From Gonapodya prolifera JEL478 (taxonomy: Eukaryota > Monoblepharomycota > Monoblepharidomycetes > Monoblepharidales > Gonapodyaceae), in the NCBI GenBank assembly GCA_001574975.1, contig KQ965807.1:21687-76142 (forward strand): a DNA stretch of 54,456 nucleotides, read 5' to 3'. Shown in pieces: positions 1 through 54,456 of this stretch (its first letter is position 1; each line of letters starts with the position of its first letter). Position numbers and translations under genes: made by a program. The notes beneath the pieces were generated by a model. It had not been told where the DNA came from and searched no databases. It worked only from the letters and a program-made list of their open reading frames with translations.

Positions 1-3000
1 GTCCCCGAAAAGACGGCTGTAGTATCCGGCATCGGGCGAAGAAGCAAAGACTGATTGCGCATTACTGCATGGTTCGGAGAATATTCAGAAAACTTCAAAG
101 ATGCCTCAGACGCTTTCAAGAACACAGCAGGCGATCGTAATGCCAAAATGGAGCCAATTCCACGGAGGTACTGAGACACATCGATTGTCCGATGTCGTGC
201 AGAATCAAAGAATTCTCGGATACCTTCTTCCATCGCGTTCTGCAGCAGAGAATCGTCAGCCTCGGCACAATGTCGAATAATAAGGATACCAAGATCACTC
301 TGTCCCGAGAATGAAGTGCCACTGCGGTCCAAAATTGCTTTCACACCACCACCAGCAGCAAATAGACTCGCGACTTTCGGAATACGGGTGAGAGTTGCAA
401 CAGTTTGGTAGGTTTGGAATATAAGCTCCTTGCTCAACAAGGTTGGGGTTTTGATAATGGCAAGGCATGCATGAAGGACGTGCTGTTCTCCCTCTTCAGA
501 GAGCTTTGGCGCGCTAGGAGTCTTCTCCAATATGGAATCAGTATCGATTTCGGGCAACAGTGCCTCAGGAGAGTCTACAATAAATGGTCCCAATGTGAGA
601 AGTGCGCTCGAAAGCCATTCTTGTGATGGTGCAGCTGATGCATTTTCATTGCTCAATATGTAATGGAGTGCATCTGCCAAAGCCTCCAGATAGCTGCTCA
701 CTGTGAATGACAAATTACCAATTCAGTATTGTCAGTGTGGCCAGACGATTAAAAATTTACCTACCTTCCAATTTTATGTTGCAGAATCTTTCGGAATCAT
801 TCACGAGCAAGCTAAGGAACCTAAGATTTGTCGTGAAGAGTGGATTGAGGTATTGTCGGCCCTTTAAGCAAGACATCAAGTTCTCCAAAAGATCTTCTAC
901 CAAGCGGTTCAGCCGCGGAACATCAGTAAACTTGACGAAGAGCAGATTATAGAGCTCGAAAATGAGCCCTTTATGCTCTGCGACGGCGTAAAATCCGTGT
1001 TTGATTATGGTTTCCACTACGTCGCTGCGTTGAACACGAAGGGCGTCATCTTCGGGGACTTCAGGTGATATCGAATCATCAACAGTTGGTTTGGTAGAAG
1101 AGATAACGGATCCTGTCGGCGCGGCACTGGCAGACGCATTAATCATTGGCTCCGTCTCCAGCTGAACGTTTGGTGGCGTCAAGGCAGATGCAAATTCCTG
1201 GGCCAAGGACATGGCAAGTGCTCGGGCAAGTACTTCTTCATCATCTTCGTCCGGTTCCCCTCCAGCGCGAGTTAATTCATCCTCTGGAATCATCATACCG
1301 GGCGGATCAACAATTTGCGACACATGATTTTCATCTGTGACCGGAACAACATTCTCAGCGTTCGATGGAATGGATGCATTCTCGTTTCCGGAAGAATTAA
1401 TCCCAGACCCTAATTCCGCACTCTGCATCTGCGATTGTTCCGATTCTTGTGATGGTGCGTTTGTCACAGGTATACTACTTTCGAGAGCAGCAGAGAATTG
1501 GGGATTCGACAGAAGAAACTCGGCAGCTCTGGCAACATTATTTCGCGTTCGGGTAAGAGCTTGCGTCGCTGAAACACGAGAAAAGCCTGCCAGAAAGGAA
1601 ATTCGATTGTTTAATGAATAAGGATCTCCGGCCAACGCGGAGGTCAAACATACCCATATCAAGAAGCTGCGTGATGCTTTCCTCGGGTATAACCAACGAA
1701 GACGACACAGCTGAAATGCTTGGTTCTTCGACACTTCCAGACTCTTGATCCTCTTCGAGTCCAAGGCTGAGTGCACGGATGCAACTATGAACGACGTGGT
1801 CTGAGACCCCTATGTATGAGAGGACTACTAAAGCGCGCTTGCAGACAGGTAGTATTTTGAGGAGTAGCTTGGTTCGGAACTTATGCGGTTGGAACGGTTC
1901 CCCTGACGACCGCTCTTTTTGCATTGACTTTGTGTGTTGGGAGCCGAACAGCTGCATTGAGGGACGAGAGAAGTCAGTTCTATAAGGGACAGAAGGTGAT
2001 AATTCAATTCATTTCGTACCGCTTTTGAACTCGAGAGTTTTGACAGAATGCTGAGTGCAAGGTCTAAGGCCGATGCTAGGGCGGCATTTTCCACATCAGC
2101 TGAATTAGCTTGTAGGCGATGCATCATTGAATCGAAAAGTGAAGTGATAGTATCAAGTCCCCCTTGTTGTTCAAAAGCGACTACAGCGCGATTCTGGTTT
2201 TTAGAATGCCAAAGTTACTCCTCCGAAGTAAAAGACTCACCGAGAAGCGGGGTGTTTAGCGTGTCGCGGCTTGACTCTGTTTGCAAATACAGCGTTAGGA
2301 AACTCATAAAAGAATGTGGAATCGGGAGAAATGTGATACATACCGTCGGACAGTAACAGTAACGTGACTCCCAAACATGAGATCTGGTAGTTCAAATGTG
2401 CTTCTGGCGACATACAACATGAGATCATCACCAGAATTTCGCGCGACACAGAACTCACCAGACGCCCTCCAAGTGAAGTTCTCCTTTAGAGCCAGGGCCA
2501 TGTTTTCTAACGCCTTTTCAATCTGTTTCTTGTGAACCGGATCTGAAACGCGACGCCCCAACAATCTGCAGATATATAAAGGTTAGACTGGGAGAAAACA
2601 ACGATTCATGATGTGGTGCTTTACGTACACCCTAACCGCGGTTGCAAAAAGATTCGTGAGGGAGCTCGAAACCTCAGATACAACTTGCGGAATCAATAAA
2701 TGATGTTACCAAAAGGCACATGCCAAGGAAAACTTCCGACACCTTACCAAACTTCCACGTGTAGAAATTCATGAAAGCTGGATCATTTTCGTTCAAATCG
2801 GTAGATTTGGTTTTTGGCGCCGATTTAGATGAATTGGACCCAAGGGAGTCGACAGCGTCAATCATCGCCACAGGATCTTGAGTATTTTGAAGAGCTGTTA
2901 AAAGTGACTGCTCTGCAGATGGATGGACCGGAGGGACGGAGTCGGCAGCGGTGTTCTGCGTGTTATATGGAGCTGAAGCATCACCAGAAGAAGCCGCGTT

Positions 3001-6000
3001 TCGAAGTTTGTGGCTCCACCAATCCGATGGAACGGTGTCCTTCAGTGACCAAATCTGCCACAGCAAAGTTCTGTCATGTAGATAAGGAATTTCGGTTAGC
3101 CAAAATCACTGCTATGTGCAAGACGTCGCGTACCTGTAGATGTTATAAAGCTCCCCCCAACTATTCTCGCCAGTACCCGAAACAGTTTGGACCACGGCTG
3201 CAAAGGTCCGCGATTGGGAAAGCAGCCCAGTTGCGTACACATCAGCCAACAGGGAGGTGATTCCATGAAGAGAAATGCAAGATCGGAGCAATCCATTTGC
3301 ATTCTCATATTTGGCGTTATCTGTAATGCAAAAATGATGTCAGAGGGTGGTATTGGTCATTAATCCAAATGATCGCCAACCTTCAAATCTAAGGTACTCC
3401 GACAAGGCCAGTTCATTTTGAACCGCCTTCACGTCACGAACCACTTTTTCGAGAACAAGGACAATCTCGGAAACGACAGTCTTCGAATCCACCTCCACAA
3501 GGATTCTCACAATGTGAGACAGGGAAACTGCTGCGTTGGAAGACACAAAATCATACGGCAGAGCACGGAGACTGAATATCTGCATCAATAATGGGAGACC
3601 CGGAGCTATGAAGGCTTTTGCCTGGTTGACGGTGGTGAAGAACCCGTCAAGCATCTACAGAAGTTATTTGCGGGCTGCTTAGCGATCGTCGAGTACACGC
3701 CGCCATCAAAATCTTACCCGACATACAACATCAACGCATTGAGACACGAAAGGATCTTCCGAAACTTCGCTCTGGCTGTCTTTCATTATCGCGTCAGGCC
3801 CCCGGAGAACACTTTTGGAGTCCTCAGTTGGATCGGGGGTCAAACCGAGTTCCAGAACTTTGCGAATGGCTCGTATAATTCCGGCATGAATAGGGTCCTT
3901 CAGCGAAGGCTGGTGGCGGACGAGTTCGTCAAGAGACTCTCCAATTACACGGGGTGCCTCCGTTTCGACGATAGCGCTCAAGATCTCTCTGTTCAGCAAC
4001 AGCTCAAGGAACTTCGGGAGGGGATCGACCTTGATGAACATATCCAGACCGGCGCTATTCAAGCACTGCGACCACAAGGTGTTAGTTGGCTGCGGACTTA
4101 CGAACCCATTTTCGGTCTGAACTCACGATTGCACCAAAAGCAGTCGGGATAGCTGAAACAACTTCTGCCGACGATGGTACATGTTCCGCGATCGAGAGCA
4201 AGAACGTCTGGGGCAACTTGAGTTCTTGGAGAATCTGAAGCGATGTCGGTTCGTTGTGAATGAACGCCGACATCACGTTGGCCGCAAGGCCGAACACAGC
4301 CGGTCCGAAGGTCTTGGAATAGGCAAAAATGTCTCGGACCGACAAAGGTATCGTGCTCTCAATCATGTTGCGCACACGATCAGCGTTCCCAGAAATTTGT
4401 TGGATATGAAGCACAAGCTTCAGTAGGGAACGAATGAGTGTGGATTTCTCGTTCGGGATGGGCAGAGCTGCAGAGCGATGAAGCTTTAGTTTCGGAGAAG
4501 AGAAAAACGGCGCAAGACAACCTACAGAATGGATTGATCGCAGACGCGGCAGCGACACCTTCCACAACAGGTGGCGCCACGTCCATTATATCTCCTCCAG
4601 CTTCCCGCTTTGCATTTGCGATTGCACCATCAACTTCGGTCTTGATACGAGCAACACAAAGGTCCAAACCGCGAGCTGCAACCTGCATCAGTCACGGATG
4701 ATTGCAATAAGCACCATGTCAATTCGTGCAGCAATTGGCCAGACTCACAAACGAATCAAAATAGGTATCTGGAAATCCTGCAACGCCACATTAAAACACA
4801 TTAGCACTGTACCACAACAAGACCTAAGCGACAGTTGCCCACCCACCTGAGATGACAACATCGATAATTCCAACTATCCGCCCGACCATCTTGGTCTGTT
4901 TCTCCGAAGAGATATCCAGGGCAGCAGTTAGCGTGGGGATGAGCCCGCAGGACGACAGCACATTTGTTCCAGCGGGAGTTGCAATTATATACGAAAGGAA
5001 GTCAAGCAGCGCTTCGGCGAATTCTGCGTCGGACTCCGGATCTACCAGTGCGAACAGCCGATGTGAGTATGTACTTCGCATCGAACCACCCCAAAGAGGA
5101 GCCCGAACTCACGTGTCTCAGAGTTCCGAGCGTGATCCAAAACTTTACGCAGCAGCACCATCGATATTCCAAACGCCGAAGTCGCGTTGACAGCGCCAAG
5201 AACTTCTTGAAGCCTGTTACGCAACCGGGCAATCCCATCGACAAGGTACAGCGCCGCGGTGGTAATTTGCTTTTCGAAAATTACAGTGTTCGTTGTGGGA
5301 CCAAGTGTGGGTGGACGACATCAATATTACTCACTTGCGGGAAGCTTCCGTGGTTCTGCACAAGCTCTGCGATTCCAGGGACGAATTGAGGCTCACGGTT
5401 GAGAATTTTAGATTGGAAAAGCTCGTCCGACGATGTATGGACTACATTCGAAGACGATTGGAGTGTCATAGTTATCCAAAATGCAGTACCAATCTAACGG
5501 CCTTGGCCCAGACATACCTAAAATAGCCAACGCAAGCAAGCGCACGATCGTCAACTGAATTCTCCCTTCATGCGTTTTTGCATAAAAAGCGCACTTGATC
5601 CGGTGCGCGACCTCAAACTGCTGATCTTCGGGAACTTTGTGGGTTGCCACGACGGAATCGAACGCCTCTTTCGGCGTGCTTCCCAAAGCTGTAACGTCAC
5701 TAATCGAAATGTGTGTGACTCCCCCAGCGGCGTGCTTCAGATGATCCCCCGCTGCAACATCTTCGGCGCTTCCACTGGCATTGTTCGAGCCTCCAACTTT
5801 GGGTGCGGACGGCCGGCGCTTTCCTGGAGTGACTTCGACACGACCCTTTGACGACGTTCTCCCTTTACCCTGGGGCGTATCGGGCGACCGCTGAGGGGCT
5901 CCACTTTCTTGGTCGTTTTTCCTTTCCTGCTCCTTCACTACGTCCTTCCCCTTCCCCGCCTTTTCCTTATCCTCTTTCGCTTTTTTATCAGCTCCATCCT

Positions 6001-6758
6001 CCACTACACTGTGCACCGTGTAGTACAGCCCACTCTCAACCTTTCCAGTATCTCCCCCCACCACAAACTGGGAAAAGCTGACATGCTCTTCTGTCGCCGA
6101 GCGCCACGGTTGCGCCAGCGCAACGAGCACGTCCTGAGAAGGTCCCGACGACGATTTGCGCTGTCCGCTTGTGCGCTGAGCTTGCCGAAGTACCAACCGT
6201 GCCGTGTCGGCGAGAACGTCCAGGTCAAAAGTCCGCAGGAGTTCGTGAAGGTGCTGCTCGGAGCGAACAAGGGCAAGGCAAAAGCACGAAAGCATAAAGA
6301 AAACATTAAAACCACAACTGATCCCGTCCCTAATCAACGCTCACCTCCGTGGACCCATATACACCCCGATTCGTCGTCCCCTCCCACAAAAACCTGGAAA
6401 ACCTCAACGTGGCCAGGACCGTCTCCTTCCCCTCCCCGAGCGTATCTCTTCTCTTCGCGGCGTCCTCGAGCACAGAGTCGAGTCGGTTCAATGCGGGAAT
6501 CCAATGGTGCATGTCTGACCTCCCCAGCGGCGCGGCACGGAGGGTGTCCAGCAGGGAGGCGAGGGAGGAGTCAGCGCATGTGGCGATGGATGTGATGGCG
6601 GCTTGGATTTCTGGGGGCTAGTGGGGTGGGTCGGAGGGCGACGAAAATCAGAAATGGGGACTCTTTAAGGCTGATGGACGCGACATGCCAAAAGTATGAG
6701 CACATACCGCCGCCGCGAGCTTCTTCCCCGGTGGTTTTTTACCCAGGGGGATCTTCAT
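1..6758 (-). CDS. TOM1: TOM1/HUWE1-type HECT E3 ubiquitin ligase, N-terminal half (partial)
   Basis: Giant E3 ligase that transfers ubiquitin to chromatin, ribosomal and mRNA-export substrates in other fungi. The start MKIPLGKKPPGKKLAAA (ATG at 6758) is followed at once by a GTATGT donor. The next exon (about 6620-6341) reads RSDMHHWIPALNRLDSVLE, the helical start shared by HUWE1 and Tom1. Armadillo-like DUF908 blocks follow (about 5250-4830), then DUF913 (about 4560-3700, with FIHNEPTSLQILQE and SAIPTAFGAI), then FFTTVNQAKAFIAPGLPLL (about 3640). A UBA motif (split by an intron near 1650, then ATQALTRTRNNVARAAEFLL) and a UIM-like EEVLARALAMSLAQE (about 1230) precede the DUF4414-like part. 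At least a dozen short introns are present. The catalytic HECT domain would lie beyond base 1 and cannot be checked. Family identity is very likely; individual exon ends are approximate. Confidence 0.9.
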
Positions 6759-6896
6759 GGTGTCGCGGTTTGGGTGAAGAAGTGTGAGGAAGCCGGGACA
6801 CTTGACATGCACCCACCACCTGGCCACGGCAATATTGTCGTCCTACTTTTGACCTCTTTACGTTAAGGTACAACAATAAAACAATAAGGGGTGTTC

Positions 6897-9660
6897 TTAG
6901 TGTTGGTGCGAGCTCTGAAGCTGCATGTACATCTGCTGCATAAGAGCCTTGTGCCCCGATTCCATCCCGGCACCACCAAACACCATGAAGGGTCAGCACA
7001 GACACCCACGTCCCCAGCCCTGAGCAGCACTCACCGCTTGCAGTCCGCTCGCGGCTTGTCCTCCCTGTCCACCCGGACCTGGCACCCCAGCGGGACCAGG
7101 AGCAGCACCTACGCCGGCACTGGCCGCAATCTGCGAAAACGGTACGTCGCCCGTAAAAAGCGCCCCCAGGGTCATGGTGGCCACCTGTTGCCCGGTCTGG
7201 AACACAAGCAGGGTCTTGCCAGTCGGAAACTTGACCAGGGCGGTCTTCAATTGGTACGTCACAGAGTTCTGTGAGTCCCACGACTCTCAGCAAACCCCTG
7301 CCTCAAAGTCACATACCGCATCCTTCAACCGCGCGCCCAATACCTCGGCAAACTTCTTCTCGAACCCCGTGCTCGGCGCGACCCGCACGAGAGGGTACTT
7401 CCCACTCTGCAGCAGTGTCTTCAAATCATACTGGGATATACGCGCCGACCACGCCGTGACGCGGATCGTGGACGGCCATGTGTGCGCCTCCAGCGCCACC
7501 GGATTCTGTTGCTTCCGCATGGCCAGGGCAAAGATAGACGTGGGGATTGCCTGATTCCCCACAACGAGGTCGCCTTGCCATTGGAGCACGCCTGCGGAGA
7601 CCACGCGGGAGGGTGGTGCGGTAGGGGCGCCAGTGGCGGCAGCTTGGCCCCCGGTGTCGGACGTAGAGGCGATTTGGCGAGGGAGGCCTGCACTGACTTG
7701 CGCCGCAATGGCCTGCGCAACTGTAGCGGCGTTGGCTTGCCACCCTGGCGGGATTCCCGTCGGAACGAGCCCCTGCTGCTGGGTGCCCGTAAGAGTTGCC
7801 GCCATGGCGTCGCCCTGTATGAGCTGCAGCTGCGCCTGCGCCTGTGCGAGTGCCGCGTTGGGCTGACCCCGCGCGATAGTCTGCTGGATCGACGCGGCGA
7901 CCGACATTGAGTTCGAAGCGAAGGGCTGCCGATTCGGGGTTGTTGTCAGGGAATCTGCTCGCTGGCGTTGAAGGGTCGGCGTTGGGGACGGCACGGGTGA
8001 GCTGGTTGCGGTTGGGGCCTTGGGTTTGGCTGGGCCGGAGGAGGAAGTGAGTGTTCCTTTTTCGAAAGGCCAAACAGAGCGCAGGACGTACCGACGGGAA
8101 GGTCGACTCCCGCGATCTTGATCACAAAGTGTGCAAGGTGCGGGGGCAGTTTGATGTCGCGGAGAGGGGTAATGTCTTTGTTCACCTAGTGATCAAGAAC
8201 GAAAGTGAAGATGATACGCGGCGGGATCGGGAGCTTCAAGAATGGGAAAGACACTCACAGAAACAGCGAAGTCTTCGAGTTCCTGGATCCCGCGTTGAGT
8301 GAGGACAAGGGAGAATTGGACGCGGTTCTGGATTGGTTGCCACACGCAGCAGGGGCACGAAGAAGGGTCATGTTGAGACGGGGGGATATCGTGTTAAGAG
8401 AGAGAGAAGGTCGGCGAACGGTGAAGGGGCGAAGAAATGAAGAAATTAGTAACGCGCGACAAAAATCCAACACGAATGCAAAAAGGTCAAGTGCGAAGAC
8501 GACACCGAATCCCAAGTTCCCGCAACTCGTAAGCGATAGAAGCACTCGTCGCCGTTTTAAACCGATGCCACATGGCAACTCTTCCCTCCTCTGCGCAACT
8601 CCCCCCAACCGGCCCCTCACACCTCATCCCACCCAGGGCACCCACCTTCCGCAAATACCCCGCCACCTGCTGCACGCCCCACCGATCAAACTCCTCCATC
8701 TCGTTCTCGACCGCAATCGAGTTCAGACCAGGTCGCGACGCGACGAGAATGATGTGCCGTGTGGGCTGGGGATCCGTGGCGCGGCGGGTGGAGGTGGTGT
8801 GGTGGCCGGGTGCGGGGTGGATGAGCTTGGTGTGGGAGGTGGGAGTGGGAGGGAACGGATGCGTGAATGATCAGATGGAATCAGAAATTCGACGTGCAGA
8901 CGAAGTAGGTGGGTGGGAGATACAAGAAACAGCGACATTGGCGTTTGCGATCCGAGAGATGGAGAGACGGTGGATCATTCCTGGCTTTACTGAGCGTATT
9001 CATTCGTCCGTCGGTCCAGTGGTATTGACCGTATCATTGCCACATAATCCAATTTGAAAACGGCAAACAAGGGGGATTTCCATAGCGGGTGACACTCCCG
9101 GCAGGAATTATATGACTTTGAAGTCAAACGCCGGTGTGTATTGCACTAATCGGGATCCGCTGTCGCCACGTCTCTCGAAAAGCCACGAAGTAAAGGCGTT
9201 GGAAATGGCCCAACGCCTCCTCCCCAATCCTCCTGTCAATACCATTGCAATCCCGAATACTGAAGTTTGCGATTCACAAACCCACCTCGACCGCTGCAAC
9301 CAAGCCATCGACAACCGCATTCCTTGGCGATGCCCCCTTGAGGCCATAGTAGCCCTTCCTGTCTGCCAACTGGTCGAGCCAACCGGGAATCGCCTGGTCG
9401 GCGGGTGCAAATGCACGCCGAATGATTGTGCTTTTTGCGAAGGGCTGTCTGTCGCCGTAGAGAACTATTGCGATTCTGGACGGGCGGAGGTGGCTGAGTG
9501 GGGAACGTGAATTTGGGATTGGGGGATGTGTCGTGTGGTAAACTCACGCAACAAGGGGATTCAGCACTGCACTCCTGATATTCTGCAAGTGGTGCAGCAG
9601 ATGCACAGAGTTCTCCACCACAAGCACAAGCTCCAGCGGCGGCTGCGGCTGCGTTTGCAT
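6897..9660 (-). CDS. MED25: Mediator complex subunit 25-like protein (vWA plus PTOV/ACID-like domain)
   Basis: MED25 links transcription activators to Mediator in the nucleus. Exon 1 (9660-9548) encodes LELVLVVENSVHLLHHL, the first strand and helix of a von Willebrand A fold. Exon 2 (9475-9286) has IAIVLYGDRQPF and ends at GTC GAG|GTGGGT; its junction with exon 1 is in phase. A later exon (near 8860-8590) gives RHIILVASRPGLNSIAVENE and a helix with DRWGVQQVAGYLRKVG, matching the end of the Med25 vWA domain. The central part (7994-7600) is Q/A-rich. The exons around 7590-7020 carry AGVLQWQGDLVV and FPTGKTLLVFQTG, which resemble the activator-binding (ACID/PTOV) domain. The last exon ends MYMQLQSSHQH with TAA at 6897. 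Domain order and both domains support the call. Exons between 8330 and 8050 are less certain. Confidence 0.72.
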
Positions 9661-10251
9661 CTCAAGTGACTTGCTATGGTCACCCATCCAGACGTCACTC
9701 CGCAACTAAAACCTTTCATTGCAGCACATTGCGCATTGTTGCAGCTGTGCGAGTGCGAGTGCGTGATTGTCTCTGTAGCGCAGCGCAGTCCGTCGTCTAG
9801 CATAGACTCATTGCACGCGGACACTCACTTCCTGCCAGCAACCGCCGCACCTGTCGCCCGAACGCAGTTCTTGGTGCAGTTCCAATTTATTCCTTCCTCA
9901 ATTTTCCACAATTCTCCCGCCCATGGCAACACCCATCGCATTATAAATACGGTTTCCTGGCATCAATTAGGGATCAGCTACCTTTGTTGCAAATCTACTA
10001 TTAGTAATAGTATATTAAAATGCTTACATGGGCACCCAGTGTCCACCATTGGTGGAAGGTGGCGCAACATTATCCGGCGCACTGCCTATCGGACTAATGC
10101 AGATATCTACTCAAGCGATCCAAGACATCCCGATATGATCAAAACGAGCCGTCTGATCGATCGCAGTTAGTGCAAGAAGCACTTCTTTTGCACTTTGGGG
10201 TCTGGGATGTGAAAGTAACAAGGAGGCCACTAAGCCCTTTTCTCTCACCTC
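9661..10251. other. Intergenic, no gene seen
   Basis: This 590-base stretch lies upstream of the MED25-like gene and downstream of the unknown gene ending at 10252. The only long open frame (9676-10170, plus) has no recognisable motif. An AT-rich patch with TATTAAAA near 10010 is the only visible regulatory-like element. Confidence 0.4.
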
Positions 10252-11360
10252 TTACATATTCGTGACACAGCGATCGAACAGAGATCGCAGCTGAACTGCA
10301 GTGAGGTCCATATCTTGTTCATCGAGCTCGGCAAAGGCTGCTGTCACTGCACGCGTAGCCTGGAAAGTGGTAGGTGCGTTTCCTTTTGCGACTCAAACGG
10401 AGTACATTGACCGAACTCACGTGGCCGAGGTATTTGGATTCGTCGATCTCATCACCAGAACTTGAGGACCCTCTGCCGAGATTCTTGTTCGGAGCGCTGG
10501 GCAGCGGAAGGGCACCGTGGTCTGGATGATCGAGCTCCAAGATCATTTGTAGAAGCACACGAAAATCATTCTCGGGGGACGCAGCGGCAAGAATAAGAAA
10601 TCAAAGCACTACCCCTAAGAGCAATTACCTACCATGCGCGATTGGATATCGCCCTTCCAAGTCGACCACCTCTCCCGCTCAAGCTCCCTGTCCAGAAATA
10701 TATCTTGCACAATAGTTTGGTAGCTTTCCAGAGTCTTAGCAGCGACCCCAAGGGATGTAAGCTGGGGGATTAACAAATTGTTCGATCAGCTTTTCATTTA
10801 TTACCACCTCGCTGCATCAGTGAGACTGACAGTTGCTTCAAGCGTTTCACAGACTGTACCCACCCAACGATCATGGTTGACATTTTCGACATGAAGTTAG
10901 ATGAAATTTTGTCTTCCAATCAGCAACAATTGCCGATTCACACCTTTGGACACAATCTCAATCATCCCTTCTGGCACCGCTGGGCGTTTACCAGGCAACG
11001 CAGTGAAAGATACTCCAGTACTCTGGGCCAGCGCAATCGACGAGGGTGAACCCCTTCCTGCTGTATCGCCAGCTCAGAGTAAAGAGGTTGTCGAGGAGCT
11101 TTTGGCTGGGATGCAGGCTTTGCTTGTACGACACCAGAGCCAACAGTGTTAGGTTGGCCCTCCCATGTGGTCTCCACCGGCATAACAGCTTAAGCGGATG
11201 TGAGAGTTTGGGTTGCTGTCGATTTTGGCTTCTCAGCATTGGTCCCGACGGCTTTCCCAGCTCCATTTCTGACGTAATCAGCTGGCCAACGTTTGCGTAG
11301 GATGTCTCCAATTTCTGCTTTGAGTTCTTCGGGGAGCTCAAGCCCACGAGAAGCGTTCAT
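10252..11360 (-). CDS. Unknown multi-exon protein, mostly helical
   Basis: I do not recognise this gene. Several exon-like blocks with coding character share one strand. The probable start (ATG at 11360) is followed by a helix, LELPEELKAEIGDILRKRW. A block near 11060-10930 ends KRPAVPEGMIEIVSK before a GTGTGA donor. A block near 10765-10630 has SYQTIVQDIFLDRELERERW and ends at GTAGGT. A block near 10590-10420 contains DFRVLLQMILELDHPDHGAL and a short Ser/Asp/Glu stretch, ending at GTGAGT. The last exon (about 10360-10252) has AFAELDEQDMDLTAVQ and stops with TAA at 10252. The charged helices suggest a coiled-coil subunit of a larger complex, but that is inference. Several junctions could not be closed in phase. 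Confidence 0.4.
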
Positions 11361-12257
11361 CGTTATTTCTACTACCAGGACGATTGGCGCGGCAGAAAAA
11401 TCTGTGACCGATGGTAACACATTGCTGTGTATTGTGGACGTGAGTTTTGTGTGTATCGATCGACAGATCTCAACACCGTCGACTCGGACTCACGCCAAGG
11501 CATTCACCGCTGCTTTTAGAGCAGCTCGGTGCACGCTCTGTGATGGGGGAGGGAGCGGCGACGCACGCAAAGATGGCAAAGAGCACGAGAATGAGAAAGC
11601 GTATTGTGTGTGGATAAATGCGGTGCAATCGAGTTCAGATTGGTTCTCGGCGGCGGGATTTTATGTGACTTGAGCCCTTTCAGGTACGTGAGGTACGTGG
11701 CCCTGGCGGTTGGCGGGGTGTTTTTTTGTTCGCAGAGACGACAGGGGATCGTGGCTTTGCTGGCAGGTTTCTGCGCATAAACAGGGGCAACCGCGGACTC
11801 GCTTGCACTCGACGTTCCTGTCGCGGAGCTTTCCCTAGTCTTGGCCTCTCCCCCGACTTCTGCATCCCAGCAGCGTGACATTCACAGTGACTGCTGAATG
11901 TAGACTACTCTTCATGAACACCTTTCTCTCACTTTCGGGTCTTCGCACGTCAACCCTGCTCCGACACGCGCGACGTTCTTTCTTGTCCCTCCCGCCTTGC
12001 AATGAACAACTCCACTCCGTTATCTGGTCTCTCTTTCCACTCTGTCACACATTCTTTGCATGCTAATACGGCACCCTTCACGTCAACCACCCTCACGCTC
12101 GTCTACACATCTTGTCCACATTTCCACACTTGCTTTCTAGGTACGCATGTATCATTTCATTGTGTACTATTCTCTGCCGTACTCACCCTGTGCTGAGAAA
12201 GAATCAATGGAGTGAAAAACGAGTGCTGCGGTCTTTTACACTTGACTTCACCTTTCG
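11361..12257. promoter_or_regulatory. Shared upstream region of two divergent genes
   Basis: About 900 bases separate the start of the minus-strand unknown gene (11360) from the TAD3 start (12258). Open frames here (for example 11293-11673 plus, 11516-11881 minus) overlap each other and show no motif. The stretch 11900-12250 is pyrimidine-rich on the plus strand, as is common upstream of fungal start codons. No defined operator-like element was found. Confidence 0.3.
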
Positions 12258-14216
12258 ATGCAGTCCCGCTTGGACGCGCTCTTTTCCCGCCCCGCGTCCG
12301 ACCTTGCATCGCGCATCGTCGCTGTCAACCCGCCGCCGGAGTTCGATTCCCTCGAGACCGGTACGCGCATGTCATCACATTCGCCCGCACCTTTACTCGC
12401 CTCTCACGCCTCCACGCCCCGCAGTCGACGTCTACGCATCCCAACTCACGCCGCGCGATGCCAACAAAGTCCTCGCGTGAGTCATCCCCTGCCTGCTGCG
12501 GCTTTCGTCGTTGAATACCAGAATCGCAGGTGTCTCTACCCAACGGATCCGCACCCATCAGCGCCATCTCGACTCACCTCCCACTCGAAAGCATGGGTCT
12601 GCATCACCTGAAGCGGATCAAAAAGGTCCGCGACACCTCCACAAGCCCCGCCTCCAATCAACTCCTCCTCCTCCTCTGCCCCACGGCCCACCTCACATTC
12701 GACTCCCTCGTCAACCTCATCCGCGACGAACTTTCCATAGCCGAGACAGCATTGGCGCCGCCCACAACGGTCCCCGTGCCCAGCTCACGCACGGTGCATT
12801 TGTTCTTTGAAGAAGCAAAGGCCTTGTGGCCGCTCACCTTCACCAAAGTGCAGAAAGTCGAGGAAAGGTGCGTTCACTTACACTCTTCAATGTGCGAGAC
12901 TGCGGAAAAGGTCGACCACCTGGGGTACACGGATTGCGCCCTCCTCCTGGCGCCCGCTCTGTCCTCAGCTATGAGTACACAGTGTTGGATGTGGGACGTG
13001 CGGCAACTGGACCACTTCAAAGGGCGGGCAGACTCCCCGTACAGTCGCGATATCCTTGGATTGCACAAAGCGCGGCTCGTCGTCATCACGCGATATATGA
13101 CACCGACCTTAAGCACCTAGCCATCGACGCAATCTCATCCGCTCTTCCCTACATCACTGACATCCCACCGTCTCCCCTTCTCTCCCCACCCCCCTCTCCA
13201 CTCCCCCTCCTCCGACCCCACCACACAGCTCACCACCCCTCCCACCCCACCTCGTCCCCACAATCCTCCACTGGACTCGTCACCTCCTCTCCCTCGCCCT
13301 TACCCCCACCCCCACCCCCACCACCCCACCCACAAACACCGCTCTCGCCATCTCCCACACCCCGACTCGGGTGTCACGGCACGGCACGGTGCGCGGAGTC
13401 GCGCGGGACGGGGATGGAGAAGGGGGGAGGAATCCGCTCAGGCATGCGGTCATGGAGGTGTGTGCGGTGGTGGCCGGGGAGGAGGTGAGGAGGCGGGCGC
13501 GGAAGAGGAGGAGGATGGGGGCGGAGGTAGATGGAGAAAATGGAGAAGATGGAGAAGATGGAGAAGATGGAGAAGATGGAGAAGATGGAGAAGATGGAGG
13601 CGATGGAGGCGATGGAGGCGATGGAGGCGATGGAGACCTTACCGGTGAAGGACCGTCTACCGCACCCCCACCCGTGAGCCGCACGGACGACGGTGGAGGT
13701 GGAGGGCAGCAGGAGCAGGAAACCGAGCAACAGCAGGAGCCGGAACAGAAGCAGGAGCGAGACGACGACGACGACGACGACGACGCCAACGAAGACGCGT
13801 ACCTCCTCACAGGCCTGTCCATCTACACGCTCCACGAACCGTGCCCCATGTGCGCAATGGCCCTCGTGCATTCGCGCGTCGAGAACGTGTTTTATTGTCT
13901 TCCCGACGTTGACGCGGTGCGCGGGGGTGTGGGTGGGGGAGGATCCGGGTCTCCATCCCCACCTGGCGCAATCGCGAGCACCACCACCGATGCGACCCCA
14001 ACTGCACCTGCACCTTCTCCAGCCACCCAGCCCCCGCCACCGCCGCCGCCCTGCCTTGCGCTCCGCTGCGCGTGTCGCGGGAGAGGCGGCGGGATGGAGA
14101 GTGGGTTCAGGATCGGGAGCGCGCGCGGGCTGAATCATCGGTTTGGAGTGTATAGAGTGTTGGAAAAAGATGTAAGGGAGCTTATAGCGGTTGATGGTGG
14201 TGGGCGTGGGGAATGA
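12258..14216 (+). CDS. TAD3: tRNA-specific adenosine deaminase subunit TAD3/ADAT3
   Basis: Non-catalytic partner of TAD2 in the heterodimer that converts adenosine to inosine at position 34 of several tRNAs. Exon 1 (12258-12360) and exon 2 (12425-12476, VDVYASQLTPRDANKVL) join in phase to exon 3 (12562-12867, STHLPLESMGLHHLKRIKK and a TFTKVQK block). The exon structure from 12868 to about 13260 is unclear. The deaminase domain then reads NTALAISHTPTR, PLRHAVME (13434-13457) and PCPMCAMALVHSRVENVFY (from 13839), ending LNHRFGVYRV. HAV replaces the HAE of active deaminases, which is the hallmark of the TAD3 subunit; both zinc cysteines (13842, 13851) are present. Unusual acidic and Gly-rich repeats (13540-13790) lie between the His and the Cys pair, and a Pro/Ala-rich insert (13915-14110) lies after them. 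Stop TGA at 14214. Confidence 0.88.
13536..13640 (+). repeat. 9-base microsatellite (GGAGAAGAT, then GGAGGCGAT) inside TAD3
   Basis: About seven tandem units of GGAGAAGAT are followed by about four of GGAGGCGAT, in frame with TAD3, giving Gly-Glu-Asp then Gly-Gly-Asp tripeptides. A second run of GAC codons lies at 13760-13790. The phase keeps the gene open, so the array is tolerated as an acidic loop. Copy number may vary between isolates. Confidence 0.85.
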
Positions 14217-14318
14217 TGTGAACGGGAGTGTAGTGCGTTGGAGCGGTCGTGGAGGGGTACTATTACTGTTCAATTTCCCTTATTTTTAACGCGTCCCAAA
14301 TATAACCAGCACTACGAA

Positions 14319-15577
14319 TTACGACATCGGTTCAAAACACTCCTCGTCCATTGCAAGGACCGTGGCTTTCGCCAAAATGTTAAGATGGTCGTAATAGAAC
14401 TCCCGGGCCAGGTCCAGAATCTGAGATGGCTCAGACGGCGCCCCTTCCAACTGTCAATTCTCCTGGTAGTATACTGAACAAAGGCGCAGCAGGCAGCTAG
14501 AAACTTATTGCGGTTGTGGCGGCCACCTGAAGAGAATAAACTACATTGATCGGTCACATTCCCTGGAAATGAAAGTCACGACATTTCTCACCATCACGAT
14601 CTGTCGGTCTTCCCGGCGTCCTGAAGTTTTTGACGTCTTCACGATCCTCTCCTCGATGATTTCTGCTCTGGTAGTGTTCACCTCGGACAATTACGCCTGC
14701 AACCCTGCTATTCAGTGAGTGGTGCCTGATTCACGAACAGGGAAAGAAAGGGATGACAACCCGTCACATGAAGTTGAAAACACGAGAACAAGCCGCTTGA
14801 CACGTCCCTCGAAGTAGAGCTGTGCAAACTCTGCAGCCTTGCCAATGCGTATGCCAAACCCAGGGAGTTTGTAAGACAGATCAAAGCATCGGTCGGTCAA
14901 AATGATCATTGAAACTCACAGACGTGGTTGAAAACGTGATGAAGGAGGCATTGTTGCGGTCTCAATTTGAAGTGTTGGTATGCGTTCTGATGTCTGCGAA
15001 CTAAAATCAAGATCACCTACATTTTGGGTGTGAAAATGCAGTTCCAATGAAAATAGCATAGTCGCCACCACAGATTTCAATACTGTCCATAGTTTCATCT
15101 GTTTGGCTTAGGGGCAGCTCGTCCTCCCCTCGAAAGAGACAACACGCTACAGGAGCATGCTGGTCTGAGGGGAGTGAGAACTGATCAAACATGAATGCGA
15201 TCGTGGAATTATCAACTGTGCCTTGTACACGAACAGTGCCTACGCAGAAAAGTTCAGTAATTATTGCCACTGAAAGCTGAATTATCAATAGTTGGACGGC
15301 GAAGAAACATCACATACATGGTGTGAATGCCACGGATCTGTACAATGAATATTGCCCCACCGTTAATCCATGTACTTCTTCGGCGTTTGAGACGTCTGGC
15401 GGGAGACAAGCAGTGCAGTGTACGTAACCATATTTGAGCGGACAAACTCGGCGCACCTATCACTGGCTCTTTGTTTTTGTCAACCGCCATTTTCCATAGT
15501 GACCGCATCTCTTCCAAATCATCCATTACGGCTCTGCGAACCTCCAGCTCTTTGATGGGTATTATCGGATCGTCCAT
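14319..15577 (-). CDS. Unknown conserved-looking multi-exon protein
   Basis: I do not recognise the family, but the exons splice convincingly. Exon 1 (15577-about 15460) encodes MDDPIIPIKELEVRRAV and ends AAAGAGCCAGTGATAG|GTGCGC. Exon 2 (about 15395-15317) reads EEVHGLTVGQYSLYRSVAF and joins in phase to a block at 15242-15025 containing TIAFMFDQFSLPSDQHAP and EICGGDYAIFIGTAF. A later block has LRPQQCLLHHVFNHV (near 14950). Another (near 14830-14770) has AAEFAQLYFEGRVKRLVLVF. The last two (14520-14319) have NKFLAACCAFVQ and AREFYYDHLNILAKATVLA, with TAA at 14319. No signal peptide or clear membrane span is visible, so a cytosolic protein of roughly 300 residues is likely. Some middle junctions are uncertain. 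Confidence 0.5.
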
Positions 15578-16111
15578 GAAAACTCAAAGCAGTCAGTCCT
15601 TCCGAGGGCGTTCCTAAGTGGCCATCAAGAGCCGATGAGGGAAAACGCGAGTGATTCATTCGCACGGATCACTGAAGTGATAAGTGATCCTATGAGCGCT
15701 CACTGTACGCAAAAGAAACTGAAGAGAAGATTGAAAGAAATGGGATAGGTTTCGCCTGGACAGGCTAACGGCGTCTAACTGTTCGGAGGAGCAGCCGGAA
15801 CACCGACCTGCAAAATATATGTTCTTGAAGCTAAATCTTCTATCACAATTAGCATGTCACATAGTTCCCCTGTCCTTGAAAGGCCGATTGTACCGCCCGA
15901 TATACAGTTGCATATGAGATGCATGCAACTTCCATAAGAATGCACTTTTAGTTTCAAACATGAAAAGGAAGATGAACTTCCCTGCCGTGTAGCTTGCATG
16001 TAAGACCCCCTGGTCACCTTCCACACGTACGTTGTCACAATATGAACGCCTATATACAAATATCCACGTTCCATACTTCCTGGTCACCAGCGCGCCAGAC
16101 CCTGCCGGTCA
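15578..16111. other. Intergenic between convergent and tandem genes, no clear gene
   Basis: A minus-strand open frame (16074-15775) and an overlapping one (16087-15857) have some coding-like stretches but no start context, splice partner or motif that would let me call a gene. TATA-like AT-rich sequence is absent near 15600, the upstream side of the unknown gene starting at 15577. Confidence 0.3.
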
Positions 16112-17823
<1,712 letters not shown>

Positions 17824-18202
17824 TTGAGTGTAGGCTGTGGTCAGACAAGTCATTACATTGATGTAAAACAGAACGATCCACTGCAAAATAAACATACGAC
17901 GAAGTCAAAGTGGATGTTTCAATGAGCTACTTGCTGGGCCAACTGCTTTTGATGTTGGACTAGCCGCGACGAATCCCATCTCGCAACATCATATGCTTCA
18001 AACTTGTGTTCAGACTCGCTGGTGCTCAATAAGCTTAGCACGCACTTGCAGAGCAGGCGCGTCATTTGTCATGTTGTAAATGTTGTGTATTTGCAACCAA
18101 TTTTGCGCACGTGAGCAGTTGCCAAAAATAATGAATTTTTTTTTGTTTGCGTGATTTCTTTTTTGTATCTCTCATTCTTGCTTGCTGTCGTTTGGATTGG
18201 TA
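17824..18202. other. Intergenic between TrpRS start and the broken block
   Basis: No open frame with coding character is seen. The composition becomes visibly more AT-rich from about 17920 (for example poly-T at 18133-18142), which marks the left side of the unusual block that follows. Confidence 0.4.
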
Positions 18203-18799
18203 TCAACACCAGGTGCTTTCTTGGCAAGTCGCTAGGGTGCGAGGTCGCATTGAGAAAAGAGTACATGTTCTGAAAAATATTTTGCAATATCTGTAGCCGC
18301 GCACGATTTGTGTTGCTTCTTTGATCGCACAGTACACATCATTTTCGAGTACGTAATTGGTTGGAAACGTGGTTCTTTTGGATGGTCGAGTCCATGGGAG
18401 TAGGTTGTAGAGAAATGATTCAAACGTTTGAAATGAAGCATCTGTCATAAAATGGTAACCTCTTTCATCAAACAGGCGCCTCAGCTTGTAAAATAAGTGC
18501 ACCCTCTCTTTGCCCCTGTTCATGTCCTCTCTGTACAGCGACAAGAGTTGCTCGCCATCTCCAACATTGGCCAGCATTTGTGGTGACTCTTGTGCAAATG
18601 AAAAACTCTTGCACCTCATTAATGCGTTTATGCAGTCTTTTAACACTATTGCCAAAACTTCAATATACAGATGTATATCGCTATCTTCAAACTTGTTGCG
18701 GGAAAAGATTGGGATGCGGGTTCGCAAACTACTTGTCGGCGTGGGTTCAGCAGGAGACGCAGAGGACGAGACAATGGGCAAATCAAAGGATGGTGGCAC
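18203..18799 (-). CDS. Unknown intronless 198-residue ORF, left end of virus-like block
   Basis: A single uninterrupted frame with an ATG at 18799, giving a helical protein with no recognised motif. It begins with a Ser/Pro-rich head (about 30 residues), followed by FEDSDIHLYIEVLAIVLKD and a region with ERVHLFYKLRRLFDERGYHF, and ends with several Cys and Arg. Its start overlaps by about 25 bases the start of the serine-rich gene on the opposite strand (18774), so one of the two starts is likely further in. It has no introns, unlike the flanking genes. The proposed viral origin is inference from the neighbours; the function is unknown. Confidence 0.4.
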   Translation of the reverse strand: MPPSFDLPIVSSSASPAEPTPTSSLRTRIPIFSRNKFEDSDIHLYIEVLAIVLKDCINALMRCKSFSFAQESPQMLANVGDGEQLLSLYREDMNRGKERVHLFYKLRRLFDERGYHFMTDASFQTFESFLYNLLPWTRPSKRTTFPTNYVLENDVYCAIKEATQIVRGYRYCKIFFRTCTLFSMRPRTLATCQESTWC

Positions 18800-19545
18800 A
18801 GCTGTAAAGAAGCTTGGAAAACAGGCTATGGGTAAAAGAACGGAAGAGCGTCTTGTACAGACTGGCGAGGAGAAGCGTTTTGTGCCCTTAGACTGCTGGC
18901 GATTACGAAACTGCCAACACTGAGCCGGGAAGAGAAGATGCTCCCCTGTCTCTGTTTGAGTCTACAAGCTTGGGCGCAGATGATGGCAAGCAACAAGAAC
19001 AGTCGACAAAGCTTGAGGACAGAGATCCCCAAAGGATTGGCGATATTGGGGAGAATGCGAGCCAGAGTGAAGGGGCGGCGAGACTGAGTGATTCGGGAGA
19101 CGAAGAGAGTGATGGCGGTAGCAGCAGTGGAGAAGGGGATAGTGACTCTGAAACGGGCTCCAGCAGTTCGGACAGTAGCGCGGAAGAAGCCAAATCTACA
19201 CAAGGCACAGCAACCTCGCGAAAGGTATCGGGATCATCCGCATTGTCCTTATCGTCCAAATCTTCCAAATCTTCCAAATCCTCCTCTTCCTCTTCCTCTT
19301 CCTCTTCCTCTTCCTCTTCCTCTTCTGCAGATTCTTCAGTAAAGGGTAAAAAGAATAAGGAACTGGCATTGCCAAGCGCAAACGAGATTTTGGGCATTGT
19401 CAAGGAAATGCTCAACTCTGGGCTCGCCACCCAACTTATGGGGCAGCTTGGAGGCATGATGCCGCCACCTGTGCCGCAAGCAGCACCTATTGTACCGAGT
19501 GGAACAGCTCCTCCTCCATCCTCTGTTCCCTGGGCGTGGGGATGA
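18774..19545 (+). pseudogene. Serine-rich protein gene with a frame break, intronless
   Basis: The frame starts MGKSKDGGTAVKKLGKQ (18774) with a basic head, then breaks near 18880-18895. Coding character continues in another frame from about 18898 (DYETANTEPGREDAPLSLFE) to the stop at 19543. The second part is acidic and Ser-rich with a long poly-Ser run, and ends in a helix (LPSANEILGIVKEMLNSGLA) plus a Pro-rich tail, MMPPPVPQAAPIVP. No domain is recognised; the layout (basic head, acidic Ser region, C-terminal helix) would suit a virion or nucleic-acid packaging protein, but this is speculation. The break indicates decay or a sequencing indel. Confidence 0.45.
19262..19326 (+). repeat. TCTTCC-type microsatellite coding for poly-serine
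   Basis: Tandem CTTCCAAAT units pass into repeated CCTCTT hexamers, all read in frame as Ser/Lys then Ser. It sits inside the serine-rich gene. Confidence 0.85.
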
Positions 19546-19591
19546 TGAAAAATATTTCGATATTTTTGGGTATTGTGAAACCTTGAACAAA

Positions 19592-20202
19592 TCACGCACC
19601 CGTCTCTATATTCATTGCGTTTGCCAATTCTCTCGTCACTTCATCTACGCTAGGTTTGGGGGATTTTTGGGCGGCTGCTGTTTGCGACACAATCTCGGAT
19701 ACCGCAATAAACGAGAATAACATGTCAATTATTATAATCACCGCCCCAAACCCAATCAGAATATTTCCCAGCTTGCTTGATGTACGCATTATTAAATGCA
19801 ATCCTATTGATACCAACACAATACCTAGTAATAACCAAATGAGCGTTTGGGTCAAGATGAGCGAGTAAGCGCCTGCATAAGCACGTTTTTGTACATGAGT
19901 TACGGTACTTGAAATCTCTGCTATCGATCCTGTCACAAAGTCTCGTATGACCTGAACAATACTCTTTTTGGCGCGGCCCGTTTTGGGGTCCACCTTGATT
20001 TCAAGGATGTGGTCAACCTTTTGGACGGCCTTGCGGTATGTCTCGAAAGGACTCTCGATAGCTTGGCCGTTTGAAGAAGCTTTCCCATCAAGCACCTTTT
20101 TGAAGTCGGTAGTTATTTCAGACAGGTTCTTTAAAGAAGCACCAGAGTTTTGCCTGCCTCGTTAACACCGTCCAAAGACGAGTTTTGATAGTATTCGGGC
20201 AT
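19592..20202 (-). pseudogene. Two-membrane-span protein gene, intronless, frame-broken near its start
   Basis: The main open frame (20095-19592) encodes a protein with basic coiled N-terminal half (AVQKVDHILEIKVDPKTGRA) and two strongly hydrophobic segments: LILTQTLIWLLLGIVLVSIG and LIGFGAVIIIIDMLFSFIA, separated by a short polar turn, a hairpin topology. Coding character continues upstream of the first ATG at 20095, but the frame shifts at a short T run near 20147-20151 and then runs back to a candidate ATG near 20202. Such helical hairpin membrane proteins are common in the inner membrane of large DNA virus particles, though they occur elsewhere too. I found no splice signals to explain the break. 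Confidence 0.5.
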
Positions 20203-20217
20203 TCCTTCCGCCAATCC

Positions 20218-20409
20218 CTAATCGAGTGCATTTATGAGTTTAATAAGCCTGTCTGAAACCTCGTCTATACCAAACATGTGCGATATTGCATCAATGAGAT
20301 ATGTGGAAAACAACAAAGGAGCTGTCGATTCCAAAACACCAACGTGCGCGCGCGTTTTGTAAACAAATAAAATATTCTGTTTGCTTGTATCACACCCACG
20401 CGCATACAA
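20218..20409 (-). other. Short open frame upstream of the two-span protein
   Basis: A 63-codon frame ends DEVSDRLIKLINALD at a TAG at 20218-20220, and open reading continues in the same frame beyond the stop for about 20 codons into the start of the two-span protein. It may be the original N-terminus of that gene cut by a nonsense change, or a separate small ORF. It overlaps the start of the protease gene on the other strand. Confidence 0.3.
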
Positions 20410-21306
20410 TGTATTCCGACCAACACTGGCATCCGCTCAACACATCCGACCCTTGGGAAGAAATTCAAAATGCAGAATCTGGCCGCACTGCTCCTACAAC
20501 ACTTTCTCGTCGTGTGTACAAGCTTAAAGGAGATCCAATTGATTGCAGAGATCTCAAGTTTTCAAGCATAATGGGCGACGCGTGGGATTCCATCGCACTC
20601 CCGCGCACCTTTGATATTTGCACAGATGTCGCAGGAGGCGCTCCAGAAATCTTCGATCAAGGCGCTCTTCCCACATGCGCGCCAAACGAGATTTCGAACG
20701 CTCTCAAGCACTATCCTCAAGTTGAAAGGACGAAAAAAGTGTTTCAGCCTTCGCGGCTTGCCATCTATTATTGGGCGAGGGTGCTTGTTGGCACTCCTAT
20801 CGATCAGGAAGATGTGATTACTTTGAGATCGGGCTTTAAAAGCATTGCCAAGTATGGAGCAATTGATGAAAACAATTGGCCGTATTTGGAGAGTGGGGTA
20901 TTTGAAGCACCGCCCGCACAGCTGGCAAGTAAAGCAACCGTGCATGCAAGAGGATTCAAGTACATGTCTGTGCCAAGGGATTTGATGGCGATTAAAAGGT
21001 AATCGCTACCGGGTTTCCGGTAGTGATTGAGATTCAGGTATTTGAGAGTTTGGAGTCTGATGCGGTTGTTGAGTCGGGCGATATTCCGATGCCAAATATG
21101 GAACAGGAAAAGTGTTTGGGCGGGCATGCGGTCGCGCTTTATGGTTTTGATGATAAGACGCAGAGGTTTGTGATGATGAATTCTTGGGGAGTTGGTGTTG
21201 GACAAGATGGGTGGTTTACTCTGCGGTATGATTATGTGATGGATTCCGGCGAGCAATTTTTGGGTTGCGAAATACTTTGTATAGTGTTACATTTGGTAGC
21301 TTGTTG
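20409..21306 (+). pseudogene. Papain-like (C1) cysteine protease, intronless, one frameshift
   Basis: Cysteine peptidase fold with all three catalytic residues visible. The oxyanion/cysteine region reads FDQGALPTCAPNEIS (Cys codon 20676-20678), a helix NALKHYPQ follows, and the C-terminal half has GGHAVALYGFDD (His 21125-21127) and MMNSWGVGVGQDGWF (Asn 21179-21181). There is no signal peptide and no long propeptide, unlike lysosomal cathepsins; this compact type occurs in bacteria and in several Nucleocytoviricota. The frame stops at TAA 21000-21002, and the family motif (I-A-x-G-x-P-V-V) continues one frame away from about 21000, so a single-base indel near an A run (20993-20998) disrupts it. 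The stop of the second part is at 21304. A sequencing error is possible but other genes in the block are broken too. Confidence 0.72.
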
Positions 21307-21329
21307 AATTACAGATGGTACTTAATCTT

Positions 21330-21913
21330 TCACAATCTTGAAGTGCTTCCGTTGATTGCCGGTGGAAGCCGCGCAACGCTCACTTCAGAACGCGCCAACA
21401 ATTTATCGCGCAGCCAATCGCGAATCCAGGGATCATTAACTTCAGAATACGCATTGATTTCCCGAATGGTACCCCCAATCAGGCAATCGACTTTGGGAGG
21501 ATGGTTCCCCTTGTGCTGGCGCGATTTTCTGCCGCCAACCATTTTCCCACTTCCATCCAATCTAAAGTTTTACCGGCCTTGCCCATAATATCTCTGTAGA
21601 AATCGCTGACAGGAGTGAGAATACGAGTTTGCGCCGCTGATGATTCCCCATTTTCGAGAAGGCGCGCGGTTTTAGGCGCCACCTGGTTTGAAACATAATC
21701 ATCACCCCGGACCAGTACCGCCGTCCACGGCGCTTGGAACTCAACCAACAGAGGAACGAGCAACGAGTGCGAGAATGGAAGATGAAGTGGGGTTGGGAAG
21801 CGTTTGATTGGACACGGGCGTTGGAGGAGGAAGCATGATGTAAAGTACCGGGAACGATTATACAACAGCGCCCCCGAGTTTTCGACCATTGAAACTGTGG
21901 ATCTTAGTTTCAA
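21330..21913 (-). pseudogene. Unknown broken ORF pair at the right end of the block
   Basis: A 144-codon frame (21913-21479) contains WTAVLVRGDDYVSNQVAPKT and SDFYRDIMGKAGKTLDWMEV. A second frame (21560-21330) overlaps its end and continues with similar composition (GGTIREINAYSEVNDPWIRD), suggesting one gene read across a frameshift near 21540-21500. No family is recognised. An AT-rich TTTATATATTCG (minus, about 21962-21950) lies 40 bases upstream and could be a promoter element. Assignment to the virus-like block is only by position and lack of introns. Confidence 0.35.
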
Positions 21914-22051
21914 AGGAAAACCTCAAACATGGCTGATGGTAAAAAGGCACGAATATATAAAGACGACGAGATAAATGCAGATAAAAGTGATTGCCGACCC
22001 CAAGAATCTGGGTGATGATCATGGTACGCTATCCGACACCGATTCTCCAAC

Positions 22052-25000
22052 TCACTTTTCAAACAATAGATACGATATACCAAGCAGATCAAAAAGCGTC
22101 CTTAAATAATGTTCAAATGTCCGTTTTAAGCACTTCCCTGACGAGAGTTCATCACGTGGGTCTGCGTGCAGATCGGGCACCAATCCCTGTTTTTCATCGA
22201 GTGTAGTCATTTGACTTTGCTGCTGTTGCTTCAAAGTTTCGCATGCTTTAGAAAGTGCTCGTTTCGATGACAGCTGGTCTGGGTGATCTTTCGGCAGTGT
22301 GTTCTCTTGAATTGCAACGATATGATCCAGTAGAGAAATAGCCTTTTCGGTGTCACCGTTGGCTTGGTACACCATGGCAAGGTTGTGCTGTGTTGTGAGG
22401 CTGTCCCGGTGATCTTCTTCGAGCTCACTTTCTCGAATTCTCACAATGTGCTCCAATAATCCGATTGCCTTATGCATATGACCATGGGCGTAATATGCCA
22501 TAGCGAGGTTATTCTGCGATGCGAGCCGATCAGGGTGGTCTTCAGGCTGCGTGCGACCTCGAACGGCCACTATCTGCTCCAGCAGCGAAATTTCCTTGTC
22601 CACATCACCTTGGGCCATGTATGCAGAAACAAGCGAGTTTTGCGCCGCTAAGAGGTCCGGATGGTCATCGGTCTGTATGTTTAAACGGATTTTTACCACG
22701 TCTTCCAGGAGTGCGACTGCCCTGGATACTTGCACGCCCTGGAACAGGTACGCTAACGCAAGGTCCTGTTGTGTCAAAAGTAGATCGGGATGGTCCTCGT
22801 TAAGATTCTTGCCTTGGGCTTCCAAAACATGTTCCAGCAATGAAACTGCCTTATCAACCTCGCCTTCGTCCTGATACGCCATCGCTAGTACGTGCTGCGA
22901 TGCTAGAACGTCGGGGTGGTCCTCAGCCTGGCTGCGGCCTCTAATCTCCACAACACGTTCCAGAAGCGCAACTGCCTTGTCAATCTCTCCGCGCTCCTGG
23001 TACACTCGCGCAAGCTCGTGTTGTGCTGCCAACCTGTCTCTATGCTCCTCCGAGAAAGCGTGCTCTGCGACTGCCACAACGTGCTCCAGCAGAGCAAACG
23101 CTTTATCAACCTCGCCAAGTTCTTGATACACCATTGCAAGCATATGTTGTGATGCAAGTCTGTCTAGGTGGTGTTCTGCCAGGGTCCGTAATCTGATTGC
23201 CACAACATGCTCAAGCAGCGAAACAGCCTTAGTCATCTGTCCATTCAATTTGTACACCGACCCTAGGGTGTGTTGTGCCGTGAGTCGTTGTGGGTGGTCC
23301 TCGGCCAATGTGCGTTCTTGGATTTGCACAACGTGCTCCAGGAGTGCAATTGCCTTGTCCACCTCTCCGTTGTCCTGGTACACCATTGCAAGGTTATGTT
23401 GTGATGTAAGTTGACTTGGGTGATCCTCGGCGAGTTTACGTCCTCCCATCGCCACAACATGCTCCAGAAGCTCAACTGCCTTCGACATCTGTCCCATTGC
23501 GTGGTATGCCAAAGCCAGTGCATTTTGCGACTCCAGTCGGTCTGTATGGTCTTCTGCCAATACATGAGCCTCAATGTCCACAACATGCTCCAGCAGAACA
23601 ACCGCCTTCCCCAACTCGGCATGGTCTTGGTATACCAGGGCAAGCATGTGTTGCGATGCAAGCAAATATGGGTGGTCTTCCGCCAGCGAACGTTCTCTAA
23701 TTGCCACAACATGTTCCAAAAGAACAACTGCTCTGTCCACCTGGCCATGGTTATAGTATGCCAAAGCAAGTGCTTGCTGCGCTACAACTATATCTGGATT
23801 TTCCTCAGGAATGCTGGCCACAACACGTTCAAGCAGCGCAAGAGCTTTATCCACATACCCATGCCTCTGGTACACCATGGCAAGATTATGGAGGGATCCC
23901 AATAACTCTGGGTCATTTTCTCCCAGCGTGCGTTCACGGATCATGACAACGTGTTCAAGCAGTTCAACTGCCTGTGCAATAAGGCCGTGAGCTTGATAAG
24001 CCCGCGCCAGCCTTCGTTGTGAGTCTAAGCGGTCGGGATGGTCTTCTGGCAGTGTGCGACTACGAGTAGCAACGACTTCTTCCAGCAACTCTACTCCTTT
24101 GCCTGTGTTTTCAGCGACAATTAAACCAGCATTGTACCAGTCAGCCAGCCTGATTTGGGCATCAACTTGTCCTTGAGACGCCGCCTTCTCATACCACTCC
24201 GCGGCGCGTTCAAGAGATCTCTCAACAATGCCTAGTCCATTCAAGTAAAACCATGCTAGTTGCTCCTGTGCGTCAGGGTGACCCATATTGGCAGCATGCC
24301 GGTAAAACTGCGATGCTCTGAAAAGGTCTCGTGCGCCAGAAGCCTCCTTGCCAAGAGCCACAACGGCTGAAGAGTCCAACTTGGGGTCAATAGTGAATTT
24401 TGGTTCCAATACCACTGCGATATCTTTTTGGCTGGAAAGACAAGGATCAAAACTCAAAACGTGCCTGCACCGGTGGGTGGTCACTTACACATAGGTTGCG
24501 AGTATGCTACTGATCTCTGAAAATTCTGGCCTCAGATCTGGTTCCTGGTGCCAACAACGCTCCATAAGATTACGAAGCCAAGGCGGCATGCCTGCTGGAG
24601 TGCTCTCTCCGTTCAGAAGGGGCCGCAGCACACCTTTGCAAATGTACTGCCAAACCTCGTCCTCCTCTTCTAAGCTCATGGTAGAACTGAATTGTGGGTA
24701 AAAGGGCTTGAGTGTCCAGATCTTTAATAACAAAATTCAGATGCATTTGTTTGGCAAGAATCCAAATCGCACCTACCGCAAAGATGGTCACGCCAAAGGC
24801 GTACACATCGTCCTTAACCGTTGTCCCTTTTCCCAAAAGCCGCTCTGGCGACATGTATTTTGGTGTGCCCATCCGGTCCCCTGTGACCGTGGTATTTGGT
24901 CGTCGTCGATCAAAGCTCAGAAGCCGTGTAAATGTTGCAGTGGCGGGAACAGGTTCCTGGCAGATCATCACCCATCAATTGAGGTCTCGAGAAACGCAAT

Positions 25001-25741
25001 CGTTGCTGGCGACGCGCCTACCAGTATTTTACGCTCCACTTTTGAGAAGCCAAAGTCTGTAACAACGGCTCGACCGTGTCGATCCACAAGGATCTGCTCT
25101 GGTTTGAGGTCCGCATGAACCACGTTTCGGCTGTGAAGGTATTCCATACCCTCGGCAATATCGCGAAGCTGTGCCAGAGTCGAATTAAGACTCGAACGAA
25201 AGAAATCGGATGCGTTTGCACTCGCCAGGCACGAACCAGACTTAGCGTCTTTTCGTACCGGAGCGGACCAGGAGGGAACGTTTTGAGATAGCTTTTAGCG
25301 CCGCCGTTTGTCATAATTGGGGAAATGAATCGCCACTCGGTACTTCTTGTGATGATGCCAAACAACGGGAGGATTCTTGGTGAGGACATATTATACCAGA
25401 TTCGCGCCTCTTTGTTGAATTCCTGCTCACCCAGATGCAGTTTTTAGTGCAGAAGAGTGCTGGTCCTAACATCGTCGGAAGCTCACCATCTTGCTGTACC
25501 CATCCACAAATCCTACTGTTTTCACAGCCACATCGACCTGGCCCTGCCAGATTCCGCGCACAACGGTCCCGATGCCACCTCCGCCGAGAGATTCCTCTGT
25601 AAGTTCGACTTCGGACTCATTCACCTCCCAAAGGGTCCATTGACCCGGCAGTTCTCGGTCATTCTCCGGGATTGGGACGACACGACGCGAAAGTGCGCCT
25701 CGAGACCCAGATGCGAGCATTTTATCGTGTTTCGGTCTCAA
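22052..25741 (-). CDS. TKL-like protein kinase fused to Sel1 and 15 TPR repeats
   Basis: Exon 1 (25741 to about 25490) holds the Gly loop LGGGGIGTVVRGIW and the lysine motif VDVAVKTV. Later exons give EFNKEARIWYNMSSPRILPL (helix C and strand 4), NVVHADLKPEQILVDRHG (catalytic loop, HAD in place of HRD, about 25120), VTDFGFSKV (DFG), GTPKYMSPERL and a C-lobe ending WLRNLMERCWHQEPDLRPEF. The last kinase exon joins in phase, through GTAAGT and TTTCCAG (about 24493-24437), to one large exon. That exon encodes two Sel1-like repeats (FYRHAANMGHPDAQEQLAWF, then AAEWYEKAASQGQVDAQIRL) and fifteen 42-residue TPR units of kinesin-light-chain type (consensus KAVALLEHVVAIRERTLAED, then HPDRLASQHNLAMVYQ). 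Stop at 22052. All catalytic residues are present, so an active signalling kinase is likely. The start could be 25720 instead. Confidence 0.85.
22225..24115 (-). repeat. Fifteen 126-base tandem repeats encoding TPR units
   Basis: The units keep the same 42-codon length almost throughout; unit 3 is shorter (about 38 codons) and unit 11 is one residue longer. Units 4-10 are the most alike. The DNA similarity makes the array prone to copy-number change by unequal exchange and to assembly collapse. Confidence 0.85.
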
Positions 25742-26325
25742 TTTTCGCCACAGGGAACGGAGTTGTTATTCTTAGTTATGCTGGGGCCATAACCAAATTC
25801 CAAATGGTATGTTTTTTGTCTGCTGCTCATGATATCGTGTCTCCAGCTCACAACTCCAATGGAGTTCACTTTTTTCCTTTCCCCTGGACGTGTTTCACCA
25901 AAGATGCTCTGTTGCATCGACCTTTTCAGAGATCTTTGACCCACTTTGACCTAGGCAGCAGGATGAGTCGACGCCGCCAGACAATTCCCAATCGGACGTC
26001 GATTCTGAAGCGTTTACGGGTGCGATGACGGCGGAATGCGAGACAGTTCGCCTGCCTGCAGTTGTGAAGTCGACACGTTTGAGCTCAACACATCGCGATG
26101 TAGCGATTTCACAGGACGGCAAAATATTAAACTTGGAGGTAAGCGTCGATGGAAAGACGCATCTTGCAGCCTTGTACCCCATGTCTTTACTTGCACCGTC
26201 ACCGCAAAGAAATTGTACGAGGAACGACATGACAAGCAGTCAGTTATCTGTATTTCGTTGATGTGTCAAAATTCAATTCCTAATGATATAGCTTCTTCCA
26301 CAATGTTTGAGCTTCCGACACAATC
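25742..26325. other. Between kinase start and oxygenase fragment, unresolved
   Basis: Open frames exist on both strands. Minus 26230-25895 (111 codons) ends just before a GTGAAA that could be a donor into the kinase gene. Plus 26025-26138 reads RLSSTHRDVAISQDGKILNLE and stops at a good donor, GAG|GTAAGC, with an acceptor at CCGCAAAG (about 26209). I cannot decide which strand is coding. Confidence 0.3.
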
Positions 26326-26555
26326 ATGATCGAGTTGCCCCACATTATTGATCGAGATTCTCAACTCTCATCGATGGCATCTCGCTCGCCTCAGACTTCC
26401 TTCTCTGTGCCCACAATCAACGTTTCCGCGCTTCGACAAGCGAATCCTGCGCGATCAGACATCCAGTGGACTGCCAACGAAATTCGAGATGCGTGCATCA
26501 CAACGGGCTTTTTCCAGATCGTGAACCACACTCTGGACAAGGATTTTGTAGACAG
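26326..26555 (+). pseudogene. Orphan first exon of a 2-oxoglutarate/Fe(II) oxygenase
   Basis: The frame encodes FSVPTINVSALRQ, then ANEIRDACITTGFFQIVNHT and LDKDFVDR. This is the N-terminal DIOX_N signature of isopenicillin-N-synthase-like oxygenases (VPxIDxS, then the GFFxVxNHG block). The start is 26326 or 26371. It ends at a plausible donor (GAGA|GTGAGG, about 26556). No iron-binding HxD...H or RxS motif follows within the next 2 kb, where a different, minus-strand gene remnant lies. It therefore looks like the stump of an interrupted gene. Confidence 0.55.
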
Positions 26556-26619
26556 AGAGTGAGGATTGAAGTCGGAAATTATTTGTAGCAGTTTACATTC
26601 ATTTATAAATTGCCAGATT

Positions 26620-27086
26620 CTAGTTTACGCTAAGAGGGTGAAGTCCATGGTGAAGTCCAAAAGCTTCCGGATTTGATGAATAGTGGTGCCAAAGGTTGGC
26701 CACAGCAACTTGCAAGGGAGCTCGCCCAACCCCACTCGCAAACCAGAAGTCCCAAGGGGGCCCCTTGGAGATTGTGAAGAGTTGAACAAACGTGCCCAAC
26801 TGATGGAAACACGAAAGGACTTCTGTCTCTAATAATGTTTGGTGCTTCGATAAAATGTCGCGTTTTTTGGACTCATTCCCGATGCCACAAAGATTCACCC
26901 CAATTCACACAAATCTCTGTGGCAGAGGATCTCTAGATCTCTGAAAGGCATTTTGTCTGTGTACAAGGACCCCAGATTCTTTACCCCCAAGATTGCTCGC
27001 ACTTCTGTCTGCCACACGTTTGCGCATTTGGCCAAACCCATGACAAGTGGCCGGTCTTTCAGAGGTTTCGAGAGGCGCCCTTGCAA
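26620..27086 (-). other. Possible broken ORF, no family recognised
   Basis: Two minus-strand frames, 27086-26895 (ending LEILCHRDLCELG) and 26898-26620 (TFVQLFTISKGPPWDFWFAS), abut with a frame change. Their composition is protein-like, but neither matches a family I know. They may belong to the decayed block on their left side on the minus strand, or be chance frames. Confidence 0.25.
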
Positions 27087-27164
27087 AGTGTGAACAATTC
27101 AAACTCTTGCCAGAATGTTGGAGATGCGATAAAGTTTTGCAAGAAATCTCACCACAAACGAGAC

Positions 27165-28408
27165 CTAAAATATAGGAGTCATACACATGTCTCTTGTTTG
27201 GTGGTTATAGTCCTCGTCGTCCCATATCTCCAAAACCCCTTTACTCGACGTATCGTAGAACATGTACTGGATTGCACACGTCCTCACTTGGAGCTTGAAT
27301 GACTTGCTTTGATCTATGAAATCCAACAAGACATTTTCTCGATCATCTTTGAAGAAACGATGCGTCAAATCATCAATCCGGTAGCTATGTGGGTTGTAGC
27401 GAATGAATATGATTGGCAAAAGTGTTTCCTTCGGTCGCTAAAGCATTGATTTCTTCGTGCATGCGAGATATGTCACACGAAATGCCGTATCCATTGTGTT
27501 GCCATTCGTCCACTTCGAGAAATATATAATATGCGTTTCCATCATTGTTCATGAGTAACACAAAGTCCGAGAGAGCTTGTACTCTTCCCAGTGCCGCTGT
27601 TGCCACCACAAAAGTCGATAGTATGTTCGCGTTTGTGGGGGATGTTGTGACGCTTGAAAAGATTCGCGATTCTTTCCTCTTCTTTCTTTCTGATCTGAAT
27701 GTAAGTTGTTTCGTGTTTTCGTTTGACGTGTAACGAAATGGCGCCCTGGCTCGCACTTTCGTACGAGCAAGTTTCCTCTGGGCACCAGTACGGTTTCTCC
27801 CCAGTATGTTTGAGGCGCACGTGTCTCTCCAAATTGGCCACCTTCTTTGCTTCATACACACAATCATCGAAAGTACACGGATAACGTAAACCTTCGTGTA
27901 CCACACGTTTGCGATTCCTTAAAGTGCTCTTTTGACTGTACTGTTTCCCACACTGCTTGTTCGTTCTTTCGTCGATAACGTGATCGCATAAAAACTCTTT
28001 CTTGCCTGTATGGGAGACTGTGTGAATCTTCAAAGCCGCGGGCAAGTCTCACACACATGCTCTCCCTTGTAGATAGTGTTGTGGATACGAAGTCCCGATT
28101 CCGAGCGAAACGTTTTCTTACAGGGAACGCATTCAAAGATGTTGTCTCTGTGATTGTCGCGATTATGTTTCCAAAGTGCGCTGCTGGACTTAAAAGATTT
28201 GACGCTGACGCTCGATCGCACGGGCAGCAAAGGTTATGGGATCTCCCAGGAGGACGGAGAGATCCCGCGACAGTGCTTCGGTTGGAAGTCCGAGGGGATA
28301 TTCTATCCAGTCCGCAAGAGTAGGAAAAGAACGTCCAGGGGGATTTTCAGAAGCAAGCAGCGATTGGTTTTGAGTTGGTGCGATGCGTCCATTGCGAAGA
28401 GGTAGCAA
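27165..28408 (-). pseudogene. C2H2 zinc-finger protein with possible nuclease domain, virus/algal type, frame-broken
   Basis: The N-terminal piece (28408-28190) is unassigned. Then come C2H2 fingers: IFECVPCKKTFRSESGLRIH (about 28130), EHVCETC, FLCDHVIDERTNKQCGKQYS (about 27985), YPCTFDDCVYEAKKVANLER (about 27880) and YWCPEETCSYESASQGAISL (about 27790). The C-terminal part reads SDFVLLMNN, YYIFLEVDEWQHNGYGISCD (about 27510), SRMHEEINAL, PIIFIRYNPHSYRIDD and IQYMFYDTSS. From memory this combination is shared by proteins of algae, oomycetes and large DNA viruses; the E-x-D-E-x-Q-H core resembles a PD-(D/E)XK nuclease active site. Frame changes lie near 28040, near 27580 and at an A run at 27418-27421. 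There are no introns at these points. Stop at 27165. Confidence 0.6.
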
Positions 28409-28571
28409 TCCAGCTCGGAAGGTGAAGGAGCTGAGGCAGCTGAGGCAACGAACTAGTTCGGGTTCCGATGAAGAACTTGTAGACCCCAGTAATTATGATA
28501 TGGCGGAATCTCACAGCCCTTGTGAAACCCCGCGCAAACGGACACAATCTATTTTTACATAAGCAACATAA
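28409..28571. other. Short intergenic stretch with a 60-codon plus-strand frame
   Basis: A plus-strand ATG at 28384 opens a basic/acidic 60-codon frame (MRPLRRGSNPARKVKELRQL) that closes at 28563. It has no supporting motif and overlaps the start of the zinc-finger remnant, so I do not call it a gene. Confidence 0.25.
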
Positions 28572-31500
28572 CTATCCGAAGAAAGAGGATTTCTTTGCTG
28601 GAGTGGCCACTTTTGCGCCTTTCTGTTGCTGCGCGAGTTGCACCAAAGCACCAATCATCTTGTTATGCATTTCCGAGTCTGTTCAGAACGGTCAGTGGTT
28701 TAGTCAGAGCAGAAGGACGTCGCCGTGACACTCACCCATCAACAACTGCTCCCGATGGTCCTTGAGAAGCCCCAAGTACTCAAGCGTCCGCTGAGTCGCC
28801 TGTTGTAGTTTTCCAAGCATCTCTTGCAGTTCTTCCTCACTCATCGCCCTCAAGTCGTCTTCGGAATGTGTCACGAGCGCACGAGACTGTTCAAGCATTT
28901 GTTGTCGCTCTTCCATAGTGAGCGTCGACGCTTGGTTGTGATTATGCACAGTCTTCGATCGAGCATTCAGCTTCGCTTGAGTGCTGTTTGAGCGCGAGAG
29001 GCCAGACGAGGGGCCTGGGGCGAGACCTTCACGGAGGGCAGGTGCGATGCGGCTATGCGCGGAAGAGGTGGCTCCATCGGAACCTTGGTTCGAGGATGCT
29101 GGACCATTTTCGGCCCCTGTCGTAGTCCGGGGTGGCTCGCTGGAGGGATTAGCCATAGACGGTAGCGTCTTGTACGACTTATTTTAAAAAGACTTCGTGA
29201 GCCAGCTGCAGACGGAATAAGAAGCGGGAGCACTCACATCATCGAGGTTGACAGGAACACCAAGTGAAAGGAGGTACTTCTTGCGAATATGCGATCGTCG
29301 CCACCTAAATCGACCCGCGCTCGGATCTTCTCCAGAAATATCCATGGCGAGCGAACGAAGTAGGGTCACTCTGAAAATCAGCAGCGAGGTTGAGTTGCAT
29401 AGATCTCAAAACAAACTAGCGAGCATTGAACGAACCCGTCCAAGTCTTCCAGGCTCAACACCACAGACAGCCGCTGCGAGGAATCGTCCCCGTCCGTCTT
29501 TTCCTCCCCGGGAACCAAGTTTCCAGAGCAGAACAGTGGCTCAAAGTCCGAAACATCCGACAAGGGCTCATCGGCGGAAGGAAACGCTCCTTGCATGAAA
29601 GTCAGCAGGGTCGATTCTGACGAAGAGGCCAAGTCAGTCGCGGCAAAAATGGACTGCAAACACAAAAATCGTTCAGCTGTGACAAAGTAATCCATTAGAA
29701 CCGTACCGCAATATTCGAGATATGAGCCAACATGGTCTCATCCAATCCTGGAACAGCTAGCTGCGGTGGAGCGGGTTGGCGAGCTTCCGCCTGAGACGGT
29801 ACCGGTTCGGGAGCAGCAGCTGGAGCCTCTGCGGTCGCATTGAAGTCATCAAACTCATCGTCCGACTGGCCAGAACCAACAGTAGCTCCTCCAACTTCGG
29901 GAGCAGCCTCGACGTCCGCGCCACCAAAATCTCCAAAATCGTCAAAGTCGTCGTCGTCAGCTGGGGGGTGTGCTGTGACAGTCGCGTCCGGAGGAGGAGG
30001 GAGAAATGGAGGTACGGCTTCGGGATTGGCCTCTGAGCCGGGTTGGTCCGTGATTGTAGAGTGATGTTCCTGTACTCCCTCCGGTGATAGCGAGCGATTT
30101 TGATCCGACTCTGCAGCGGCAAAATCGTCAAAGGAGTCCGCCACGCCAATGCTGGCTTGAGTTTGAACAAGGTGATCATCCAGCGGACCATTGGTGTGGT
30201 TGGACGCGTCACCGATGATGGCGTCACCAAAACTAGATACATCATGGTCCACAAGTTGCGCGTCTTTATGATCCTCCCGGCCCGTTTCCTGTTCCTGCTT
30301 TTCCACAGGATCCTCCTTGCCCTCGTCAGGTGACGATGGATTCAAAGCTTCAGGTAATTTGCTATCAGCAACTTCAAATTCACCCGTTTTCGCACTCGCA
30401 GATTCATGGTGTGTGTCATCGTGGTCCGAAGGAGGTGCTGAGGCGGTCCCCCCGATGAGCACATCGGCGGGTTCTGTTGGAGACGCATTCCCGTCGCTGG
30501 GAGGTGAGTCAGTATGGGACGTGGTACCGACTGGTACTTTCGAGCTTTCGGTAGAGATCGGAGGGTCTTTAGGGTAACAATGCAAACGAGGAGATTATCT
30601 CGAATCTTCATGCGCGTTGCTGAGATACTCGCAGCTCACCTGCGAGAACTGAAGTATTCTCCTCCTCAACCACCTTCCCCGCATGGGTAGACTCCACTAC
30701 TTCCGAGGGAACCGACATATTCTGTTCCGCCTCAGTGCTTTCACGGTGCTCTAGTGCTTGACCAGCCACATGGTCTTCCTCGGCGGTAAGAACCACGTCT
30801 TCCAGCCGGTCAGGAGATGCATCGCGCAGAGCTACTGCCTCGAATTCGCTAGTGGTATTGTTGGGTGACTTCGCCGGAGAGGAGGGAATCTCCTCTGGTT
30901 TTGCGGTACTGCTCTCGCCGCCAACAGAGGCCATTCCATGACCTGTCGAGTCCACCAACGCCATATCCGGTGCTCCGTTGTGTGAGGACGGTGATACGCT
31001 GTCGGAAATCGGTGCAGAACTCTCCTCGGCTGGCTTAGGGGTGTCACCGACTTGGACGGCATCGACAGAGGTCATTCCATGAACTGTCGAGTCCGCCATC
31101 GTCACCCCCGGAGCTGTACTTTGTGAGACCGGTGACTCAAAGACGTCAAACTCGTCGTCCTCCACCGTTTCCTCTGTGGGTTGTGATTTGGCTTCTGGTT
31201 CTGTCGGCGACGGCGAGCTCGCGCCAACCCCATCAACAACGAGACTTCCAACTGGCGGAAAACGCGCAAAGGCATCAGGCGCCGTCCACGCAGGGCCCGC
31301 GACCGGCAGGGGCGGTTTGGGCGCGCCGGCCTTCCCAAACGCATCGCCGAGCTCCAACAGTTGAGGCGGGAGTCCATTCAGCACCTGATGTCCGTGCTCC
31401 GAGGATGTTGTCGTCTTTTCGTTCTGGACCGAGGATGGCGGCGAGGGAAGCGTTGGGGAGAGGGAGAGCAAGTCGCCGACTCCACCGCCTCCAGACACGC

Positions 31501-31594
31501 GATGGACCGTCGGGGAGCTTAGAGTCGCGGGTGGGTTGGGGAGGGACGTGGATTCGAAGTCGCCGAGGAGGTCGAAGGGGTCGGGCGCCGACAT
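28572..31594 (-). CDS. LAA2/aftiphilin-like clathrin adaptor accessory protein
   Basis: The start MSAPDPFDLLGDFES (ATG 31594) opens a long disordered protein. Exon 1 runs to 30639 (CAG|GTGAGC) and exon 2 from about 30567 to about 29705. They contain short Phe/Asp motifs typical of adaptor ligands: DEFDVFES (about 31150), DDFDDFGDFGGADVE (about 29940) and DEFDDFNATAE (about 29855). Later exons carry the folded part: SVVLSLEDLDG, then VTLLRSLAMDISG and SHIRKKYLLSLGVPVNLDDV (about 29250), the block conserved in fungal LAA2 (AP-1/Laa1 partner) proteins. The last exons have a coiled coil (TMEERQQMLEQSRALV, EEELQEMLGKLQQA) and end AKKSSFFG with TAG at 28572. It probably acts in AP-1 vesicle traffic at the trans-Golgi. 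The family call rests on the block and motifs and is moderately sure. Confidence 0.6.
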
Positions 31595-31882
31595 TGGGGT
31601 GGGGAAGGATGGGTGACGGTTTGTGCTCTGTTTGACTTGAACCGAACTCCATATGTCATTGAACAGGCAAAGTAAGTCAATTCGAATCATTTACATAACC
31701 AATCACATTTCTGTAGTGAAAGACGCATTTTCTTTCACTCCCGGTCCGTGCCCTATTCACACTCCTTCGACCGAATCCACCGCATCGTTCCAAACACTTC
31801 GGAATCCACCCAAATCACTGGAGTGGCGTCACCACCCGAAGACAATCCCTGCAAACGAGCCACAAACACCATCAAAATCTCG

Positions 31883-32985
31883 TCACGCATTCAGTACCGA
31901 ACCCCCCCACAAAAGAACACCCACATCGGTACCCGCCCCACCGCACGTATTCACGTTCGCTCCCCAAACCCACCCGTCCCTAAACGCTGTGCAGACTTTG
32001 AACAGGGCGCCCGGAGAGAGAGCGATTTGGGCGGGGTCGGTGGGAGTGAACTGCGGTGCAAAGGATATTGAGGGGCGCTAGCAAGGAAGAATGTTTTGGA
32101 TGGTCCAAGAGAGCGGTTCTGCTTACCTCGCGATCGACAGTGAGGATCGGCCCACTGCATCCGAAATCAAACTGTGGGAGACGTGCGAAATTACTGGGTC
32201 CCACCAGGGCGGCGTAGGAGGGGTGCCCAGGGGTCGGAGGCGCGACAGGCGTGACCGCCACAAGTGGCGCATTGTACGGCGGTAGGGAGGGGTCACGGGC
32301 CACGTATGCTTTCATCTCAGGCCCAGGAGCGGGTGGAAGCGGTTTGGGCGGGCAAATCTTCTTGCGCATGCTGATGGCGCACAGGATGAGCACCAAGGTG
32401 AGCACGCCGCCGACGGTGCCGCAGATGATTTTGGCGAGGGCACGGTCTGCGATGTATGATGAGGACGAGGAACGTGAGGGTGAGGGGCTGTAGTCTCCGC
32501 TCCCGCTCCCGCCCCCGCTCATGAGCGGTGGAAGTGATGAGGGAGGGTATACGAAGGGGTGCATGGAGTGAAGAGCTTTTTGGCGCACGTATGGAGCCCG
32601 GTATTGCTAGCGTTGGAGAACCTTGTGAGTCTGCATGAAGGTGTGATGGACCCCGTGCGGAAACCGACGCGGCAGTCAACGTTTCCAGACAGGTTGTTGA
32701 GGGAGAGGTCTAGAATCGTGAGTGTGGTCGTGGTCACCACAGAATGCACAGCAGAAGTCCCCGTCGGTGCTGCCTCCGTCTGCGACGCGCCCGCACTTGC
32801 CGCCGTCGTAATCCCTCCGGCTCCATACAACGGGCAACTGATGGCAGTCACGCCGATTGCGCCTCCGATGATGAACCCCGGACAACAGACGATGCCGTAC
32901 AACGTGACACCGCATTCCCCATCGACGCGCACTCCCGAACCGTCTCGCCCGTTGTAGCTTCCCCGGCGGTGCCTCCGCTGGATAA
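31883..32985 (-). CDS. LRR-type membrane protein with C-terminal SH3 domain
   Basis: The 5' part (about 32985-32640) reads VTLYGIVCCPGFIIGG, then TLTILDLSLNNLSGNVDCR, one leucine-rich repeat of plant type. A membrane span, IICGTVGGVLTLVLILCAIS, follows (about 32425), with a Lys/Arg stop-transfer. The cytoplasmic tail is Pro-rich (KICPPKPLPPAPGPEMKAYV) and has YAALVGPSNFARLPQFDFG. It ends VDRE at a GTAAGC donor (about 32131). The last exon (32050-31883) joins in phase and reads FTPTDPAQIALSPGALFKVC, TAFRDGWVWGANVN: an SH3 fold. The order (extracellular LRR, single span, SH3) suggests a surface receptor or scaffold. The frame changes between the LRR and the span (about 32575), so either an unseen intron lies there or the gene is damaged. 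The true start was not found. Confidence 0.55.
32120..32216 (-). repeat. Inverted repeat arm A (tail of the LRR-TM-SH3 gene)
   Basis: This stretch, read on the minus strand, pairs with arm B at 33090-33186 read on the plus strand. By eye roughly five of every six bases match over about 95 bases. It codes for the YAALVGPSNFARLPQFDFG segment and ends at the exon's donor site. Confidence 0.75.
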
Positions 32986-33086
32986 CCAGGTGAGTTCTTT
33001 TTTCCGGGCGCGTGCCAGCTCTAGTGTGTTCGCGGTGTGCTGACCATATTGTGCGATTGACGTGTTCGTGCACCCTTCGACAGCCC

Positions 33087-33190
33087 CCACATCCTGCCTA
33101 CGCCGCCCTCGTCGGACCCAGTAACTTTGCACACCTCCCACACTTCGATTTCGGATCCAGTGGGCCGATCCTCACTGCCGAGCGTGGCGT
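33087..33190 (+). pseudogene. Inverted partial copy of the LRR-TM-SH3 tail exon (arm B)
   Basis: The plus strand encodes HPAYAALVGPSNFAHLPHFD then FGSSGPILTAER, almost the same as the minus-strand gene 900 bases away. A good acceptor (CTTCGACAG) precedes it, and a donor-like GTGAGT lies at about 32991. The downstream donor seen in the original (GAG|GTAAGC) is altered to GAGCGTGGCGTAAG, and no SH3 exon follows. It is a truncated duplicate in opposite orientation. Confidence 0.6.
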
Positions 33191-33739
33191 AAGACATCTG
33201 CCTCGTACAATCTACCTTTTTTTCTCACGCATAAGACCCCTGGGCCGGTCTAAAGGTGGTACCGCCGCCGCAGTGAAGTTGAACCTTGTGATGCGGTGAT
33301 GCCGATGTTGGAGTCTTGTTCGAAAGGAGGTTATGTGTGAACTGGGTGGAATCTCGCATCTATGATTGTAGTGATGAAACGGAAAGAAGTCGCTATTGGA
33401 ATCCCCCGCAGTTTTCGAGGTTCCCAGCTGAGATGCATTTGTCCCCCTTCCTCAGCGCTGCCATGAAGGTCCATGGAGGGGTGGCATACGTCACTTCAAA
33501 GAAACCCCTCAAGCCGAGCCCCAGGAATCAAAACAATCCCCAGTATGTAAATTTTGGGTTTGAAGTGAAAAGCAGCTCACGGGACATGGTAATTGGAAAA
33601 AACGACATTGCAAAGAAAGTCCTGTTTGGCTTATTCCCCCGCTCCCGTACCGATTACACGATAAATACCGCTCGATAACATACTTCAAATCAAATTAAGG
33701 TTCGAACTTCGACTCCGGGACAGTCTCGACCCCGCCACT
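33191..33739. other. Intergenic, no convincing gene
   Basis: A plus-strand frame of 120 codons (33316-33678) has no motif and no acceptor context; it is treated as chance. No SH3-like sequence was seen downstream of the inverted tail copy. Confidence 0.35.
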
Positions 33740-34863
33740 TCACATCATCATGGCGGCGAGGACAACCGCGACGGCCGGAACGAACGCGCCAGCACCGACT
33801 TTGAGCATTCCAGCTGCGCCGGGCTTGGTTCCAGTCGGGGTCGAGCCCGAGGCGCCGGCAGTGACACTCGCGGTGGCGGACACAGAAGCAGAAGGACCGG
33901 CCGTCCGTGTCGAAGCGCCGCTCGTACTGCTTGCCCCCGGCAGGGCAACGGCGTAGGCGGCGCAGGAAGCGTTAGTGGCGGTTGGGCACGAGTCGTCGGT
34001 GCAGATGGACTGGAGCTCGTTGGGGGCGCCCGGGACAAGGGGAGCGGCGGGGAGACATTTTTGGTTGAAGGCGGAGTTGAGCAGGCCGCCGACGACGGCG
34101 ATGTCGGAGTCGGCGACACCGAACGATTGGGCGGCGAGTGCGACCTTTAGGATGAGGGCGGGAAAGTTGAATGAGTGGAAAGTCGGGCAAGGTGTGGGTA
34201 CAGTGACCAATGCTCACCTGGGTGATGAAGAAGTCCATTTCCGTCTTGTTGAGTCGCATGAGCTTGTGCACCTCGAACATGGACGTGACGCCCTCGTAGG
34301 TAGGAAAAGCGGAGCCGCTCGCCTGGGCCGAGCACCCCAAGAGCGCACCAAATCCAGTGTACAAGTGCGTTATGAGGATGTACTGGTTCGACTTGGTGTC
34401 CATGGCGGGGGTGTTATTGAGCAGCGGAGCGGCGCCGCCACCGTCGAGGAAGTTGACTGCGCTGGGTACCTTGTTGCGGTTGGTGGTCTTGTCGGCGCCG
34501 GTGAAGTACTTTGCGAGGCCGCCCGAGGACGAAAGGATGTCGGGCACGAGGACCGACTGGTTGGCGGCGGGAGAGTAGTTTCCGATGACGACGGTGTTGA
34601 CGAGCAGAGTCATCAGAGTGAGCTCGTTTTCGGCAGTGATCTTCTCTAAGACGGTGTGGGTGTAGTCTGCGCCGACGATTGAGACCGATGTGAGGGATTG
34701 AGCTTGAGCAACATCGCCCGCAGATCAGACCACACTCACAATCGCAAATCGTCTGGTTCGTGGGTCTGCCTGCTCCTGAGGAAGTGCTCTGGCCAAGGGC
34801 GGGCGTTCCCGAAAAACCAATCAGGCATCCAACGGCGACGGTGGCAATGAGAGGCGGCTTCAT
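33740..34863 (-). CDS. Secreted, GPI-anchored protein of unknown function
   Basis: Exon 1 (34863 to about 34736) begins MKPPLIATVAVGCLIGFSG, a classic signal peptide, and reaches TNQTICD before a GTGAGT donor. Exon 2 (about 34672-34218) joins in phase and reads ENELTLMTLLVNTVVIGNY, VNFLDGGGAAPLLNNTPA and QYILITHLYTGFGALLGC. Exon 3 (from about 34144) has VALAAQSFGVADSDIAVVGG, CTDDSCPTATNASC and a Ser/Thr/Ala-rich stalk. It ends in a hydrophobic GPI-addition tail (GAFVPAVAVVLAAMMM), TGA at 33740. Cys residues are frequent, as expected outside the cell. The helical core faintly recalls a globin-like fold, which I would not insist on. Similar proteins occur, as far as I recall, in other chytrids. 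A cell-surface role is inferred from topology only. Confidence 0.65.
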
Positions 34864-35641
34864 CGTTGCAATTTAGTGCTTGGTGCATTCACTCCGGGTC
34901 TCTTCCTTTTAACGCCCAAATCTGCCGAAGATTTCAAATCGCATAAGGATGCGTTTGTTTGGCTTGGCACTGGCATACTTCCGTGTGACACAGGCAAGGG
35001 GGCGGTGCGTCCCCACCCCTGAGTAGCCAGCCACAGCACTGCGACCGTTCGCACATCGCATCGAAGCATTTCCAAAGACACTTACCGTCTAATGTACAAC
35101 ACATGATATGCACGAGGAACTGAGCAGCGTGGGCATGCCTGAACAGTTCACGTCCCTTTACAGCGGGAGCGATTATGAGTCCACTCGTGCTGCAGCAGTA
35201 ACTTGCCTGGCTCAGTGTGTTTCCAGTCTCCTTATCGAACTCATTCTTTTCACTCCGGAGAATCGTTTCACTGATAGGGTGAGGGTCCGGGGAAATGCTT
35301 GTTTGTTGACGGAAGGCCTGAAGGGGTCAGGGGTCGGTCTAATTTTAAGTTTGCCGCGCCACAGCCGGGATGGAAAACATACCGACGGTCCATTTCCATG
35401 GAACATATGCTCATCGTGGTAAGCTTGCCGCCCCCGTGGGGAGGAAATGGGCGAAAGGTCAGTTATGTAAAACACAAAGCTGCACTTCAAGGATAAACGC
35501 TTCTTGTGCACGACAACCTCATACCAAACTAACAGACACCTTTATCCTAACTCCCCGCTGTCTATGAGACTGTCTTATATCCCTGGACTGTTGGTGCCGA
35601 TGTTTCTTCTAAGTTGTAATAAATAACGGAGGAGGATTACA
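34864..35641. other. Intergenic between GPI protein and ankyrin ORF
   Basis: Short frames on both strands (35108-35422 plus, 35212-35511 minus) overlap and have no motif. The stretch 34900-35100 is the upstream region of the GPI-anchored protein. I see no RNA gene or repeat. Confidence 0.35.
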
Positions 35642-36208
35642 TTATGTTCTGCTATTTTTGCTGTGATGTCTTGGTGCCTCAACTAGACTGCACACAACAT
35701 CGCGCCGAAACAGTCCGTGCAAAGCCCTGCCCTCCACGCCAACGTAATCAAACAATCCAAATCCACCGAATCCGTCTACTTCGTCGGCTTCGTCTGGCAC
35801 CCGAGCAATCCGCTCTGGATCATCAAGCACGAACTCGTCCGCACCTCGTTCCAGCAAGATCTCCACCACTTTCGGATTTCCCCTGGCGACGGCATTGACC
35901 AATGCTTGATCGTTACGTGCGTGGATATCCGCACCCCGATCCACCAGAAGTGGCACAATCTCTCCGCTCGCATCATTCAGGGCAGCCTCTCGAAAGGCCT
36001 CATCCTCCTGTGCGTGGATGTCAGCGCCGCGGTCGAGGAGAAGCTGTACAGGAATTGGTCCGTGGATGTGAGCACGGCGGGCTGCTTTACGAAGCGCGAT
36101 ATCGCCATCTACGTGCGGTACCCGATAAGAAAGCGGATTCGGCAGTCCACGTTTCCGGTCAAGTTGTTTTGCCACAGGCCCACGGACGTGAGCGAGGTTG
36201 TGTTCCAC
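35642..36208 (-). CDS. Ankyrin-repeat ORF, probably the tail of a chimeric remnant
   Basis: One open frame with about three and a half ankyrin units: ALRKAARRAHIHGPIPVQLL with LDRGADIHAQ (about 36090-36010), FREAALNDASGEIVPLLVDR with GADIHARND, LVNAVARGNPKVVEILLERG with ADEF (about 35890-35830), then a degenerate end (ERIARVPDEADEVDGFGG). The repeats begin directly after the last leucine-rich motif of the LRR remnant, with no space for an ordinary 5' end. The ATG at 36208 lies inside that LRR sequence in another frame, so the start is doubtful. It may be a real short ankyrin protein or the end of a broken larger one. The stop is at 35642. Confidence 0.5.
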   Translation of the reverse strand: MEHNLAHVRGPVAKQLDRKRGLPNPLSYRVPHVDGDIALRKAARRAHIHGPIPVQLLLDRGADIHAQEDEAFREAALNDASGEIVPLLVDRGADIHARNDQALVNAVARGNPKVVEILLERGADEFVLDDPERIARVPDEADEVDGFGGFGLFDYVGVEGRALHGLFRRDVVCSLVEAPRHHSKNSRT

Positions 36209-36940
36209 AGGTCAGGCCAGCATGTTCGTTGGAAAGGTCTAGGGAAGATAAATTTGAGAGGCTCGTGAGGGAAGGAATGGAGCCACTGAGAAGGTTGTTC
36301 CTGAGGTTGACGGTTGCGAGCGGAAGGCCCTCGAGAGACGGAATCTCGCCCGAAAGTCGATTACCGTGCAGGTCAATTTCGGACAGGTTTTGAGCACCGT
36401 GAGAGACGGAATGGTGCCGTTGAGAGTGTTGTCGAACAAAAATTTGACGTTGACATGACTCAGGAATCGGTCCAGAGAGTTGATTTCCGTCCATTCCAAT
36501 CTCGTGATCTTCGAAAGACCGGCAAGCGAGGGGATTGGCCCGCTCAGCAGATGCCCTCTCAAAGACAAAACTTCGAGTTTCGTGAGCACCGATAAGTCCG
36601 GAATAGGCCCCTCAAATCTCGTATTGTAGTGGTATATGAGGGGTTTATGAACATGACAAGGACCACAGTGACCCTGTCATCCCCAGAGCACCCAAAGTAG
36701 ATCGCATTGCTGCAGCAGAAACCCGTCCGCCTCGAGTACTCTGCGCGTGAGTGGTTGAAAAGCTTCTCGAAGGGCGCGCAGTCCTCTGCCTGCTACAGTG
36801 CGGCCACGGAGGGCGACCTCATAAACACAGCGAGGATTACCGCGATGGCAATCAACGGCCACGCAGAGGTGCGATCGGCACGGGAAGCGTTGCACGGCAT
36901 GCGTAAAAGTGAACCGGGCGAAACAAAATGACACCTGACG
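36120..36940 (-). pseudogene. Leucine-rich-repeat surface protein, many frame breaks and an in-frame stop
   Basis: A hydrophobic leader (AWPLIAIAVILAVFMRSPSV, about 36860) is followed by an in-frame TAG near 36798. A cysteine-rich N-terminal cap comes next (EDCAPFEKLF and GFCCSNAIYFGCSG, about 36785-36690). LRRs of the SGxIPxL type follow in three alternating frames: LTKLEVLSLRGHLLSGPIPS (36590), MDGNQLSGPIPES (36494), FLFDNTLNGTIPSLTVL, NLSEIDLHGNRLSGEIPSLE (36395), LRNNLLSGSIPSLTSLSNL, and SLTSVGLWQNNLTGNVDC (36190). At least four frame changes are needed, so the gene is dead unless the assembly is very poor here. It is related to the LRR unit of the LRR-TM-SH3 gene at 32 kb (both end NNL[ST]GNVDCR). 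Confidence 0.65.
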
Positions 36941-37198
36941 CCCTTTGACGTGGTCATGTGGCATTCACGGGGAGGCGTTACTTGCCTCGGGTCAAACCTT
37001 GGATCAACCTTACATATCCGCAACGCAAGCGCACCCCGCGACATCGTAAAGTGGAAGGGACGGGAAAGACGTTCGAAACTAATATGTGCATTCTGATTCC
37101 CACACCACCGCATACATGCGCAATGCTACTTGGCCACCGCGAATATACACACACCAATCCACCATAACCTCCCCAGGTCCTGGTCCTGCTCCAACTCC

Positions 37199-38362
37199 TT
37201 AACGGTACGACTTCTGGTACCTGGAACGGGCGCCGGGACCGCCAAACTTCTTGGGCTCGGCGCGGCGCGGGTCGGCGACGAGGAGGGTACGGTCGTGGGA
37301 GAGGAGGATGTCGCGGATTTCTTTTTTGGAGGCTTCGTCGACGACTTCGTGACGCGGGGAGGTGGAGAGGGGAAGAGGTGGAGATTTAGACAATGGAAAA
37401 GAATAAGATATGCGGCTCAGCAAGTCGTCCAATCATTCTGTGGTGGGAGCGCTTCAGTCGACCGACGTAGTACTTTCCAGCTTGATCTCCTTCCGAAAAA
37501 AATACATGGTGCCGGTACAGTCCACTCGCTTTGCACTCCATCGACTCGAACCACGTCCAAAGGATCCCTACCCTCACTTCCACCATCCGTAGCAGACACG
37601 CACACCCCACCACCGCCAAACACTCACACTTCTGGTAGTACGCAACGATGCCCTTCGCTAGGGCCTGCCTGATGGCGTAGACCTGGGAGGTGTGCCCACC
37701 GCCCTTGACGCGGATCCTGATGTCGACACCGGCGAAGCGCTCCTTGCCGAGGAGGAGGACGGGCTCGTAGACCTTGAAGCGCAGGATCTCGGGCTGCAGA
37801 AGGTGCAGAGGGGTTCCGTTCAGGTGAAGGAGACCCTTGCCCTTCTTGACGTGGGCGACGGCGGTGGCGGTTTTCTGGGATGGGAATGAAGGGGATGGTT
37901 GAGTGAGTGGTCACGGTGGGATGGTGGGTAGAAGGAGGTGAACGACACCAGTGAGTGGGTTGTCCTTCCACATCCGTCCACGTCGATCGACACCGGGTCA
38001 TCCCGCGAGAATGCAAACCAATTGTCCATGACGCCCTCCATTTGAAGTTTTCTTTCATTTATGGGACAAGACGTCCAGCGCGGTGATTGGTCCGCGTTGC
38101 GAAAGGTTGCCCTCTCCAGTTCAACTCTCCATGTTCGACAAGATGCCCCCGGGAACAATCGACACTTGTTCGTCCACCACGTTCCATAATGCGTACTGCT
38201 CCAATCCCGGTCCACACATCGCCTCCTCCCCTTTCCTCCCACCCAATCCACCTTTCCATCCCAAGTCCCCAGGCAGTCCAAACCGTCCATCCTTCCACCC
38301 TGCGTCTCCGTCCACAGATCGAAAATCACCTTTCTGCCGTAAGTTTGGACGGACTCGGCCAT
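37199..38362 (-). CDS. RPS16: 40S ribosomal protein uS9 (RPS16)
   Basis: Small-subunit protein of the head, touching P-site tRNA with its C-terminal tail. Exon 1 (from ATG 38362) encodes [11 protein letters not shown] and ends AAAG|GTGATT. Exon 2 (about 37874-37631) encodes [39 protein letters not shown] and [20 protein letters not shown], ending CAGAAGT|GTGAGT. Exon 3 (about 37350-37199) reads [20 protein letters not shown] and ends [16 protein letters not shown] with TAA; this tail is near-invariant in uS9. Length (about 140 residues) fits. It is transcribed divergently from RPL13 across about 730 bases, an arrangement that would help co-expression. Confidence 0.95.
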
Positions 38363-39095
38363 GGTTGCGATCGTGGGGGATGGATGGATGTGTCGAAAGA
38401 TCGAATTGCGTGTGCCAGATTTGTTGTGTGCACTGGAAAACTATTCTTCACAACACCTTGGCAGGTTGCATCTTCTCTCCACTTTTCAACAGATAAAAGA
38501 TTTTCCCTTGGTCCAAAGTTGACGTCGTTCCCGCCACTTCTATTTTTTGTACTGTGAAACGCCTGAAGGTCCAATGAGTGCCCGAATGCATAAATGTAGC
38601 CAGAAATAGGCCCATTCTCTTCTCGTGACGAGAAAACTTGGTCGGAATCGACTCCAACGAACAGCTTGTTGTTTGTGTTTCTGGCTCGGAAAAAAAAAGA
38701 GATCTGCTTTGGTCACACTTGGAATTCAGCGACCGCGAGCCAGAGCGTGAGTTGGACGGGCGGAAGGAGAGCGCACGCGGGCAGTGGACGTGTGGAGACA
38801 GGAGACTGGAGCGACGGTGGACTCGGGGCGGTCTGGCGGCAGGAATGGATGGATGGATGGGTCAGTGTGAATTGGAAGGAAAGAAGACTAAGGGAGGACG
38901 CTGATGGAACTCGACGACTACACTGGCGGACTCGATGTGCGCTGTGGCGATATTAAGATTTCTTCGGAACGCCTCTTGTCCTCGGTGATGTGCCTGCTTT
39001 CTCCCCACGTTCACCATGTCGCTCAACACACACCACCGCCCACTCTCCTCTCCTCTCCCATCACTCTCAACTCTCATCCACAGCGCTGATCCAAA
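38363..39095. promoter_or_regulatory. Divergent promoter region of RPS16 and RPL13
   Basis: The 733 bases between the two start codons contain no gene. A pyrimidine-rich tract (about 39035-39085) ends in an acceptor-like CATCCACAG 10 bases before the RPL13 ATG, so a 5' UTR intron is likely. A TTTTCATCTTT-like element was not found; TATA-like sequence is weak. Confidence 0.4.
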
Positions 39096-40080
39096 ATGGG
39101 TTTCCGCCACAATAACCAGCTTCCGGGCAACCACTTCCGCAAGGATTGGCAGCGCCGCGTCAAGACCTGGTTCGACCAGCCCGCCCGCAAACTGCGCAGA
39201 AGACAAGCGCGTGTCGCCAAGGCTGCCGCCATCGCGCCCCGCCCCGTCGATGGACTGATTAGGCCTGCCGTCAGAGGTCAGACCTTCAAGTACAACACCA
39301 AGCTGAGGGCTGGACGAGGCTTCACCTTGGACGAGCTTAAGGTGAGCATAGGTTTTGGAAAGCGGCGCTTCGTGGGAGGAGGTCACGGGGTGGAGGGTGT
39401 TTGCCGGTGATTCGATTTGGGGCCAGAATGTCGACATAATGGAGCCGAATCAAGAAGCTCGAAAGCCACACCGCCAGTCGTTTGTCCAACCTTCTTCACT
39501 TCGTCGCCTCTTCTTTTCTTCTCTATTTCCTTCCAAACACCTCGTGCTCACATCTCCTCCTACCCCGCACCCGTAGGCCGCCGGCATCCGCCGCAAGGAG
39601 GCCCTCTCCATCGGCATCTCCGTTGATCACCGCCGCAAGAACCGCTCCGAGGAAGGCCTTGCCCTCAACGTCGAGCGCCTGCAGGCCTACAAGACCCGCC
39701 TCGTCGTGTTCCCCCGCAAGGCCAAGAAGCCCAAGGCTGGCGATGCCGACGTGCGTTCTCTATTCTTATCCCCACTGTTCGTTCGTCGCGCTCATTGCTC
39801 CCCACCTTTCAGGCCGCCGCCGTGGCCGCCGCGACCCAGCTCACCACTCCCATCCTGCCCGTTACCAACGACAAGACCCAGACCGAGGCCCCCCGCGCCG
39901 TCGTGAAGGACAAGCTCCCAGCCTTCTTCAGGCTGCGCAAGGTAAGGCTTTTCCCTTCCTCCTGTATTCCTAAGGAACTACTAACCTCCCCTATCTCCGA
40001 AGACCTGGTCCGACACCCGCCTGTCCGGAAAGCGCGAGAAGGCCGCGCGCGAACGTGCTGCCGAGGCCGAGAAGAAATAA
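39096..40080 (+). CDS. RPL13: 60S ribosomal protein eL13 (RPL13)
   Basis: Four exons join in phase 0: 39096-39341, 39577-39750, 39813-39941 and 40003-40080, giving 208 residues, in line with 199-211 in other eukaryotes. Exon 1 carries [39 protein letters not shown] and [10 protein letters not shown]. Exon 2 has [20 protein letters not shown] and [19 protein letters not shown]. Exon 3 has [20 protein letters not shown]. Exon 4 is basic with [20 protein letters not shown] then TAA. All donors are GTGAGC, GTGCGT or GTAAGG. Start chosen because it matches the universally conserved MGFRHNN-type N-terminus. Confidence 0.96.
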
Positions 40081-40329
40081 GCTGTGTGTTCGTCGTGAGG
40101 CGGTGGAGGCTGACGGTGGATGCGTGGTTGTGTGTTACATTAGTCGGTATCATGTTGACCGAGTGTATGCGGCGGTATGCAATGCAGGCACCGCCCCGCT
40201 CGGGGTGGGGTGCACTCAAATATTGAAATCCTTTTGGGTTGTTGGATCCGTGGAAAACTTGACTCTGGAAAATTTTGGTGGTTCCTTAGTTTGTTCCACG
40301 AACTTTGAATCACCTCTGCCTCTTCTTTC

Positions 40330-41822
40330 TCCCATGATTTCGTCGCTGAATCAGCCGTCCAACTCCTCCAGCGCCCACGCCGCATCGCCGCAAGGAGGTT
40401 ATTGGTGGACACCCGCGAATCGCGAATCGCCGAATCCGGGAAGATTATGCAGAATCACATACTTTGGCGCCTTCGCGTGTCGCATCTCTGGCCTCTCCGC
40501 TAGGTTTCAAAGTCGTTCGAGCGGGATGTGCTCCAGACCTGTATTGTGCGATTGCGGAGGTCGTGTTCGAGGACGAGGGCGCCAAAAGAGCTGCGCGATA
40601 TGTTCTTTGTTTTGCAAAGATATCACGGGCTTCTTGAGATGGTGGAGGTATTCAAGGAGATTGGAGTGGACAGGGACTTCAGTACCAGCGCGGATACCAT
40701 TGGGATGAAGCCGAGGTTGTCGCAAGCGAATGCAGCGTCTTTGCTGGCACGTCTTGGTTATGGGAGAAGGATGTCACTTATTCACAACCTCGCGTATATT
40801 TCATATGGTGATGATCTCAATGATTTCTGCGATGGTATCAGGAACGAGTGTGGACGACTTCGCCCGCAGGTGAGCGTCAATCCTCATTTCAGACTTTTCA
40901 TCTCATGACTAACGTTTTTCCGTTCGTGAAGGACATTGACGCAGTTCTATTGGCCAATCCGATCCCACCCTCCCCACCAACCTTTCCGCAAAGCAAATGG
41001 ATCACGTTCCTCCGGTATCTTCACGAATGTGATTTTCATGATTTACCACTGAAGTATGCTGGAAGCAGAGAGGCGTACTTGGAAGGACTCATCTATGCAA
41101 TGCTGCAGCGAGAAACATGCCATTCAGAATCACTGGAACAGTTTTCAGAGCAAGGATAACTATGCATACACAACAGAACATCCTTGGGCTATATCAGAAC
41201 TACTTCACGCCAAGAGGATCAACACGTTCGAATGCTTCTAGATGGTGGACTGGTCGCTGACAGGCACAGAATCGCACAAAAAAATTGAAGAGCTCTTCAA
41301 AGCTGAAGAACCAGCCATCAGTTTGACGATGGACATCTTTGCTGCGTGGAATTTTTGTGGCGGACGGGATAAATTCTCAGACTGTCAAATTGTACATTGC
41401 TTTCAGCAACAACAACGAGGAGGCGCTGGAAAAGGCGCAACACTTCCTTAACCAATTTCGTACTGATAGCGATGGATGACTCGTGCTTGGCCGTGCAAAA
41501 ATGTTTTTAATGAACGACTTCTTTCAAAGTGTGGTGGTGGACATCATGATGTTCATGCCTCGCTTGATCACCGAATGCACTCAAAAATTAAGGCAGCAAA
41601 AGAGGGACCTTGTGGTACCTCTTATTCGTGGCATGTAGAGCTTCGCTGTCAAGGAATGTGCTATTGCACGAATCGAGCGAAATATCAAGAGCATCAACGA
41701 GGATTTGAAGTACCGCATGGGTCTTAGTCTAGAGGAAGCTGACGAAGTGCGGAGTGTTCGGGGAAACGAGCTCGTTCCACGTGAAGACGGGTCCGATCTC
41801 TTCAGGTCTCTCGAATGGTAAT
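40330..41822 (+). pseudogene. Unrecognised family, copy 1: decayed gene
   Basis: Reads continuously with copy 2 (45345-46830). Shared blocks: SFERDVLQTCIVRLRRSC, PKELRDMFFVLQRYHGLLEM, GMKPRLSQANAASLLARLGY (about 40700-40760), an intron (GTGAGC at about 40870, acceptor before GACATTGAC at about 40932), FPQSKWITFLRYLHECDFHD, KIEELFKAEEPAISLTMDIF (about 41290) and a C-terminal helix, RIERNIKSINEDLKYRMGLS. Breaks judged against copy 2: TAG at 40501-40503 (Gln there), a frame change near 41115, TAG at 41239-41241 (Trp there), a frame change near 41385 and TGA at 41477-41479. The family is helical, about 450 residues, and has no domain I can name. It ends DLFRSLEW with TAA near 41820. Confidence 0.6.
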
Positions 41823-41829
41823 CAGAATA

Positions 41830-42929
41830 TAAGGATTGGTAGATTCCAATCATGTACGATGAATGCGCAATACTTTCCATCGGTCGGGAGGGTAAATTAG
41901 CACATTCCACTCATTCATTGATAACTTTGCGTGATAACTTTTTTGAATCATGAGCATCAATAACGGCGCCAGTGCTATGGGGTCAATGGGGATGTGTCTG
42001 TTACCAAACCGCGAAATACTATTATGTAGTGACCAATAAGCACTGAGCTAGTGCGAAGCAAAGCGCCTGTCGGATTCCTTGAATTGTTAAAGAATTGAGG
42101 TTTGGTTTTTAGGGTCCGGCGCACTCACCCTCACACGGCTATGGTCGTTGCTCCCTGACTATGATGACAACCATCTTCCTCAGGAAATTCTGTCAATCTG
42201 CCGAACCGGAGACCCCCACCTCTGTTTCTTATCTCTTCGTTCTATGCTGGCGGGGATGGAGGAGACATACCTACCTCGCCCAAGTTAACGAACCGCTCAC
42301 TCGCCTTAGAGGAGCTGCCGGGGCGTCATCAAGGATTCCCTGATGTTCAAGAAAACATCGCATCATATAAAACCGTGGATGTGAGTTCCATCCTGCTGTT
42401 CTATCCAAAGGACATAATAATGCCCAGACTTTGCTACCGTGACTTACATCATTTTGGGGTTGACAGAGCGCCGGGGACGGAGCCACGGCGTATAAAAGGA
42501 TGAAGATTGCATCGCGAGATCGGGGAACTTGAAGAGGGGGACAGTATAGCCGAAGTACTCATGAGAGAGCCTTGAAGTCTTATTAAAGTGCCGCAGGGCT
42601 CCGAGTTCGCTTCGGGTAAGCAGTAAGACATCAGTCGTCGTGAGTAGCAAATTTGAGTTGTTCGGGTGGACCAACATGGATGCATTATGAACGTGAGTTT
42701 CGATGAGATTCCTGAAGTTGACAAGCACTTAACGGGAACAGATGGTTGTATCGTGACTTCTGATCAAAATTATTCCCAGCTCCTGAAAAGCGAATAAAAG
42801 GCATCGGGGACTGTATGATCTCTTGGCACACTTGCCCAAAGCTACCTGTCCAACAATTAACTACGAGTACTCAATCGCGAAACGCTATCCAAGCATCAAC
42901 GGAGCAGAAGGATTCACTTCCGTTTTGGT
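41830..42929. other. Unresolved stretch with coding-like exons on both strands
   Basis: Plus 42119-42275 reads LTRLWSLLPDYDDNHLPQEI then LSICRTGDPHLCFLSLRSML after a TTTTTAG acceptor. Minus 42728-42444 reads LVNFRNLIETHVHNASMLVH then LLTTTDVLLLTRSELGAL and ends at ATGAT|GTAAGTC, with a further minus block GILDDAPAAPLRRVSGSLTW before GTAGGT (about 42340-42275). I could not assemble a complete gene on either strand. The rest (41830-42110) shows nothing. Confidence 0.35.
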
Positions 42930-42935
42930 GTGCTC

Positions 42936-45082
42936 ATGGAGAGTCGTGTACACTCGGACGATGCACTACTGCCTGAATATGAGCTGAGGCAGAGAAGTGA
43001 TCGCATCTCCGAGGCCAGCAAGTTTGCTACCTGGGGATCGTCGCTGCAAGGAGCACAGACGGAGGAGCAGCCCGCCGTAGGAAGAGAGAACGGAATTCAA
43101 GGTGCCGCGCCGGCAGAGAACCGTTCCAATCCTGCCCACACCCCTGACATTTCCACAGACAGAGGTGATGCCGTTTTGACGACCACACATGATCATGGCG
43201 ACGACCACTCGAATCTTTCCTCCATTGGCCGAACCGCAACGTCAAAGTTGGGCAGGCCAACTCTAGCTCAACGGGTGGCGCGACCCTTCGGGACCTTGAA
43301 CCGTTTCCGACCCAGCACTCGTTTGTCAACACGAGAGGTGGAAAATAGCAACGATATCAATATGGAAGGAGAAGTGGGAGATACCGAAAGCGACACGGAA
43401 TCAACACACCGCACCGTAACGGCGAAAAGCACAAAGTCTCGCAAAAAAAACTCTCGCGCCAAGCTGAACGATAGAAATACCGCATGGAAAGCGAGGACAG
43501 GGGTTCTCAAGGATGAGTCGGTGCTTATTTTGAATTTCCTGGTCAGGGGATCCAATTTACGAAGCCATTACACGATTGCAACTGGCAGATGTCTCGATTC
43601 ACGCGATGGGTACTCATAGCTGGGATAACGCTATCCTCAGTTCAGTCCATTTTTGCTATGATTTTTGGAAGCGTCATGACATATGGACTTGGCACGATTG
43701 AATACGACGCAACTCGAACACTTGGATCTGCAGCGGATGCCGTAACGGTGAGTGAGTCCTGCGCTATAGGTGCTTAACTTTGTCTCAGGAAAACAGGCTT
43801 ACATCATCCTGGCAGGATTCCAATCTGCCTCTGAAAGCCGTCGTCTTTTGCTATCTGATGACACAATTATGTGGCTTTTGGCTGTATTCAAGTGCAGTGA
43901 GTTCTTTTCGCATCTTCAGATCTCGGAAGTTTCCCTCATCTGGTTTCCTCCAATATTCTTCAGGTCACCACAGGAAACCAGATCGAGCTGTGAGCTGAAT
44001 ACTTGTGCCTTCGTCCAAATGAACCTTGTCCATATATCCCTTTTTACCCCTATATCAGGCTCGGCTTTGCCTTTTTTGTGGTCATCAACGTCATCATATC
44101 CTGTGCGATGACGTTGCAGCACTACTTCATCACAAATGACCTCTCTGTACTTCTACCAAATTTTTCGCATCCGTTGACCAAAACCACTCGATACTTTGTC
44201 TTCGCGAACACTATTTTAAGCGGAGCTGCATTTTTTGTGTGGATTTGGATCGTTTGGAAGCCTTATTTTTACCTTGGGTGGAGGGTGTACTGGCTGAACG
44301 GCGCGGACCCAAAGTCAAAACGTGAGTTCAAGTAAACTTTGCGGGTCCTTTTCGTATGTCTTTTTGACGAAATGGAGCACTATAGGCCGCATCTCTGTTA
44401 TCCACATTTTCCACGTCCTCCACAAAATCTCTTCCGTCGCGCTCCTGGCAACCTGCTTCTACTACTATGTCCTGATCCACATTCCAGGCAAAGAGTACAT
44501 CCCCGCTACAAGTGGCATGTTCGTCTTTGTGTTCATCACGGGCTCGAGTATCGTGTTCGGGCTGGGGCTCAGCGCGGTGAGTTCAAAGGCTGGCTACCTG
44601 AGTACCACGAGTCAACCACGTCATCTCGGCATTTTCACAGGCACACCAGCGATCACCTGCAACCATGTCCCTTTTCATGCTCGTTTCGTGCGCTGTGATA
44701 ATCCCGCTCGTGCAATCCTGCGTGGGCCTCAGCAAACATTTGGGTTTTAGCACCGTGACAACGTGGCAGTGGCGATCTCTGCCTATTGTGATTGCCTTTG
44801 GTGAGGATGATATCTTGCTTTTCGCGTGATGATTCGTTGAAATGGAAAACGTCGATTGCTTTGCTACCAGAGGGATTATCGGTCGTCACACTTTCCATCA
44901 CGGCACTGATTGGATCCGTCAACGCCTACTTGTTTGTCAAGTACCCAGACGACGGTGAGTTTCTCGGCTGCGTTCTGATTTTTTTTGGCACGTTATTATG
45001 TAACGAAATCTGCCTCATTGTTGTATTCCCTGCTACAGGAGCTCAAAGCAAGTCGTCGAATGTCGAATGGACTCTCGTGTAA
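42936..45082 (+). CDS. Polytopic membrane protein, about eight spans, intron-rich
   Basis: Exon 1 (from ATG 42936, or 42930) is a hydrophilic, charged N-terminal tail of about 200 residues. It ends near ILNFL|GTCAGG and joins to MSRFTRWVLIAGITLSSVQS, the first membrane span. Further spans: AVVFCYLMTQLCGFWLYS (43838), FAFFVVINVIISCAMTLQHY (44068), VFANTILSGAAFFVWIWIVW (44200), KISSVALLATCFYYYVLI (44430), SGMFVFVFITGSSIVFGLGL (44512), SLFMLVSCAVIIPLVQSC (44672) and VVTLSITALIGSVNAYLFV (44880). Each is carried by its own short exon with GTGAG-type donors. The last exon ends SKSSNVEWTLV with TAA at 45080. No family signature is visible. A receptor-like or transporter role is possible; span count alone does not decide. 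Two small exons around 43940-44050 are unclear. Confidence 0.6.
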
Positions 45083-45344
45083 AGCTTTTCTGCAAGGGGT
45101 TCGACTTCGTGGATTGTGTGCGTGCCGCACTCGCAGAAAGCCCTTCACCCTTCGCCAGGGGAGTGTGAGCTCCAAGCGAGTCACCAGCTGGGACGCTTTG
45201 CATTAGTGTCCTGAGCATGTATCATTATCAGTGGTGGATTCAACACTCGAAAAATATGTACTGTGGACGCACGATTCCTCAAACCGATCGCGGAAAATAA
45301 CTGCTATTTCCTTCGCTTTCTGTCCATCAACGCCGCAAACTCTA

Positions 45345-46830
45345 CCTCCATGTCGCTGCATTATCCGTCGACGCCCGCCTCAATCGAACATGCCGGTCCC
45401 AGTCGATCGGCTCGGGAAGTCTCCTGCCACCACTGTCGCTGCATCCGGGGAAATCCTTCACAAACACATCCTGATTCGCCCTTCGTGTGTCGCACCTCTG
45501 GTCGCTCCGCCAGGATTCAAAGTCGTTTGAGTGGGATATACTCCAGACTTGTACGCTACGATTGCGAAGGGCTTGTTTGAGAACAAAAGCTCCCCGGGAA
45601 CTTCGCGACATTTTGTATGTTTTGCGCCAGTACTATGATCTTGTGCGGATGGAGCAGGTGCTCAGGGAGCTTGGAGTTGCCGACGACTTCACGACGCTCG
45701 CAGACATTATCGGAACAAAACCCAAGTTGTCGGAAGCAGACGCCGCTTCGTTGCTCCGTCGGTTTGGCTATGGACGCAGAAGACCCCTGCTACACGTCAT
45801 TTCGGACGTTTCGTATTCCTGTTTTGAGCGCAACAGTAAATATCAGAGCTTCTGGACCACTGTTCGCAAGGAGTAAGGACGTGACTGCATGGAAGTGTGT
45901 GCTTTTCCCAAACTTTCACACTTCATCGTGGCAATCGTTTTGTTTTCGCAGGATATTGACCCGATTCTTTCAACCACGCCAACTCCTGCCTGTCCACCAA
46001 ACTTTCCGCAAGACCTTTGGATGCATTTCTTGCGGACTCTGCACAAAGGCGATTATGACCCTTCTATCTTACAGAATGATGGGAGCAACGAGGTGTATTT
46101 TGAGGGTCTCATCCATGCAAATTTGCCTCGAGATGTGTATCTCTATGCCGTACAGGAGTTGTGGTGCAGGCACTTGGGCGTCGATAGCACGCACGACACC
46201 GGAGAACTCCCGCAGATTGTGAAATTGCATCTTCGCTCCAACCGGATCACTGTGCTTGAATGCTTTTGGTTGTTAGATTGGATGGACGACATCGATACAT
46301 GGGAGAAGATTGAGGGATTCTTCAAAGCCGAGGGACCTGCCATCAACGAAAAATTTGACATTTATGCTGGCTTGGGTGCTTTGTGACGGGCGTGCCTACC
46401 TCAATGGTTCGCTCATTGTAGCCGTAGCAGGTACGACGAAGCGCTAGGAAAAGCCCAGTACTTCCTCAAGCACACCTGCGCTAATGGTGTGGGCTGGCGC
46501 GTCCTTGGAGGGGCATATGCAGCTTTGATGTAGGGAAAGTTAAGGGCGGCGGCGTTTGATGTGAGGTGGCTCGTGCCTCATTTTGATCAACTCGTGGGCT
46601 CAAGCATAAGGACAGCCAAAGAAGGATCTCGCGATACCATTTGTTCGCGGAATGGTGAACATGGTTGTGCGTGAGGATGGATGGGCTACAGATGGTGGGG
46701 CGCCGAGGGAGAAATGAAGAAGATCAGGGAGGAGTTGGACCGGATTGGTCTCACCAAGGACGAAGCGGAGGTGCGGACTATTTTGGGGAGCGAACTTTAG
46801 CTCCACGGAGAAGTGGCCGTTGAGGAAATG
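45345..46830 (+). pseudogene. Unrecognised family, copy 2: best preserved
   Basis: Open from SFEWDILQTCTLRLRRACLR (about 45526) through ELRDILYVLRQYYDLVRMEQ and SEADAASLLRRFGYGRRRPL to SFWTTVRKE, then an intron with an acceptor at TTTTCGCAG (about 45950). The next exon (from 45951) has DIDPILSTTPTPACPPNFPQ, WMHFLRTLHKGDYDPSIL, SNEVYFEGLIHANLPRD, TVLECFWLLDWMDDIDTWEK and IEGFFKAEGPAINEKFDIYA. The frame then ends at TGA 46384, and related sequence resumes in other frames (YDEALGKAQYFLKHTC about 46437, then a TAG after AALM, and DRIGLTKDEAEVRTILGSEL at about 46740). The upstream region to about 45345 also resembles copy 1. Probably no longer functional at its C-terminus, although a shortened protein ending at 46386 could be made. 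Confidence 0.55.
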
Positions 46831-47150
46831 CACATTTGAAGGATTCCGCTTACTTAGGTAAGCGTTGTAGGTTTTAAGATAGTTGAACTAGTAGGATTTC
46901 AAATGATTCCGTGAATATAATATGTACCGAAAGGGGAGAGGAAACAGCAGGCAAAATGGTATTTTACTGCACCCTAGGCCACAGAACACCTGAACTGGCA
47001 CCGATGATTACGGAACGCAGCATTCTCCGCAATTTTGACCGAATTTCACCGTAAATTATACTTCTACCGATTTAAAAGTCAGACAGCACTCTTCCTCTGA
47101 TCAATCCGCATCGACATTAGCTGCCAATCACCAACATCATCTTCCTTCCA

Positions 47151-48213
47151 ATGACGATCTCGAACGACAGGGTCTACTTGAGTGAGTTATATTACCACCG
47201 CCATCTTTCATTTACGCCGATTGACCAATTTTTTCCGCAATATGTAGTTTCCGGTGCAAACCGCGGCATCGGGCTCGGTCTCGCTACTGCTCTCATCGAC
47301 AAACCGAACACGACCGTGTTCGCCGGTGCACGCGATCCTCTGAGCGCCAAGGCCCTCATCGAACTCCAATCAAGTCACCCGAACCTTCACATCGTCAAGT
47401 TGACTTCAGCGAATGTCCAGGACAACGTAGCGGCAGTGGCGCAGATAAAACGCATAACGGGACGACTTGATGTGGTAATTGCTAACGCTGTAAGAATTTC
47501 TTTTGGCTTTGGGCGGTGTCAATTAGGAGTGAAGGACCTCATTAAACCCGTCGCCGTTCCATCCACCTCTTCAGGGTATCGCCAAATCACAGGGCTCCAT
47601 TGACACAACTCCCATCGAGGATTACCGCGAACACTGGGAAGTCAACACCCTTGGGCCACTCGTCCTTTGGCAAGCGGTGTCACAGCTTCTGCTCGCCAGT
47701 CCGACAAAGGAACCGTACTTTGGAGTGGTCTCCTCGGCGGTGGGAAGCATTGGGAACTACTTGGATTTTAAAGCGTCGGCGTAGTAAGTAGTTCAATTTT
47801 CTGAACGCTTCTGATCAGGTGTGAGATGTTGACGACGTTTCGAACCCGCAGTGGCTCCTCGAAAGCAGCAGTCAACTTCCTCGTGAAAACACTGCACGTG
47901 GAACACGAAGCAGAAAACCTCGTCGCAACTGCCCTTCATCCTGGATGGGTGCAGACTGAGATGTGAGCTCACGCGTGTATTTTTTCTTTTGTTGTTGTTC
48001 CAAATTAACCAAAAACACAACCATAGGGGCAACCACGGTGCCAAATTGGCCGGCCTCCCCCAAGCGCCTGCAACAATGGAAGAAAGCATCACAGGCTTGC
48101 TTTCCCATATCGAAGGCGCCACAAGGTCTGCGAAGGGAGGAAAGTTTTTGAATTTCAGCACAAAGAGTGGGAATATGCCTTGGGACTTCCACACGGAGGA
48201 GTTGGCCTGGTAG
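47151..48213 (+). CDS. Short-chain dehydrogenase/reductase (classical SDR)
   Basis: NAD(P)-dependent oxidoreductase of 259 residues. Five exons join in phase: 47151-47181, 47248-47489, 47575-47783, 47852-47962 and 48027-48213. The cofactor motif SGANRGIGLGLA spans the first junction. VIANA|GIAK carries the NAG motif. EDYREHWEVNTLGPLVLWQA is the helix with the structural Asn. VSSAVGSIG provides the catalytic Ser, and YGSSKAAVNFLVKTL provides the Tyr-x-x-x-Lys. HPGWVQTEMGNHG matches the PG motif and the loop after it. The end, MPWDFHTEELAW, follows a C-terminal strand. Close relatives are fungal ketoreductase/csgA-like SDRs; the substrate is unknown. It is intact, in contrast to its truncated copy at 49450-49950. 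Confidence 0.9.
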
Positions 48214-48830
48214 ATTGAGCTTCGAATATGATAGATTTGTTAGACGTCGTGCGGTGAGAGTTGTATGAAACTTGTAGATCGAAGAAGTAGATTCGTTTCA
48301 CAACATATCGCTCTTCTGGTCCTTCGATGTGATAAATTTTACAATATTAGTTGAAATACCACCACATCGCAGGTACTACCATATGTAAACAAACTTGACT
48401 ACAGATTCTACACACTTTGACGTCATACACGGACGTCATTGGAATTACCACTTCCCGAAACCTCAAAAGATAATACACCGAAAAGCATTACGTGTAAACT
48501 TTCCGACTCTCCGGGACGGGAACAGCATGGCACCTCGACTCAATCTACTCCCCGCTGACGACCAACTCTGGACCACCCTCCTGGTGCTGGACGTTGGGGC
48601 GGGGGTTTCTTCCTCTCTTAGTTCGTTTGCTTAGGGTCTCCGATGTGATTCACACAACTCTGCATCTCTAATACAATCGTGCTGCTTATCTAATCCCGTC
48701 GGAGGCGTGAAGTTTTCTTTCCGGCCGCTGGTTTCGTAATGACCTGAAGCATTAAGCCGTCCTCCTTTTCCTTCCATTGATCTCCGGTTTTCCACCGAAA
48801 TCCACCAATGGTCCATGCACCGAGTCGCGA
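48214..48830. other. Spacer between SDR and the duplicated unit
   Basis: The 3' flank of the SDR (48214-48500) is matched by 49950-50220, including GATAGATT, TTGTATGAAAC, AGTAGA(T/C)TCGTTTCA, TCTTCTGGT and GGTACT(A/G)(C/T)CATATGTAA. No gene is seen; 48500-48830 shows only short frames. Confidence 0.55.
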
Positions 48831-49450
48831 TGGTGCTACAATCTAAAATTACGTAAGCACATTCTAAGACAACGTCGCTTGGCTATGGATGCAAACAACT
48901 GGTGCATGAAATCATTGCAGACCAATTATATTCGAGCATTCACCGCGAAGAGGGACCCGACAGCTTCTGGAACGTCATAAAAAAATGCAAACGAAATCGC
49001 GCGGAAGCGAGTGTTGCTCCATTATCTTCCTCTCAATTTCCTTGCGACGACCTGTTGCATTTGTACAGGACATTGACTCCAAGTTTTCACCCGGTAGTTG
49101 GATACTTTCATGCGGAGTCTACACGAACGTTCCTTGTTGCTCACTCTTTTATCATGCCTGGAGAGTGGAGGGGGTCTTGGAGGGGCTTTTCAATGCAATT
49201 GCGCCTCAGTTTCGAACATTTTTTCCACGCTCTGCAGCAGTACTGGTTCAACTAGAGCGATGAGAACTTTGGCCAATACCCAAAAGGTGTGAAAATGTAA
49301 ATAGCTTTGAGATGATCGCGGTGGAGGAATGCTTTTTGGGTCATAGATTGGATGAAAAAGTGTAAGGGCACCTTGTACAGTTGAGGGACTCTCCAAAGCC
49401 GAAAGACCAACCATCAACTCAAAATTGAACATTTTACTTTCCAGACCTTC
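48830..49450 (+). pseudogene. Unrecognised family, copy 3: truncated and heavily decayed
   Basis: Sequence like copy 2 is recognisable around SFWNVIKKCKR (about 48960), the intron acceptor TTGTACAG before GACATTGAC (about 49070), and a later block with TRP codons in NAFWVIDWMKKCKGTL (about 49330-49370) and SRKTNHQLKIEHF (about 49395). Several stops and frame changes interrupt it. It breaks off near 49450, where SDR sequence begins. Confidence 0.5.
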
Positions 49451-49950
49451 TTTCATATAATTTGGTGTCGTCTCCTCGGCAGTAGGAAGTATTGGGAACT
49501 ATGTCGATATGAAAGTGTAGGTGTTGTGAGTAGCTCAGTTCTCAACTCTTCGTTAAGAGTTATTGACAGCGTTTTCGAACTCGCAGTGGATCCTCCAAAG
49601 CAGCAGTCAACTTCCTCGTGAAAACACTGCACGTGGAACACGAAACAGAAAACCTCGTCGCGACTGTTCTTCATCCTGGATGGGTGTAGACTGAGATGTG
49701 AGTTCACACGTGTATTTGTTCTTTGGTTACTGTTCCAACCATTAAAACACGTCAACCAAAGGGGCAACTTTGGTGCCAAAGCGGCCGGCCTCCCCCAAGC
49801 TCTCGCAACGCTCGACGAAAGCATCACAGGTTTGATTTCCCATATCGAAGGAGCGACAAGGTCGACGAAGGAAGGAAAGTTTTTGAATTTCAGCGCGTAG
49901 AGTGGGAATATGCCATGGGATTTTCATACGGAGGAGTTGGCGTGGTAGGT
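49450..49950 (+). pseudogene. Truncated SDR copy with nonsense codons
   Basis: The copy enters in the middle of SDR exon 3 (FGVVSSAVGSIGNYVDMKV), continues with exon 4 (GSSKAAVNFLVKTLHVEHET) and exon 5 (GAKAAGLPQALATLDESITG, then MPWDFHTEELAW). A TAG at 49687-49689 replaces the Gln of WVQTEM, another TAG at 49898-49900 replaces a Lys, and the exon 3 to 4 boundary is altered. The cofactor-binding half is missing. It is clearly non-functional. Confidence 0.88.
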
Positions 49951-50220
49951 TGAGCTTACAGATGATAGATTGGTAGAAGTCGTGCAAAGACAGTTGTATG
50001 AAACCAGATTGTAGATGAAGTAGACTCGTTTCAAATTCACGTTGTCTTTCTTCTGGTGCATTGCTCGGATTAATTGCAAATTGTCAGAATACAAGCACGA
50101 ATCAGGTACTGTCATATGTAAGCGAAATTAACTCGTGGCACTGAGGTACTTTGTCACGCACTTCAATGTCAATCACCACTTCCAGAAAATGTCAGAACAA
50201 GATACGCGTCAAAGCATTAA

Positions 50221-50381
50221 GCAACATCACTTTTATACAGGACCCACCACTGCTCGATCATGAGTACCCAATGTTCTCCGTTTATCCAGATGACGATACG
50301 ACGAGCTAACGCCAAAAAACGAGTCGTCCAATGATCGACAATCAGGTCTCTAGTGTCGATCCCAGGTCACGCTCGGGAACA
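50221..50381. other. Short intergenic stretch
   Basis: No open frame of note. It lies just past the right end of detectable similarity to the SDR flank. Confidence 0.3.
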
Positions 50382-51416
50382 TCAGTACAAGCTGAAAGTA
50401 GAAGGATTTGAGGTTGTGCGGTACTGTCTCCCGCAAAATGAGAGGTGTCTGGAATGATGTCGATGAACGTCGTTGGGCTGGGTCGGTGCAGCGGTAGCTG
50501 TTCCGTCAGCTTCTGGGACTAAAATCGCAACGTCATTGACAGGTGTAGATACAGACACGTCGCCTGTCTGTCCGACCTCAACAGTTACGGGTTCTAGGCG
50601 TGCGGAGGTGACGTGAAGTGAACGCATGAGACGTCCACCAGGCCGAGACGGTCTTTCCAGCATGCATGAGCGTTGCGCCTCCTCAGAATTGAAGCATTTG
50701 ACCGTAATCACTGAAGTTAGACAAACAAGCCAATGAAGGGTGGATACCAGGACCGTTACCATGTCAAGCAAGACATCCTCCCAAAAAATGTGCTCGTAAA
50801 AATTCAATTCTTTGGCATCCATGGCATTTGTCAGTTGACCAATCCACGCAATTGACACATCGTTTGGGAGCAACATCAGTTGATCAAAAACGACCTTGCC
50901 GAATGGAAGCACGCGTTTAACCACCTGCTGAATCGTGTTGACAAGTTCCTTTTCATCTCCGGGTACATCAGAGCCAACCATTGGATGCCTGAAATGGTAC
51001 AGTATCCAGGGATCGTCGCTGAAGATAGCGGACGGCAAGATTTCGTTCCGAAAATCAGCGACGTCCCCAACTCCGAGCGCGATTGATCGCAAATCTTCTG
51101 CTGTGGAACTTGACTCGTCCGGGTCAATAGCAACGTGGAAATCTACAGTGAATGCTGTGAGAAGAGAGTGGCAGCGTTCACAGGACCGCTGAAAGAAAGA
51201 ACAAACCTTTGAGAATTGTCGAGCGTATTTCGTGGAACCGACGGCACACAAATGGGATATGTGTAAAGAACCCTTTCTTATTAGCAAGGGGAAACAAGAA
51301 TCCGAAGGAGGATTTCCTCCGGGATGGTGTCCATGGCTCCAGAACCTTTCCGAAGAAATGGTTGAGAGACTTGTGACGTAAGCAACCATCAAAAGTTCCC
51401 CTTCATTCTGCTGCAC
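50382..51416 (-). CDS. Unknown intact 344-residue ORF
   Basis: One uninterrupted frame from ATG 51416 to the stop at 50382, with no family I recognise. Cys/His-rich stretches near the N-terminus (SFFQRSCERCHSLLTAF) could bind metal. The middle is acidic and hydrophobic (DDPWILYHFRHPMVGSDVPG, VVKRVLPFGKVVFDQLMLL). A likely membrane segment, LLDMVTVLVSTLHWLVCLTS, lies near residue 235, followed by a Ser/Thr/Pro-rich tail. A TTTGTTCTTTCTTTCAG tract near 51205 looks like an acceptor, so an intron could remove part of this frame. The start is 5 bases from the F-box remnant on the other strand. Confidence 0.5.
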   Translation of the reverse strand: MQQNEGELLMVAYVTSLSTISSERFWSHGHHPGGNPPSDSCFPLLIRKGSLHISHLCAVGSTKYARQFSKVCSFFQRSCERCHSLLTAFTVDFHVAIDPDESSSTAEDLRSIALGVGDVADFRNEILPSAIFSDDPWILYHFRHPMVGSDVPGDEKELVNTIQQVVKRVLPFGKVVFDQLMLLPNDVSIAWIGQLTNAMDAKELNFYEHIFWEDVLLDMVTVLVSTLHWLVCLTSVITVKCFNSEEAQRSCMLERPSRPGGRLMRSLHVTSARLEPVTVEVGQTGDVSVSTPVNDVAILVPEADGTATAAPTQPNDVHRHHSRHLSFCGRQYRTTSNPSTFSLY

Positions 51417-51420
51417 GCAC

Positions 51421-51570
51421 GATGCGAGCTCTCCCGGACGAGATCCTCCGAGATGTCTTCCTCTGAGTCGACCCGCGCACTTTTACTCCTCTGTCACCCG
51501 CGCATGCCGTTGCTGGAACAGGATTGCCGAGTCGATACCAAATGGAAGTGATGGAGCGTTGCCGGTCCAC
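51421..51570 (+). pseudogene. F-box remnant
   Basis: MRALPDEILRDVF is a typical F-box start. The frame stops at TGA (51463-51465), and the rest of an F-box (HFYSSVTRACRCWNRIAES) follows in another frame at about 51478-51535. Downstream sequence to 51790 is low in coding character. It resembles the F-box proteins frequent in chytrid genomes. Confidence 0.45.
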
Positions 51571-52089
51571 TTGACTCTCAAATTATCTAGTCGCAGTGTG
51601 AGCCGCAACCAAGTCGTGAGCTGAGGGGGGAAGCGGGACGGGAGGGGTCGATGGGTCGAAGGCGCCCACGTTGAGCGGATTGGAGAGAGACCTACGATGC
51701 ACGGGGAAGACCTCGCCCTGGGCGAGGCGAATGTGGGCGGCGCGGTGATGCAGCCGTGGGAGAGAATCATGTCGGAAGGGGAATGAATCAGCGGGAATTG
51801 AGGGGGGGGGGGTTCGGGTGCTGCGGTTGCTGTGGTTGGTTCAGTCCGACTTTGGAATACGCTGAACAAGACAACGAAGTTCTTCATTGAAGTCTGGGAA
51901 TCTCGAAAACATTTTTGTCACCTTTATTTTGATGAGAAGCATCCGGCCCTTATTGTCAACAAATTTCAATGATGGAAGACTCAGTCCACGACAAGAAATA
52001 AATGAATTCAATTTTTAGCCACACCATCTGCATTTCCACAAGTGGGGAGGTGTACAAAGGAGGTGCAAAAATCACCCAACCACTCCAAT
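51571..52089. other. Intergenic with a G run, no gene
   Basis: A run of ten G lies at about 51802-51811. Shadow frames occur on the minus strand only. This is the probable upstream region of the coiled-coil gene. Confidence 0.3.
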
Positions 52090-54079
52090 ATGCATCCCCA
52101 GTCGCTCTCCATACGCACCCGCCCCGCGTCGTCCTCTCTCTCCACGCACGCACTGCATCGCACCTCCCACCGCGCGTCGTCGCACTCCCCGTTCCGCGCA
52201 CGCTCGCGTCCCAGTTCGCGACTCTCTCACACAACTTTCAACGACGATGACGACTCAGCCACAGTGAATGGAAAGAACAGGAACGGAGATGTGATGCGCG
52301 ATCACGGTGGAAACACGGAAAGATTCGGGCTGGAGCGGTCTCAGTTGAATGTGGCAGGGAGATCCCCAACGCCAGGAGGCGAACNGTCCGACGAAAGCGG
52401 CTCCGACTGCTCGAATGAAGACGTGCTCGAGTGGAACTCAGACGCAGAAGACGAAATCGGAGACGAGGACATCGAGCTTGCAAAGGTCGGCTCTTCACTT
52501 TGCCTACCACTGACACAACATCGAGAATGAAGAGCGAGCTCACACCACCCCATGATAAACGTAATAGGGCTTTGTAGAATCCTACGTTGCCGAACTACGC
52601 GACCGCATCGAACGAGCTGCATCTGCTTCAACTGCTCCATCACTCCCGGACGCAAGCACGACCACGTCCCCTCCAGGGACAGCCGACGCCAACGCGCCAC
52701 TCGACATCCGCAAAGAAATGGCCAAGATCGCTGAAATGGATAAGATCATCGAGGAGAAACTCAAGGCGAGTGTCCATCTCTCCCCACGGCGGGTGATCAT
52801 CCCCTTGGCTCCCGTGTCGAGCCATACTCACCGGGTCCACCCTCCCGCAACCGCTAAACAGGTAGCTTCAGACCTCCGCCAAACCCGTATATCCCGCACC
52901 ACGTCTACGGCTGGATCCAGCGCGACGCTTGTCGACGATACCGCCGCGCGAGCACTCACGCCAAGGACAAGAACCCCGACACCGCCACCGAGACAACGAC
53001 AACGACAGCGAAACGCGAATGAAGCCTTCACCCCGGGTCAAGCGGCATCTAGGGGGGTGTTCATCACGGAAACAAACCCGCGGATCGTTGAACAGTACGG
53101 ACCCCCACCCCCACTGCGGCAGGGGGACGTGGTGGTGGACTCAAACCCGACTGGAGACGACGCAGACGACCTTCACTCCTCAACTTCCAATGCCAAGTCG
53201 GGAACGGTACCAGTCCCTGCCCAGGGGTACCATCGCGGGGACTTTGTGGGGCGTAATAAGGCTGTACGTAAACCTTGACCTTCCTTCCATTTCCCCTCAC
53301 GTCGGAACTGACGCCCACCACCTGGTATAAAAGCTGGGCCCCAACGCACGGTTCTACCACGTCATGACGCCTGCGGAACAAGCACGCGTCGAGGCTATAC
53401 TTGGGGACAAGGGTGGGGATGCGGAGGCGGAGGTGGAGGTGGGCGAGGGTGGAGGTGGAGGTGGAAAAGATGAGCCTGGCGTGGGGGAGGGTACCGGTAT
53501 GCATGCACAGGTGGGTTAAAGCGTACGCGAGCTGAAGCGAAGTCAAACCGCCTCGCTCACGCCGCTTGCACATGACAGGTCGACCACGCGGCCAGGCCTA
53601 TACTGAGAGATAATGCGTTCCGCCCAGATGAGACCGATATTGCGCGGTTGAAGTACATCGACGAGTGAGTGGCTCTGCGTCGTGGATCACCAACTCCGCC
53701 ACGAACATAACTCACCACCCACCTCCCCACTCGCCATCTCAGGAAAATACGCGACCTCGTACCGCAGGATGAAGACAGGTGGGACGTTGCCTCCTGCGCA
53801 ACCTCAACGCGGGGTGCCCCAGACGGTTGGTCGGAGTACTGGTCATGGGCCGGGACCTCGGTGGGAACGGCGTCTGTGACGGGTCGTCGTGTGGCGCGGA
53901 CTGTAGAGAGTGAGTGAACGGTGCGTGTGTTGAAAAATGCTCTGCTCCGCGTTGACTTGAGGTCCGGTTTGCACTTTGCAGCGGACCCCGTGTTGGCGAG
54001 CAAGGTGATCCGCGAGGAGAGGGAACGGTTGGTGGAGATCGAAAGGGAATTGAAGGCGTTGAGGGAGGTGCTGTTGTGA
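52090..54079 (+). CDS. Disordered/coiled-coil protein, possibly FSIP1-like
   Basis: Exon 1 (ATG near 52090) encodes a Ser/Arg/His-rich head and an acidic part, GSDCSNEDVLEWNSDAEDEI and GDEDIELAK, with one ambiguous base at 52385. Exon 2 (from about 52570) has FVESYVAELRDRIERAASAS and DIRKEMAKIAEMDKIIEEKL. Exon 3 (from about 52862) has VASDLRQTRISRTTSTAGSS and YGPPPPLRQGDVVVDSNPTG. Exon 4 (from 53333) reads LGPNARFYHVMTPAEQARVE, then a Glu/Gly-rich repeat. Exon 5 has LRDNAFRPDETDIARLKYID. Then come KIRDLVPQDEDRW, and a last exon with SKVIREERERLVEIERELKA ending REVLL, TGA at 54077. The short amphipathic helices and KYIDE-type ends recall FSIP1 of flagellated organisms. That link is weak, and the exon chain is stronger than the name. 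Confidence 0.5.
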
Positions 54080-54456
54080 CGGGAGTGAGGCGAGGCGGGG
54101 AGCGGGAGGGTGGGATCGGATTCGGGCCAGCCACCAACCACGGCACGTCCTACTATTGAATACCACACCCCAATCAAAAAATTTATGCAAGAAACAAACG
54201 TGTAACGGTCTACGACAAGTAACGGCTCTGCAAGGGTCTCGATCGCATCTACGTGTTCGTCATATGTGATGAACGTGTTCTTCTTGCTATCCTGTAATCC
54301 CAATCTGTGCGCCCAAAGAAATGCGAGGGGAGAGAGCGTCGATAGATGCGACTAGCGCATCATGGATTCTTGGAACTTCCGTAGAGCCGATCTGTCCACT
54401 ATTGGTCGACCAAAGAACGATACATTTAGTTCGCAGTCGAAGTACAGTTCCCCCCC
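54080..54456. other. Right edge, no gene assigned
   Basis: The minus frame 54303-53557 runs antisense to the coiled-coil gene and is judged a shadow. Nothing else is supported up to the edge. Confidence 0.3.

Follow-up and report, generated by a model that had tools for sequence, protein, structure and literature searches.

Endogenous islands of nucleocytovirus DNA have been described in the genomes of Gonapodya prolifera and Allomyces macrogynus (PMC5294986), and a 1.5-Mb endogenous viral region with five markers in that of Rhizophagus irregularis (PMC10640383). The latter account states that, as of 2023, fungi had no known double-stranded DNA virus. In these descriptions, the evidence for fungal giant viruses consists of genome fossils (PMC5294986, PMC10640383) and single-virion genomes (PMC9894930).

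Here we analyse a 54,456-nucleotide stretch of G. prolifera JEL478 (contig KQ965807.1, our contig C77; hereafter the window), in which a block from about 18.0–18.2 to about 21.69 kb is probably a decayed remnant of nucleocytovirus-like giant-virus DNA. A first-pass annotation had proposed a fossil large-DNA-virus insert at this place. This is still the best-supported reading, but not for the reasons given there, which included a protease that proves nothing by itself.

Extent and composition of the block

The block is about 3.5 kb long and AT-richer, with compact ORFs on alternating strands; in this intron-rich genome it is flanked by a tRNA-synthetase gene on the left and a kinase-TPR gene on the right. 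Its frames at 18.2–21.3 kb encode 252 (minus strand), 217 (plus), 189 (minus) and 234+103 (plus) residues. The GC content is 0.469, versus 0.535 to the left and 0.523 to the right. The block is thus AT-richer than both sides, as first annotated, but this trait is not unique to it. In the profile along the window, 12 of 508 sliding 3.7-kb windows, including those over the block, have a GC content as low as the interval first annotated, and single kilobases at 15–16, 27–28, 41–42 and 48–51 kb, among others, are equally AT-rich.

Six frames of at least 150 residues are observed in 18203–21693, versus a mean of 0.36 and a maximum of 3 in 300 dinucleotide shuffles. Of 86 windows of equal size taken from the rest, four of which overlap the block, 29 likewise contain at least four frames of at least 180 residues, so that frame length alone is no mark of the block. 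These frame-rich windows and the other AT-rich kilobases are what one would expect if the frames of the block were host genes of the usual kind or had arisen by chance in DNA of raised AT content. We consider this highly improbable, as the protease described below is a genuine gene, of which an intact relative exists, and none of the 300 shuffles reaches a frame of 234 residues; although unlikely for the protease, the explanation could hold for the 252- and 147-residue frames.

Motifs resembling 5' splice sites number 0.57 per kb within the block, fewer than outside it (2.75 and 1.98). The motif AAAATATT occurs, on either strand, four times in 18001–22000 versus once in the remaining window. 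One copy is overlapped by an AT-rich perfect hairpin with an 8-bp stem (19548–19567), located between two convergent genes; no other such hairpin lies in 18001–22000, and the flanking 18 kb (left) and 32 kb (right) hold one each. A repeat search of 17.6–22.4 kb revealed no conspicuous terminal or target-site repeats, and an Rfam scan of the window gave no matches.

A split papain-like protease

The plus strand encodes a C1 protease in two parts. The N-terminal part (20409–20999) has no Pfam match of its own and is 59% identical over 164 residues to P0001, an intact 283-residue metagenomic relative. The C-terminal part (20996–21244), in another frame, is 73% identical to P0001 over 84 residues and matches PF00112 (E 8.7e-5; 23.1 bits versus a curated cut-off of 20.7), confirming the papain-like protease first annotated here. 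It also has a match among phage peptidases, to the family phrog_16701 (E 6e-5). On P0001, the regions that align with the two parts adjoin each other.

Candidate catalytic codons are found for Cys at 20676 in the N-terminal part and for His at 21125 and Asn at 21179 in the C-terminal part. They align with the invariant columns C80, H230 and N248 of alignment A1, and we take these residues to be the papain-type catalytic triad. Since the codons lie in two frames, the whole enzyme is not encoded. The block had been described as intronless, with all its genes broken and several frames interrupted near homopolymers. The pairing with P0001 bears out the lack of introns for the protease only; likewise, a frame break is evident in the protease, the sole ORF with clear relatives, and is not demonstrable in the others.

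Of the relatives found by sequence, P0001 is the nearest to the window protease, rather than the named C1A papain-like proteases of giant viruses. The latter (Edafosvirus, Terrestrivirus and mimivirus; BFVD) have the same fold and are 30%, 26% and 40% identical to P0001, respectively, over aligned columns. The solved structure nearest to P0001 by sequence is the cysteine protease 3OIS (E 8e-35). In the viral structure library the top fold match is a tailed-phage protein, narrowly above Edafosvirus, and among the 50 matches listed the named viral relatives include many giant viruses, the remainder being largely phages.

Relatives and phylogeny of the protease

Compact C1 proteases of this type are also present in bacteria (22 loci), in phages (3 records) and in many viral contigs of phage-like appearance, as we judge from frames of some of them. 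One viral-contig protease search kept 80 of 398 matches; scans of viral contigs with the window protease part alone, or with P0001 alone, gave no result. A family specific to viruses of eukaryotes is ruled out by the bacterial, phage and phage-like members, and the protease alone is therefore no proof of a giant virus. By raw identity, an actinobacterial locus (L032, 53%) scores as high as the viral-contig locus L025 (51%).

The phylogeny suggested in the first-pass annotation was computed with 40 of the 45 viral-contig and bacterial loci, leaving out three near-copies (L020, L022 and L030), one copy with a large insertion (L026) and one weak locus (L053); the loci of two further viral-contig searches, one of them the search that kept 80 of 398 matches, were likewise not among the rows. 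The N-terminal part was placed in one tree and the C-terminal part in two; these are quick-search trees without bootstraps, in which L025 and the C-terminal part fill less than half of the columns. In the tree of 119 rows, both window parts, a second copy from contig C31 and L025 share one side of a branch (SH-aLRT 97) with 36 of the 76 database proteins. The other 40 lie across it, as do, without exception, the 21 bacterial rows and the 18 remaining viral-contig rows. Both parts of the protease thus group with L025, a row probably from a giant virus, and apart from the bacterial rows.

A whole-genome search located the protease only on C77 (the window), C31 (a second broken copy) and C158 (a fragment), none of which is among the contigs with capsid or VLTF3 genes. 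Three loci would fit a small host family, derived from a single transfer of a viral or bacterial gene that later died, with orphan host sequence as its neighbours. P0001 is known from a 1.1-kb contig only, and the other ORFs of the block have no confident viral relative, both of which suit such a history. Both larger copies (window and C31) also have a kinase-TPR/Sel1 gene on the minus strand as neighbour, at its 3' end, which could mean a common host neighbourhood. However, Sel1 repeats are very common in the genome (at least 150 matches, that is, 150 of 150 scored from 703 first-look candidates), the coincidence may be chance, and we give it no weight. Furthermore, P0001 and not the C31 copy is the partner of the window copy in the 119-row tree (99), and several compact ORFs on alternating strands, one of them for a membrane protein, would be better explained by a captured stretch than by the transfer of one gene. 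We therefore regard a host gene of foreign origin as unlikely, and favour the capture of viral DNA.

Accompanying frames

The 252-residue frame (18206–18961, minus strand) has no Pfam match and only a PHROG match at E 0.22. Its upstream quarter is antisense to the neighbouring Ser-rich gene, so that the coding part is probably confined to about 18206–18690. It matches only itself in its own genome, and no relative was confirmed in viral contigs. A helicase frame of contig C176 matched 18842–18943 over 34 residues at E 0.004, which we judge to be chance because 134 queries were run.

The Ser-rich acidic/basic frame (18892–19545, plus strand, 217 residues) contains 25% Ser, in agreement with its first description. 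Its only family match, PF08601 (E 0.15), is below that family's cut-off. An ATG at 18774 may open an N-terminal piece of this gene in another frame (18774–18923, plus strand).

The 189-residue frame (19595–20161, minus strand) has two hydrophobic spans by hydropathy, predicted at about 19787–19843 and 19706–19762, and so agrees with the two-span membrane hairpin proposed earlier. All its family matches are below cut-off (PF20990, E 0.01; phrog_29378, E 0.0077). A search of viral contigs gave no relative, and among 188 candidates in the protein database none reached E ≤ 1. A single-sequence fold had a pLDDT of 54 and was unusable. A putative N-terminal piece in another frame (20221–20436, minus strand) is partly antisense to the start of the protease. 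Neither the membrane frame nor the 252-residue frame has a confident relative in the resident viral loci or in G017, the record behind L025; the best match, at E 0.025, comprises 17 residues of the putative membrane N-terminal piece.

Finally, 21333–21693 (minus strand) contains uncertain remnant frames, one of 79 residues and part of one of 147, with no Pfam or PHROG family.

Host flanks and junctions

To the left, 16854–17904 (minus strand) contains exons of a gene resembling tryptophan/tyrosine tRNA synthetase, with PF00579 on two successive open frames (E 1.4e-17 and 1.3e-8). To the right, 21694–21842 (plus strand) is a last-exon fragment of a host CwfJ-like gene, 89% identical to the CwfJ-like genes on C35 over 141 bp and on C92 over 139 bp, and non-viral; in the C92 gene, two frames carry the CwfJ_C_1 domain. 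This is followed by the TPR/Sel1 part of a kinase-TPR gene (22055–24484, minus strand; TPR_10, E 6.6e-94), with kinase pieces at about 25 kb.

Since the CwfJ exon remnant starts at 21694, the right junction is at about 21.69 kb and not at 22.0 kb as first annotated, whereas the left junction, put at 18.0 kb, stands at about 18.0–18.2 kb. The initial count of five or six ORFs is also not borne out, as the last one apparently counted (21479–21922, minus strand) runs antisense through the host exon remnant.

The junctions could also result from an assembly artefact that joined a viral contig to a host contig. No N is present in 17–23 kb (those listed in the window are only at 16626 and 52385), and a decayed protease with a CwfJ remnant at the edge would not be expected of a chimaera with a live virus. 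We consider such an artefact extremely improbable.

Giant-virus genes elsewhere in the genome

The genome contains two nucleocytovirus capsid genes (PF04451), both in frames that carry PF16903 as well, and seven VLTF3 matches on six contigs. None of 14 control genomes was matched in either search; another VLTF3 search matched B. subtilis, below the cut-off. The VLTF3 loci on C41, C6, C15 and C51 have a GC content of 0.462–0.473, like the block (0.469), unlike C117 (0.513), C52 (0.499) and, with lower values, C176 and C195. Contigs C176 (34 kb) and C195 (19 kb) include pieces with a GC content of 0.38–0.43 and have long uninterrupted frames for capsid, VLTF3, RNR-like and repeat proteins.

G017 is a 41-kb record encoding the small and large RNR chains, the large one with an intein, as well as DnaJ and a polysaccharide pyruvyltransferase. 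Apart from the protease, four of its frames have matches in the resident VLTF3/MCP loci on C6, C51, C195 and C176, with best E values from 1e-56 to 2e-17. One of the four genes is a kinase and one an RNR, both common families. In 44 further loci from viral contigs and bacteria (682 kb), the protease is the only frame of G017 with a match. No capsid or VLTF3 gene is found in the 41 kb of G017, which is probably a giant-virus record; this label thus rests on its other genes. Of the ORFs of the block, G017 has the protease, and the others were not found in it. Searches of 23 viral records for capsid and of 26 for VLTF3 gave no matches either.

On C77 itself there is no capsid, VLTF3 or D5 match, all of these being on other contigs; no A32 ATPase was found in the genome, and a Pfam scan of the main frames of the block found none of the hallmark genes (MCP, VLTF3, D5, A32). 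The lack of a nucleocytovirus hallmark would suit a block left behind by some other DNA virus or mobile element. Polinton-like viruses, virophages and mirusviruses also integrate into protist genomes. Polintons and virophages are marked by protein-primed PolB, an integrase and a C5 protease; their proteases are of the adenovirus type and not papain-like. Among the Pfam matches of the frames scanned in the block, none of these three marks was found. Such an origin is very unlikely, given also the many giant viruses among the named viral relatives of the protease listed above, and the nucleocytovirus-type capsid and VLTF3 genes of the genome.

Discussion

We read the block as viral because of the capsid and VLTF3 loci of the genome, the place of the protease in the tree, and G017, which has both the protease and four genes in common with resident loci. 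Host genes lie on both sides, and one gene only in the block has viral relatives. As hallmark genes are lacking, the orphan ORFs have no confident relatives and one ORF is part host exon, the claim for the block as a whole depends on one gene and its context. Ordinary fungal genes with conserved introns were not seen as best matches in our searches, whose scope lay outside eukaryote genome collections.

A viral fragment would have entered a nuclear chromosome, probably through ordinary end-joining, at a site adjoining the 3' end of a CwfJ duplicate that is now truncated. It would have brought in the compact C1 protease and, presumably together with it, two or three small orphan genes, and would have decayed since. 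Judging from its sequence, the block probably has no function today.

Similar fossils are already known in early-branching fungi, so that the block is a further example and not a new kind; the news is more likely genome-wide, in the several viral loci and the two low-GC contigs with intact viral frames. Chromosomal scraps together with contigs that have open capsid and late-transcription frames raise the question of whether such viruses still infect this early-branching fungus, a story of which the block is a small, dead part. Tentatively, the organism may have hosted, repeatedly and perhaps to this day, a giant-virus lineage that is associated with fungi and related to G017, with scraps in the chromosomes (10-kb loci, GC 0.46–0.51) and C176 and C195 as either a recent insert or a replicating virus co-sequenced with the host. 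The block also suggests the protease as a marker for such a lineage, and shows that fragments lacking hallmark genes would escape hallmark-only surveys.

As described in PMC5294986, the islands of early-branching fungi are likewise small and lie amid eukaryotic genes, with a capsid gene in the Gonapodya case. They were recognised by core genes, whereas the present block, which has no core gene, was recognised by its protease and the genome context. The Rhizophagus region, as presented in PMC10640383, is, like the block on our reading, nucleocytovirus DNA within a chromosome of a fungus; it too contains pseudogenes and differs in GC content. It forms one long region, in contrast to the 3.5-kb scrap described here, whose companion traces lie on other contigs.

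Composition and frames of the block

The window (G000:C77:21687-76142, that is, contig C77 of the source genome G000, which comprises 47.6 Mb in 207 contigs) contains N only at 16626 and 52385. On its left, the AT-rich block is flanked by exons of a W/Y-class tRNA synthetase. The right flank is a TPR/Sel1 gene, and kinase pieces lie upstream of the TPR/Sel1 part. Stop-to-stop frames of 252(-), 217(+), 189(-), 234(+), and 103(+) aa are found between 18.2 and 21.3 kb. In 300 dinucleotide-preserving shuffles of 18203-21693, a frame of 234 aa never arose (0/300), and at most three frames of at least 150 aa were obtained per shuffle vs six observed. Long frames are likewise abundant in 29 of 86 same-sized windows elsewhere, a set in which 4 overlap the block.

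The block had been described in the first-pass annotation as more AT-rich than both sides. This holds for its neighbors (GC 0.469 vs 0.535 and 0.523), but the low GC is not unique: of 508 windows of 3.7 kb, 12 have a GC as low as 18203-21913, counting those that cover the block. Several single kilobases elsewhere in the window are equally low in GC. The motif AAAATATT occurs four times in 18001-22000, counted over both strands, vs a single occurrence in the remaining window sequence, a difference that may be partly caused by AT content. The Ser-rich and membrane genes converge on an AT-rich hairpin, which may represent a 3'-end signal.

A split papain-type protease

The C-part of the protease matches the papain-type peptidase family PF00112 and the phage peptidase family phrog_16701. 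In a protein database search with the N-part, the sole relative found was P0001, whose 283 aa are encoded on a 1.1-kb contig. Because the N-part pairs with P0001 residues 24-187 (59% identity) and the C-part with residues 187-270 (73% identity), the window protease is a single gene without introns, interrupted by a frame break near 21.0 kb. Beyond ~21.25 kb, it ceases to match P0001. The three catalytic codons are present; as the sequence shows, no whole enzyme is encoded, since the frame is discontinuous.

A search with P0001 returned 76 proteins, itself counted. Its AlphaFold model is confident (pLDDT 92.5), and the best matches in a viral structure library are a tailed-phage protein and peptidases of Edafosvirus and Terrestrivirus; a mimivirus protein from this library aligns with P0001 at 40% over 174 columns. 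Restriction of the family to viruses of eukaryotes is ruled out by its carriers, which comprise 22 bacterial genome loci, three phage records, and many viral contigs. We judge the inspected protease-bearing viral contigs to be mostly phage-like.

A second broken copy is located at C31:146394-147057 (L005 8680-9288). Its neighbors are a NADAR gene that looks intronless and, on the opposite side, a kinase-Sel1 gene like that adjoining the window copy. Sel1 repeats are strongly expanded in this genome, with at least 150 matches (150/150 scored from 703 first-look candidates). A third, short protease piece is found on C158.

Protease phylogeny and the viral record G017

In the main tree (119 rows, 263 columns), a branch with an SH-aLRT of 97 separates 40 from 79 rows. 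The 40-row side holds both window parts, the C31 copy, 36 database proteins, and L025, the protease at the end of the 41-kb viral record G017, while the other side includes all bacterial (21/21) and all other viral-contig rows (18/18). Each window part pairs with P0001 (99). A shorter C-part tree agrees, but weakly (SH-aLRT 81). The raw identities of the C-part to an actinobacterium (53%) and to L025 (51%) are about equal, so that the separation depends on the tree.

G017 encodes DnaJ, a kinase, a polysaccharide pyruvyltransferase, a T5orf172 protein, and both ribonucleotide reductase (RNR) chains, of which the large chain contains an intein; an exostosin match falls below its cut-off. Neither capsid nor VLTF3 genes were found in its 41 kb, and the term giant virus is therefore our judgement from its other genes. 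Besides the protease, four G017 genes match loci on C6, C51, C195, and C176 of the Gonapodya genome (best E 1e-56), two of them, the kinase and RNR, belonging to common families. Across 44 other loci from viral contigs and bacteria (682 kb), the G017 protease alone found a match.

Viral genes elsewhere in the genome

The nucleocytovirus capsid (PF04451) is present at two loci, on C176 and C52, each an open frame of 407-411 aa with both capsid domains. VLTF3 (PF04947) gives seven matches on six contigs; the C15 copy is interrupted by two TGA stops, and that on C51 is split in two. None of 14 control genomes matched in either search, and a later VLTF3 search gave a below-cut-off match in B. subtilis. 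D5_N has nine matches on eight contigs and also matches in 3/14 control genomes. A search of the genome for A32 found none. The genes on C6 and C51 that match G017 adjoin VLTF3.

The C195 and C176 pieces have a GC of 0.38-0.43 and long open frames, and the 10-kb loci have values of 0.46-0.47 (C41, C6, C15, C51) or 0.50-0.51 (C52, C117). Differences in age, or in how much host DNA is included, may account for this spread. C176 (34.3 kb; L063, L080-L082; GC 0.385-0.428 by piece) carries the open capsid frame, a helicase, a repeat-protein frame of 1557 aa, and a weak primase-like match. It could be either a recently inserted sequence or a virus sequenced along with its host. C195 (19.4 kb; L066, L078, L079; GC 0.38-0.40) carries giant-virus-type frames for VLTF3, cyclin, the RNR N-terminal region, and kinase-like and short membrane proteins. 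Of the three VLTF3 loci on C6, C15, and C51 (L068, L069, and L070), the first and last have virus genes nearby that also occur in G017, and the long frames near the C15 copy look to us like those of a retroelement. A frame at 36407-36792 of the window is 43-50% similar to a frame of 241 aa close to VLTF3 on C117 and probably belongs to a host family.

Edges of the proposed insert

Window positions 21702-21842 are 89% identical to DNA on C35 and C92, which alignment identifies as the last exon of a CwfJ-like host gene (frames of the C92 copy contain CwfJ_C_1). The longer C35 and C92 copies share ~4.2 kb at 84% identity; in the window, 21694-21842 is an orphan last exon. The insert, or a deletion accompanying it, ends at ~21.69 kb inside this truncated CwfJ duplicate, because the remnant begins mid-exon at ~21694 after unrelated sequence and is followed at ~21.91-21.99 kb by sequence similar to the C92 flank (0/300 shuffles as good). 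The same stretch shows no resemblance to the C35 flank (60/300 shuffles as good). A 147-aa frame, 21479-21922(-), is partly antisense of the exon. The left edge can be placed no more closely than the interval from ~17.8 kb, where the synthetase is inferred to start, to 18.2 kb.

Origin of the block

The first-pass annotation had proposed a fossil insert of a large DNA virus, and we favor this reading: the block is probably a virus-derived fragment, with a nucleocytovirus-like giant virus as its likeliest source. Viral DNA in the nucleus would have been captured at a break and would then have decayed. For the virus, the obvious guess is that the protease cleaved viral or host proteins; nothing observed suggests a present function for the block.

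The resident contigs that bear capsid and VLTF3 genes are of greater interest than the island. Small viral islands are already known in Gonapodya and Allomyces (PMC5294986) and a 1.5-Mb viral region in Rhizophagus (PMC10640383), and in light of these precedents the island is a further example of a known phenomenon.
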